From: Kappaphycus alvarezii
Lineage: Eukaryota; Rhodophyta; Florideophyceae; Gigartinales; Solieriaceae
Length of the DNA stretch: 64,000 nt
NCBI GenBank assembly: GCA_002205965.3
Contig: NADL03000883.1
Location: 32,210 to 96,209 of the forward strand
Direction of reading: 5' to 3'
The notes under the pieces are model-generated. The model searched no databases and had not been told where the DNA came from. It saw nothing but the letters and a program-made list of their open reading frames with translations. A program made the position numbers and the translations under genes. Below are positions 1 to 64,000 of this stretch, piece by piece; position 1 is the stretch's first letter; every line of letters starts with the position of its first letter.

Positions 1-957
1 CGTATGTGGTTTCTAGTTATGATATTGGTTTGTACAACTGCATCCAAAAATCAGTTATGTGATTCCATCATACGTATGAGGATTCTAGTTATGATTAAGG
101 GTTTTATCCAGCTGCATCCAAAAATCGGTTATGTGATTTCATCACATGTATGAGGTGTCTAGTTATGATATTGGTTTGTACAACTGCATCCAAAAATCAG
201 TTATGTGATTCCATCATACGTATGTGGTTTCTAGTTATGATATTGGTTTGTACAACTGCATCCAAAAAATCAGTTATGTGATTCCATCATACGTATGTGG
301 TTTCTAGTTATGATATTGGTTTGTACAACTGCATCCAAAAATCAGTTATGTGATTCCATCATACGTATGAGGATTCTAGTTATGATTAAGGGTTTTATCC
401 AGCTGCATCCAAAAATCGGTTATGTGATTTCATCACATGTATGAGGTGTCTAGTTATGATATTGGTTTGTACAACTGCATCCAAAAATCAGTTATGTGAT
501 TCCATCATACGTATGTGGTTTCTAGTTATGATATTGGTTTGTACAACTGCATCCAAAAAATCAGTTATGTGATTCCATCATACGTATGTGGTTTCTAGTT
601 ATGATATTGGTTTGTACAACTGCATCCAAAAATCAGTTATGTGATTCCATCATACGTATGTGGTTTCTAGTTATGATATTGGTTTGTACAACTGCATCCA
701 AAAATCAGTTATGTGATTCCATCATACGTATGTGGTTTCTAGTTATGATATTGGTTTGTACAACTGCATCCAAAACTCAGTTATGTGATTCCATCATACG
801 TATGTGGTTTCTAGTTATGATATTGGTTTGTACAACTGCATCCAAAAATCAGTTATGTGATTCCATCATATGTATGAGGTTCGTAATTATGATGAAGATT
901 GGACCGACTGCATCCAAAAATCAGTTATGTGATTCTATTTTACGTATGACGGATTGA
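1..957 (+). repeat. 72-bp tandem satellite inside the LTR, with a 291-bp higher-order repeat
   Basis: The basic unit is 72 bp and contains the palindrome CATACGTATG. Two nearly identical four-unit blocks occupy 1-291 and 292-582 (units of 72, 74, 72 and 73 bp, of three sequence types). They are followed by simple 72-bp units starting at 583, 655, 727, 799 and 871. The same repeat, with different copy number, lies in the other family-A/C LTRs at about 5790-6200, 53430-53715 and 55447-55858. Confidence 0.95.
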
Positions 958-1283
958 TTCCGTTATTTTGGCACAAGGGAATTCGTTTCCGGTAAGTCTG
1001 CAAAATAAGGTACTGTATTGATGTGTGTATTGGGCCAACCTATTTACACAAATTTGTCAACTTTGGAAGCAGTTCCAAATTTGCCCTAATGACTGTTATC
1101 ACCGGGCCAAGACCTTGAAATCCGCTCAAATGGCTCAGTTTGTGGGATTCTGTTAGTGGACGCAGTGAGTTAGAAAGTAGTTGTAGGTTGTACTTAAGGC
1201 CAGGATTTTAGAGTTCCGAGTAAATTCTGGGTAACCAAGCCCGCCATCCGTCCAGCAAAGTCCTTCACCCTCTCCGATTCCCA
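1..1283 (+). mobile_element. Family-A LTR, 3' or solo LTR, + orientation, left part outside window
   Basis: The right end, ...CCCA at 1280-1283, matches in orientation and sequence the ends of the other family-A LTRs (reverse complement at 5438 and 53076). The unique part after the satellite (about 958-1283) is homologous to 5438-5780 and 53076-53420 on the opposite strand. No GGTTATGGGCCCAG primer site follows. It is therefore a solo LTR or the 3' LTR of a + strand element lying left of the window. It interrupts the minus-strand reverse transcriptase of the family-A element at 1284. Confidence 0.8.
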
Positions 1284-4200
1284 TTACCTAAATCTTTCAA
1301 CTCAAATCTCTTGTTCAGTTCACCTTCATCCAGGTCACGGCTTTCAGGTCACTTCCCGCAAGAAGCAAGTCATCCACATATAGGGAAATCAGCATAACAC
1401 CTTTTTCTGATATGTTTGTATATAGACAGGCGTCACTCCTCGTAATCTTGAAGCCAAGAGTGTGAATTAGGAAATCGTCAATCTTTTTGTGCCATTGTCG
1501 ACTCGCTTGCTTAAGAACATAGATAGCCTTGAGAAGTTTGCAAACATGATTGGGCCTGGAAGAGTCAACGATACCTTCAGGCTGCTCCATATAAATATCC
1601 TCTTCTAAGTCACCGTTCAGAAAGGCCGTGACCACGTCCATTTGATGAAGCTCTAAATCGAAGTGGGCTACAATCGCCAACAACAATCGAATCGTTGTAA
1701 ATTTGATCACCGGCGCAAAAGTCTCTGAGTAATCAATCCCTCAATTTGTTGAAAGCCCCGCACAACCAGGCGACCTTTTCCCTTTTGAGTCAACGTGCCG
1801 TTATCGTCCGGCATGTCCTTTACAGTAAATACCCAGCGAGAAGTTAGAATATTGGCACCTTCCGATCGTGGAACTAGTGCCCAGGTTTTGTTTTTGCGTT
1901 GGGACTCTAGCTCCTTATCAATCGCTTTCTGCCAGAACTGTGGTTGTGGTCCACCCATCGCCTCTTTAAAGGAGTTCGGTATGTTGATGTCGCCACAGGA
2001 AGGTGTGAGTAAGCTGGTTCCCACCAGCCTGTCCACCACTGTCGGGGTGGGCGTCGTGAACGAGTGGAGCGGCGAGGTTCCACATCGCCGGGACCAGCAT
2101 CTTGCTCACCACTCACTTCTTCTGGTTGCAAAGTCTCATTAGTTGAGTCGGGCTCAATACCTTGACTTTGAAAGTTCTCAACCTCCGCCGGTGACCCTGT
2201 TTCAATGCCATGTTCATTATCACCATTAGATGTTTCAGACTCAATTTCGTCAGTATCGGTCGTCTCCACTGGGTCAACGTCCATATCATTATCATCGGAG
2301 AAATGTTCATCGTAAGAGCAAGCCCCTGGTCTCGACTCATCGAACTGCACATCCCTGGAAATAACAATGCGATGTAAATTGTCATCCCAAATTTTGTAGG
2401 CCTTAGTCCCGGCGGATACCCAACAAACATTCCCGTTGTTGCGCGGTCGTCAAGTTTACGCACCTCATTACCAGGCACCTTGTACCAGCATTGACATCCA
2501 AACACACGTAGGTGAGATACATCGGGCTTTTTCTTCATCCATAGGTGAAATGGAGTAACGAGACCACCCAAAGCTCTTGTCGTGACACGATTGCGAACGT
2601 AAACTGCGTTATCAAGAGCTTCAGCCCAGAAAGCTTTCGGAACCTTCATATGGGACAGCATAGACCTGACGAGATCAATCAGGGTACGATTGAGCCGTTC
2701 TGCCACACCATTCTGTTCAGGTGTGTATGCAGCGGTCGTTTGATGAACAGTTCCTTGTGACGATAGAAAGGATTGGAACTCTGAAGAAAGATACTCTCCT
2801 CCACGATCAGATCGAAGCACTTTCACGCGTTGACCAGTGTGTGTGAAGGCATATTGGGCAAACTTCTGATAAAAATGGAACGTTTCATCTTTACTCTTCA
2901 TCGGATAGACAACACTCCAGTTTGAGTGGTCATCGATAAAAGTGACAAAGTATCTAGCACCACCTACTGACTGTACTTGGAGTGGGCCGCAGACGTCCGA
3001 ATGGACCAAGTCTAACAAATGTTTGGCCCTGCCTCCAGAGCGCTGTTTAGGAATCACAGCACGAGTTGCTTTTCCTAACACACACGCATCACATGTCACA
3101 GATTCACAGTCAGAAGATGAGCTAGCGTCTCTTGTTATATCTGAAGAGGAGATATGAAGTCCACTTACCACGTTCTTACGAGCCATGGACAATATTCCTT
3201 GAGTGTGAACGTGGGCCAATCTTTCATGCCATGTCTTCAAAGAGGCTTTGTGCGCCGAATGAACCTCGTTACATGTGTCAAGCACATACAGCTCTCCTCG
3301 ACTTGTGGCAGTAGCCACGATGCAGTCACTCCTCTTCACAGTGCACTTGTCACGAACGAACTCAACGTCAAATCCATTATCGACCATCTTACGTACAGAG
3401 ATTAGGGAAAAAGCAAAGCTTGGAACGTGCAGCACATTGGTGAGCTTGCATGACTTTTGAACTCCGCTCACTAAAAGCGTAATGGGGACGGTCCCGACTC
3501 CAGCTACTACTGCACACGCTTTTGTTCCCATTTCTACGCGGCTGTTTGAGACCTCCCTGTAGTCGGAGAACAGTCTCTTGTCAAATGTCATGTGTGCGGA
3601 GCATCCAGAGTCGATAAGCCAAGTGTTTGAGGTTATGTTGATACCAGAGTTATCTACCTTGTTCATCAGACATATGTACTCGACTTCATTAATTTCCAGA
3701 TCTTCTTGCTCTTGAGCAATCATCGCAGTAGGCTTCTGTGACTGTATACGTAGGAACCGGTCAGGTGGCGGTGGTCGCCTTCCGTTGATGTCCTTTCCCC
3801 AGCAGCGGGCAGCGGAGTGTCCATTGTGACCACAGTTGGTGCATGTCAAAGTCGAAACACGCCTTGCCTCAGGGATGTGCCCAATAAGAGCAGACCTTGG
3901 CGGATTCTGCCTTCTAGTAAGCCTCATCGATGCACGTTGCTCCTCTTGGAGCAGGCGACTTTTTACATATTCTACTCCGAACGTGTTATCTTCGGATCCA
4001 AGAGCGTCAAGCGCTACAATGAGATTTTGAAACCTCTGCGGAAGACCATTGAGAACTGCCATAGCCATTTCCTTGTCATCAATGATGACTCCCATTGACT
4101 TTAAGCGAGCTGCTAGGTGTCGCACACGTCCTATGTATGGCAAAACTTTCTCATTGTCTAGCATGGTGACCGTGTAGAAGTCTCTCCGGGCCGCCAGCTT

Positions 4201-4517
4201 ATTTAGTAATGTGTGGCGCTCAAAAACTTCCAAGATGGCGTCCCACATTTCTTTGGCTGTGACAGCATCTCTCACATGATCCAGGTGATCATCGGACAGC
4301 GACAGGCCGATGATGGCCCGGGCCTTTCGATCCCCTTGCTTCCATGCCTTGTAAGTGAAGATTGTTCATCTTCAGGAACGGTGCCATCAGTAATATACTG
4401 TTCCACATCGCGAAGGGCCAACAGGAGCTGAATCTTCTGTTTCCACACGTAGAAATTGGTATCCGTGAGCTTTTCGATCTTCATCGATCCTCCTCCTTGA
4501 TCTTCTCCGCTACTCAT
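1284..4517 (-). pseudogene. gag-pol: Copia gag-pol of family A, 3'-truncated, frameshifted
   Basis: The ATG at 4517 opens Gag (MSSGEDQGGG..., a UBN2-type copia Gag). The frame breaks near 4350 and continues in a 720-codon frame (4275-2113). In order this carries Gag, a CCHC knuckle (CTNCGHNGHSAARC), protease WLIDSGCSAHM (catalytic DSG), the integrase zinc region (WHERLAHV...CDACVLGK) and the DDE core (LVHSDVCGP, FVTFIDDHS, PEQNGVAERLNRTL). Further frames at 2350-1907, 2039-1707 and 1710-1315 hold the linker and RT, including TAFLNGD and LYVDDLLLAG. The coding sequence stops at KDLG, where the + strand LTR intrudes, so the RT end and RNase H are absent. At least four frame changes make this copy inactive if the sequence is correct. 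Confidence 0.93.
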
Positions 4518-4564
4518 TGCAATATTCTAGAGGTGCTAATGTTCTGTTCGAAGATCCCAAGCCG

Positions 4565-4579
4565 GGGACCGATAGTCCC
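4565..4579 (-). other. Conserved leader hairpin just upstream of gag (family A)
   Basis: On the minus strand this reads GGGACTATCGGTCCC: a 5-bp stem with loop TATCG. It lies about 50 nt before the gag ATG and is preceded by a weaker CTTG/CAAG stem. The same element occurs in family C (57052-57066), and with a compensatory base pair in family B (for example 8168-8182). Likely an RNA structure of the genomic transcript; the role is not known. Confidence 0.6.
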
Positions 4580-4677
4580 TTGTAGTGGCAAGCCCACCTC
4601 TATAAGAACACAGCACACGAAACTCTAGACTAAAGCAAAGGCCAAAGACGTCGCTTCAAACAAACAAATGGATCTCT

Positions 4678-5341
4678 TTAAATTCTCTGGGACAAAACTA
4701 CTTTCAAGTGTTCCTTCCCGTTCTCGTGACGCTTGAGAACCTCGTGGGAATCGAACACTCTATCACAAGCAGTACACCTAGGGGTCTTTTTCTTGTTTTC
4801 TCTCTAGTCCTATGACCCTTAGAATTGATGTGATCGTAGAATGTCTGTGCGCTATTGCAGCTAATATCACAGAGCTTGCAGTACCTCTTGTTCCTCGGCG
4901 GAACTCTTCGTTTTGCCTTTAGTTCCTTCTTGGCAACTCGATCGGCGAGGGCTTTAGCTTTCTTTGCCGAGAGGCGTTGAACTTTCTTTATTGGCTTATC
5001 CAGAGGTACTGACTTACGAGGGATCCTATACCTTTCCCTAGACGAGGGAAGCGCGAGCGTCTTCGGCGGCGGTCCTTCTGGTTCGAGTACTTCGATCGAT
5101 TCCACAACTGTCCTCCCCACAGATGGCAAAGTCCTAACTGTCGCAGCCCTGGGCACTCGGGGCACCAGGGCTAATTCCGAGTCTAGCACAACCCCGCAAA
5201 AGCAGGCACAAAAGTGGAAGTGATCGTCAGTAAAGCTTTTGGGATTATGAGTCTTTAGACCAACCAAAAGGTGCAAAGAGAATCACTTCGATGTGCAAAG
5301 AAATGGAATTATTCAAATAGCTTACCGGAACGAGTAGACAT
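4678..5341 (-). CDS. Accessory two-zinc-finger protein in the leader of family A
   Basis: An open frame of 190 codons (5276-4704) lies between primer site and gag. It has a Pro-rich segment, a Lys/Arg/Ala-rich helix (RLSAKKAKALADRVAKKEL) and a C-x2-C-x12-H-x5-H finger of the U1/JAZ type (starting KRYCKLC, ending SKGH). A second finger with identical spacing (starting CTACDRVF) follows 35 nt later in the -1 frame and runs to a stop at 4678. An alternative spliced start is visible: ATG at 5341, 16-nt exon, donor GTAAGC at 5325, acceptor GCTAG ending at 5183, joining in frame to DSELALVPR. Fingers of this class often bind double-stranded RNA; function here is unknown. Family C has the homologue at 56290-56952, differing mostly by synonymous changes, and E has a two-finger counterpart. 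Confidence 0.72.
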
Positions 5342-5423
5342 AATCAAGAGACTGAGATAGACAAGAAAACAATGCAGCAACACACGGCGACTTACGGGGT
5401 TCAGAGAAGGAGACGGCGTTGAA

Positions 5424-5437
5424 CTGGGCCCATAACC
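5424..5437 (-). other. Primer-binding site, half-tRNA iMet type
   Basis: The minus strand reads GGTTATGGGCCCAG immediately after the LTR end (CA at 5439-5438). It is complementary to the anticodon loop and stem of eukaryotic initiator tRNA-Met, as in elements that prime from a tRNA half-molecule. An identical site follows the LTRs of C (56192) and E (50970). Confidence 0.85.
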
Positions 5438-6494
5438 TGATGGGAATCGGGAGGCTGAAGGACTTTGCTGGACGGATGAAGTTGCGGGCTTGGCTACCCA
5501 GAATTTACTCGGAACTCTAAAATCCTGACCTTAAGTACAACCTACAACTATTTCTAACTCACTGCGTCCACTAACAGAATCCCAGAAACTATGCCATTTG
5601 AGCGGATTTCAAGATCTTGGTCCGGTGATAACAGTCATTAGGGGCATTTTGGAACTGCTTCCAAAGTTGACACATTTGTGTAAACAGGTTGGCCCAATAC
5701 ACACATCAATACTGTACCTTATTTTGCAACTTATCGGAACCGAATTCCCTTGTGCCAAAATAACGGACTCAATCCGTCATACGTAAAATGAATCACATAA
5801 CTGATTTTTGGATGCAGTCGGTCCAATCTTCATCATAATTAGGAACCTCATACATATGATGAAATCACATAACTGATTTTTGGATGCAGTTGTACAAATC
5901 AGTATCATAACTACAAACCACATACGTATGATGGAATCACATAACTGATTTTTGGATGCAGTTGAACAAAACAATATCATAACTAGAAACCTCATACGTA
6001 TGATGGAATCACATAACTGATTTTTGGATGCAGTTGTACAAACCAATATCATAACTAGAAACCACATACGTATGATGGAATCACATAACCGATTTTTGGA
6101 TGCAGCTGGATAAAACCCATAATCATAACTAGAAACTCATACGTATGATAGATACATAACTGATTTTTGGATGCAGACGGACAATCCTAATCATAACTAG
6201 AAAACATCATACGTAATGTAAAATCAAATACCTCTTCTAGGAGTCATGAAATATTGCCATAATCGATTTAATACTGTACAAACTCAATTACAGTAAGAGT
6301 ACAGTACTTGGCATTACGATGTGCAGTGCGAAGTACAGTTCCTCATTTGGCACTAGTACAGTACATGTACCCCAATGCACAAAAGGTTTCTACTCTTACT
6401 GTACCACGTGTACATCACATACACACCTGCCACCAACGTCCACGAGTACATAGCTTTCCTCAGCATATCTCTCATACAGTATACTCATCAGCCA
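5438..6494 (-). mobile_element. Family-A 5' LTR, outer end cut off by a family-B LTR
   Basis: On the minus strand the LTR ends ...CCCATCA at 5438, next to the primer site. It contains the 72-bp satellite (about 6200-5790) and a TGTACACGTG-rich part up to 6494. Compared with the complete copy at 53076-54233 it lacks the outermost ~240 bp. That missing piece is present, in the same orientation, at 13739-13974 and in each later array unit. Confidence 0.85.
5790..6200 (-). repeat. 72-bp satellite inside the family-A 5' LTR
   Basis: About six diverged units of the same repeat as at 1-957, on the opposite strand, each with ATACGTATGA at the unit junction. An apparent 96-codon frame (6067-5777) exists only because the unit length is a multiple of three. 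Confidence 0.9.
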
Positions 6495-6495
6495 T

Positions 6496-7734
6496 TGTTG
6501 AAAAAGGATAGATGCATGCGATCCCATGGTTTTTAGTTGCCACCTGGACACGTGTACACTTGTAGCATGAAAAAGCGAGTTGCACCCTTCTTCTGTGTGT
6601 ACACCTACTACCGTGTAAAATGGGTCAAATCGAAAGTTGCCTAGGACGAAAGCCCATTTTCGGGCAACTCAAAATCAATGCGCGTTTTGCCATTTTCAAA
6701 TCACTTGGTAATCTGCCTCTGATTGGCTGCTAGATACGCCTCCATACCACTCACATCGCTCCAAGTGGTGATATCTGAGCTGATCATTGTGGAGCATTCT
6801 GACACTTGGCATGTTATGGTTGGTTGATGGTTTGTCTCTATTCTAGGCTCAAAAGTACTGTACCCAATGTGTCATACGTGTACTGTCTCCTATGTGGCAT
6901 ACGTGTACTGTCTCCTCTCTGTCGTACGTATACATTATTATAGGTGTCGTACGTGTACAAGTAAACAGTGGTTTCTATATTTATCCTATGGTTGCCTGGA
7001 CTGGCTGCATACAGTTTACACTATACTCATTATACTGGCTGCATACAAATCACTCTTGCACAAGTATGCAGCCAAAGTATGTTGATGCAGCCACGTTGCT
7101 TTACAGTATTGCACGTATAGCACGAAGGCTTAATTCACGTTGAACGGCCTGCATGAGATTTACGTACTGTTAGTAACAACGTGAGACAAGCCCGCCAAAT
7201 ATTGTTTTCTACTTTTATGAATTTAAGTTCCCGCCTTAAGTTCCCGCCTTTTGGTTTCTGCTACAGGCCGAGAGATTACAGTTGCGTTGGCGGGTCACGT
7301 AAGGCATAATTCACGGGTTGACTGTTTTCGTGTACGTTTACGTAACAGAACATGCATGGCTAGCATGCACGTAATGTTACTTACGTTTTGAATATCAGTA
7401 AATTAGAATTTCCCGCGCATGCGGATCAGATTCTGAGGCATCTTGGCTTGGGTAGGCTATAGGATCAACAAAGGTAGTACTGCAAATGTAGATTTTGCTA
7501 CTTTCATTTTGCTTTCGTAAAGCCGAAGTGAGTACCGGAAACAGTATATAGTTGTAGTCTAATAGCTCATCCAAGTAAAGAAGAGGTACGGACTTGCCTT
7601 TGATTTCAACACCAACCTCACCCTTGCCGTTCTAGCGCCTTTCTGTGTCTTTTATCCATCTACACTCTTTCCCTACTTCCCTTTTCATTCTCTCTCCTCA
7701 TCCCTCATCATCCTGTTCCTTTCTCAACCTGCTG
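6496..7734 (+). mobile_element. Family-B LTR, unit 1
   Basis: Starts TGTTGAAAAAGG directly against the cut family-A LTR. It follows the other B LTRs (CACGTG-rich front, four TACGTGTAC motifs, CCCGCC-rich middle, pyrimidine-rich end) as far as ...CCTGTTCCTTTC. A deletion then joins it to ACCTGCTGGC of the leader, removing the LTR terminus, the primer site and the first part of the leader. No clear target duplication is visible at the left junction. Confidence 0.88.
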
Positions 7735-8276
7735 GCTATACTTTGTTGAGGTGTAGATACGTGCTGTGCACGGAAGGACGAGGCTCATTGGTGACCTTGA
7801 GTGCTTTCACACGAGTACGACGGAAGTCAAGCAACACAGTCCGGAAGGAAACGCGCCTGAGTTAGTACGGAAAGACTGTGATTGTGGTAAGACGCCCTTT
7901 GCTGCGGGGACCTTTCGGGTAGTGGCTGAAAATTCCTGGCCGTCTACAGGTAAAGTCGCTGTGCTTACTCGTGGCACACGGATTGCGCTCAAAGTTGAAA
8001 GACCAGCACTGGCCGATATACAGGGGTAGCGCCCTAAGGCACAAATAAAGAGGTGGTAAAGAGGTAAAGAGGAGGAAAACTAAAGAGGTAAAGAGTTGGA
8101 AATTTAACACCACGTGTCTTTGAGTAAACGCTGCAAACTTCTTATAGGGAAAGGCTTGCCGTGACAAGCGACTATCGGTCGCCGGCTTGGGATACCCGAA
8201 CAGAGGACTTTGCATACTCACTGCATACGTGGTAATAGAGGTTTCAGATACAAAGGGTCTTGGATAAAACGTAGTC
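7735..8276 (+). other. Family-B leader, unit 1 (5'-deleted)
   Basis: Untranslated leader between LTR and gag. It holds an 87-codon ORF (7766-8029) of doubtful meaning, a purine-rich stretch with repeated TAAAGAGG (about 8045-8100), and the conserved hairpin GCGACTATCGGTCGC at 8168-8182. The primer-binding site is deleted. Confidence 0.75.
8168..8182 (+). other. Conserved leader hairpin, family-B version
   Basis: GCGACTATCGGTCGC: the loop TATCG is the same as in families A and C, and the second base pair of the stem is C-G instead of G-C. This is a compensatory change that keeps the stem. It recurs in every B unit, including the one at the right edge of the window. Confidence 0.6.
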
Positions 8277-11200
8277 ATGGACGATCGCGGAGGCGGAGTT
8301 CGAATTGAAAAGCTCACCAACAATAATTTCCATGTTTGGAGCAGAAGGTGCAGCTTCTTCTCGCTCTCCGGGAGCTTGATGACTACATTGTGGATGATCC
8401 GCCTGAGGAATCGGATGATAGGGCTCTCAAATCATGGACTCGGGCCGACCGCAAAGCAAGGGCGCTCATCGGGTTGTCCCTTTCTGATGAGCACCTTGAG
8501 CATGTCCGTACTGCGGCAACTGCAAAGGAGATGTGGACTATTATTCTCAACACGTTTGAGAGGCACACACTCCTCAATAAACTTGCGGCTCGACGCCGGT
8601 TTTACACCGCGGCTATGGATGGTAATGAGAGAGTTTTGCAGTACGTTAACCGTGTAACACAGTTGGCAGCGACCCTGAAATCCATGGATGTGACTATCGA
8701 TGACAAAGAGATAGCCATGGCTGTGCTTAACGGATTGCCACCCGTTTTGACAATCTCATCGTTGCCTTGGATGCGCTCGGCAATGAGGACAGGGTGTTTA
8801 CTTTGGAATTTGTGAAGAGCCGGTTGTTGCAGGAAGAGGAGCGTGCTCAAATGAGGGAGTCAAAAGGGACAAAATCCAATGCTCGCTCATATCCAATGCC
8901 CGTCCGAATGACTACGGAGGTAATGCAGACAGCTGCACTGTACGAACTGCGGTCATTCTGGTCACACCGCGGACAGATGCTGGGGCAAAGATGTGAACGG
9001 TAGGCGCCCGGAAGCTCCAAGGGGCTATCGTGCATCCGGTTCTCGTAGTGGCAGAGCATCTAATAATCATCGAACGAGAAAAATCGCCCAAGAGGAGATC
9101 AGCAGGCGTTCGTAGGTGCAAATGTATTTGATTCGACTGATTCTCATCCTTCAGCTGATAGTGGGGCATTGTTGATGATGAAATTGTTGCCTCATGTCAC
9201 GAATTAACAGGCCGGATTTCGGCCGGAACTTCCTCCTGGTACGCAGATTCCGCATGTACTTCCCATATGACTTACGATAGGAGTGTTTCACGAATTATAC
9301 CGAATTTTCTGCAGCCTCAGTCGAAATGGGAACTAAAGCCCGGCTAAGATTGCTGGGCGAGGTGACGTGGAGCTCACATTACTAGTGATGGCTCTCGAAA
9401 GCGGTGCATTCTGCGAGATGTTGTCCACGTTCCTAGTTTCGAATACTCTCTCATCTCTGTAGGCAAAGCGGACATAGAAGGGATCAAAACTGTATTTGAG
9501 AACAATCTTTGCAGATGACTAAGAATGGGAGAGTTGTAGCAACTGGAAAAATGCTGTGCAATAGCCTTCTTTATGCTATCGACATAGTCCAGAAGATACC
9601 AATGATACCTTGTACTCTGCGAAAGTCACCACACTCTCGACATGGCACGAGAGAATGGCTCATGTAAGCAAGCAGGGCATTGCATCTATGGTAAGGAACA
9701 ATGTTGTGGACGGCGTGCAGATCAGTGGCTCGAATACATCCGAAATATGCTCCTCATGCGTTCATGGAAAGGCTCATCGTTCTGCAGTGCCGAAGGAACG
9801 CACGACTGGTAGAGCTGAAGCGATGTTAGACCTTGTTCACAGTGACGTGTGTGGACCTATGGAGGTTTCTTCTGTTGGAGGGGCACGCTACTTTGTGACC
9901 TTCACGGACGATCACTCTTCCTGGGTTACCGTCTACATGATGCAGCGAAAGTCAGAGGTGTTTGATAAATATAAACTGTTCCAAGCTCGTAGCGAAGCCC
10001 ATACTGGGCGTCGCATTGGCATTCTTCGTTCAGATCGAGGGGGAGAATATATGTCCACTGCATCAAGGACTACCTTGCCGAGCGCGGCACAAAACATGAG
10101 CTTAGTGCAGTGGAGTCACCTGAACAGAATGGTGTTTCAGAGCGGCTGAACCGAACACTTATGGATCTGGTTCGGTCTATGCTACATGCAAAGAGTCTGC
10201 CAAAACAGTTCTGGGCCGAAGCTCTGGCGACTGCTGTATATCCGAAACAGAGTTACAACTCGGTCAATTCCAAGCCACACACCCCGCATCATATATGGTA
10301 CGGTCGCAAGCCCAATTTGTCGCACCTTCGTACGTTCGGAAGCAAATGTTGGTACACCGTCCCGGCAAGTCAGTTGAGTAAGCTTGACAACCGAGCACGG
10401 GAAGCAATTATGCTTGGATATGCGGAAGCCAGCAAAGCTTACAAACTGTGGGATCCTGAATTACACAAGGTAGTTGTTTCCAGAGATGTCAGATTCAGTG
10501 AGAGCGAAACCTGCCAGTCTGAAATAAATGAAAAGAATCAGATGAGTGTCTCGCAATTAGCTCCGATGAGGATCTTGTAAGTCTCGGCGTTGAACAGGAT
10601 GCTCAAGTCCGGCTTCCTACACCGGACACAGCCGAAATAACTGCAGCTTCGAGACAAGATATTCAGGGACAAGGGAATGACCAGGCTAATGTGGAAACGA
10701 CCCAACGGTCGCCGAAAACGTAGGTACAGATAACGAAATCCCTGAGCCCCCTGAGGTGTCTGTAGCTCCTCGGAGATCTGAAAGGATTCGAAGAGCCCCA
10801 AATGCTTGGTGGAGATCAAACATATCCTTGACACCTAATGACACGGCTCTCGTTACAAATGTTGTCAACATCTCGTACCGACACGCGGCGACAGGACCGG
10901 ACGCAGACTTTTGGAAGTCCGCCATCGAGTCCGAGCGAGACTCGATCCTTCGGAACAAAACATGGAAGTTAGTCCCACGTTTGGAGGCCTCAAACATTCT
11001 GACTCCAAAATGGGTGTTTGCAATAAAAGATGCCCAGGACTCCAACGGAGGCTTTTCCCGAAAATCGAAGCGCGTCTTGTCGCTCGTGGTTTCCAACAGG
11101 TGAAAGGGGTAGATTATAATGAGACGTACGCCCCTGTCGTGAAGCTCACGTCAATTCGGGTGCTTTTGGCACTTGTCGCACATCAGGACCTGGAGCTGCA

Positions 11201-12487
11201 TCAAATGGACGTTAAGACGGCATTTCTGAACGGTGATGTGGAGGAGGACGTGTACATGGAACAGCCTGATGGATTTAAGGACGCCTCGAAACCAAATCAT
11301 GTCTGCAAATTTCTGAAGGCCTTGTATGGTTTGAAACAGGCACATAGACGGTGGCACCAGAAAATCGATGATTTTCTTGTTGATGGGCTCAAATTCAAAA
11401 GTAGCACTAATGATCCCTGTGTTTATGTAAAATTTGACCCGACCTCCGACTCAATCATGATTATCCTCCTGTATGTTGATGACTTGCTGCTTGCAGGAAA
11501 CAACATGGAGGCGATTGCATGGATGAAGGGGAGCTGAACCGCCGTTTTGAAATGAAAGATTTGGGCGAAGCGAGAATGGTTGTTGGGCTTGAAATTTCTC
11601 GCCGGAGATCCGAACGATCCTTGTGTTTATCCCAGCCACGGTTTGTAGACAGCGTTTTAGAGCGATTTGGAATGCAGAATTGTAGACCTGTTCCAACTCC
11701 TATGAATCTAAACACTGACGAGTTGAACGTGGATCGGTCGGTAGATACGGGTAGTGATGCTCGGACAGATGCTCCATACAGGAGCGCCATTGGAGCTCTC
11801 ATGTATTTGTCTGTTGGAACACGACCTGATATATCTTATGCGGTTGGCAAACTTGCACGTTTCTGCGAAGAACCAAGAGAGAAGCATTGGTTAGCAGTAA
11901 AAAGAGTGTTAAGGTATCTCGCTGGGACCAAAGATTTAGGTCTTGTGTTCCGAGGGAATGCTGATCTGGGCTTGTCTGCATACTGTGACTCGGATTGGGC
12001 CGGAGATGTGTCCGATCGCAAATCGACGAGTGGTTTCGTGTTTCGCATGGCTGGAAGTGGGGTAAGTTGGTGCTCGCGAAAGCAAACGGTTGTCGCAGCT
12101 TCGTCATGTGAGGCCGAATACATTTCGTTAACTGCAGCAAGTAAAGAAGCAATATGGCTGAGACGTGTCGTTCGGGACATCCTTGAAACCTGGACATCGC
12201 TGGGCATGAAAGCACTTGGAATTGATCATGCTACTACAATATACAGCGATAACCAGGGGGCTATGGAGCTCGCTCGAAACGAGAGCACCAACAGACGCAA
12301 CAAGCACATTGATATTGCATACCACTTTGTAAGAGATGCAGTTGTGCGTAAAGAGGTGGACTTGGTGTACGTGCCAACAACTGAAAATGTTGCTGACGCT
12401 TTGACAAAACCACTAGGGCGAGTTCAGATGACAAAACTTGTTAGACTGATTGTGATGGGTAGTAAGGGGGAGCATGAATTAATGTAA
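8277..12487 (+). pseudogene. gag-pol: Copia gag-pol, family B, array copy 1
   Basis: ATG at 8277 (MDDRGGGVRIEKLTNNNFHVW). A lost A near 8337 moves Gag to the frame 8336-8815. Later pieces are integrase (9610-10149, with TWHERMAHV and LVHSDVCGP; 10110-10580, with SPEQNGVSERLNRTL), RT (10911-11537, YVDD near 11472) and an open 322-codon RT-end/RNase H frame (11519-12487, with CDSDWAGD, SCEAEY and YSDNQGA). The protease triad reads ADSA near 9246 instead of DSG. Many one-base length changes relative to sister copies break the frame, including GGGG for GGGGG before 11535. The purine tract GAGGGGAG at 12501-12508 serves as polypurine tract before the next LTR. Confidence 0.93.
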
Positions 12488-12508
12488 AAACAATGTGATC
12501 GAGGGGAG

Positions 12509-13738
12509 TGTTGAAAAAGGGATAGAATGCATGCGATCCCATGGTTTTTAGTTGCCACCTGGACACGTGTACACTTGTAGCATGAAAAAGCGAGTTGCAC
12601 CCTTCTTCTGTGTGTACACCTACTACACGTGTAAAATGGGCCAAAATGAAAGTTGCCTGGGACGAAAGCCCATTTTCGGGCAACTCAAAATCACAGCGCA
12701 TATTTGCCATTTTTAAACCACTTGGTATTCTGCCCTCTGATTGGCTGCTAGATACGCCTCCATACCACTCACATCGCTCCAAGTGGCGATATCTGAGCTG
12801 ATCATTGTGGAGCATTCTGACACTTGGCATGTTATGGTTGGTTGATGGTTTGTCTCTATTCTAGGCTCAAAGTACTGTACCCAATGTGTCATACGTGTAC
12901 TGTCTCCTATGTGGCATACGTGTACTGTCTCCTCTCTGTCGTACGTGTACAGTATTATAGGTGTCGTACGTGTACAAGTAAACAGTGGTTTCTATATTTA
13001 TCCTATAGTTGCCTGGACTGGCTGCATACAGTTTACACCATACTCATTATACTGGCTGCCTACAAATCACTCTTGCACAAGTATGCAGCCAAAGTATGTT
13101 GATGCAGCCACGTTGCTTTTACAGTATTGCACGTATAGCACGTAAGGCTTAATTCACGTTGAACGGCCTGCATGAGATTTACGTACTGTTACGTAACAAC
13201 GTGAGACAAGCCCGCCAAAAATTGTTTTCTACTCTTATGATATTTAAGTTCTTGCCTTTGGCTTCTGTTATAGGCCGAGAGATTACAGTTGCGTTGGCGG
13301 GTCACGTAAGGCATAATTCACGGGTTGACTGTTTTAGTGTACGTTTACGTAACAGAACATGCATGGCTAGCATGCACGTAATGTTACTTACGTTTTGAAT
13401 ATCGGTAATTATGAATTTCCCGCGCATGCAAATCAGGGATTCTGAGGCATCTCGGCTTGGGTAGGCTATAGGATCAACAAAGGTAGTACTGCAAATGTAG
13501 ATTTAGCTACTTTCATTTTGCTTTCACGATGCAGAAGTGAGTACCGGCAAACAGTATATAGTTGTAGTCTAATAGCTCATCCAAGTAAAGAAGAGGTACG
13601 GACTTGCCTTTGATTTCAACACCAACCTCACCCTTGCCGTTCTAGCTCCTTTCTTTTCTTTTATCCATCTACACTCTTTCCCTACTTCCCTTTTCATTCT
13701 CTCTCCTCATCCCTCATCATTCCCTGTTCCTTTCATCA
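12509..13738 (+). mobile_element. Family-B LTR, unit 2 (shared by copies 1 and 2)
   Basis: TGTTGAAAAAGG...CCTTTCATCA, about 1230 bp. Contains an LTR hairpin (AGTTGCC at 12651 pairing with GGCAACT ending 12685, inner stem CGAAA/TTTCG), four TACGTGTAC motifs at about 12892-12976, E2F-like CCCGCCAAAA and TTTCCCGCG, and a TATATTTAT that could be a TATA element. The end is pyrimidine-rich. A polypurine tract precedes it, but no primer site follows. Confidence 0.9.
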
Positions 13739-13974
13739 CTAATAGTACCCTACCCTAAGTAAAATCACCCCATAAACAACATTTTACCCTCTAAGTCGCT
13801 GACCTCTCAAAATCGTACTTTCGTCCCTGGGAAATTTGGATTTCTTCCGAAATGCCTTAGGGCCACTCTTCAATCAATACGTGTGCATGTGTACACGTGG
13901 AACATGCCTCATGCCTCTCATGAGGTTTAGCACCGATGTGGGGGTCATGTGATCGTCTCTCCAAATCAACAACA
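13739..13974 (-). mobile_element. 236-bp family-A LTR fragment inside array unit 2
   Basis: On the minus strand it begins TGTTGTTGATTTGG, as the complete family-A LTR does at 54233, and ends at the point where the cut LTR at 6494 would continue. It sits where the B primer site and upstream leader should be. The following CCGTTGCAGTGGCCC is uninterrupted B leader in the copy at 63382, so the scrap entered the B leader together with, or as part of, a family-A insertion. Confidence 0.85.
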
Positions 13975-14690
13975 CCGTTGCAGTGGCCCTTTTGCGCGCC
14001 GGCGGGACAGAACGCTCTCGCTTGAACGACCGATACGTACGCGAAACACCATCGCCCGCGGTCGGAGAGGGAACGACTGTCTTCTAATTCCTTACTCTGG
14101 TAGCATACCGGGTACTAGTGTTCTGCACTTGTACTTTGGTACCTGCTGGCTATACTTCTGTTGAGGTGTAGATACGTGCTGTGCACGGAAGGACGAGGCT
14201 CATTGGTGACCTTGAGTGCTTTCACACGAGTACGACGGAAGTCAAGCAACACAGTCCGGAAGGAAACGCGCCTGAGTTAGTACGGAAAGACTGTGATTGT
14301 GGTAAGACGCCCTTTGCTGCGGGGACCTTTCGGGTAGTGGCTGAAAATTCCTGGCCGTCTACAGGTAAAGTCGCTGTGCTTACTCGTGGCACACGGATTG
14401 CGCTCAAAGTTGAAAGACCAGCACTGGCCGATATACAGGGGTAGCGCCCTAAGGCACAAATAAAGAGGTGGTAAAGAGGTAAAGAGGAGGAAAACTAAAG
14501 AGGTAAAGAGTTGGAAATTAACACCACGTGTCTTTGAGTAAACGCTGCAAACTTCTTATAGGGAAAGGCTTGCCGTGACAAGCGACTATCGGTCGCCGGC
14601 TTGGGATACCCGAACAGAGGACTTTGCATACTCACTGCATACGTGGTAATAGAGGTTTCAGATACAAAGGGTCTTGGATAAAACGTAGTC
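13975..14690 (+). other. Family-B leader, unit 2 (3' part only)
   Basis: About 716 bp without a supported gene. Homologous to 63382-64000. Contains the 87-codon leader ORF (14181-14444), the TAAAGAGG purine tract and the conserved hairpin about 105 bp before gag. The first ~830 bp of the full leader, including the primer site, are replaced by the family-A fragment. Confidence 0.75.
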
Positions 14691-17600
14691 ATGGACGATC
14701 GCGGAGGCGGAGTTCGAATTGAAAAGCTCACCAACAATAATTTCCATGTTTGGAAGCAGAAGGTGCAGCTTCTTCTCGCTCTCCGGGAGCTTGATGACTA
14801 CATTGTGGATGATCCGCCTGAGGAATCGGATGATAGGGCTCTCAAATCATGGACTCGGGCCGACCGCAAAGCAAGGGCGCTCATCGGGTTGTCCCTTTCT
14901 GATGAGCACCTTGAGCATGTCCGTACTGCGGCAACTGCAAAGGAGATGTGGACTATTATTCTCAACACGTTTGAGAGGCACACACTCCTCAATAAACTTG
15001 CGGCTCGACGCCGGTTTTACACCGCGGCTATGGATGGTAATGAGAGAGTTTTGCAGTACGTTAACCGTGTAACACAGTTGGCAGCGACCCTGAAATCCAT
15101 GGATGTGACTATCGATGACAAAGAGATAGCCATGGCTGTGCTTAACGGATTGCCACCCGTTTTGACAATCTCATCGTTGCCTTGGATGCGCTCGGCAATG
15201 AGGACAGGGTGTTTACTTTGGAATTTGTGAAGAGCCGGTTGTTGCAGGAAGAGGAGCGTGCTCAAATGAGGGAGTCAAAAGGGACAAAATCCAATGCTGC
15301 GCTCATATCCAATGCCCGTCCGAATGACTACGGAGGTAATGCAGACAGCTGCACTGTACGAACTGCGGTCATTCTGGTCACACCGCGGACAGATGCTGGG
15401 GCAAAGATGTGAACGGTAGGCGCCCGGAAGCTCCAAGGGGCTATCGTGCATCCGGTTCTCGTAGTGGCAGAGCATCTAATAATCATCGAAACGAGAAAAA
15501 TCGCCCAAGAGGAGATCAGCAGGCGTTCGTAGGTGCAAATGTATTTGATTCGACTGATTCTCATCCTTCAGCTGATAGTGGGGCAGTTGATGATGAAATT
15601 GTTTGCCTCATGTCACGAATTAAACAGGCCGGGATTTCGGCCGGAACTTCCTCCTGGTACGCAGATTCCGCATGTACTTCCCATATGACTTACGATAGGA
15701 GTGTTTTCACGAATTATACCGAATTTTCTGCAGCCTCAGTCGAAATGGGAACTAAAGCCCGGGCTAAGATTGCTGGGCGAGGTGACGTGGAGCTCACATT
15801 ACTAGTAGATGGTTCTCGAAAGCGGTGTATTCTGCGAGATGTTGTCCACGTTCCTAGTTTCGAATACTCTCTCATCTCTGTAGGCAAAGCGGACATAGAA
15901 GGGATCAAAACTGTATTTGAGAACAAAGCTTTGCAGATGACTAAGAATGGGAGAGTTGTAGCAACTGGAAAAATGCTGTGCAATAGCCTTCTTTATGCTA
16001 TCGACATAGTCCAGAAGATACCAAATGATACCTTGTACTCTGCGAAAGTCACCACACTCTCGACATGGCACGAGAGAATGGCTCATGTAAGCAAGCAGGG
16101 CATTGCATCTATGGTAAGGAACAATGTTGTGGACGGCGTGCAGATCAGTGGCTCGAATACATCCGAAATATGCTCCTCATGCGTTCATGGAAAGGCTCAT
16201 CGTTCTGCAGTGCCGAAGGAACGCACGACTGGTAGAGCTGAAGCGATGTTAGACCTTGTTCACAGTGACGTGTGTGGACCTATGGAGGTTTCTTCTGTTG
16301 GAGGGGCACGCTACTTTGTGACCTTCACGGACGATCACTCTTCCTGGGTTACCGTCTACATGATGCAGCGAAAGTCAGAGGTCTTTGATAAATATAAACT
16401 GTTCCAAGCTCGTAGCGAAGCCCATACTGGGCGTCGCATTGGCATTCTTCGTTCAGATCGAGGGGAGAATATATGTCCACTGCATTCAAGGACTACCTTG
16501 CCGAGCGCGGCACAAAACATGAGCTTAGTGCAGTGGAGTCACCTGAACAGAATGGTGTTTCAGAGCGGCTGAACCGAACACTGATGGATCTGGTTCGGTC
16601 CATGCTACATGCAAAGAGTCTGCCAAAACAGTTCTGGGCCGAAGCTCTGGCGACTGCTGTATACATCCGAAACAGAGTTACAACTCGGCACTTCCAAGCC
16701 ACACACCCCGCATCATATATGGTACGGTCGCAAGCCCAATTTGTCGCACCTTCGTACGTTCGGAAGCAAATGTTGGTACACCGTCCCAGCAAGTCAGTTG
16801 AGTAAGCTTGACAACCGAGCACGGGAAGCAATTATGCTTGGATATGCGGAAGCCAGCAAAGCTTACAAACTGTGGGATCCTGAATTACACAAGGTAGTTG
16901 TTTCCAGAGATGTCAGATTCAGTGAGAGCGAAACCTGCCAGTCTGAAATAAATGAAAAGAATCAGATGAGTGTCTCGCAATTAGCTCCGATGAGGATCTT
17001 GTAAGTCTCGGCGTTGAACAGGATGCTCAAGTCCGGCTTCCTACACCGGACACAGCCGAAATAACTGCAGCTTCGAGACAAGATATTCAGGGACAAGGGA
17101 ATGACCAGGCTAATGTTGGAAACGACCCAACGGTCGCCGAAAACGTAGGTACAGATAACGAAATCCCTGAGCCCCCTGAGGTGTCTGTAGCTCCTCGGAG
17201 ATCTGAAAGGATTCGAAGAGCCCCAAATGCTTGGTGGAGATCAAACATATCCTTGACACCTAATGACACGGCTCTCGTTACAAATGTTGTCAACATCTCG
17301 TACCGACACGCGGCGACAGGACCGGACGCAGACTTTTGGAAGTCCGCCATCGAGTCCGAGCGAGACTCGATCCTTCGGAACAAAACATGGAAGTTAGTCC
17401 CACGTTTGGAGGCCTCAAACATTCTGACTCCAAAATGGGTGTTTGCAATAAAAGATGCCCAGGACTCCAACGGAGGCTTTTCCCGAAAATCGAAGCGCGT
17501 CTTGTCGCTCGTGGTTTCCAACAGGTGAAAGGGGTAGATTATAATGAGACGTACGCCCCTGTCGTGAAGCTCACGTCAATTCGGGTGCTTTTGGCACTTG

Positions 17601-18911
17601 TCGCACATCAGGACCTGGAGCTGCATCAAATGGACGTTAAGACGGCATTTCTGAACGGTGATGTGGAGGAGGACGTGTACATGGAACAGCCTGATGGATT
17701 TAAGGACGCCTCGAAACCAAATCATGTCTGCAAATTTCTGAAGGCCTTGTATGGTTTGAAACAGGCACATAGACGGTGGCACCAGAAAATCGATGATTTT
17801 CTTGTTGATGGGCTCAAATTCAAAAGTAGCACTAATGATCCCTGTGTTTATGTAAAATTTGACCCGACCTCCGACTCAATCATGATTATCCTCCTGTATG
17901 TTGATGACTTGCTGCTTGCAGGAAACAACATGGAGGCGATTGCATGGATGAAGGGGAGCTGAACCGCCGTTTTGAAATGAAAGATTTGGGCGAAGCGAGA
18001 ATGGTTGTTGGGCTTGAAATTTCTCGCCGGAGATCCGAACGATCCTTGTGTTTATCCCAGCCACGTTTGTAGACAGCGTTTTAGAGCGATTTGGAATGCA
18101 GAATTGTAGACCTGTTCCAACTCCTATGAATCTAAACACTGACGAGTTGAACGTGGATCGGTCGGTAGATACGGGTAGTGATGCTCGGACAGATGCTCCA
18201 TACAGGAGCGCCATTGGAGCTCTCATGTATTTGTCTGTTGGAACACGACCTGATATATCTTATGCGGTTGGCAAACTTGCACGTTTCTGCGAAGAACCAA
18301 GAGAGAAGCATTGGTTAGCAGTAAAAAGAGTGTTAAGGTATCTCGCTGGGACCAAAGATTTAGGTCTTGTGTTCCGAGGGAATGCTGATCTGGGCTTGTC
18401 TGCATACTGTGACTCGGATTGGGCCGGAGATGTGTCCGATCGCAAATCGACGAGTGGTTTCGTGTTTCGCATGGCTGGAAGTGGGGTAAGTTGGTGCTCG
18501 CGAAAGCAAACGGTTGTCGCAGCTTCGTCATGTGAGGCCGAATACATTTCGTTAACTGCAGCAAGTAAAGAAGCAATATGGCTGAGACGTGTCGTTCGGG
18601 ACATCCTTGAAACCTGGACATCGCTGGGCATGAAAGCACTTGGAATTGATCATGCTACTACAATATACAGCGATAACCAGGGGGCTATGGAGCTCGCTCG
18701 AAACGAGAGCACCAACAGACGCAACAAGCACATTGATATTGCATACCACTTTGTAAGAGATGCAGTTGTGCGTAAAGAGGTGGACTTGGTGTACGTGCCA
18801 ACAACTGAAAATGTTGCTGACGCTTTGACAAAACCACTAGGGCGAGTTCAGATGACAAAACTTGTTAGACTGATTGTGATGGGTAGTAAGGGGGAGCATG
18901 AATTAATGTAA
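14691..18911 (+). pseudogene. gag-pol: Copia gag-pol, family B, array copy 2
   Basis: Gag is open from ATG 14691 for 179 codons, then breaks at a CCC run (15158-15163) where copy 5 has CCCC. A 387-codon frame (15409-16572) spans the knuckle-protease linker, protease (WYADSACTSHM, DSA triad at 15664-15672), integrase zinc region and the first catalytic Asp; it breaks just before the DDE glutamate region (16473-16805). RT is at 17336-17962 (YVDD 17897-17908) and RNase H at 18048-18911. A missing G at 18064 (CCACGTTTG instead of CCACGGTTTG) adds a frame break. PPT GAGGGGAG at 18925-18932. All enzymatic domains are present, but no continuous polyprotein frame exists as sequenced. Confidence 0.93.
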
Positions 18912-18932
18912 AAACAATGTGATCGAGGGGAG

Positions 18933-20176
18933 TGTTGAAAAAGGGATAGAATGCATGCGATCCCATGGTTTTTAGTTGCCACCTGGACACGTGTACACTT
19001 GTAGCATGAAAAAGCGAGTTGCACCCTTCTTCTGTGTGTACACCTACTACACGTGTAAAATGGGCCAAATCGAAAGTTGCCTGGGACGAAAGCCCATTTT
19101 CGGGCAACTCAAAATCACGGCGCATTTTGCCATTTTTCAAACCACTTGGTATTCTGCCCTCTGATTGGCTGCTAGATACGCCTCCATACCACTCACATCG
19201 CTCCAAGTGGCGATATCTGAGCTGATCATTGTGGAGCATTCTGACACTTGGCATGTTATGGTTGGTTGATGGTTTGTCTCTATTCTAGGCTCAAAGTACT
19301 GTACCCAATGTGTCATACGTGTACTGTCTCCTATGTGGCATACGTGTACTGTCTCCTCTCTGTCGTACGTGTACAGTATTATAGGTGTCGTACGTGTACA
19401 AGTAAACAGTGGTTTCTATATTTATCCTATAGTTGCCTGGACTGGCTGCATACAGTTTACACTATACTCATTATACTGGCTGCCTACAAATCACTCTTGC
19501 ACAAGTATGCAGCCAAAGTATGTTGATGCAGCCACGTTGCTTTTACAGTATTGCAAGTATGGTACGTAAGGCTTAATTCACGTTGAACGGCCTGCATGAG
19601 ATTTACGTACTGTTACGTAACAACGTGAGACAAGCCCGCCAAAAATTGTTTTCTACTTTTATGATATTTAAGTTCCCGCCTTAAGTTCCCGCCTTTGGGT
19701 TCTGTTACAGGCCGAGAGATTACAGTTGCGTTGGCGGGTCACGTAAGGCATAATTCACGGGTTGACTGTTTTAGTGTACGTTTACGTAACAGAACATGCA
19801 TGGCTAGCATGCACGTAATGTTACTTACGTTTTGAATATCGGTAATTATGAATTTCCCGCGCATGCAAATCAGGGATTCTGAGGCATCTCGGCTTGGGTA
19901 GGCTATAGGATCAACAAAGATAGTACTGCAAATGTAGATTTTGCTACTTTCATTTTGCTTTCACGAAGCCGAAGTGAGTACCGGCAAACAGTATATAGTT
20001 GTAGTCTAATAGCTCATCCAAGTAAAGAAGAGGTACGGACTTGCCTTTGATTTCAACACCAACCTCACCCTTGCCGTTCTATCTCCTTTCTGTTTCTTTT
20101 ATCCATCTACACTCTTTCCCTACTTCCCTTTTCATTCTCTCTCCTCATCCCTCATCATTCCCTGTTCCTTTCATCA
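18933..20176 (+). mobile_element. Family-B LTR, unit 3 (shared by copies 2 and 3)
   Basis: TGTTGAAAAAGG...TTTCATCA, about 1244 bp. Motifs resembling E2F sites are CCCGCCAAAA (19635-19644), TTCCCGCC twice (19673-19680 and 19686-19693), TTGGCGGG (about 19731) and TTTCCCGCG (about 19853). Carries the CATGCAAATCAGGG variant shared with unit 2 and not with units 4-6. Confidence 0.9.
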
Positions 20177-20412
20177 CTAATAGTACCCTACCCTAAGTAA
20201 AATCACCCCATAAACAACATTTTACCCTCTAAGTCGCTGACCTCTCAAAATCGTACTTTCGTCCCTGGGAAATTTGGATTTCTTCCGAAATGCCTTAGGG
20301 CCACTCTTCAATCAATACGTGTGCATGTGTACACGTGGAACATGCCTCATGCCTCTCATGAGGTTTAGCACCGATGTGGGGGTCATGTGATCGTCTCTCC
20401 AAATCAACAACA
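20177..20412 (-). mobile_element. 236-bp family-A LTR fragment inside array unit 3
   Basis: Same boundaries, length and orientation as 13739-13974. An identical breakpoint in successive units shows that they were copied as one DNA segment. Confidence 0.85.
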
Positions 20413-21129
20413 CCGTTGCAGTGGCCCTTTTGCGCGCCGGCGGGACAGAAACGCTTCTCGCTTGAACGACGGATACGTACGCGAAACATTATCGCCCGCG
20501 GTCGGAGAGGGAACCACTGTCTTCTAATTCTTACTCTGGTAGCATTCCGGGTACTAGTGTTCTGCACTTGTACTTTGGTACCTGCTGGCTATACTTTGTT
20601 GAGGTGTAGATACGTGCTGTGCACGGAAGGACGAGGCTCATTGGTGACCTTGAGTGCTTTCACACGAGTACGACGGAAGTCAAGCAACACAGTCCGGAAG
20701 GAAACGCGCCTGAGTTAGTACGGAAAGACTGTGATTGTGGTAAGACGCCCTTTGCTGCGGGGACCTTTCGGGTAGTGGCTGAAAATTCCTGGCCGTCTAC
20801 AGGTAAAGTCGCTGTGCTTACTCGTGGCACACGGATTGCGCTCAAAGTTGAAAGACCAGCACTGGCCGATATACAGGGGTAGCGCCCTAAGGCACAAATA
20901 AAGAGGTGGTAAAGAGGTAAAGAGGAGGAAAACTAAAGAGGTAAAGAGTTGGAAATTTAACACCACGTGTCTTTGAGTAAACGCTGCAAACTTCTTATAG
21001 GGAAAGGCTTGCCGTGACAAGCGACTATCGGTCGCCGGCTTGGGATACCCGAACAGAGGACTTTGCATACTCACTGCATACGTGGTAATAGAGGTTTCAG
21101 ATACAAAGGGTCTTGGATAAAACGTAGTC
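20413..21129 (+). other. Family-B leader, unit 3
   Basis: About 717 bp of leader with the 87-codon ORF (20619-20882), the TAAAGAGG tract and the conserved hairpin. No primer-binding site and no supported gene. Confidence 0.75.
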
Positions 21130-24100
21130 ATGGACGATCGCGGAGGCGGAGTTCGAATTGAAAAGCTCACCAACAATAATTTCCATGTTTGGAAGCAGAA
21201 GGTGCAGCTTCTTCTCGCTCTCCGGGAGCTTGATGACTACATTGTGGATGATCCGCCTGAGGAATCGGATGATAGGGCTCTCAAATCATGGACTCGGGCC
21301 GACCGCAAAGCAAGGGCGCTCATCGGGTTGTCCCTTTCTGATGAGCACCTTGAGCATGTCCGTACTGCGGCAACTGCAAAGGAGATGTGGACTATTATTC
21401 TCAACACGTTTGAGAGGCACACACTCCTCAATAAACTTGCGGCTCGACGCCGGTTTTACACCGCGGCTATGGATGGTAATGAGAGAGTTTTGCAGTACGT
21501 TAACCGTGTAACACAGTTGGCAGCGACCCTGAAATCCATGGATGTGACTATCGATGACAAAGAGATAGCCATGGCTGTGCTTAACGGATTGCCACCCGTT
21601 TTGACAATCTCATCGTTGCCTTGGATGCGCTCGGCAATGAGGACAGGGTGTTTACTTTGGAATTTGTGAAGAGCCGGTTGTTGCAGGAAGAGGAGCGTGC
21701 TCAAATGAGGGAGTCAAAAGGGACAAAATCCAATGCTGCGCTCATATCCAATGCCCGTCCGAATGACTACGGAGGTAATGCTAGACAGCTGCACTGTACG
21801 AACTGCGGTCATTCTGGTCACACCGCGGACAGATGCTGGGGCAAAGATGTGAACGGTAGGCGCCCGGAAGCTCCAAGGGGCTATCGTGCATCCGGTTCTC
21901 GTAGTGGCAGAGCATCTAATAATCATCGAAACGAGAAAAATCGCCCAAGAGGAGATCAGCAGGCGTTCGTAGGTGCAAATGTATTTGATTCGACTGATTC
22001 TCATCCTTCAGCTGATAGTGGGGCCAGTTGATGATGAAATTGTTTGCCTCATGTCACGAATTAAACAGGCCGGGATTTCGGCCGGAACTTCCTCCTGGTA
22101 CGCAGATTCCGCATGTACTTCCCATATGACTTACGATAGGAGTGTTTTCACGAATTATACCGAATTTTCTGCAGCCTCAGTCGAAATGGGAACTAAAGCC
22201 CGGGCTAAGATTGCTGGGCGAGGTGACGTGGAGCTCACATTACTAGTAGATGGTCTCGAAAGCGGTGTACTGCGAGATGTTGTCCACGTTCCTAGTTTCG
22301 AATACTCTCTCATCTCTGTAGGCAAAGCGGACATAGAAGGGATCAAAACTGTATTTGAGAACAAATCTTTGCAGATGACTAAGAATGGGAGAGTTGTAGC
22401 AACTGGAAAAATGCTGTGCAATAGCCTTCTTTATGCTATCGACATAGTCCAGAAGATACCAATGATACCTTGTACTCTGCGAAAGTCACCACACTCTCGA
22501 CATGGCACGAGAGAATGGCTCATGTAAGCAAGCAGGGCATTGCATCTATGGTAAGGAACAATGTTGTGGACGGCGTGCAGATCAGTGGCTCGAATACATC
22601 CGAAATATGCTCCTCATGCGTTCATGGAAAGGCTCATCGTTCTGCAGTGCCGAAGGAACGCACGACTGGTAGAGCTGAAGCGATGTTAGACCTTGTTCAC
22701 AGTGACGTGTGTGGACCTATGGAGGTTTCTTCTGTTGGAGGGGCACGCTACTTTGTGACCTTCACGGACGATCACTCTTCCTGGGTTACCGTCTACATGA
22801 TGCAGCGAAAGTCAGAGGTGTTTGATAAATATAAACTGTTCCAAGCTCGTAGCGAAGCCCATACTGGGCGTCGCATTGGCATTCTTCGTTCAGATCGAGG
22901 GAGAATATATGTCCACTGCATTCAAGGACTACCTTGCCGAGCGCGGCACAAAACATGAGCTTAGTGCAGTGGAGTCACCTGAACAGAATGGTGTTTCAGA
23001 GCGGCTGAACCGAACACTTATGGATCTGGTTCGGTCATGCTACATGCAAAGAGTCTGCCAAAACAGTTCTGGGCCGAAGCTCTGGCGACTGCTGTATACA
23101 TCCGAAACAGAGTTACAACTCGGTCAATTCCAAGCCACACAACCCCGCATCATATATGGTACGGTCGCAAGCCCAATTTGTCGCACCTTCGTACGTTCGG
23201 AAGCAAATGTTGGTACACAGTCCCGGCAAGTCAGTTGAGTAAGCTTGACAACCGAGCACGGGAAGCAATTATGCTTGGATATGCGGAAGCCAGCAAAGCT
23301 TACAAACTGTGGGATCCTGAATTACACAAGGTAGTTGTTTCCAGAGATGTCAGATTCAGTGAGAGCGAAACCTGCCAGTCTGAAATAAATGAAAAAGAAT
23401 CAGATGAGTGTCTCGCAATTAGCTCCGATGAGGATCTTGTAAGTCTCGGCGTTGAACAGGATGCTCAAGTCCGGCTTCCTACACCGGACACAGCCGAAAT
23501 AACTGCAGCTTCGAGACAAGATATTCAGGGACAAGGAATGACCAGGCTAATGTTGGAACGACCCAACGGTCGCCGAAAACGTAGGTACAGATAACGAAAT
23601 CCCTGAGCCCCCTGAGGTGTCTGTAGCTCCTCGGAGATCTGAAAGGATTCGAAGAGCCCCAAATGCTTGGTGGAGATCAAACATATCCTTGACACCTAAT
23701 GACACGGCTCTCGTTACAAATGTTGTCAACATCTCGTACCGACACGCGGCGACAGGACCGGACGCAGACTTTTGGAAGTCCGCCATCGAGTCCGAGCGAG
23801 ACTCGATCCTTCGGAACAAAACATGGAAGTTAGTCCCACGTTTGGAGGCCTCAAACATTCTGACTCCAAAATGGGTGTTTGCAATAAAAGATGCCCAGGA
23901 CTCCAACGGAGGCTTTTCCCGAAAATCGAAAGCGCGTCTTGTCGCTCGTGGTTTCCAACAGGTGAAAGGGGTAGATTATAATGAGACGTACGCCCCTGTC
24001 GTGAAGCTCACGTCAATTCGGGTGCTTTTGGCACTTGTCGCACATCAGGACCTGGAGCTGCATCAAATGGACGTTAAGACGGCATTTCTGAACGGTGATG

Positions 24101-25348
24101 TGGAGGAGGACGTGTACATGGAACAGCCTGATGGATTTAAGGACGCCTCGAAACCAAATCATGTCTGCAAATTTCTGAAGGCCTTGTATGGTTTGAAACA
24201 GGCACATAGACGGTGGCACCAGAAAATCGATGATTTTCTTGTTGATGGGCTCAAATTCAAAAGTAGCACTAATGATCCCTGTGTTTATGTAAAATTTGAC
24301 CCGACCTCCGACTCAATCATGATTATCCTCCTGTATGTTGATGACTTGCTGCTTGCAGGAAACAACATGGAGGCGATTGCATGGATGAAGGGGAGCTGAA
24401 CCGCCGTTTTGAAATGAAAGATTTGGGCGAAGCGAGAATGGTTGTTGGGCTTGAAATTTCTCGCCGGAGATCCGAACGATCCTTGTGTTATCCCAGCCAC
24501 GGTTTGTAGACAGCGTTTTAGAGCGATTTGGAATGCAGAATTGTAGACCTGTTCCAACTCCTATGAATCTAAACACTGACGAGTTGAACGTGGATCGGTC
24601 GGTAGATACGGGTAGTGATGCTCGGACAGATGCTCCATACAGGAGCGCCATTGGAGCTCTCATGTATTTGTCTGTTGGAACACGACCTGATATATCTTAT
24701 GCGGTTGGCAAACTTGCACGTTTCTGCGAAGAACCAAGAGAGAAGCATTGGTTAGCAGTAAAAAGAGTGTTAAGGTATCTCGCTGGGACCAAAGATTTAG
24801 GTCTTGTGTTCCGAGGGAATGCTGATCTGGGCTTGTCTGCATACTGTGACTCGGATTGGGCCGGAGATGTGTCCGATCGCAAATCGACGAGTGGTTTCGT
24901 GTTTCGCATGGCTGGAAGTGGGGTAAGTTGGTGCTCGCGAAAGCAAACGGTTGTCGCAGCTTCGTCATGTGAGGCCGAATACATTTCGTTAACTGCAGCA
25001 AGTAAAGAAGCAATATGGCTGAGACGTGTCGTTCGGGACATCCTTGAAACCTGGACATCGCTGGGCATGAAAGCACTTGGAATTGATCATGCTACTACAA
25101 TATACAGCGATAACCAGGGGGCTATGGAGCTCGCTCGAAACGAGAGCACCAACAGACGCAACAAGCACATTGATATTGCATACCACTTTGTAAGAGATGC
25201 AGTTGTGCGTAAAGAGGTGGACTTGGTGTACGTGCCAACAACTGAAAATGTTGCTGACGCTTTGACAAAACCACTAGGGCGAGTTCAGATGACAAAACTT
25301 GTTAGACTGATTGTGATGGGTAGTAAGGGGGAGCATGAATTAATGTAA
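21130..25348 (+). pseudogene. gag-pol: Copia gag-pol, family B, array copy 3
   Basis: Gag is open 21130-21669 and continues at 21621-22031, the only B copy in which the CCHC knuckle (CTNCGHSGHTADRC, about 21792-21835) is intact in a long frame. Protease frame 21973-22527 has ADSA at 22105. Integrase pieces lie at 22470-22958, 22822-23238 and 23037-23594. The longest RT frame of the array is 260 codons (23617-24399, YVDD at 24334-24345). RNase H is open at 24485-25348. Breaks include GGGG before the RT end and GTGTTATC for GTGTTTATC at 24486. Copy 3 keeps the AAAGCGCG form of the RT finger region shared with copy 5. Confidence 0.93.
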
Positions 25349-25369
25349 AAACAATGTGATCGAGGGGAG

Positions 25370-26610
25370 TGTTGAAAAAGGGATAGAATGCATGCGATCC
25401 CATGGTTTTTAGTTGCCACCTGGACACGTGTACACTTGTAGCATGAAAAGCGAGTTGCACCCTTCTTCTGTGTGTACCTACTACACGTGTAAAATGGGCC
25501 AAATCGAAAGTTGCCTGGGACGAAAGCCCATTTTCGGGCAACTCAAAATCCGGCGCATTTTTGCCATTTTTCAAACCACTTGGTATTCTGCCCTCTGATT
25601 GGCTGCTAGATACGCCTCCATACACTCACATCGCTCCAAGTGGCGATATCTGAGCTGATCATTGTGGAGCATTCTGACACTTTGGCATGTTATGGTTGGT
25701 TGATGGTTTGTCTCTATTCTAGGCTCAAAGTACTGGTACCAATGTGTCATACGTGTTACTGTCTCTATGTGGCATACGTGTACTGTCTCCTCTCTGTCGT
25801 ACGTGTACAGTATTATAGGTGTCGTACCGTGTACAAGTAAACAGTGGTTTCTATATTTATCCTATAGTTGCCTGGACTGGCTGCATACAGTTTACACCAT
25901 ACTCATTATACTGGCTGCCTACAAATCACTCTTGCACAAGTATGCAGCCAAAGTATGTTGATGCAGCCACGTTGCTTTTACAGTATGCACGTATAGCACG
26001 TAAGGCTTAATTCACGTTGAACGGCCTGCATGAGATTTACGTACTGTTACGTAACAACGTGAGACAAGCCCGCCAAAAATTGTTTTCTACTTTTATGATA
26101 TTTAAGTTCCCGCCTTAAGTTCCCGCCGTTGGCTTCTGTTACAGGCCGAGAGATTACAGTTGCGTTGGCGGGTCACGTAAGGCATAATTCACGGGTTGAC
26201 TGTTTTCGTGTACGTTTACGTAACAGAACATGCATGGCTAGCATGCACGTAATGTTACTTACGTTTTGAATATCGGTAATTATGAATTTCCCGTGCATGC
26301 AAATGAGGGATTCTGAGGCACCTTGGCTTGGGTAGGCTATAGGATCAACAAAGGTAGTACTGCAAATGTATATTTAGCTACTTTCATTTTGCTTTCACGA
26401 TGCAGAAGTGAGTACCGGCAAACAGTATATAGTTGTAGTCTAATAGCTCATCCAAGTAAAGAAGAGGTACGGACTTGCCTTTGATTTCAACACCAACCTC
26501 ACCCTTGCCGTTCTAGCTCCTTTCTTTGTCTTTTATCCATCTACACTCTTTCCCTACTTCCCTTTTCATTCTCTCTCCTCATCCCTCATCATTCCCTGTT
26601 CCTTTCATCA
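25370..26610 (+). mobile_element. Family-B LTR, unit 4 (shared by copies 3 and 4)
   Basis: TGTTGAAAAAGG...CCTTTCATCA, about 1241 bp. Carries the variants CCCGTGCATGCAAATGAGGG, CACCTTGG and TATATTTAGC, also found in units 5 and 6, so these three LTRs share a more recent ancestor. Confidence 0.9.
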
Positions 26611-26846
26611 CTAATAGTACCCTACCCTAAGTAAAATCACCCCATAAACAACATTTTACCCTCTAAGTCGCTGACCTCTCAAAATCGTACTTTCGTCCCT
26701 GGGAAATTTGGATTTCTTCCGAAATGCCTTAGGGCCACTCTTCAATCAATACGTGTGCATGTGTACACGTGGAACATGCCTCATGCCTCTCATGAGGTTT
26801 AGCACCGATGTGGGGGTCATGTGATCGTCTCTCCAAATCAACAACA
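26611..26846 (-). mobile_element. 236-bp family-A LTR fragment inside array unit 4
   Basis: Same breakpoints and orientation as in units 2 and 3, replacing the primer site and proximal leader. Confidence 0.85.
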
Positions 26847-27564
26847 CCGTTGCAGTGGCCCTTTTGCGCGCCGGCGGGACAGAAACGCTTCTCGCTTGAA
26901 CGACGATACGTACGCGAAACACCATCGCCCGTGGTCGGAGAGGGAACGACTGTCTTCTAATTCCTTACTCTGGTAGCATACCGGGTACTAGTGTTCTGCA
27001 CTTGTACTTTGGTACCTGCTGGCTATACTTTGTTGAGGTGTAGATACGTGCTGTGCACGGAAGGACGAGGCTCATTGGTGACCTTGAGTGCTTTCACACG
27101 AGTACGACGGAAGTCAAGCAACACAGTCCGGAAGGAAACGCGCCTGAGTTAGTACGGAAAGACTGTGATTGTGGTAAGACGCCCTTTGCTGCGGGGACCT
27201 TTCGGGGTAGTGGCTGAAAATTCCTGGCCGTCTACAGGTAAAGTCGCTGTGCTTACTCGTGGCACACGGATTGCGCTCAAAGTTGAAAGACCAGCACTGG
27301 CCGATATACAGGGGTAGCGCCCTAAGGCACAAATAAAGAGGTGGTAAAGAGGTAAAGAGGAGGAAAACTAAAGAGGTAAAGAGTTGGAAATTAAACACCA
27401 CGTGTCTTTGAGTAAACGCTGCAAACTTCTTATAGGGAAAGGCTTGCCGTGACAAGCGACTATCGGTCGCCGGCTTGGGATACCCGAACAGAGGACTTTG
27501 CATACTCACTGCATACGTGGTAATAGAGGTTTCAGATACAAAGGGTCTTGGATAAAACGTAGTC
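26847..27564 (+). other. Family-B leader, unit 4
   Basis: About 718 bp. The 87-codon ORF of units 1-3 is broken here by an extra G (TTCGGGGTAG, about 27201), the same form as in the B copy at 63740. This speaks against a conserved protein. TAAAGAGG tract and conserved hairpin are present. Confidence 0.75.
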
Positions 27565-30500
27565 ATGGACGATCGCGGAGGCGGAGTTCGAATTGAAAAG
27601 CTCACCAACAATAATTTCCATGTTTGGAAGCAGAAGGTGCAGCTTCTTCTCGCTCTCCGGGAGCTTGATGACTACATTGTGGATGATCCGCCTGAGGAAT
27701 CGGATGATAGGGCTCTCAAATCATGGACTCGGGCCGACCGCAAAGCAAGGGCGCTCATCGGTTGTCCCTTTGATGAGCACCTTGAGCATGTCGCACTGCA
27801 ACTGCAAAGGAGATGTGGACTATTATTCTCAACACGTTTGAGAGGCACACACTCCTCAATAAACTTGCGGCTCGACGCCGGTTTTACACCGCGGCTATGG
27901 ATGGTAATGAGAGAGTTTTGCAGTATGTTAACCGTGTAACAGTAGCAGCGACCCTGAAATCCATGGATGTGACTATGATGACAAAGAGATAGCCATGGCT
28001 GTGCTTAATGGATTGCCACCTCGTTCGACAATCTCATCGTTGCCTTGGATGCGCTCGGCAATGAGGACAGGGTGTTTACTTTGGAATTTGTGAAGAGCCG
28101 GTTGTTGCAGGAAGAGGAGCGTGCTCAAATGAGGGAGTCAAAAGGGACAAAATCCAATGCGCGCTCATATCCAATGCCCGTCCGAATGACTACGGAGGTA
28201 ATGCTAGACAGCTGCACTGTACGAACTGCGGTCATTCTGGTCACACCGCGGACAGATGCTGGGGCAAAGATGTGAACGGTAGGCGCCGGAAGCTCCAAGG
28301 GGCTATCGTGCATCCTGGGTGTGGCAGAGCATCTAATAATCATCGAACGAGAAAAATCGCCCAAGAGGAGATCAGCAGGCGTTCGTAGGTGCAAATGTAT
28401 TTGATTCGACTGATTCTCATCCTTCAGCTGATAGTGGGGCATGTTGATGATGAAATTGTTTGCCTCATGTCACGAATTAAACAGGCCGGATTTCGGCCGG
28501 AACTTCCTCTGGTACGCAGATTCGCATGTACTTCCCATATGACTTACGATAGGAGTGTTTTCACGAATTATACCGAATTTTCTGCAGCCTCAGTCGAAAT
28601 GGGAACTAAAGCCCGGGCTAAGATTGCTGGGCGAGGTGACGTGGAGCTCACATTACTAGTGATGGTCTCGAAAGCGGTGCATTCTGCGAGATGTTGTCCA
28701 CGTTCCTAGTTTCGAATACTCTCTCATCTTGTAGGCAAAGCGGACATAGAAGGGATCAAAACTGTATTTGAGAACAAATCTTTGCAGATGACTAAGAATG
28801 GGAGAGTTGTAGCAACTGGAAAAATGCTGTGCAATAGCCTTCTTTATGCTATCGACATAGTCCAGAAGATACCAATGATACCTTGTACTCTGCGAAAGTC
28901 ACCACACTCTCGACATGGCACGAGAGAATGGCTCATGTAAGCAAGCAGGGCATTGCATCTATGGTAAGGAACAATGTTGTGGACGGCGTGCAGATCAGTG
29001 GCTCGAATACATCCGAAATATGCTCCTCATGCGTTCATGGAAAGGCTCATCGTTCTGCAGTGCCGAAGGAACGCACGACTGGTAGAGCTGAAGCGATGTT
29101 AGACCTTGTTCACAGTGACGTGTGTGGACCTATGGAGGTTTCTTCTGTTGGAGGGCACGCTACTTTGTGACCTTCACGGACGATCACTCTTCCTGGGTTA
29201 CCGTCTACATGATGCAGCGAAAGTCAGAGGTCTTTGATAAATATAAACTGTTCCAAGCTCGTAGCGAAGCCCATACTGGGCGCGCATTGGCATTCTTCGT
29301 TCAGATCGAGGGGAGAATATATGTCCACTGCATTCAAGGACTACCTTGCCGAGCGCGGCACAAAACATGAGCTTAGTGCAGTGGAGTCACCTGAACAGAA
29401 TGGTGTTTCAGAGCGGCTGAACCGAACACGATTATGGATCTGGTTCGGTCCATGCTACATGCAAAGAGTCTGCCAAAACAGTTCTGGGCCGAAGCTCTGG
29501 CGACTGCTGTATACATCCGAAACAGAGTTACAACTCGGCACTTCCAAGCCACACGACCCCGCATCATATATGGTACGGTCGCAAGCCCAATTTGTCGCAC
29601 CTTCGTACGTTCGGAAGCAAATGTTGGTACACAGTCCCGGCAAGCAGTTGAGTAAGCTTGACAACCGAGCACGGGAAGCAATTATGCTTGGATATGCGGA
29701 AGCCAGCAAAGCTTACAAACTGTGGGATCCTGAATTACACAAGGTAGTTGTTTCCAGAGATGTCAGATTCAGTGAGAGCGAAACCTGCCAGTCTGAAATA
29801 AATGAAAAGAATCAGATGAGTGTCTCGCAATTAGCTCCGATGAGGATCTTGTAAGTCTCGGCGTTGAACAGGATGCTCAAGTCCGGCTTCCTACACCGGA
29901 CACAGCCGAAATAACTGCAGCTTCGAGACAAGATATTCAGGGACAAGGAATGACCAGGCTAATGTGGAAACGACCCAACGGTCGCCGAAAACGTAGGTAC
30001 AGATAACGAAATCCCTGAGCCCCTGAGGTGTCTGTAGCTCCTCGGAGATCTGAAAGGATTCGAAGAGCCCCAAATGCTTGGTGGAGATCAAACATATCCT
30101 TGACACCTAATGACACGGCTCTCGTTACAAATGTTGTCAACATCTCGTACCGACACGCGGCGACAGGACCGGACGCAGACTTTTGGAAGTCCGCCATCGA
30201 GTCCGAGCGAGACTCGATCCTTCGGAACAAAACATGGAAGTTAGTCCCACGTTTGGAGGCCTCAAACATTCTGACTCCAAAATGGGTGTTTGCAATAAAA
30301 GATGCCCAGGACTCCAACGGAGGCTTTTCCCGAAAATCGAAGCGCGTCTTGTCGCTCGTGGTTTCCAACAGGTGAAAGGGGTAGATTATAATGAGACGTA
30401 CGCCCCTGTCGTGAAGCTCACGTCAATTCGGGTGCTTTTGGCACTTGTCGCACATCAGGACTGGAGCTGCATCAAATGGACGTTAAGACGGCATTTCTGA

Positions 30501-31757
30501 ACGGTGATGTGGAGGAGGACGTGTACATGGAACAGCCTGATGGATTTAAGGACGCCTCGAAACCAAATCATGTCTGCAAATTTCTGAAGGCCTTGTATGG
30601 TTTGAAACAGGCACATAGGCGGTGGCACCAGAAAATCGATGATTTTCTTGTTGATGGGCTCAAATTCAAAAGTAGCACTAATGATCCCTGTGTTTATGTA
30701 AAATTTGACCCGACCTCCGACTCAATCATGATTATCCTCCTGTATGTTGATGACTTGCTGCTTGCAGGAAACAACATGGAGGCGATTGCATGGATGAAGG
30801 GGGAGCTGAACCGCCGTTTTGAAATGAAAGATTTGGCGAAGCGAGAATGGTTGTTGGGCTTGAAATTTCTCGCCGGAGATCCGAACGATCCTTGTGTTTA
30901 TCCCAGCCACGGTTTGTAGACAGCGTTTTAGAGCGATTTGGAATGCAGAATTGTAGACCTGTTCCAACTCCTATGAATCTAAACACTGACGAGTTGAACG
31001 TGGATCGGTCGGTAGATACGGGTAGTGATGCTCGGACAGATGCTCCATACAGGAGCGCCATTGGAGCTCTCATGTATTTGTCTGTTGGAACACGACCTGA
31101 TATATCTTATGCGGTTGGCAAACTTGCACGTTTTGCGAAGAACCAAGAGAGAAGCATTGGTTAGCAGTAAAAAGAGTGTTAAGGTATCTCGCTGGGACCA
31201 AAGATTTAGGTCTTGTGTTCCGAGGGAATGCTGATCTGGGCTTGTCTGCATACTGTGACTCGGATTGGGCCGGAGATGTGTCCGATCGCAAATCGACGAG
31301 TGGTTTCGTGTTTCGCATGGCTGGAAGTGGGGTAAGTTGGTGCTCGCGAAAGCAAACGGTTGTCGCAGCTTCGTCATGTGAGGCCGAATACATTTCGTTA
31401 ACTGCAGCAAGTAAAGAAGCAATATGGCTGAGACGTGTCGTTCGGGACATCCTTGAAACCTGGACATCGCTGGGCATGAAAGCACTTGGAATTGATCATG
31501 CTACTACAATATACAGCGATAACCAGGGGGCTATGGAGCTCGCTCGAAACGAGAGCACCAACAGACGCAACAAGCACATTGATATTGCATACCACTTTGT
31601 AAGAGATGCAGTTGTGCGTAAAGAGGTGGACTTGGTGTACGTGCCAACAACTGAAAATGTTGCTGACGCTTTGACAAAACCACTAGGGCGAGTTCAGATG
31701 ACAAAACTTGTTAGACTGATTGTGATGGGTAGTAAGGGGGAGCATGAATTAATCTAA
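27565..31757 (+). pseudogene. gag-pol: Copia gag-pol, family B, array copy 4
   Basis: The most eroded Gag of the array: short losses at about 27762-27800 and 27940-27980 split it (27565-27939, 28045-28275). The protease region is disrupted (DSA codons damaged near 28520). Integrase frames lie at 28883-29170, 29122-29370 and 29234-29854, with an extra GA in CGAACACGATTATGG near 29430. RT 30028-30919 has the GGGGG form, so RT reads through to ELNRRFEMKDL; YVDD is at 30743-30754. RNase H is at 30847-31757. The stop context AATCTAAAA differs from AATGTAAAA of copies 1-3 and matches copy 5. PPT GAGGGGAG at 31771-31778. Confidence 0.92.
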
Positions 31758-31778
31758 AAACAATGTGATCGAGGGGAG

Positions 31779-33003
31779 TGTTGAAAAAGGGATAGAATGC
31801 ATGCGATCCCATGGTTTTTAGTTGCCACCTGGACACGTGTACACTTGTAGCATGAAAAAGCGAGTTGCACCCTTCTTCTGTGTGTACACCTACTACACGT
31901 GTAAAATGGGCCAAATCGAAAGTTGCCTGGGACGAAAGCCCATTTTCGGGCAACTCAAAATCACGGCGCATTTTGCCATTTTTCAAACACTTGGTATTCT
32001 GCCCTCTGATTGGCTGCTAGATACGCCTCCATACCACTCACATCGCTTCCAAGTGGTGATATCTGAGCTGATCATTGTGGAGCATTCTGACACTTGGCAT
32101 GTTATGGTTGGTTGATGGTTTGTCTCTATTCTAGGCTCAAAGTACTGTACCCAATGTGTCTACGTGTACTGTCTCCTATGTGGCATCGTGTACTGTCTCC
32201 TCTGTCGTACGTGTACTATAGGTGTCGTACGTGTACAAGTAAACAGTGGTTTCTATATTTATCCTATAGTTGCCTGGACTGGCTGCATACAGTTTACACC
32301 ATACTCATTATACTGGCTGCCTACAAATCACTCTTGCACAAGTATGCAGCCAAAGTATGTTGATGAGCCACGTTGCTTTTACAGTACTGCACGTATAGCA
32401 CGTAAGGCTTAAATCACGTTGAACGGCCTGCATGAGATTTACGTACTGTTACGTAACAACGTGAGACAAGCCCGCCAAAAATTGTTTTTACTTTATGATA
32501 TTTAAGTTCCCGCCTTAAGTTCCCGCCGTGGCTTCTGTTACAGGCCGAGAGATTACAGTTGCGTTGGCGGGTCACGTAAGGCATAATTCACGGGTGACTT
32601 TTCGTGTACGTTTACGTAACAGAACATGCATGGCTAGCATGCACGTAATGTTACTTACGTTTTGAATATCGGTAATTATGAATTTCCCGTGCATGCAAAT
32701 GAGGGATTCTGAGGCACCTTGGCTTGGGTAGGCTATAGGATCAACAAAGGTAGTACTGCAAATGTATATTTAGCTACTTTCATTTTGCTTTCACGATGCA
32801 GAAGTGAGTACCGGCAAACAGATATAGTTGTAGTCTAATAGCTCATCCAAGTAAGAAGAGGTACGGACTTGCCTTTGATTTCAACACAACCTCACCCTTG
32901 CCGTTCTAAGCTCCTTTCTTTGTCTTTTATTCCATCTACACTCTTTCCCACTTCCCTTTTCATTCTCTCTCCTCATCCCTCATCATTCCTGTTCCTTTCA
33001 TCA
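31779..33003 (+). mobile_element. Family-B LTR, unit 5 (shared by copies 4 and 5)
   Basis: TGTTGAAAAAGG...TTTCATCA, about 1225 bp, with several small deletions around the TACGTGTAC array (32155-32225), where one motif and its spacer are shortened. Same variant set as unit 4. Confidence 0.9.
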
Positions 33004-33238
33004 CTAATAGTACCCTACCCTAAGTAAAATCACCCCATAAACAACATTTTACCCTCTAAGTCGCTGACCTCTCAAATCGTACTTTCGTCCCTGGGAAATT
33101 TGGATTTCTTCCGAAATGCCTTAGGGCCACTCTTCAATCAATACGTGTGCATGTGTACACGTGGAACATGCCTCATGCCTCTCATGAGGTTTAGCACCGA
33201 TGTGGGGGTCATGTGATCGTCTCTCCAAATCAACAACA
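33004..33238 (-). mobile_element. 235-bp family-A LTR fragment inside array unit 5
   Basis: Same breakpoints as in other units, one base shorter (CTCAAATCG for CTCAAAATCG). Confidence 0.85.
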
Positions 33239-33955
33239 CCGTTGCAGTGGCCCTTTTGCGCGCCGGCGGGACAGAAACGCTTCTCGCTTGAACGACGATA
33301 CGTACGCGAAACATTATCGCCCGCGGTCGGAGAGGGAACCACTGTCTTCTAATTCTTACTCTGGTAGCATTCCGGGTACTAGTGTTCTGCACTTGTACTT
33401 TGGTACCTGCTGGCTATACTTTGTTGAGGTGTAGATACGTGCTGTGCACGGAAGGAAGAGGCTCATTGGTGACCTTGAGTGCTTTCACACGAGTACGACG
33501 GAAGTCAAGCAACACAGTCCGGAAGGAAACGCGCCTGAGTTAGTACGGAAAGACTGTGATTGTGGTAAGACGCCCTTTGCTGCGGGGACCTTTCGCGGTA
33601 GTGGCTGAAAATTCCTGGCCGTCTACAGGTAAAGTCGCTGTGCTTACTCGTGGCACACGGATTGCGCTCAAAGTTGAAAGACCAGCACTGGCCGATATAC
33701 AGGGGTAGCGCCCTAAGGCACAAATAAAGAGGTGGTAAAGAGGTAAAGAGGAGGAAAACTAAAGAGGTAAAGAGTTGGAAATTTAACACCACGTGTCTTT
33801 GAGTAAACGCTGCAAACTTCTTATAGGGAAAGGCTTGCCGTGACAAGCGACTATCGGTCGCCGGCTTGGGATACCCGAACAGAGGACTTTGCATACTCAC
33901 TGCATACGTGGTAATAGAGGTTTCAGATACAAAGGGTCTTGGATAAAACGTAGTC
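33239..33955 (+). other. Family-B leader, unit 5
   Basis: About 717 bp. The variant TTCGCGGTAG near 33593 is shared with unit 6 only. Contains the purine tract and the conserved hairpin; no primer site. Confidence 0.75.
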
Positions 33956-36900
33956 ATGGACGATCGCGGAGGCGGAGTTCGAATTGAAAAGCTCACCAAC
34001 AATAATTTCCATGTTTGGAAGCAGAAGGTGCAGCTTCTTCTCGCTCTCCGGGAGCTTGATGACTACATTGTGGATGATCCGCCTGAGGAATCGGATGATA
34101 GGGCTCTCAAATCATGGACTCGGGCCGACCGCAAAGCAAGGGCGCTCATCGGGTTGTCCCTTTCTGATGAGCACCTTGAGCATGTCCGTACTGCGCAACT
34201 GCAAAGGAGATGTGGACTATTATTCTCAACACGTTTGAGAGGCACACACTCCTCAATAAACTTGCGGCTCGACGCCGGTTTTACACCGCGGCTATGGATG
34301 GTAATGAGAGAGTTTTGCAGTACGTTAACCGTGTAACACAGTTGGCAGCGACCCTGAAATCCATGGATGTGACTATCGATGACAAAGAGATAGCCATGGC
34401 TGTGCTTAACGGATTGCCACCCCGTTTTGACAATCTCATCGTTGCCTTGGATGCGCTCGGCAATGAGGACAGGGTGTTTACTTTGGAATTTGTGAAGAGC
34501 CGGTTGTTGCAGGAAGAGGAGCGTGCTCAAATGAGGGAGTCAAAAGGGACAAAATCCAATGCTGCGCTCATATCCAATGCCCGTCCGAATGACTACGGAG
34601 GTAATGCAGACAGCTGCACTGTACGAACTGCGGTCATTCTGGTCACACCGCGGACAGATGCTGGGGCAAAGATGTGAACGGTAGGCGCCCGGAAGCTCCA
34701 AGGGGCTATCGTGCATCCGGTTCTCGTAGTGGCAGAGCATCTAATAATCATCGAAACGAGAAAAATCGCCCAAGAGATCAGCAGGCGTTCGTAGGTGCAA
34801 ATGTATTTGATTCGACTGATTCTCATCCTTCAGCTGATAGTGGGGCCAGTTGATGATGAAATTGTTTGCCTCATGTCACGAATTAAACAGGCCGGGATTT
34901 CGGCCGGAACTTCCTCCTGGTACGCAGATTCCGCATGTACTTCCCATATGACTTACGATAGGAGTGTTTTCACGAATTATACCGAATTTTCTGCAGCCTC
35001 AGTCGAAATGGGAACTAAAGCCCGGGCTAAGATTGCTGGGCGAGGTGACGTGGAGCTCACATTACTAGTGATGGTCTCGAAAGCGGTGCATTCTGCGAGA
35101 TGTTGTCCACGTTCCTAGTTTCGAATACTCTCTCATCTCTGTAGGCAAAGCGGACATAGAAGGGATCAAAACTGTATTTGAGAACAAATCTTTGCAGATG
35201 ACTAAGAATGGGAGAGTTGTAGCAACTGGAAAAATGCTGTGCAATAGCCTTCTTTATGCTATCGACATAGTCCAGAAGATACCAATGATACCTTGTACTC
35301 TGCGAAAGTCACCACACTCTCGACATGGCACGAGAGAATGGCTCATGTAAGCAAGCAGGGCATTGCATCTATGGTAAGGAACAATGTTGTGGACGGCGTG
35401 CAGATCAGTGGCTCGAATACATCCGAAATATGCTCCTCATGCGTTCATGGAAAGGCTCATCGTTCTGCAGTGCCGAAGGAACGCACGACTGGTAGAGCTG
35501 AAGCGATGTTAGACCTTGTTCACAGTGACGTGTGTGGACCTATGGAGGTTTCTTCTGTTGGAGGGGCACGCTACTTTGTGACCTTCACGGACGATCACTC
35601 TTCCTGGGTTACCGTCTACATGATGCAGCGAAAGTCAGAGGTGTTTGATAAATATAAACTGTTCCAAGCTCGTAGCGAAGCCCATACTGGGCGTCGCATT
35701 GGCATTCTTCGTTCAGATCGAGGGGAGAATATATGTCCACTGCATTCAAGGACTACCTTGCCGAGCGCGGCACAAAACATGAGCTTAGTGCAGTGGAGTC
35801 ACCTGAACAGAATGGTGTTTCAGAGCGGCTGAACCGAACACTTATGGATCTGGTTCGGTCTATGCTACATGCAAAGAGTCTGCCAAAACAGTTCTGGGCC
35901 GAAGCTCTGGCGACTGCTGTATACATCCGAAACAGAGTTACAACTCGGTCAATTCCAAGCCACACAACCCCGCATCATATATGGTACGGTCGCAAGCCCA
36001 ATTTGTCGCACCTTCGTACGTTCGGAAGCAAATGTTGGTACACAGTCCCGGCAAGTCAGTTGAGTAAGCTTGACAACCGAGCACGGGAAGCAATTATGCT
36101 TGGATATGCGGAAGCCAGCAAAGCTTACAAACTGTGGGATCCTGAATTACACAAGGTAGTTGTTTCCAGAGATGTCAGATTCAGTGAGAGCGAAACCTGC
36201 CAGTCTGAAATAAATGAAAAAGAATCAGATGAGTGTCTCGCAATTAGCTCCGATGAGGATATTGTAAGTCTCGGCGTTGAACAGGATGCTCAAGTCCGGC
36301 TTCCTACACCGGACACAGCCGAAATAACTGCAGCTTCGAGACAAGATATTCAGGGACAAGGGAATGACCAGGCTAATGTGGAAGCGACCCAACGGTCGCC
36401 GAAAACGTAGGTACAGATAACGAAATCCCTGAGCCCCCTGAGGTGCCTGTAGCTCCTCGAGATCTGAAAGGATTCGAAGAGCCACAAATGCTTGGTGGAG
36501 ATCAAACATATCCTTGACACCTAATGACACGGCTCTCGTTACAAATGTTGTCAACATCTCGTACCGACACGCGGCGACAGGATCGGACGCAGACTTTTGG
36601 AAGTCCGCCATCGAGTCCGAGCGAGACTCGATCCTTCGGAACAAAACATGGAAGTTAGTCCCACGTTTGGAGGCCTCAAACATTCTGACTCCAAAATGGG
36701 TGTTTGCAATAAAAGATGCCCAGGACTCCAACGGAGGCTTTTCCCGAAAATCGAAAGCGCGTCTTGTCGCTCGTGGTTTCCAACAGGTGAAAGGGGTAGA
36801 TTATAATGAGACGTACGCCCCTGTCGTGAAGCTCACGTCAATTCGGGTGCTTTTGGCACTTGTCGCACATCAGGACCTGGAGCTGCATCAAATGGACGTT

Positions 36901-38168
36901 AAGAGGCATTTCTGAACGGTGATGTGGAGGAGGACGTGTACATGGAACAGCCTGATGGATTTAAGGACGCCTCGAAACCAAATCATGTCTGCAAATTTCT
37001 GAAGGCCTTGTATGGTTTGAAACAGGCACATAGACCGTGGCACCAGAAATCGATGTTTTCTTGTTGATGGGCTCAAATTCAAAAGTAGCACTAATGATCC
37101 CTGTGTTTATGTAAAATTTGACCCGACCTCCGACTCAATCATGATTATCCTCCTGTATGTTGATGACTTGCTGCTTGCAGGAAACAACATGGAGACGATT
37201 GCATGGATGAAGGGGGAGCTGAACCGCCGTTTTGAAATGAAAGATTTGGTCGAAGCGAGAATGGTTGTTGGGCTTGAAATTTCTCGCCGGAGATCCGAAC
37301 GATCCTTGTGTTTATCCCAGCCACGGTTTGTAGACAGCGTTTTAGAGCGATTTGGAATGCAGAATTTAGACCTGTTCCAACTCCTATGAATCTAAACACT
37401 GACGAGTTGAACATGGATCGGTCGGTAGATACGGGTAGTGATGCTCGGACAGATGCTCCATACAGAGCGCCATTGGAGCTCTCATGTATTTGTCTGTTGA
37501 ACACGACCTGATATATCTTGTGCGGTTGGCAAACTTGCACGTTTCTGCGAAGAACCAAGAGAGAAGCATTGGTTAGCAGTAAAAAGAGTGTTAAGGTATC
37601 TCGCTGGGACCAAAGATTTAGGTCTTGTGTTCCGAGGGAATGCTGATCTGGGCTTGTCTGCATACTGTGACTCGGATTGGGCCGGAGATGTGTCCGATCG
37701 CAAATCGACGAGTGGTTTCGTGTTTCGCATGGCTGGAAGTGGGGTAAGTTGGTGCTCGCGAAAGCAAACGGTTGTCGCAGCTTCGTCATGTGAGGCGAAT
37801 ACATTTCGTTAACTGCAGCAAGTAAAGAAGCAATATGGCTGAGACGTGTCGTTCGGGACATCCTTGAAACCTGGACATCGCTGGGCATGAAAGCACTTGG
37901 AATTGATCATGCTACTACAATATACAGCGATAACCAGGGGGCTATGGAGCTCGCTCGAAACGAGAGCACCAACAGACGCAACAAGCACATTGATATTGCA
38001 TACCACTTTGTAAGAGATGCAGTCGTGCGTAAAGAGGTGGACTTGGTGTACGTGCCAACAACTGAAAATGTTGCTGACGCTTTGACAAAACCACTAGGGC
38101 GAGTTCAGATGACAAAACTTGTTAGACTGATTGTGATGGGTAGTAAGGGGGAGCATGAATTAATCTAA
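33956..38168 (+). pseudogene. gag-pol: Copia gag-pol, family B, array copy 5
   Basis: Gag 33956-34677 in two frames. This copy alone keeps CCCC at ~34421, so Gag reads GLPPRFDNLIVALDALG without a break. The protease region (34795-35118) has ADSA at 34927. Integrase 35293-35832 and a good 225-codon frame 35733-36410 carry SPEQNGVSERLNRTL. RT is at 36514-36915 and, after a lost base in GTTAAGAGGC (~36903) and losses near 37048, at 37141-37389 (YVDD 37156-37167). RNase H is split (37588-37812, 37887-38168). The PPT/LTR junction is altered (GAGGGAGAAAGTTG), so the canonical TG of the next LTR is lost. Confidence 0.92.
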
Positions 38169-38190
38169 AAACAATGTGATCGAGGGAGAA

Positions 38191-39433
38191 AGTTGAAAAA
38201 GGGATAGAATGCATGCGATCCCATGGTTTTTAGTTGCCACCTGGACACGTGTACACTTGTAGCATGAAAAAGCGAGTTGCACCCTTCTTCTGTGTGTACA
38301 TCTACTACACGTGTAAAATGGGCCAAATCGAAAGTTGCCTGGGACGAAAGCCCATTTTCGGGCAACTCAAAATCACGGCGCATTTTGCCATTTTTCAAAC
38401 ACTTGGTAATCTGCCCTCTGATTGGCTGCTAGATACGCCTCCATACCACTCACATCGCTCCAAGTGGTGATATCTGAGCTGATCATTGTGGAGCATTCTG
38501 ACACTTGGCATGTTATGGTTGGTTGATGGTTTGTCTCTATTCTAGGCTCAAAGTACTGTACCCAATGTGTCATACGTGTACTGTCTCCTATGTGGCATAC
38601 GTGTACTGTCTCCTCTCTGTCGTACGTGTACAGTATTATAGGTGTCGTACGTGTACAAGTAAACAGTGGTTTCTATATTTATCCTATAGTTGCCTGGACT
38701 GGCTGCATACAGTTTACACCATACTCATTATACTGGCTGCCTACAAATCACTCTTGCACAAGTATGCAGCCAAAGTATGTTGATGCAGCCACGTTGCTTT
38801 TACAGTACTGCACGTATAGCACGTAAGGCTTAAATCACGTTGAACGGCCTGCATGAGATTTACGTACTGTTACGTAACAACGTGAGACAAGCCCGCCAAA
38901 AATTGTTTTCTACTTTTATGATATTTAAGTTCCCGCCTTAAGTTCCCGCCGTTGGCTTCTGTTACAGGCCGAGAGATTACAGTTGCGTTGGCGGGTCACG
39001 TAAGGCATAATTCACGGGTTGACTGTTTTCGTGTACGTTTACGTAACAGAACATGCATGGCTAGCATGCACGTAATGTTACTTACGTTTTGAATATCGGT
39101 AATTATGAATTTCCCGTGCATGCAAATGAGGGATTCTGAGGCACCTTGGCTTGGGTAGGCTATAGGATCAACAAAGGTAGTACTGCAAATGTATATTTAG
39201 CTACTTTCATTTTGCTTTCACGATGCAGAAGTGAGTACCGGCAAACAGTATATAGTTGTAGTCTAATAGCTCATCCAAGTAAAGAAGAGGTACGGACTTG
39301 CCTTTGATTTCAACACCAACCTCACCCTTGCCGTTCTAGCTCCTTTCTTTGTCTTTTATCCATCTACACTCTTTCCCTACTTCCCTTTTCATTCTCTCTC
39401 CTCATCCCTCATCATTCCCTGTTCCTTTCATCA
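38191..39433 (+). mobile_element. Family-B LTR, unit 6 (last of the array)
   Basis: Begins AGTTGAAAAAGGG with the terminal TG changed, and ends TTTCATCA at 39433. Otherwise like units 4 and 5. Confidence 0.88.
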
Positions 39434-39669
39434 CTAATAGTACCCTACCCTAAGTAAAATCACCCCATAAACAACATTTTACCCTCTAAGTCGCTGACCT
39501 CTCAAAATCGTACTTTCGTCCCTGGGAAATTTGGATTTCTTCCGAAATGCCTTAGGGCCACTCTTCAATCAATACGTGTGCATGTGTACACGTGGAACAT
39601 GCCTCATGCCTCTCATGAGGTTTAGCACCGATGTGGGGGTCATGTGATCGTCTCTCCAAATCAACAACA
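39434..39669 (-). mobile_element. 236-bp family-A LTR fragment inside array unit 6
   Basis: Fifth occurrence of the fragment with the same breakpoints. Confidence 0.85.
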
Positions 39670-40219
39670 CCGTTGCAGTGGCCCTTTTGCGCGCCGGCGG
39701 GACAGAAACGCTTCTCGCTTGAACGACGGATACGTACGCGAAACATTATCGCCCGCGGTCGGAGAGGGAACCACTGTCTTCTAATTTCTTACTCTGGTAG
39801 CATTCCGGGTACTAGTGTTCTGCACTTGTACTTTGGTACCTGCTGGCTATACTTTTGTTGAGGTGTAGATACGTGCTGTGCACGGAAGGACGAGGCTCAT
39901 TGGTGACCTTGAGTGCTTTCACACGAGTACGACGGAAGTCAAGCAACACAGTCCGGAAGGAAACGCGCCTGAGTTAGTACGGAAAGACTGTGATTGTGGC
40001 AAGACGCCCTTTGCTGCGGGGACCTTTCGCGGTAGTGGCTGAAAATTCCTGGCCGTCTACAGGTAAAGTCACTGTGCTTACTCGTGGCACACGGATTGCG
40101 CTCAAAGTTGAAAGACCAGCACTGGCCGATATACAGGGGTAGCGCCCTAAGGCACAAATAAAGAGGTGGTAAAGAGGTAAAGAGGAGGAAAACTAAAGAG
40201 GTAAAGAGTTGGAAATTTA
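39670..40219 (+). other. Family-B leader, unit 6, truncated before gag
   Basis: Follows the other leaders up to GAGTTGGAAATTTA at ~40219, then switches abruptly to unrelated sequence (family-D LTR). The hairpin and gag are missing. Confidence 0.75.
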
Positions 40220-40378
40220 TAATCACGTGAAACCACACGCATCACACCTGATCAAGTCAAATCGCATGCCATAAATTTGATCCAGCCGGATCAGATTCAA
40301 TACGAGATATCAGACTGCGATGTCATCAACGCATACATCAATAACTGCCAGTCTCCCGACCATGTTCCAACATCAACA
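40220..40378 (-). mobile_element. Family-D 3' LTR fragment
   Basis: On the minus strand it begins TGTTGATGTTGG at 40378, directly after the polypurine tract GAGGAGGAG (40379-40387). About 159 bp remain before the junction with the B leader. A CA terminus is not evident, so the LTR is probably truncated. Confidence 0.65.
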
Positions 40379-42130
40379 CTCCTCCTCGAGTTCCTGCCCA
40401 AGTCCAGTCCGCTTCATGATCATCTTAACGCTGACAGGACCTAGTGGCTTCGTCAGAATGTCTGCGTCATTAAGTCCACTTGGGACGTATTCCGCACTGA
40501 TCACCTTGGTCTTCACCAGATCCCTGATGAAGTGCAACTTCACATCAATGTGCTTGACGCGTCCGGAAGGACAGCGCTCACCAGCAGCCCAATCTATGGC
40601 ACACTGATTGTTAAAGCGCAGCGGAACATTCTCATCCACCGTGATCCCAGACTCCCGAAGTACGCGTGATATCCACATGATCTCCTGAGCGGCCATTGTC
40701 AATGCGTAGTACTCAGCTTCACCAGTAGATAGTGCAACCGAAGACTGCTTCCTAGCACCAAACAAGCAAATGGCCGATCCGAGTTTGATCAAGTAGCCAG
40801 ACATTGACTTGCGATCAGTTTTGTCACCAGCAAAGTCCGAGTCCACAATACTGTGCAACTCCAGTGATCCAGGTTTGTAGTGCAAACCATGTCCAACTGT
40901 TCCCCGAAGATAGCGTAATACTCGCTTCACTGCTCTGTGACAGTACGCAGTTGGTGCATTCTGGAAACGAGCCAAGATAAGCACCGGAGCCAGGATATCC
41001 AAACGAGTGCGAAGAGCCAAATATAGCAGAGACCCGATCATTTGCTGATACAGTTGGACGTCCTGAGCTGATTTTTCCTCCTCCGCTGCAAACGACGTGA
41101 AGAACGACTCCACCATCGGACTGGCAGCCGGTTTGGAATCCTTGAACCTAAAGCGGCGAAGTATGCCTTCCACATACAAAGGCTGTCCAAGCTTTAGGCC
41201 AAGTAATTTATCATCCGAACCGGTTTTCCAGGTCAACTCCACACCAAGGTAAAGGCTCACGCGATTTTCAACACGCAGTTCCTACAACTGTTTCAGCTCC
41301 TCCAACACAGTAGTTCGTTGCGTAGCAGTTGGTGTGAATACTAGTAGGTCATCAACATACACCAAGATGTATGCGTATGCATTCTGTCCTACGCTGAGTC
41401 GAAACACACATGGTGCGCTTGCGAGTTCGTCGAAGCCGATTTGTGTGAGGTCTTTACTGAGCTTGGTGTGCCAAGCCAGGTGTGCCTGCTTAAGCCCATA
41501 CATGGCTTTCAGCAGTTTGTGGCATCGTGGCTTCATGCCAGCCACACCGCGAGGTGACATCACCAATACATCTGTAGGAAAAACACATTGACCACTAAGC
41601 CACATGCGCTGGCATGTCAAGTGGTGCCATGAGTGAATTCACAGCCCATTTCAACACTCCCCCTCACTCAGGGGACCACAGAGTGCTGTAAGGACTCAGA
41701 CATCTTACACCTCATTCCTATCACCTATAGGACACTAAGCAATGCCGAAAACACACAAATCAATTTTTTTCCAATGCAACCACTTGCGGGGCTCGAACTC
41801 GCGATGCTACTATGTAGGAAAATCGCATTGACCACTAAGCTACATGCGCTGGCATGTCAAGTGGTGGACTGAGTGAATACACAGCCCATTTCAACAACAT
41901 ATTCCTTTAGTTCACCGTTGAGGAATGCGGTCTTCACGTCGACCTGTGCCACAAACATCTGCAGGCTGAGTCCAACGTACAGGAACATGCGGACCAGACT
42001 GAATGAAACAACTGGCGCATAAGTCTCCATGTAGTCGTGTAAGCGTCTGGTGATTTTCACCTGCAACTACACGCGCCTTGAATCTCTATACTGATCCATC
42101 GGTGTTGCGCTTTACCTTTAGAATGACAAC
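40373..42130 (-). pseudogene. pol: Copia RT-RNase H of family D (GalEA-like), split by a miniature element
   Basis: Minus strand. RT begins around VILKVKRNTDGSV near 42130, has an in-frame TAG after it, and continues through TYAPVVS and KTAFLNGELKEYV to 41897. It is interrupted by the 324-bp TRIM-like element and resumes at MSPRGVAG, then YGLKQAHLAWH and YVDDLLVF (41620-41282). Another break leads to an open 295-codon RT-end/RNase H frame (41260-40373), with VDSDFAGDKTDRKS, STGEAEYYAL and ILTKPLG. Removing the insertion plus one copy of its target duplication makes the frame around 41573/41896 continuous. The stop TGA is supplied by the first six bases of the LTR (TGTTGA). The upstream part of this pol appears to lie inverted at 42389-43447. 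Confidence 0.88.
41573..41896 (-). mobile_element. TRIM-like miniature LTR element with tRNA-like module, complete copy
   Basis: 324 bp on the minus strand. 5' terminal repeat 41896-41814 (83 bp), 3' terminal repeat 41656-41573 (84 bp); both start TGTTGAAATGGG and end CCTACA. Internal region is 157 bp and ends in GAGTGAGGGGGAG, a good polypurine tract. Flanks read ACATC / ACATA on the + strand, a 4-5 bp target duplication in family-D RT. The LTR holds GTAGCTTAGTGG (A-box-like) and the internal start holds GAGTTCGAGCCCC (B-box/T-arm-like). No coding capacity, so it must move with proteins of another element. Confidence 0.8.
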
Positions 42131-42138
42131 GAGGGGGG

Positions 42139-42388
42139 TGTTGATCTATATATGTTGTGGTCCGCTCAGTGGCACAAGAGAGCCAGCGCATGTGGCTCAG
42201 TGGTTAACGTTTTCTACATTGCTTACTGGCCTATAGGTGATAGGAATGAGGTGTAAGATGTCTGAGTCCTTACAGCACTCTGTGGTCCCCTGAGTGAGGG
42301 GAAGTGTTGAAATGGGCTGTGTATTCACTCAGTGCACCACCTGAAATGCCAGCGCATGTGGCTTAGTGGTCAATGTGTTTTTCCAACA
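42139..42388 (+). mobile_element. Mosaic TRIM-like element with two different terminal repeats
   Basis: Left repeat 42139-42218 (80 bp, TGTTGATCTATATATG...TTTTCTACA, 'type ii') follows a GAGGGGGG tract. The internal part 42219-42304 lacks the T-arm region and ends GAGTGAGGGGAAG. Right repeat 42305-42388 is type i (TGTTGAAATGGG...CCAACA). Both types share the second half GCCAGCGCATGTGGCTnAGTGGT. Probably a recombinant. Confidence 0.7.
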
Positions 42389-43447
42389 CACTCTCCCTGA
42401 TCCGGTTATGCATGTTAGCTCGTGGCATTCCCTCTCTACACGCGGAGATGATTTGGCTCAACTATGGCACCGCCGACTTGCGCATATCAACCCACGCGAC
42501 TTGCAGGTTGTGCACAAGCATGATAATGGAGTTCCTAAGTTGGCTGTAATGGAGGAGGTCTGTCGTTCGTGTCGACTAGGAAAGGCACACAAGCTTCCAT
42601 TCTTGGGCAAGTTTGAGCGTGCCGCTAATGTAGGAGACGTTGTGCACTCCGATATTCTCGGGCCTTTACTCCCATCGTTTCCGGATCGCTTCCAGTACGC
42701 TTCGGCATTCATTGATGAACATTCAAGGTATGCACTGATTGAACTTGCTGAAGTATATGCAGCTGTTGAACAGAAGCTCCAGCAGCTTGGAGGAGTACGG
42801 ATTGCGAAAGTACACTCGGACAATGCGGAGGAATACATTGCCCTACAGCAAGATGCGGCAAATGGTCTGCAAGGCACTTCGTTCTCGCCTCCGTACACTC
42901 CAGAACACAATGCAATAGCCGAACGCATTAACCACATAGTGGAGGAAGCTACTCGAGCTTTTCTACTACAGGCCAATCTGCCAGAATGTTTATGGCCATA
43001 CGCGTTGAAGCATGTGATATATGTTCTTAACAGAGTGCCGCACTCCACTACTGGATCCACTCCGTACTTTCTGGTGACGGATACCGTGCCATCGTTAAAG
43101 AATGTTCGGGTATTTGGATGTGCGGCGTATGTGTTGAAGATGTCGGCGAAGTGGTAAGCAGCGACAACAATGCTGATGAAAGCGGTGACAGCACCGCGGA
43201 GGAGATTGATGTGCAACCGTAATCTGAGTCACAGTCTCTTTATCCTCGTCGTTCACGCCGTGCACCTCAACGATGGTGGCACATGGCCGGCTCCGCTACT
43301 TCCCAGATCAAGGTGACTACTAGTGATGATCCCACGCTGAAGGAAGCCATGTCGGCCACCCCCTTAGAGAAAAGCTTATGGGAGGAAGCTATAGAGGAAG
43401 AACTTGCATCACTGGACAGCAAGCGCACCTGGGTGCCTGACACCTGA
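42389..43447 (+). pseudogene. pol: Copia pre-integrase, integrase and RT N-terminus, probably the inverted half of family-D pol
   Basis: An open frame (42366-43157) carries the GAG-pre-integrase zinc region (LWHRRLAHI...CRSCRLGKAHK) and an integrase core with VHSDILGP, VHSDNAEEY and EHNAIAERIN in DDE positions. A further frame to about 43447 holds the acidic/basic linker and the RT start (WEEAIEEELASLDSKRTW). It stops where family-D pol at 42130 (opposite strand) would continue. Inverted 80-bp repeats at 42139-42218 and 43475-43554 flank it. Inverting the segment restores the normal order integrase-RT-RNase H on the minus strand. Read alone it would be a 5'- and 3'-truncated integrase. Confidence 0.82.
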
Positions 43448-43474
43448 CCTGTGTCACAGCCTTTGCCAACTCAT

Positions 43475-43640
43475 TGTAGAAAACGTTAACCACTGAGCCA
43501 CATGCGCTGGCTCTCTTGTGCCACTGAGCGGACCACAACATATATAGATAAACACCCCCCTCGCACAGAGGCACTACAACAAGGTGCTTGTCGAGGGGTT
43601 CAGGGCTTACACAGAGCATTACAGTAACGCTCATAACAAA
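43475..43640 (-). mobile_element. TRIM-like element, type ii 3' terminal repeat and internal piece
   Basis: 43554-43475 on the minus strand is the 80-bp type ii repeat (TGTTTATCTATATATG...TTCTACA), preceded by the polypurine tract GCGAGGGGGG (43564-43555). The rest, to 43640, is internal sequence without coding potential. It is the inverted partner of 42139-42218. Confidence 0.7.
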
Positions 43641-43860
43641 TATTCACTCAGTGCACCACTTGACATGCCAGCGCATGTGGCTTAGTGGTCAATGTGTTTT
43701 TCCTACATGGTAGCATCGCGGGTTCGAGCCCCGCAAGTCGTTGCATTGGTGAAAATTTAATTTGTGTGTTTTCGTCATTGCTTACTGTCCTATAGGTGAT
43801 AGGAATATGTAAGATGTCTGAGTCCTTACAGAACTCTGTGGTCCCCTGAGTGAGGGAGAT
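43641..43860 (+). mobile_element. TRIM-like element, type i, 5' and 3' truncated, best tRNA-like module
   Basis: The terminal repeat starts within the LTR (TATTCACTCAGTGCACC) and ends CCTACA at 43706. A-box-like TGGCTTAGTGG lies at 43678-43688; GGTTCGAGCCC (43721-43731) sits in a perfect tRNA T-arm, GCGGG-TTCGAGC-CCCGC. The internal part ends CTGAGTGAGGGAG, and the 3' repeat is lost at a family-B LTR fragment. A T5 run between A and B boxes would be expected to stop Pol III, so transcription by Pol III is uncertain. Confidence 0.7.
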
Positions 43861-44738
43861 AATAAAAGGAACAGGGGATGATGAGGGATGAGGAGAGAGA
43901 ATGAAAAGGGAAGTAGGGAAAGAGTGTAGATGGATAAAAGAAACAGAAAGGAGATAGAACGGCAAGGGTGAGGTTGGTGTTGAAATCAAAGGCAAGTCCG
44001 TTCCTCTTCTTTACTTGGGTGAGCTATTAGACTACAACTATATACTGTTTGCCGGTACTCACTTCGGCTTTGTGAAAGCAAAATGAAAGTAGCAAAATCT
44101 ACATTTGCAGTACTCTCTTTGTTGATCCTATAGCCTACCCAAGCCGAGATGCTTCAGAATCCCTGATTTGCATGCGCGGGAAATTCATAATTACCGATAT
44201 TCAAAACGTAAGTAACATTACGTGCATGCTAGCCATGCATGTTCTGTTACGTAAACGTACACTAAAACAGTCAACCCGTGAATTATGCCTTACGTGACCC
44301 GCCAACGCAACTGTAATCTCTCGGCCTGTAACAGAAGCCAACGGCGGGAACTTAAGGCGGGAACTTAAATATCATAAAAGTAGAAAACAATTTTTGGCGG
44401 GCTTGTCTCACGTTGTTACGTAACAGTACGTAAATCTCATGCAGGCCGTTCAACGTGAATTAAGCCTTACGTGCTATACGTGCAGTACTGTAAAAGCAAC
44501 GTGGCTGCATCAACATACTTTGGCTGCATACTTGCGCAAGAGTGATTTGTATGCAGCCAGTATAATGAGTATAGTGTAAACTGTATGCAGCCAGTCCAGG
44601 CAACTATAGGATAAATATAGAAACCACTGTTTACTTGTACACGTACGACACCTATAATACTGTACACGTACGACAGAGAGGAGACAGTACACGTATGCCA
44701 CATAGGAGACAGTACACGTATGACACATTGGGTACAGT
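43861..44738 (-). mobile_element. Family-B LTR fragment, minus orientation
   Basis: Minus-strand sequence matches B LTRs from AGTACTGTACCC (44738) to the pyrimidine-rich end (CCTGTTCCTTTTATTA near 43861). The outer ~360 bp are missing at the family-E LTR boundary. Confidence 0.88.
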
Positions 44739-44744
44739 ACTCCG

Positions 44745-45247
44745 TGATGGACAAGGAGAAGGGAGAGAGCGCGAGCGGACGAGAGAGAGAGAGAGAAGAG
44801 GGAGAGAGAGCGAGTGGAGAGAGAGAGAGAGCAAGAGGAGAGAGAGAGAGAAAGTGAGCGACCAAGGAGAAGAGTTGAGAGAAGGGAAAGTAGTGAGAGA
44901 CTTTACTTCGACCAAGAGTGGGCTGAGACCATGGCTTATATAGACTTCAGGGCGAGTCGCTTGATGCTTCGGCACGACCTGTGGAAGTTTCCAGAAGCCA
45001 TGTAGACGACGGTGAAAGAATAACCCTAAACTATCTGAGCTGATCTAAAAAAGATCAGCTCAAGCTCACAGCACAGTACAGTGCATAAACGTAACGGTCA
45101 AGATCTAGGTTGAACAGTAAAGTACAGTAAAGTACAGTAGCTGTCCCCGCATACGTTGTCAGTAAGCTGTAATTGTACTACAGTAAAGTACAGTAAAGTA
45201 CAGTAGCTGTCCCCGCATACGTTGTCAGTAAGCTGTAATTGTACCAA
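44745..45247 (-). mobile_element. Family-E 3' LTR with internal 65-bp duplication
   Basis: Matches the 5' LTR but is ~50-70 bp longer: the segment AGTAAAGTACAG...GTAATTGTAC is present twice in tandem (45113-45245). The LTR start lacks the canonical TG (GAGTTGGTAC instead of TGTTGGTAC). Contains the GA-rich tract and TATATAAG (44942-44935). Confidence 0.85.
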
Positions 45248-45299
45248 CTCGCCCCTCAAACTAGAATTGACCATGATAACGCCCCTCGACCTAAAACAA

Positions 45300-48200
45300 T
45301 CAAACATTACTTTGATGTGAACAAACAATGCCCAAATTATTCCGAAATCTTTCAAATTTCACTCGAAGCAAAGGTTTTGTCAGAATGTCAGAGATTTGGT
45401 CTTCGGTTCGGCAATGTGACAAATGGACCTGATTTGCTGCCACGGCTTCACGAACAAAGTGGTATCGAATATCAATATGTTTGTTGCGCTCGTTAATGGA
45501 CTGGTTTTTGGCAGAGCTGATAGATCCTGAGTTATCAACCAAGATTGAAATCGGAGTTGGATGATTTGAGCCCAGTATTTCAACAAGACGTTAGACAACC
45601 ATATTGCCTCCTTGGACGCAGTGCAAATGGAAATGTACTCTGCTTCACATGAAGACAGCGCAACACATCCTTGCTTCTTCGAGCGCCACGAAATAGGACC
45701 CCTGACATCATGAAAACATAGCTTTCCGTCGACTTGCGAGTTGTGCGACAGCCGGCCCAATCAGAATCGCTGTAACCGATTATAGTTGGAGCAGAAGAGG
45801 GACTGTAACAGATTCCGAGGTCGCTAGTTCCCTTGAGATAACGATAAACTCGCTTTACGGCTTTCCAATGGCTTTCCAGAGGCTTCTCGCAGTGTTGTGA
45901 AAGTTTACCGACAGCAAAACCAATGTCCGGGCGAGTACATACCATTAAATACATGAGACTTCCGATTGCGGAGCGATACGGTATCGATGGGGAAAGATCA
46001 GCTTCTGAGTTGTTGTCCGAGCCCCCGTTTGAAAGAACCATAGGGGTATCAACAGGCTTCGCGGTGGCCATGTTGAATCTTTCAAGTATTTTCTCAGTGT
46101 AAGATTTCTGAGAGAGATGTAACGTCCTTGTTGATCGATTGCGAGTAACTTGGATTCCAAGAAACTCTTTGACAGGCCCCAGATCCTTCATCTTGAATCG
46201 ACTCTTCAACTCAGTCTTGATGTTTTCCAGAGTTACTCGATCGTTTCCAGCAATAAGAAGGTCATCCACGTACAGAATAATTATGGAGATCGAAGAGCCC
46301 TGTCGAGAGACATAAAGACAGGGCTCATGAGGATTACTCATATAATGAAGCTCTGCGGTTAATAGCTCATGAATCTTGGCATACCACTGACGTGGAGCCT
46401 GTTTAAGCCCATACAGGGCCTTTTGAAGGCGGCATACGAGATTCGGCCTGGCTGGTCGTGAAATCCGGACGGAACTTCCATGAATATTTCCTCTTCCAAC
46501 TCCCCATTAAGAAACGCGGTCACAACATCCATCTGGTCGCATTCAAGGTCAAAGAAGTTTGTGATGCAGAGAAACAATCGTAGGGCAGAGAGAGAAACTA
46601 CAGGAGCATAGGTTTCATTATACTCGAGACCTGGAACTTGTCGAAATCCTTTGGCGACTATGCGGACTTTGGGACCAACGTCTGGTTTCACACGGAAGAC
46701 GTACCGGCAAGGAATGACGTGCATCCCTGGCTTTCGCGGGACAAGCTCGAACGTTCCATTTTCTCGTATGGAGTCTTCTTCCTTTTTGATTCCAGGCATC
46801 CAAAAGTCGACGTTCTCTGAAGAAGTAGCTTCCTCGTATGATGCTGGAATTCCAATAGAGACAAGAGCGGTTTCCGCAATGAGCGATACATCTTCAGACG
46901 ACCCGGAAGCCACCATCTGCCAGGCTTCTTCGCAATCCGGGATGAACGACGAGGAGCAATACTAGGAGTATCCGGGCTGGATTGGACTGGGTTCGCATCT
47001 TCATTAGCGGCAAGTGATCCCTCATCTTGTTCGCTACCAGAAGGAGATGCGATGCTACCAGAAGGAGAGTCAATCAGCAGATCCTTGGAAGTGCGATTGC
47101 TGCCGATGGATTCGTGTTCCCTTCCATTTGGTCGTCGAGAAAGCTTGAACAGTGTTGATCTTGCGGAGAATTCGAAGATTCGTCAAATGTGACGTCCCTG
47201 GAAACAACCATTTTCTCAGCTGCAATGTCCCACAGCTTGTATCCCTTACTTTGGGTTGAGTACCCCATCATTAGTGCCTCACGAGACCTGGGATCCAACT
47301 TCTTGAGATCCTTCTTAGGATAACGTACCAACATTGCGCACCGAACACTCGCAGATGGGAGATATCTGGTGGTGTTCCATTCCAAAGTTCATGAAGAGTA
47401 GTATTGTCGGGCAGGGAACTGGATGTAACCCGATTTAGTACATACACAGCGTAGAAAGCGCTTCAGCCAGAAGTGCTTTGGAAGGGACTTGTGATGCAGC
47501 ATTGATCGGACCAGATTGAGAAGGGTTCGGTTCATTCTTTCAGCTGTTCCATTTTGCTGAGGAGTATGAGCCACTGTAAGCTGATGTTGAATACCTTGTG
47601 CCTCCAGGAAGTTCTTGAATGCTGTAGATAGATATTCGCCTCCGTTGTCCGACCGTAAAGCCTTTACCAGAAGCTGATCATTCTCGAACGGGATTCTGGT
47701 GTCATGGAACTCGAGGACGTGAAGAGCTTCTAGAGACTGGCTGGTGTGTTTTTCTGCGAAGGCCTTGTACTTCTTGAAGCACTCTAAAACCTTAGATTTG
47801 TGAGTGATAGGATAGGCGACTGTCCATTTGGAGTAGTCATCAATGAAAGACACTAAGTACCGCGCTCCACCGAGAGATGGAATCTCCACAGGCCCTAAAA
47901 CATCTGAGTGAACCAGTTGGAGGGGTTTCGTAGACCGCCCTTTTGACTTTGGGATTGGTGCACGCTGTGATTTTCCAAGAATGCATCCCACACAAGAGTC
48001 AGGGGTCCCAGAGTTGACGTACTTAACACCTGTGACAGCTCCATGACTAACCATCGACTTGATCTCAGCGGTATTGATGTGAGCCAGTCGCTCGTGCCAT
48101 GTCTTCAGAGATGTAAGCAAGGAAACTTCCGAGTCATTAGCCTTTGATGGACTTTGACAGGTATCTAGTATATAAAGGCCTTTGACAAGAGTGCCGGTGG

Positions 48201-49547
48201 CCACTAGAGATCCATCGGTGTTGTCTGTAAGCAGAACAGCGTTGCGATTGAATTGGGAGTTAATGCCGCGATTTGCCATTTCGGATACCGAGAGCAGCTG
48301 GTATCGAAGAGTAGGAACGTGAAGTACGTTCTTTAGTAGGCATTGAACGGTATCCTTTTTATAACGGAGAGTCAGCACTACGTCACCTGTTCTCTCGATA
48401 GAGGCTGTAGAATCTGCTCCCAGATCCAGAGTTGAGTTAGCCGAGGACTCTTGGTATGAAACAAAGGCCGAGCGATCGTGCGTGACATGGGGTGTACAGC
48501 CCGAATCGATAACCCATTCATAGCAAGGGATACAGAGCTACCAATAGTTTGTAGCGCCACATTGCTTGGTTCAAGGGATTCGCTTCAGTGACAATTATTT
48601 CCATCAACCGAGTGATCGGTGGTGACATTGCTTACAAAGATCTCGTTTCACACTCCGGAGTTGCAGCGTCGCAATCAGCGACGCGATGGTTAGGCATGGA
48701 TACCAAGCAGACGAGGTCTCTGTCTTCTTCTTTCTCAAGGGAAGCTTGGGAAGCTACAAGACCTTTTCCCCCATCTCGGCCCTTGTTCAAGTGGGCTCGA
48801 GCTGGGTGGCCAAGTAGCAAGGTGTGGGTACTTTTTGAAGCAGCGACTGCTGTCACGATGCTTTCCACAGTGTATGCATATCTCAGCGGTAGGGTCTCGC
48901 TTGAACTTGGGCCGTTGCTTTCCAAGAAGAGCCGCGGATTCCGAAGCCCTCAAGGCGTCCTGATCTCGTTGGGCATGGCGCTGCTCCTCTTGGTGGCATC
49001 TGCTTTGAACGAACTCGAAGGAGAATTTGTCGTCATCGAGATGAGCAGCGTCAAGGGCCGAGATGAGAGTATCAAAGCGATCTGGCAGGCCGTTAAGTAG
49101 CGCCATGGCCATTTCGCTGTCTTCGATGTGGACGGACATCGACTTGAGAGTGGCAGCGAGCTGGCGGATACGGGCGGCGAACGAGAGCACTTTCTCGTTC
49201 GGGTTCATCTTGGCGGTATAGAATCGGCGCCTGGCAGCCAGTTTATTGAGAAGAGTATGCTTCTCAAAGATATCACAAATCAGGGACCACATGACCTTGG
49301 CGGTATTGGCATGCTGGACTTGTTCGAGATGGGTATCAGATAGAGTCAGTCCGATGGTAGCCCTAGCCTTGCAATCCGCCTTCTTCCATGCGGAGTATGT
49401 AGGTGACGAGGTTTCCGGAGGGTCTTCAGTAAGGTGGTCGTCAACTTCCCTCAGTGAGAGCAATAGTTGAATTCTCGACTTCCAGATGTGGAAGTTGTCA
49501 TCACGGAGCTTCTCGAGACTGTCGAGTCGAAGTCCTGAAGAGTCCAT
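45300..49547 (-). pseudogene. gag-pol: Copia gag-pol of family E, several frameshifts
   Basis: Gag ATG at 49547 (MDSSGLRLDSLEKLRDDNFH), open to 48735, with a degenerate knuckle (CIHCGKHRDSSRC, not the normal CX2CX4HX4C spacing). Protease VIDSGC near 48507 (canonical DSG). Integrase 48378-47389 has TWHERLAHI, SCVGCILGK, LVHSDVLGP and TPQQNGTAERMNRTL, with a short extra segment (EFHDTRIPFEND) before the second catalytic block. Then linker 47385-47074; RT 46916-46359 (TAFLNGELEEEIF) and 46341-45580 (LYVDDLLIAG); RNase H to 45300 with SDSDWAGC, SSCEAEYIS and ILTKPLLR. Breaks near 47390, 46970, 46430 and 45690. The 3' part is nearly identical to the second E copy at 59143-61195, where 347 codons are continuous. 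Confidence 0.93.
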
Positions 49548-49619
49548 GGAGAAAAGCAGCGGAGTGAGAGAAAGAACTGTGCTTATAGATAGAAGGAGCA
49601 CAGGGGGTCGATAACAGAT

Positions 49620-50484
49620 TTACTTATTTCTACGATTAATGTGCCTGTTGCGATCGTGTCTCGTCTGGAAGAGGCGATTGCAGCAAACACACGGAGTGAT
49701 GGCTGATCTCCTCTCGACTCTGTTTCGACACTTCTTTCCACCTCTGTGCTGCTCGAGCTGCTTTGGACCCGAGACTTTGAGTTGGCAAAGGTCACAAACC
49801 AGGAGGGAAGACTTGGGCTTGGAGATAGGAGGAACAGGAGTTGGAGGTAGGGGAACGAATGGAGCCGGAGAGAGAGGTTCGACTGAAAGAGGAGTCGGAA
49901 CCCTTGGAGATGAAGGAACAAATGCAACAGAAGGGGCAGCAGGAGAGAGTGGAGATTGGATGGGAGCAGCTGGAGCTGGAGACGTCGAAGCCGGAGAAGG
50001 GGAGATGAGAGAAACCACTTGAATGGGTCGGGGTGTCGGAGGTTTCGGATCCTTCTTCTTCTTCGGCTCTCCTCCCTTTGATTCCTGCTTGGCTTCGATA
50101 CTCTGCTCGATGAGGCAGGAAGCGGCTTGGAGCGAAGGTTCGTTGGCTTTGACTTCTTTCGTAGAGGTTTCGGAGCTAGAGATTTCGGACGAGCAGGCAG
50201 TTTCGGACGGTTGGCAAGGGAAAGGATATGGTTTAAGAAGGAGTCCTTCTTCTCCGGAGGAGGAGGCTTGGAGACGACTTCGACTTGAACAACCTCTGGA
50301 GTAGTCGCGGTGGAAGGAATGTCGTTACCTTCGCCGTCCGACTCAATAGCGGAATCGTCGATGAAACGCACTTCGGACGGGCAGGAGGCTTGGCGGAGGA
50401 TTCGTCGAAGGTAAGGCGGCGAATCACGGGATCGTTCGGAGGGATGTCGATGCCGCGACGAAATACGGAGAGTGAGATGACCAC
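49620..50484 (-). pseudogene. Accessory Pro-rich two-zinc-finger protein in the leader of family E
   Basis: Three overlapping minus-strand frames (50484-50233, 50371-49583, 50018-49620) make up one likely product: an acidic start (FIDDSAIESDGEGNDIPS), a Pro/Lys/Arg-rich middle, a long Pro/Ser/Ala stretch, and two fingers in one frame. Finger 1 is C-x2-C-x12-H-x5-C (starts CDLCQLKV); after 12 residues finger 2 starts CVCCNRLF with the same spacing, but its last ligand is Lys followed by stop. Two frame changes (near 50375 and 50020) mean it is broken as sequenced. Position and finger spacing match the leader proteins of A and C although the sequence is otherwise unlike. Function unknown. Confidence 0.6.
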
Positions 50485-50570
50485 TGGTAACAGAAATTTG
50501 TGAGGTTAGGCGGAGGATAAGGCAATGCTTCGGGATGGTAGGAGAAAAGCACAGGATGGTTTGGACTTAC
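50484..50570 (-). other. Putative leader intron of family E
   Basis: Minus strand: donor ACA|GTAAGT at 50570 and acceptor TTACCAG|TGG ending at 50484, 87 bp. It lies in the untranslated leader upstream of the zinc-finger frame. Consensus matches only; no transcript evidence. Confidence 0.4.
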
Positions 50571-50956
50571 TGTTGCGACTAGGCACGGGCCGTGAGACAA
50601 ACCGGGGTATGTAACACGGGGGCGAGACAAGAAGCAACGAGAGCAAGACGGGCCGCAAGATGTACTGGAATCTGTGGTGTGGGGATGAAGAGCGGCGACG
50701 GGCTGCAAAACCAACAGGAGTAGGTAGAGCAGGGACGACGGACACTAAGCAGGCCACAAGACAGGAGGTCAGTAGATAATGCAGAGACGTCAAGAGAGTG
50801 CGGTCAAACCTTACGGGCTTTTTTTTTTTTTTTTCTTCCCTACACGGAGTGTAGGGTAGCCTCCGCGAAGTTGTTCAGTCTGTCCCTACACGGAGTGTAG
50901 GGTAGCGTCCGGGGTGCGCGAGCAAGCGAGATGGATTCGTGAGCAGCGCTAGTGTC
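50571..50956 (-). other. Family-E leader with two identical hairpins and a T/A tract
   Basis: No gene. Holds a run of Ts (about 50820-50834, + strand) and two copies of the perfect inverted repeat CCCTACACGGAGTGTAGGG (50838-50856 and 50884-50902), each an 8-bp stem with a 3-nt loop, 46 bp apart and close to the primer site. Confidence 0.7.
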
Positions 50957-50970
50957 CTGGGCCCATAACC
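50957..50970 (-). other. Primer-binding site of family E, half-tRNA iMet type
   Basis: Minus strand GGTTATGGGCCCAG directly after LTR end CA (50972-50971). Identical to the sites of families A and C although the rest of the leader is unrelated. Confidence 0.88.
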
Positions 50971-51420
50971 TGATAGACAAGGAGAAGGGAGAGAGCGCGA
51001 GCGGACGAGAGAGAGAGCGAGAAGAGGGAGAGAGAGCGAGAAGAGGGAGAGAGAGCGAGTGGAGAGAGAGAGAGAGCAAGAGGAGAGAGGGAGTGAGCGA
51101 CCAAGGAGAAGAGTTGAGAGAAGGGAAAGTGGTGAGAGACTTTACTTCGACCAAGAGTGGGCTGAGACCATGGCTTATATAGACTTCAGGGCGAGTCGCT
51201 TGATGCTTCGGCACGACCTGTGAAGTTTCCAAAGCCATGTAGACGACGGTGAAGGAATAAACCTAAACCTTCTGAGCTGATCTGAAAAAGATCAGCTCAA
51301 GCTCACAGCACAGTACAGTGCATAAACGTAACGGTCAAGATCTAGATTGAACAGTAAAGTACAGTAAAGTACAGTAGCTGTCCCCGCATACATTGTCAGT
51401 AAGCTGTAATTGTACCAACA
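50971..51420 (-). mobile_element. Family-E 5' LTR, complete
   Basis: TGTTGGTACAATTACAGC...TCTATCA, 450 bp. Purine/pyrimidine-rich end (GA repeats on the + strand at about 50985-51110), AGATCAGCTCA palindromic segment, and a TATA box. Confidence 0.9.
51174..51181 (-). promoter_or_regulatory. TATA box in family-E LTR
   Basis: TATATAAG on the sense (minus) strand in the middle of the 5' LTR. The same motif is at 44935-44942 and 58842-58849 in the other E LTRs. A plausible Pol II promoter element by consensus. Confidence 0.5.
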
Positions 51421-52185
51421 GTTTCTATATTTACCCTATAGTTGCCTGGACTGGCTGCATACAGTTTCCACTATACTCATTATACTTGCTGTATACAAAT
51501 CACTCTTGCACAAGTATGCAGCCAAAGTATGTTGATGCAGCCACGTTGCTTTTACAGTATTGCACGTATAGCACGTAAGGCTTAATTCACGTTGAACGGC
51601 CTGCATGAGATTTACGTACTGTTATGTAACAACGTGACACAAGCCCGCTAAAAATTGTTTTCTACTTTTATGATATTTAAGTTCCCGCCTTAAGTTCCCG
51701 CCTTTGAGTTCTGTTACAGGCCGAGAGATTACTGTTGCGTTGGCGGGTCACGTAAGGCATAATTCACGGGTTGACTGTTTTAGTGTACGTTTACATAACA
51801 GAACATGCATGGCTAGCATGCACGTAATGTTACTTACGTTTTGAATATCGGTAATTATGAATTTCCCGCGCATGCAAATCAGGGATTCTGAGGCATCTCG
51901 GCTTGGGTAGGCTATAGGATCAACAAAGAGAGTACTGCAAATGTAGATTTTGCTACTTTCGTTTTGCTTTCACAAAGCCGAAGTGAGTACCGGCAAACAG
52001 TATATAGTTGTAGTCTAATAGCTCATCCAAGTAAAGAAGAGGCACGGACTTGCCTTTGATTTCAACACCAACCTCACCCTTGCCGTTCTATCTCCTTTCT
52101 GTTTCCTTTATCCAACTACACTCTTTCCCTACTTCCCTTTTCATTCTCTCTCCTCATCCCTCATCATCCCCTCTTCCATTCATCA
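51421..52185 (+). mobile_element. Family-B LTR fragment, + orientation
   Basis: Starts inside the LTR (GTTTCTATATTTACC) exactly at the family-E LTR end and runs to the LTR terminus TTCATTCATCA. The next bases, AGATG, belong to family-D gag/protease, so the right end is an original insertion boundary. Confidence 0.88.
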
Positions 52186-53075
52186 AGATGTGGCCCCGCT
52201 GTCAGCGTAGGTGTCCATGTCTCTTTCCGGTGGCGGAAGTACAGTACACTTCTCCATGGACATACCGGCAACTTCAATCTTCGAAGCCCTTCCTGATGAA
52301 TTTCCGGACGACTTGGTACTTCCGGACTTGTCCTTTGGCTTGGAGTTCAGCTTGTCCAGAATGCTTTTGGGCAAGTGGTTATCTGGGTTGTCCGGGTTCA
52401 TATGACACCGATCCGATGTATGTCCATCGCGATCACAAAAGGTGCAGTGATATCCATTGCTGCTTGTGGCAGCATACGCATGACCAGCAGATTCATGGCG
52501 GGTTTGGTCATCCGAAATGTTGTAGTCCCTTTGATCCGCAGTGGCTGAGCCAGTCGACGCCTTAGAACTTCCAGAGCCTCTGTTCTTGCCTTTCTCTCGA
52601 CTGCGACTTCGACTAGAATTCCCCGAAGTCATTTGTCGTGCATTGAATTCATCGATCAGCGTGGTCGCGACATAGTCCCAAGTCAACTCAGAGATGTCTT
52701 TGGTCCGAAGTGCAGCGGCGGCGGACTCCAAAGAGCAGGTGGGGTCAATAGATGCCAAAAGCATCGGAGCCTTGTGAGACTATGGAATGGCAGCGTCCTT
52801 ACCAATGCAATCCAACTGTGAAAACAGTGCCGCGAACTGATCGACGTACTCTGACATGTTCTGCCCATTGTATGACATTCGGAACAGTTGAGCTTGTACG
52901 GCGATACGAGAGACAGTTCTGTTGGATGCATAGCGCGCATCCAGTAATTCAAGCATGCGTGCAGGGTCATCATCCACATCCATTACAAGGCGGAGAGGGG
53001 CGTCACCAAGTGCACAGATAATGATCGCACATGCCTTTTCACGCTTCGCCAGAGTGCGGGAACTGTTGTGAGTAA
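52186..53075 (-). pseudogene. gag: Family-D copia Gag and protease start, cut at both ends
   Basis: Minus strand. Gag from about 53075 (REKACAIIICALGD, lacking the N-terminus) through DVDDDPARMLELLDARY, a Ser/Arg/Gly-rich linker and a CCHC knuckle (CTFCDRDGHTSDRC), to the protease start YADSGATS at 52195. A family-B LTR interrupts it there; on the other side a family-A-type LTR interrupts it at 53075/53076. One frame change near 52770. Likely the 5' part of the element whose pol lies at 40373-43447. Confidence 0.85.
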
Positions 53076-54233
53076 TGGGAATCGGAGAGGGTGAAGGACT
53101 TTGCTGGACGGATGAAGTTGCGGGCTTGGCTACCCAGAATTTACTCGGAACTCTAAAATCCTGGCCTTAAGTACAACCTACAACTACTTTCTAACTCACT
53201 GCGTCCACTAACAGAATCCCAGAAACTATTGCCATTTGAGCGGATTTCAAGATCTTGGCCCGGTGATAACAGTCATTAGGGGCAATTTTGGAACTGCTTC
53301 CAAAGTTGACAAATTTGTGTAAATAGGTTGGCCCAATACACACATCAATACAGTACCTTATTTTGCAGACTTATCGGAACCAAATTCACTTGTGCCAAAA
53401 TAACGGACTCAATCCGTCATACGTAAAATAGAATCACATAACTGATTTTTGGATGCAGTCGGTCCAATCTTCATCATAATTACGAACCTCATACATATGA
53501 TGGAATCACATAACTGATTTTTGGATGCAGTTGTACAAATCAATATCATAACTAGAAACCTCATACATATGATGAAATCACATAACTGATTTTTGGATGC
53601 AGTTGTACAAATCAGTATCATAACTAGAAACCACATACATATGATGGAATCGCATAACCGATTTTTGGATGCAGCTGGATAAAACCCGTAATCATAACTA
53701 GAATCCTCATACATAATATAAAATCAAATACCTCTTTCTAGGAGTCCCGACAGTACTGCCATAATCGATTCATACTGTACAAAGTCAAGTACAGTAAGGA
53801 GTACAGTACTTGGTATATTACGATGTACAGTGCGAAGTACAGTTCCTCATTTGTCACTAGTACAGTACGTGTACAACACTGCACAAAAGGTTTCTACTCT
53901 TAGCTGTACCACGTGTACATCACATACACAACTGCCACCACGTACACGTGTACATAGCTTCCCTCAGCATATCTCTCATACAGTATACTCATCATCCACT
54001 TATAGTACCCTACCCTACGTAAAATCACCCCATAAACAACATTTTGCCCTCAAAGTCGCTGACCGCTCAAAATCGTACTTTCGTCCCTGGGAACTTTGGA
54101 TTTCTTCCGAAATGCCTTAGGGCCACCCTTCATTCAACATGTGGGCATGTGTACACGTGGAACATGCCTCATGCCTCTTATGAGGTTTGGCACCGATGTG
54201 GGGTCACGTGATCGTCTTGCCAAATCAACAACA
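53076..54233 (-). mobile_element. Complete family-A-type LTR, 3' LTR of element F
   Basis: Minus strand TGTTGTTGATTTGG (54233) ... CCCA (53076), 1158 bp, with the 72-bp satellite at about 53715-53430. This intact copy shows that the 236-bp array fragments and the cut LTR at 5438-6494 are two parts of one LTR type. Preceded on the minus strand by the polypurine tract GAGGGGGGG. Confidence 0.9.
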
Positions 54234-54253
54234 CCCCCCCTCAATTACATGAC

Positions 54254-54781
54254 CTAAGCATCGTGAACCTCTCCGAGGCCTAGAGATTTTATGCATTTCA
54301 TGAATAGAATGCGATTAAGAGGCTTGGTGAGTATATCTGCTGGCATATCTGCAGAAGGTACGTGAAATAGTGAAACAATTTTTCGAGTCACAGCATCTCG
54401 GACAAAATGATATGATATGTCAATGTGCTTATTTCGCCTGTTCACTCCTTCGTTACCCGCAAACGCTATTGTGCCAGCATTATCACACCCGATTGTAACT
54501 GTGCTGTCTTTCGACTTTCCCAATGCGTCTGCAAGAAGGCACCTGAGCCAAGCTGCCTCTTTGCAAGCCTCACACAGTGCAATATACTCCGCTTCGCATG
54601 TGGATTTCGCAACGACCGTTTCTCTCCTAGACGACCAACTAATAGCTCCCCCACACAGTTTGAACACATATCCACTGGTGGACTTTCCCGAGTCCAAGCA
54701 CCCACCCCAGTCTGCATCGCTGAAGCCCTCTAGAGTTTGCACTGTTGGTGATTTTGTGAGACGATCACACGCCCATCGCAT
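54254..54781 (-). pseudogene. pol: Copia RNase H of element F, 5'-truncated
   Basis: An open 175-codon frame with SDADWGGCLDSGKSTSG, CEAEYIAL, GCDNAGTIAF and ILTKPLNR, i.e. the RNase H domain and C-terminus of pol. The upstream part is cut off by the family-C LTR beginning at 54782. Only about 14 bases separate the stop from the polypurine tract of its 3' LTR. Confidence 0.9.
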
Positions 54782-56191
54782 TGACTAGACGTCTCGCACG
54801 GAGGTTGGGAAAGCTGTATATCTGTACACGTGGACACGTGTGGTTCTGAAGGATAATATATGCCAAATTTACCCGAAAAACAAAGTTGCCGGGGACGAAA
54901 AGCCATTTTCGAGGGTCGACGACAAATGCAAATTTTGCATAATTGTAGACAAGTGGAACTTGGCCCATAATGCCTAGGCTAAGAATTGCCTGCTTTAATC
55001 CTATTGGCTGATAGGTCAAATGCTGCAATTCTATTGGCTGGTGATGTACACGTGTAATGGCTGTAGAGGTGTAAGGGTTGACTTTGAGCTATTTTAGAGG
55101 GAAGAATGGTGTTTATGGGGTCATTTTACATAGGGTAGGGCACTGTAAGTGGGTGAGAAGTATACTGTATAAGAGGTATGTCGAGGTAAGGTATGTACAC
55201 TTGTACGTGGTGGCAGTTGTGTATGTGATGTACACGTGGTACAGCAAAGAGTAGAAACCTTTGGTGCAGTGGTGTACACATACTGTACTGGTGTCAAGTT
55301 TCGTACTGTACCTCGTACTGTGCTTCTTACTGTACCTCGTACTGTACTTCTTACTGCACTTGAGTTCGTACAGTGGGAGTTGGTTATGAAAATACTATCA
55401 TGGCTACAACGCTCCGGTCTCTCCAGGTACAGTAGAATGCCTGCTGTATCCGCCGGCTGCATCCAAAATCAGTTTTGTGATTCTATAACACGTATGAGGT
55501 TTCTGATTATGATTACGATTTGCCGGCTGCATCCAAAATCAGTTATGTGATTCTATAATACGTATGAGGTTTCTAATTATGATTACGGGTTATCCGGCTG
55601 CATCCAAAATCAGTTGTGTTATTCCATAATACGTATGAGGTTTTTGATTATGATTAAGGTGTGCCCGCTGCATCCAAAATCAGCTATGTGATTCCCTAAC
55701 ACGTATGAGGTTTCTGATTATGATTACGGTTTGCCCACTGCATCCAAAATCAGCTATGTGATTCTCTAACACGTATGAGGTTTCTGATTATGATTACGGT
55801 TTGCCGGCTGCATCCAACATCAGTTGTGTGATTCCATAATACGTATGACGGGTTGAGTCCGTTATTTTGGCACAAGAGAATTCGATTCGGATGAGCTTAC
55901 AAAATAAGGTGCTGTATTGATAGGTGTATTGGGCCAAACTGTCTTACACGAATTTGACAACTTTGGAAGCAGTTCTAAAAATGCCCCAATTGAACGTTAT
56001 TACTGGGCCAATATGTTTCAATCTGTCCAAATGGTTCAGTTTCTATGTTTTTGTTAATGGACGCAGTGAGTTAGAGAGTAGTTGCAGGTTGTACTTAAGG
56101 TCAGAATTTTAGAGTACCGAGTAAATTCTGGGTAGCCAAGCCCGCAGCTTCATCCTCTTCCCCACAGCCTTCCCCATCGCAACTCATCTCA
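54782..56191 (+). mobile_element. Family-C 5' LTR
   Basis: Runs from about TGACTAGACGTC (54782; start inferred from the break in F) to CATCTCA (56191), followed by the primer site. The inner part is homologous to family-A LTRs, including the 70-72 bp satellite. The outer part shares with family-B LTRs the ACGAAAAGCCATTTTCG hairpin and CACGTG motifs. Confidence 0.82.
55447..55858 (+). repeat. ~70-bp satellite inside the family-C LTR
   Basis: Six units (GGCTGCATCCAAAATCAG...TACGTATGAGG), more diverged from the family-A units than these are from one another. Confidence 0.9.
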
Positions 56192-56205
56192 GGTTATGGG
56201 CCCAG
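56192..56205 (+). other. Primer-binding site of family C, half-tRNA iMet type
   Basis: GGTTATGGGCCCAG directly after the LTR CA. Confidence 0.88.
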
Positions 56206-56289
56206 TTTAACGCTACCTCTCTCTTTGATTCCCGTAAGTCGTCCTGTGTCGTTGTCCTGTTTCGCTTTGTTTGTCTCAGCCTGTTGAAT

Positions 56290-56952
56290 ATGTCCACGTT
56301 CCTGGTAAGTTATTTGAATAATTCCATTTCTTGGCACATCGAAGTGATTCTCTTTGCACCTTTTGGTTGGTCTAAAGACTTGTAATTCCATAAAGATGTT
56401 ACTGACGATCACTTCCACTATCTGTGCCTGCTTCTGCGGGGTTGTGCTAGACTCGGAATTAGCCCTGGTGCCGCGAGTGCCCAGGGCTCCATCGGTCAGA
56501 GGTTTACCGTCAGGGAGGAGGTCAAGTGTGGAGAGGATCGAGGTTATTGAACCGACAACACCACCGCCGCCGACGCTCGCCCTTCCTGCCGCCCAGGAAG
56601 GATATAGGATCCCCCGCAGGTCAGTACCTCCACAGAAGCCGATTAGAAAAATTCAACGACTCTCGGCCAAGAAAGCCAAAGCGCTTGCCGATCGAGTCGC
56701 GAAGAGGGAGCTGAAGGCGAAGAAGCGAGTTCCGCCGAGGCACAAGAGGTACTGCAAGACCTGCCAGATTAGCTGCAATAGTGCTAAGACATTCTACGAT
56801 CACGTACATTCTAAGGGTCATAATACTAGAGTAGCCAACAAAAAGGAGACCCCTGGTGTACTGTTTGTGATAGAGTGTTCGACTCCCACGAAGTTCTGAA
56901 ACGCCACGAGAACGGGAAAGATCACTTGAAAGTAGTTTTGTCTCAGCAGTAA
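56290..56952 (+). CDS. Accessory two-zinc-finger protein in the leader of family C
   Basis: Homologue of 4678-5341. The main frame (56354-56899) has the Pro-rich part, RLSAKKAKALADRVAKREL, and finger 1 (starting KRYCKTC, C-x2-C-x12-H-x5-H). Finger 2 (starting CTVCDRVF, same spacing) follows 35 nt later in the -1 frame and ends at TAA 56950-56952. Over the helix and finger 1, 58 codons show 15 synonymous and 8 amino-acid changes against family A; over finger 2 it is 7 and 2. That pattern indicates past selection on the protein in both frames. A short upstream exon (ATG 56290, donor GTAAGT at 56305) and acceptor GCTAG (56450) match those of family A, but the exon is one base shorter and would not join in frame. 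Confidence 0.72.
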
Positions 56953-57051
56953 AAGGGATCCATACTTTGGTTAAAAGCGAGTGCTCGGCCTTTGCATTTA
57001 GCTTTGAGTTTCGTGTGCTGTGTTCTTATAGAGGTGGGCTTGCCATTGCAA

Positions 57052-57066
57052 GGGACTATCGGTCCC
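57052..57066 (+). other. Conserved leader hairpin, family C
   Basis: GGGACTATCGGTCCC, 48 nt before gag, preceded by CTTGC-CATT-GCAAG. Identical in stem 2 to family A. Confidence 0.6.
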
Positions 57067-57114
57067 CGGTTTGGGATCTTCGAACAGAACACAAGCACCT
57101 CTAATCTATTTGAA

Positions 57115-58657
57115 ATGAGTAGCGGAGAAGCTCAAGGAGGAGGGTCAATGAAGATAGAGAAGCTGACGGATACGAATTTTTATGTGTGGAAGCAGAAAAT
57201 ACAGCTACTTTTGGCACTGTGAGATGTAGAACAGTACATAACAGATGATACTGTCCCTGCTGATGAAAATTCTTCAACGTACAGGACATGGAAGCAGGGA
57301 GATCGAAAAGCCAGAGCAATCATAGGGCTGTCTCTTTCTGATGACCATTTGGACCATGTAAGAGATGCTGTTACTGCAAGGGTATGTGGGTTGCTATTCT
57401 AGAGGTGTTTGAGCGACATACGCTGCTGAACAAGTTGGCTGCTCGTAGAGAGTTTTACACTGTCAGTATGCTAGAAAATGAGAAGGTGCTTCCGTATATC
57501 GGACGTGTGAGACACCTGGCGGCTCGTTTGAAGTCCATGGGGGTCGTTATCGATGACAAAGAGATGGCTATGGCAGTGCTTAACGGCCTCCAACCGCGTT
57601 TTCACAGCCTCATTGTTGCTCTGAACGCTCTTGGATCTGAAGACAACTCCTTTGGAGTGGAGTATGTCAAAAGTCGTCTACTTCAAGAGGAACAACGAGC
57701 TTCAATGAAGTCGTCCAGGCGACAGATGACTTCAAGTGCCGCCCTTATTGGCAATGTTTTTGAAGGAAGGCGCCAGTCTTCTTTGACGTGCACTAATTGT
57801 GGTCACACCGGACACACAGCCTCCCGTTGCTGCGGAAAGGATGTTAATGGAAAGCGACCTTCTCCACCCGAACGATTTCAGCGGAGGCAATTACAGAAGC
57901 CAACGGCAATGATCGCTCAAGAAAAGGATGGCTCGGAAGCGAATGAGGTGGAGTATATTTGTCTGGTGAACAAAGCGGATAAGTCTAACGTTAAAATAAC
58001 CTCTAACACATGGCTTATAGATTCCGGGTGCTCCGCCCACATGACGTTTGACAAAAGCCTCTTTACAGACTACCGTGAGGTCTCGAACAGCCGCGTTGAG
58101 ATGGGAACCAAGGCTTGTGCGATTGTGGCTGGAGTCGGGAGCATTCATTTGATGCTATCAGTGAACGGCACTTAAAAATCTTGTAAGCTCAGCAATGTGC
58201 TACACGTTCCCAGTTTTGCCTTTTCTCTAATTTCAGTACGCCAGATGGTCGACAATGGACTTGATGTTCAGTTTGTTCGTGACAAGTGTACTGTAAAGAA
58301 AAATGACTGTACTGTGGCAACCGCGACAAGTAAAGGAGAGCTCTACGTGCTTGATACGTGTGATATGACTCATTCGGCTCACAAAGCCTCCTTGAAGACG
58401 TGGCACGAAAGACTTGCTCACGTTCATACTCAAGGAATCTTGTCTATGTCTCGCAAGAACGTAGTAAGTGGACTTCATCTTTCTTCTTCAAATGATACCA
58501 AAGATACTGGCTCATCTTCTGACTTTGATTCCGTGAAATGCGATGCTTGTGTGGTAGGAAAAGCAACTCGTGCTGTAATTCCCAAACATCGCTCAGGAGG
58601 TAGGGCAAAGCAGCTGCTAGACTTAGTCCATTCGGACGTCTGTGGCCCACTCCAAAC
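57115..58657 (+). pseudogene. gag-pol: Copia gag and partial pol of family C, interrupted by element E2
   Basis: ATG 57115 (MSSGEAQGGGSMKIEKLTD). A TGA at 57220-57222 replaces Arg, the frame shifts near 57382, then 57384-58175 is open through Gag, knuckle (CTNCGHTGHTASRC) and protease (WLIDSGCSAHM, DSG), ending at a TAA at 58173. It continues at 58197 with the integrase zinc region (TWHERLAHV...CDACVVGK) to LVHSDVCGP at 58650. The E2 LTR begins at 58658. RT, RNase H and 3' LTR should lie beyond the window. Confidence 0.92.
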
Positions 58658-59090
58658 TGATAGACAAGGAGAAGGGAGAGAGCGCGAGCGGACGAGAGAG
58701 AGAGCGAGAAGAGGGAGAGAGAGCGAGTGGAGAGAGAGAGAGAGCAAGAGGAGAGAGGGAGTGAGCGACCAAGGAGAAGAGTTGAGAGAAGGGAAAGTGG
58801 TGAGAGACTTTACTTCGACCAAGAGTGGGCTGAGACCATGGCTTATATAGACTTCAGGGCGAGTCGCTTGATGCTTCGGCACGACCTGTGGAAGTTTCCA
58901 GAAGCCATGTAGACGACGGTGAAGGAATAACCCTAAACCTATCTGAGCTGATCTGAAAAAGATCAGCTCAAGCTTACAGCACAGTACAGTGCATAAACGT
59001 AACGGTCAAGATCTAGGTTGAACAGTAAAGTACTGTAAAGTACAGTAGCTGCCCCGCATACATTGTCAGTAAGCTGTAATTGTACCAACA
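58658..59090 (-). mobile_element. Family-E 3' LTR of the second copy (E2)
   Basis: Minus strand TGTTGGTACAATTACAGC (59090) ... TCTATCA (58658), 433 bp, both termini intact. The left flank in family-C integrase is CAAAC, the expected target duplication. Confidence 0.9.
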
Positions 59091-61309
59091 CGCCCCCTCA
59101 AACTAGAATTGACCATGATAACGCCCCTTCGACCTAAAACAATCAAACATTACTTTGATGTGAACAAACAATGCCCAACTCATTCCGAAATCTTTCAAAT
59201 TTCACTCGAAGCAAAGGTTTTGTCAGAATGTCAGAGATTTGGTCTTCAGTTCGGCAATGTGACAAATGGACCTGATTTGCTGCCACGGCCTCACGAACAA
59301 AGTGGTATCGAATATCAATATGTTTGTTGCGCTCGTTAATGGACTGGTTTTTGGCAGAGCTGATAGATCCTGAGTTATCAACCAAGATTGAAATCGGAGT
59401 TGGATGATTTGAGCCCAGTATTTCAGACAAGACGTTAGACAACCATATTGCCTCCTTGGACGCAGTGCAAATGGAAATGTACTCTGCTTCACACGAAGAC
59501 AGCGCAACACATCCTTGCTTCTTCGAGCGCCACGAAACAGGACCTCCGGACATCATGAAAATATAGCTTTCCGTTGACTTGCGAGTTGTGCGACAGCCGG
59601 CCCAATCAGAATCGCTGTACCCGATGATAGTTGGAGCAGAAGAGGGACTGTAACAGATTCCGAGGTCGCTAGTTCCCTTGAGATAACGATAAACTCGCTT
59701 TACGGCTTTCCAATGGCTTTCCAGAGGCTTCTCGCAGTGTTTTGAAAGTTTACCGACAGCAAAACCAATGTCCGGGCGAGTACATACCATTAAATACATG
59801 AGACTTCCGATTGCGGAGCGATACGGTATCGATGGGGAAAGATCAGCTTCTGAGTTGTTGTCCGAGCCCCCGTTTGAAAGAACCATAGGGGTATCAACAG
59901 GCTTCGCGGTGGCCATGTTGAATCTTTCAAGTATTTTCTCAGTGTAAGATTTCTGAGAGAGATGTAACGTCCTTGTTGATCGATTGCGAGTAACTTGGAT
60001 TCCAAGAAACTCTTTGACAGGCCCCAGATCCTTCATCTTGAATCGACTCTTCAATTCAGTCTTGATGTTTTCCAGAGTTACTCGATCGTTTCCAGCAATA
60101 AGAAGGTCATCCACGTACAGAATGATTATGGAGATCGAAGAGCCCTGTCGAGAGACATAAAGACAGGGCTCATGAGGATTACTCATATAATGAAGCTCTG
60201 CGGTTAATAGCTCATGAATCTTGGCATACCACTGACGTGGAGCCTGTTTGAGCCCATATAGGGCCTTTTGAAGGCGGCATACGAGATTCGGCCTGGCTGG
60301 TCGTGAAATCCGGACGGAACTTCCATGAATATTTCCTCTTCCAACTCCCCATTAAGAAACGCGGTCACAACATCCATCTGGTCGCATTCAAGGTCAAAGA
60401 AGTTGGTGATGCAGAGAAACAGTCGTAGGGCAGAGAGAGAAACTACAGGAGCATAGGTTTAATTATACTCGAGACCTGGAACTTGTCGAAATCCTTTGGC
60501 GACTATGCGGACTTTGGGACCAACGTCTGGTTTCACACGGAAGACGTACCGGCAAGGTATGACGTGCATCCCTGGCTTTCGCGGGACAAGCTTGAACGTT
60601 CCATTTTCTCGTATGGAGTCTTCTTCCTTTTTGATTCCAGGCATCCAAAAGTCGACGTTCTCTGAAGAAGTAGCTTCCTCGTATGATGCTGGAATTCCAA
60701 TAGAGACAAGAGCGGTTTCCGCAATGAGCGATACATTTTCAAACGACCCGGAGAGCCACCATCTGCCAGGCTTCTTCGCAATCCGGGATGAACGACGAGG
60801 AGCAATACTAGAGTATCCGGGCTGGATTGGACTGGGTTCGCATCTTCATTAGCGGCAAGTGATCCCTCATCTTGTTCGCTACCAGAAGGAGATGCGATAC
60901 TACCAGAAGGAGAGTCAATCAGCAGATTCTTGGAACTGTGATTGCTGCCGATGGGATTCGTGTTCCCTTCCATTTGGTCGTCGAGAAAGCTTGAACAGTG
61001 TTGATCTTGCGGAGAATTCGAAGATTCGTCAAATATGACGTCCCTGGAAACGACAATTTTCTCAGCTGCAATGTCCCACAGCTTGTATTCCTTACTTTGG
61101 GTTGAGTACCCCATCATTAGTGCCTCACGAGACCTGGGATCCAACTTCTTGAGATCCTTCTTAGGGATAACGTACCAACATTGCGCACCGAACACTCACA
61201 GATGGGAAATATCTGATGGTGTTCCATTCCAAAGTTCATGAGGAGTAGTATTGTCGGGCAGAAAACTGGATGTAACCCGATTTAGTACATACACAGCGGT
61301 AGAAAGCGC
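59091..61309 (-). pseudogene. pol: Family-E pol (integrase end, RT, RNase H), cut by a family-B LTR
   Basis: Minus strand. The polypurine tract GAGGGGGCG precedes the LTR. The 347-codon frame 60186-59143 is intact from YMSNPHEPCL through LYVDDLLIAG and all RNase H motifs to the stop. RT front 60644-60459 and linker 61195-60533 are in other frames, and an in-frame TAA (YN stop, near 60461) replaces the ET of the RT motif. At 61309/61310, in the integrase end (TALSTAVYVLNRV), a family-B LTR interrupts it. Almost identical to the copy at 45300-47385, so the two E insertions are recent relatives. Confidence 0.92.
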
Positions 61310-62550
61310 TGTTGGAAAAGGGATAGAATGCATACGATCCCATGGTTTATAGTTGCCACCTGGACACGTGTACACTTGTAGCATGAAAAAACGAGTTGCA
61401 CCCTTCTTCTGTGTGTACACCTACTACACGTGTAAAATGGGCCAAATCGAAAGTTGCCTCGGACGAAAGCCCATTTTCGGGCAACTCAAAATCACGGCGC
61501 ATTTTGCCATTTTTCAAACCACTTGGTAATCTCCCCTCTGATTGGCTGCTAGATACGCCTCCATACCACTCACGTCGCTCCAAGTGGTGATATCTGAGCT
61601 GATCATTGTGGAGCATTCTGACACTTGGCATGTTATGGTTGGTTGATGGTTTGTCTCTATTCTATGCTCAAAGTACTGTACCCAATGTGTCATACGTGTA
61701 CTGTCTCCTATGTGGCATAAGTGTACTGTCTCCTCTCTGTCGTACGTGTACAGTATTATAGGTGTCGTACGTGTACAAGTAAACAGTGGTTTCTATATTT
61801 ATTCTATAGTTGCCTGGACTGGCTGCATACAGTTTACACCATACTCATTATACTGGCTGCCTACAAATCACTCTTGCACAAGTATGCAGCCAAAGTATGT
61901 TGATGCAGCCACGTTGCTTTTACGGTACTGCACGTATAGCACGTAAGGCTTAATTCACGTTGAACGGCCTGCATGAGATTTACGTACTGTTACGTAACAA
62001 CGTGAGACAAGCCCGCCAAAAATTGTTTTCTACTTTTATGATATTTAAGTTCCCGCCTTAAGTTCCCGCCGTTGGCTTCTGTTACAGGCCGAGAGATTAC
62101 AGTTGCGTTGGCGGGTCACGTAAGGCATAATTCACGGGTTGACTGTTTTAGTGTACGTTTACGTAACAGAACATGCATGGCTAGCATGCACGTAATGTTA
62201 CTTACGTTTTGAATATCGGTAATTATGAATTTCCCGCGCATGCAAATGAGGGATTCTGAGGCATCTCGGCTTGGGCAGGCTATAGGATCAACAAAGATAG
62301 TACTGCAAATGTAGATTTTGCTACTTTCATTTTGCTTTCACAAAGCCGAAGTGAGTACCGGCAAACAGTATAGTTGTAGTCTAATACTCATCCAAGTAAA
62401 GAAGAGGCACGGACTTGCCTTTGATTTCAACACCAACCTCACCCTTGCCGTTCTATCTCCTTTCTGTTTCTTTTATCCGTCTACACTCTTTCCCTACTTC
62501 CCTTTTCATTCTCTCTCCTCATCCCTCATCATCCCCTGTTCCTTTCATCA
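61310..62550 (+). mobile_element. Family-B 5' LTR of an element leaving the window
   Basis: TGTTGGAAAAGGG...CCTTTCATCA, 1241 bp, inserted in family-E integrase. The left flank is AGCGC. Unlike the array LTRs it is followed directly by a primer-site-like sequence and the long leader. Confidence 0.9.
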
Positions 62551-62561
62551 GGTTATGCCAG
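62551..62561 (+). other. Degenerate primer-binding site of family B
   Basis: GGTTATGCCAG follows the LTR CA. It equals GGTTATGGGCCCAG with GGC missing. This is the only B copy in the window that retains a primer site. Confidence 0.6.
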
Positions 62562-64000
62562 TCACGCTACCGCTCTTTCCGCTTGATCCGTCCCTCAACC
62601 GTTGACGTTGACGTTGAGGTAATTGCTTCTCTGTGTTGTTGTGCTGTTGTGTTGTGATTTGTTGCTTTGTGGTGAGTTGTTGTTCTTGTTTTGTGTTAGG
62701 ATCCAGTTTTTGTGATTGTCAAGCACTTCTGTGTGTGGATCCTGAGTGTTTTTGTGGTTTACCATTGTGTGTTGAATGGCAATCTTTTGTGACTACGAAC
62801 AACGTTAAGGTTGTCAAGCACTCTGTGTGTGGATCCTGAGTGTTTTGTGGTTACCATTGTGTGTTGAATCAGAGCAATCGTTGTTTGTGCTCTACTACTG
62901 TTGAGAACAATTTTTGTTTCAAGCACTCTGTGTGAGGATCCTGAGTGCTTTGTGGTGTCATTGCTCTGCTTGTCGTTTGTTGGTTTGGTTTTCTGTCTCT
63001 TTTGTGGTGTTGTGGTCATTCGGCAATTGATCAGCTCGAGTTTATTGTTTGGAAATATTGGCCTTGTTGTTTGAGGAGGAATCTAGGCCTGGTTGTTGAT
63101 ACCCCTTGCACTCTTGGAAAGCCTTCACGGCAACGGAAAAGAAGAAGACAGAGTGCCGGGGTCCGCCCAAGTTTGTCCGATTCTTTTGCCGAATCGTGGT
63201 CTTGGCAATCGGTTTTGTGATCCTCTCACCGGCTGTACTCTTTTGAGAACAGTGCCTTTGTGTAACGCGAGTTGGACGGACCGTACCATACAAACCCACG
63301 CGGTTGATAACGCGAGTTATCAAAGTCGTAAGACTGAACCCGATTCCCGGTGGGAATCACGGTGTACCAGCCGAGTCGGTCCGTTGCAGTGGCCCTTTTG
63401 CGCGCCGGCGGGACAGAGACGCTCCTCGCTTGAACGACCGATACGTACGCGAAACACCATCGCCCGTGGTCGGAGAGGGAACGACTGTCTTCTAATTCCT
63501 TACTCTGGTAGCATACCGGGTACTAGTGTTCTGCACTTGTACTTTGGTACCTGCTGGCTATACTTCTGTTGAGGTGTAGATACGTGCTGTGCACGGAAGG
63601 ACGAGGCTCATTGGTGACCTTGAGTGCTTTCACACGAGTACGACGGAAGTCAAGCAACACAGTCCGGAAGGAAACGCGCCTGAGTTAGTACGGAAAGACT
63701 GTGATTGTGGTAAGACGCCCTTTGCTGCGGGGACCTTTCGGGGTAGTGGCTGAAAATTCCTGGCCGTCTACAGGTAAAGTCGCTGTGCTTACTCGTGGCA
63801 CACGGATTGCGCTCAAAGTTGAAAGACCAGCACTGGCCGATATACAGGGGTAGCGCCCTAAGGCACAAATAAAGAGGTGGTAAAGAGGTAAAGAGGAGGA
63901 AAACTAAAGAGGTAAAGAGTTGGAAATTAACACCACGTGTCTTTGAGTAAACGCTGCAAACTTCTTATAGGGAAAGGCTTGCCGTGACAAGCGACTATCG
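62562..64000 (+). other. Full-length family-B leader
   Basis: About 1.45 kb to the window edge with no supported gene; gag should begin ~125 bp further. Contains three ~30-nt repeated hairpins (62721-62752, 62816-62844, 62921-62950), then from CCGTTGCAGTGG (63382) the sequence found in the array units, with the 87-codon ORF broken by an extra G (~63741), the TAAAGAGG tract and the start of the conserved hairpin at the very end. Confidence 0.8.
62721..62950 (+). repeat. Three spaced copies of a hairpin-forming repeat in the B leader
   Basis: Each has AAGCACTC near its start and GAGTGTTT or GAGTGCTT near its end around GGATCC. The third copy forms a perfect 8-bp stem, the second has one G-U pair and the first one extra base. 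Spacing is about 95-105 bp. Confidence 0.7.

Follow-up and report, generated by a model that had tools for sequence, protein, structure and literature searches.

What use would a copia element, usually held to need Gag-Pol alone, have for an additional gene ahead of gag? The question is raised by a 64,000-nt stretch of contig NADL03000883.1 from Kappaphycus alvarezii (assembly of 336 Mb in 884 contigs), which was analysed as a whole and is referred to here as the window. Two of its element families, A and C, carry a gene for a small basic two-finger protein between the primer-binding site and gag. In A this gene lies on the minus strand, from the ATG at 5341 to the stop at 4678, exactly the span that the first-pass annotation had marked out, and in C it lies on the plus strand (56290-56952). 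The same annotation had proposed such a gene for three copia families; it stands in A and C, whereas the third family, E, is only a probable case. We regard the gene as almost certainly real and linked to the element, and its product as a well-supported accessory factor, element-encoded, selected and of RNA-binding type.

The window consists mostly of copia-type elements with LTR-type repeats and a putative primer motif, GGTTATGGGCCCAG, which we take to match, by complementarity, the 5' half of the initiator tRNA-Met; no tRNA genes were found in the 64-kb window. In element A, the putative primer binding site (5424-5437, minus strand) abuts the 5' LTR, which extends to about 5438, and its motif is shared by C (56192-56205, plus strand) and E (50957-50970, minus strand). 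A domain scan gave the order Retrotran_gag_2, Pol_BBD, gag_pre-integrs, rve and SH3_retrovirus for the gag-pol region of A (2113-4517, minus strand; gag ATG at 4517, longest ORF 2113-4248), Gag and Pol_BBD for C, whose gag region spans 57115-58175 on the plus strand (ATG at 57115, longest ORF 57384-58175), and Gag for E. Judging from these Gag-to-integrase-side domains, the three elements would belong to Ty1/copia. A further family, B, forms a head-to-tail array at about 6496-40200, where closely similar units recur about every 6.4 kb, with a common repeat of about 1.2 kb and two leader types. Tandem repeats of about 72 bases lie at 1-950, 5704-6206, 53345-53775 and 55450-55850, apparently within A/C-type LTRs.

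The gene turned out not to be the single ORF from the ATG for which it had been taken. In window A, the unspliced reading from the ATG hits a stop after 10 codons, and the finger frame opens past TGTGCTAG at 5183. A tiny ATG exon and a finger exon are parted by a predicted GT-AG intron: a GTAAGY donor follows after 16 nt in A and 15 nt in C, and the finger frame starts past a TAG acceptor about 145 nt further on. In A (minus strand), comparison of the leaders defines exon 1 (5326-5341; 16 nt from the ATG, phase 1, MSTRS-), intron 2 (5183-5325; GTAAGC ... TACTGAC ... CTAG), and exon 2 (4678-5182), which holds the Pro-rich start, the basic helix region, the two fingers and the stop. In C (plus strand), the corresponding parts are exon 1 (56290-56304; 15 nt in the window copy, against 16 nt at L061, a related locus), intron 2 (56305-56450), and exon 2 with two fingers (56451-56952). 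The A intron, with its branch-like TACTGAC inside, is 143 nt long in the window copy; at the remaining 29 of the 30 A loci it measures 144 nt.

The case for splicing is clearest when one open copy of A is set against one open copy of C, that of L061. In both, exon 1 is 16 nt long and ends in phase 1 (MSTRS against MSHVS), and the unspliced reading stops after 10 codons. The introns are 144 nt (A) and 146 nt (L061) when the final TAG is included, or 141 and 143 nt without it, and since they are 2 nt apart, the ATG comes into frame with the fingers in both copies only after the intron is removed. The GTAAG donor and the TAG acceptor are found in 38 of 38 distinct leaders; L063 is an exception in having its second donor changed to GTAAAC. 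Upstream, a stretch of A at 5352-5395 (minus strand; GTAAGT ... CTCAG) would be either a first 5' UTR intron or a plain upstream donor; as an intron it is doubtful, being only 44 nt long, and we take 5395 as a donor of uncertain partner, present also in window C and in all 30 A loci. A genomic copy of the spliced form was searched for and none was found. On these sequence grounds, the finger protein is very probably read from a spliced RNA, with a predicted product of about 173 residues comprising a disordered Pro-rich start, a strongly basic helix and two JAZ/matrin-type fingers.

What kind of fingers are these? In A, finger 1 (4812-4880) and finger 2 (4708-4776), both on the minus strand and both of the form C-x2-C-x12-H-x5-H, score 28.4 and 32.5 bits against zf-C2H2_jaz, for which the Pfam cut-off is 22.6 bits, and both also pass the cut-off for zf-met. 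The finger spacing first described, C-x2-C-x12-H-x5-H/C, is thus confirmed for A. The scan of C covered finger 1, which falls under both cut-offs. In the structure model of the relative P0005, the fingers and the basic helix are confident, and the helix is broken in each finger. Foldseek returned weak analogues, with a Xenopus dsRNA-binding finger protein in the top row, JAZ ZF3 among the matches, and RNA-binding and spliceosomal fingers near the top.

Two rival functions arise from these comparisons. In the first, the product would be a silencing suppressor: by binding small or double-stranded RNA, its fingers would protect the element from RNA-based silencing, while the intron merely times expression. 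The Foldseek matches and the Pfam description of zf-C2H2_jaz as a double-stranded RNA-binding finger speak for it; taken alone, however, it does not account for the much lower divergence of a noncoding intron compared with the synonymous sites of the leader (see below), and we consider it unlikely. In the second, the product would bind DNA, as an activator of transcription from the LTR or as a cofactor of integration targeting. DNA binding is common among C2H2 fingers, and many DNA-binding fingers appear in both the sequence and the structure searches, the top sequence rows included. However, DNA-binding C2H2 fingers are typically TGEKP-linked, unlike the present pair, which has H-x5-H in both fingers, a 12-residue linker and no third finger, and the broken helices of the P0005 model point the same way, so that this function appears quite improbable.

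Is the protein maintained by selection? A first search gave four relatives, and the two-finger profile search against protein databases proposed at first pass yielded 60 proteins at E<=0.1 (four already in the query alignment), a number that excludes a chance origin. Among the 44 relatives that were aligned, 37 retain all eight ligands. The two-finger spacing is matched exactly by 37 of the 60, with 12 residues between the fingers in 35 of these 37, and the stretch of about 51 residues before finger 1 has a mean charge of +15.6 (41 proteins). The excess of synonymous changes noticed earlier between A and C was borne out: the 156 codons compared in the window copies show 50 synonymous and 43 replacement differences (dN/dS 0.196), and the comparison of one open copy of each gave 0.199 (95% 0.12-0.33; 165 codons). 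The proposed dN/dS test therefore came out firmly between families, where a value of 0.20 is far from 1 (Fisher p 1.8e-12), and less so within A-type copies, where pN/pS is 0.40 but not clearly below neutral (p 0.063; 16 codon variants, seven synonymous and nine nonsynonymous). It seems that A-type copies decay once inserted, as would be expected. Finger 2 alone gives a dN/dS of 0.054 between A and C (30 codons), and the gag-integrase region gives 0.057 (508 codons), which places the finger gene as a whole under a weaker but clear constraint.

Decay is also visible in the window itself, since in both A and C the frame of exon 2 is broken between the fingers, leaving finger 1 and finger 2 in different frames. 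These breaks are a defect of those copies, because P0001, a 96% identical protein, reads through both fingers, and so do 23 of 30 A leaders (167 residues) in a first sample of loci. In this sample, the primer site, the first donor, the ATG exon with its donor and the pre-gag site are present at all 30 loci, and at 10 of them gag stays open as far as the retrieved sequence extends. Another 30 loci, chosen by protein similarity and comprising 23 A-type and seven C-type leaders, have both fingers in one open frame and a downstream acceptor-like site in every case, and the primer motif in 29; from the acceptor onwards, an unbroken frame is seen in only eight of the 23 A-type leaders and in none of the C-type ones. 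A further search gave 66 equal-score rows with open frames of at least 201 residues among the 150 candidates scored out of 1814. One of these rows, L061, comes from the same genome and is C-type, as the other 65 presumably are. On contigs C98, C514, C884 and C654 of this genome, rows that score the same as the C-type locus lie about 6.5 kb apart, which suggests that the C-type family also occurs in tandem arrays.

The broken frames of the two window copies and of many others, as well as a variation within A that is not clearly below neutral, are what a passenger would leave behind, that is, a fragment of a host gene caught once and decaying without any role. Against this stand the low dN/dS between families, the retention of all ligands in most aligned relatives, and the 23 of 30 near-identical A copies that are still open, and we find such a passenger hardly credible. 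In searches aimed at the family itself, no source gene in the host came up.

Element E has a diverged finger ORF (49623-50324, minus strand) directly upstream of its gag (48735-49547). Its finger 1 is of the C2HC type and exceeds the cut-off for zf-met only (22.7 bits); its finger 2 departs from the spacing first described, ending in H-x5-K with the fourth ligand absent, and the frame switches. The ORF had no relative in the protein database at E<=1, although a tblastn of family proteins, run without filters or composition correction, placed 48 alignments on the E finger region, the best at 2.9e-9. Whereas A and C are certain carriers of the gene, E is a probable third. In the leader of E, a perfect hairpin, CCCTACACTCCGTGTAGGG, also occurs twice after the primer motif (50838-50902, minus strand), and this pair might act as a signal for dimerisation or packaging.

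The intron is highly conserved. Between A and C, intron 2 is identical at 132 of 143 positions (92.3%) in the window copies and at 135 of 141 (95.7%) in the open copies, whereas elsewhere it amounts to 67% for exon 1, 76% for the part of exon 2 that precedes the fingers, 74-79% for the upstream leader and 61.5% past the stop. In the window copies, 11 of 143 intron positions differ, against 52 of 156 third codon positions (Fisher p 3e-8), and dS in the finger gene is 0.67-0.72, the higher value being that between open copies. The intron also folds better than its shuffles (z -3.21 in A, -2.80 in C). In the predicted fold, a GAAGUGAUUC/GAUCACUUC stem surrounds the branch-like site and a GCACA/UGUGC pairing lies by the acceptor, so that the branch-point-like and 3' splice sites are both enclosed; the bases of the stem are invariant, which leaves it without proof from covariation.

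Instead of function, such conservation may reflect a recent exchange between A and C by template switching, an explanation that accepts the gene as real and fits with any of the other readings. L063 looks recombinant, with an A-type 5' part of the leader joined to a C-type exon 2, the finger gene has a dS of about 0.7 where the gag-integrase region has 1.68, and one part of the LTR end equals intron 2 in its conservation between the families. The contrast in dS and the structure of L063 suggest either an exchange of leaders between families or a constraint on them at the RNA level. However, A and C do differ inside the intron, and given that identity falls on both sides of it, a single recent exchange of the whole leader is insufficient to account for the conserved block. 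In our view, exchange in place of function is less likely than not.

A further conserved element lies immediately ahead of gag. In A (4555-4608, minus strand), it consists of an acceptor-like TTCTTATAG at 4600, 83 nt before gag, and a hairpin, GGGACUAUCGGUCCC. The element reads TTCTTATAG and then GGCUUGCC...CAAGSGACUAUCGGUCSCCGGCUUGGGA, with UAUCG as the loop. It recurs with one mismatch in C (57023-57076, plus strand), in five copies of B (8139-8192, 14553-14606, 20992-21045, 27427-27480 and 33818-33871) and in a sixth that is cut by the end of the window (63962-63999), on the plus strand. At one pair of the stem, A and C have G-C where B has C-G. The fold of the whole pre-gag stretch of 92-139 nt is not unusual in A (z -0.44) or B (z 0.93) and moderately unusual in C (z -2.22). 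Its position and its conservation in the three families would fit a role in translation, where the finger product or its frame sets up the translation of gag through the pre-gag hairpin. B, however, was described at first pass as a family without the leader gene, and an unfiltered tblastn with the family proteins gave no good plus-strand match in B leaders. The pre-gag element is therefore independent of a recognisable finger gene, and this separability makes the translation role very improbable.

How might a two-exon accessory gene in the leader of Ty1/copia elements serve its carrier? The retained intron, the basic product of RNA-binding type and the conserved fold together suggest a self-regulation of splicing, export or packaging. 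Full-length RNA would retain the folded, conserved intron between the tiny ATG exon and the finger exon, and this unspliced RNA would be the template copied into DNA, while spliced RNA would give rise to the finger protein. The protein may then go back to the nucleus and bind the structured leader RNA of its own element, restraining its splicing and/or aiding the export or packaging of the intron-containing genomic RNA. The first-pass annotation had already seen in the gene a retrotransposon-encoded RNA-binding factor. Its being element-borne (30 of 30 A loci) and selected, with fingers of RNA-binding type, has stood up; that the product acts on the element's own RNA has, in our estimate, about an even chance, and the target and the role would follow from the same line of thought. 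As a whole, the best reading we can offer is an accessory gene, expressed by splicing, with a product that targets the unspliced RNA of its own element, and we put it just short of even.

A more specific form of this reading can be proposed tentatively: the copia lineage may have independently evolved a circuit like that of Rev and the RRE, where the finger protein recognises an intron element of its own gene and the unspliced RNA is exported and packaged. In that case, protein and RNA target would lie within a single leader of about 920 nt, with a protein family that has many diverged public relatives, and a control of genomic RNA like that of complex retroviruses would have arisen in Pseudoviridae too. 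A selected, spliced regulatory gene with a folded intron would then be a compact natural protein-RNA pair, directly testable.

To our knowledge, no copia family with such a layout has been described. None came up in the literature searched, as far as its accessible text goes, most subscription journals and preprints lying outside it. According to the accessible part of a plant survey, LTR elements do carry extra ORFs outside gag-pol, including a 5' forward class, which differ from the finger gene in being highly heterogeneous, and half-tRNA-Met primer sites, such as the one proposed here, occur in the Osser, Bryco and part of the Gymco-II copia groups; this survey set a lower limit of 250 codons, which puts a gene as small as the finger gene outside its count (PMC6317226). 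As far as the available text goes, a screen of angiosperm elements found each of its 15 unusual domains in elements of gypsy type and none in those of copia type (PMC9289625), and an ORF1 upstream of the polyprotein is mentioned for diatom elements in the context of the GAG region (PMC2806351). In the accessible text on Drosophila copia, a copia element has an alternatively spliced transcript, as would be the case here; its spliced isoform, however, codes for Gag plus mainly protease, with no extra gene (PMC11835246).

At the level of the protein, the dsRNA-binding fingers of JAZ/ZNF346 and Xenopus ZFa and the matrin-type fingers of the spliceosome are of the same type (zf-C2H2_jaz, zf-met). 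At the level of the system, the likeness is to HIV-1 Rev and to CERV of Cer1, an LTR retrotransposon of Caenorhabditis elegans, and it would be one of logic. The Rev gene is placed differently in its genome than the leader finger gene. In the accessible text of the Cer1 report, Rev is a viral protein through which a structured part of the unspliced RNA is linked to export, and CERV, made from a spliced mRNA, is required for the export of the unspliced genomic RNA (PMC10309623). Like the finger gene, CERV is element-encoded and expressed from a spliced mRNA (by our reading of the sequence in the present case); it has candidate nuclear localisation and export signals and a cysteine-rich region that may be a zinc finger (PMC10309623). 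Cer1, however, is a Gypsy/Ty3-type element, and CERV, in the same text, lacks any recognised motif for RNA binding and shows at most a possible C4 finger (PMC10309623), whereas the gene described here belongs to copia elements, lies upstream of gag and encodes two JAZ-type C2H2 fingers, with a role in export that would be assigned to it by analogy.
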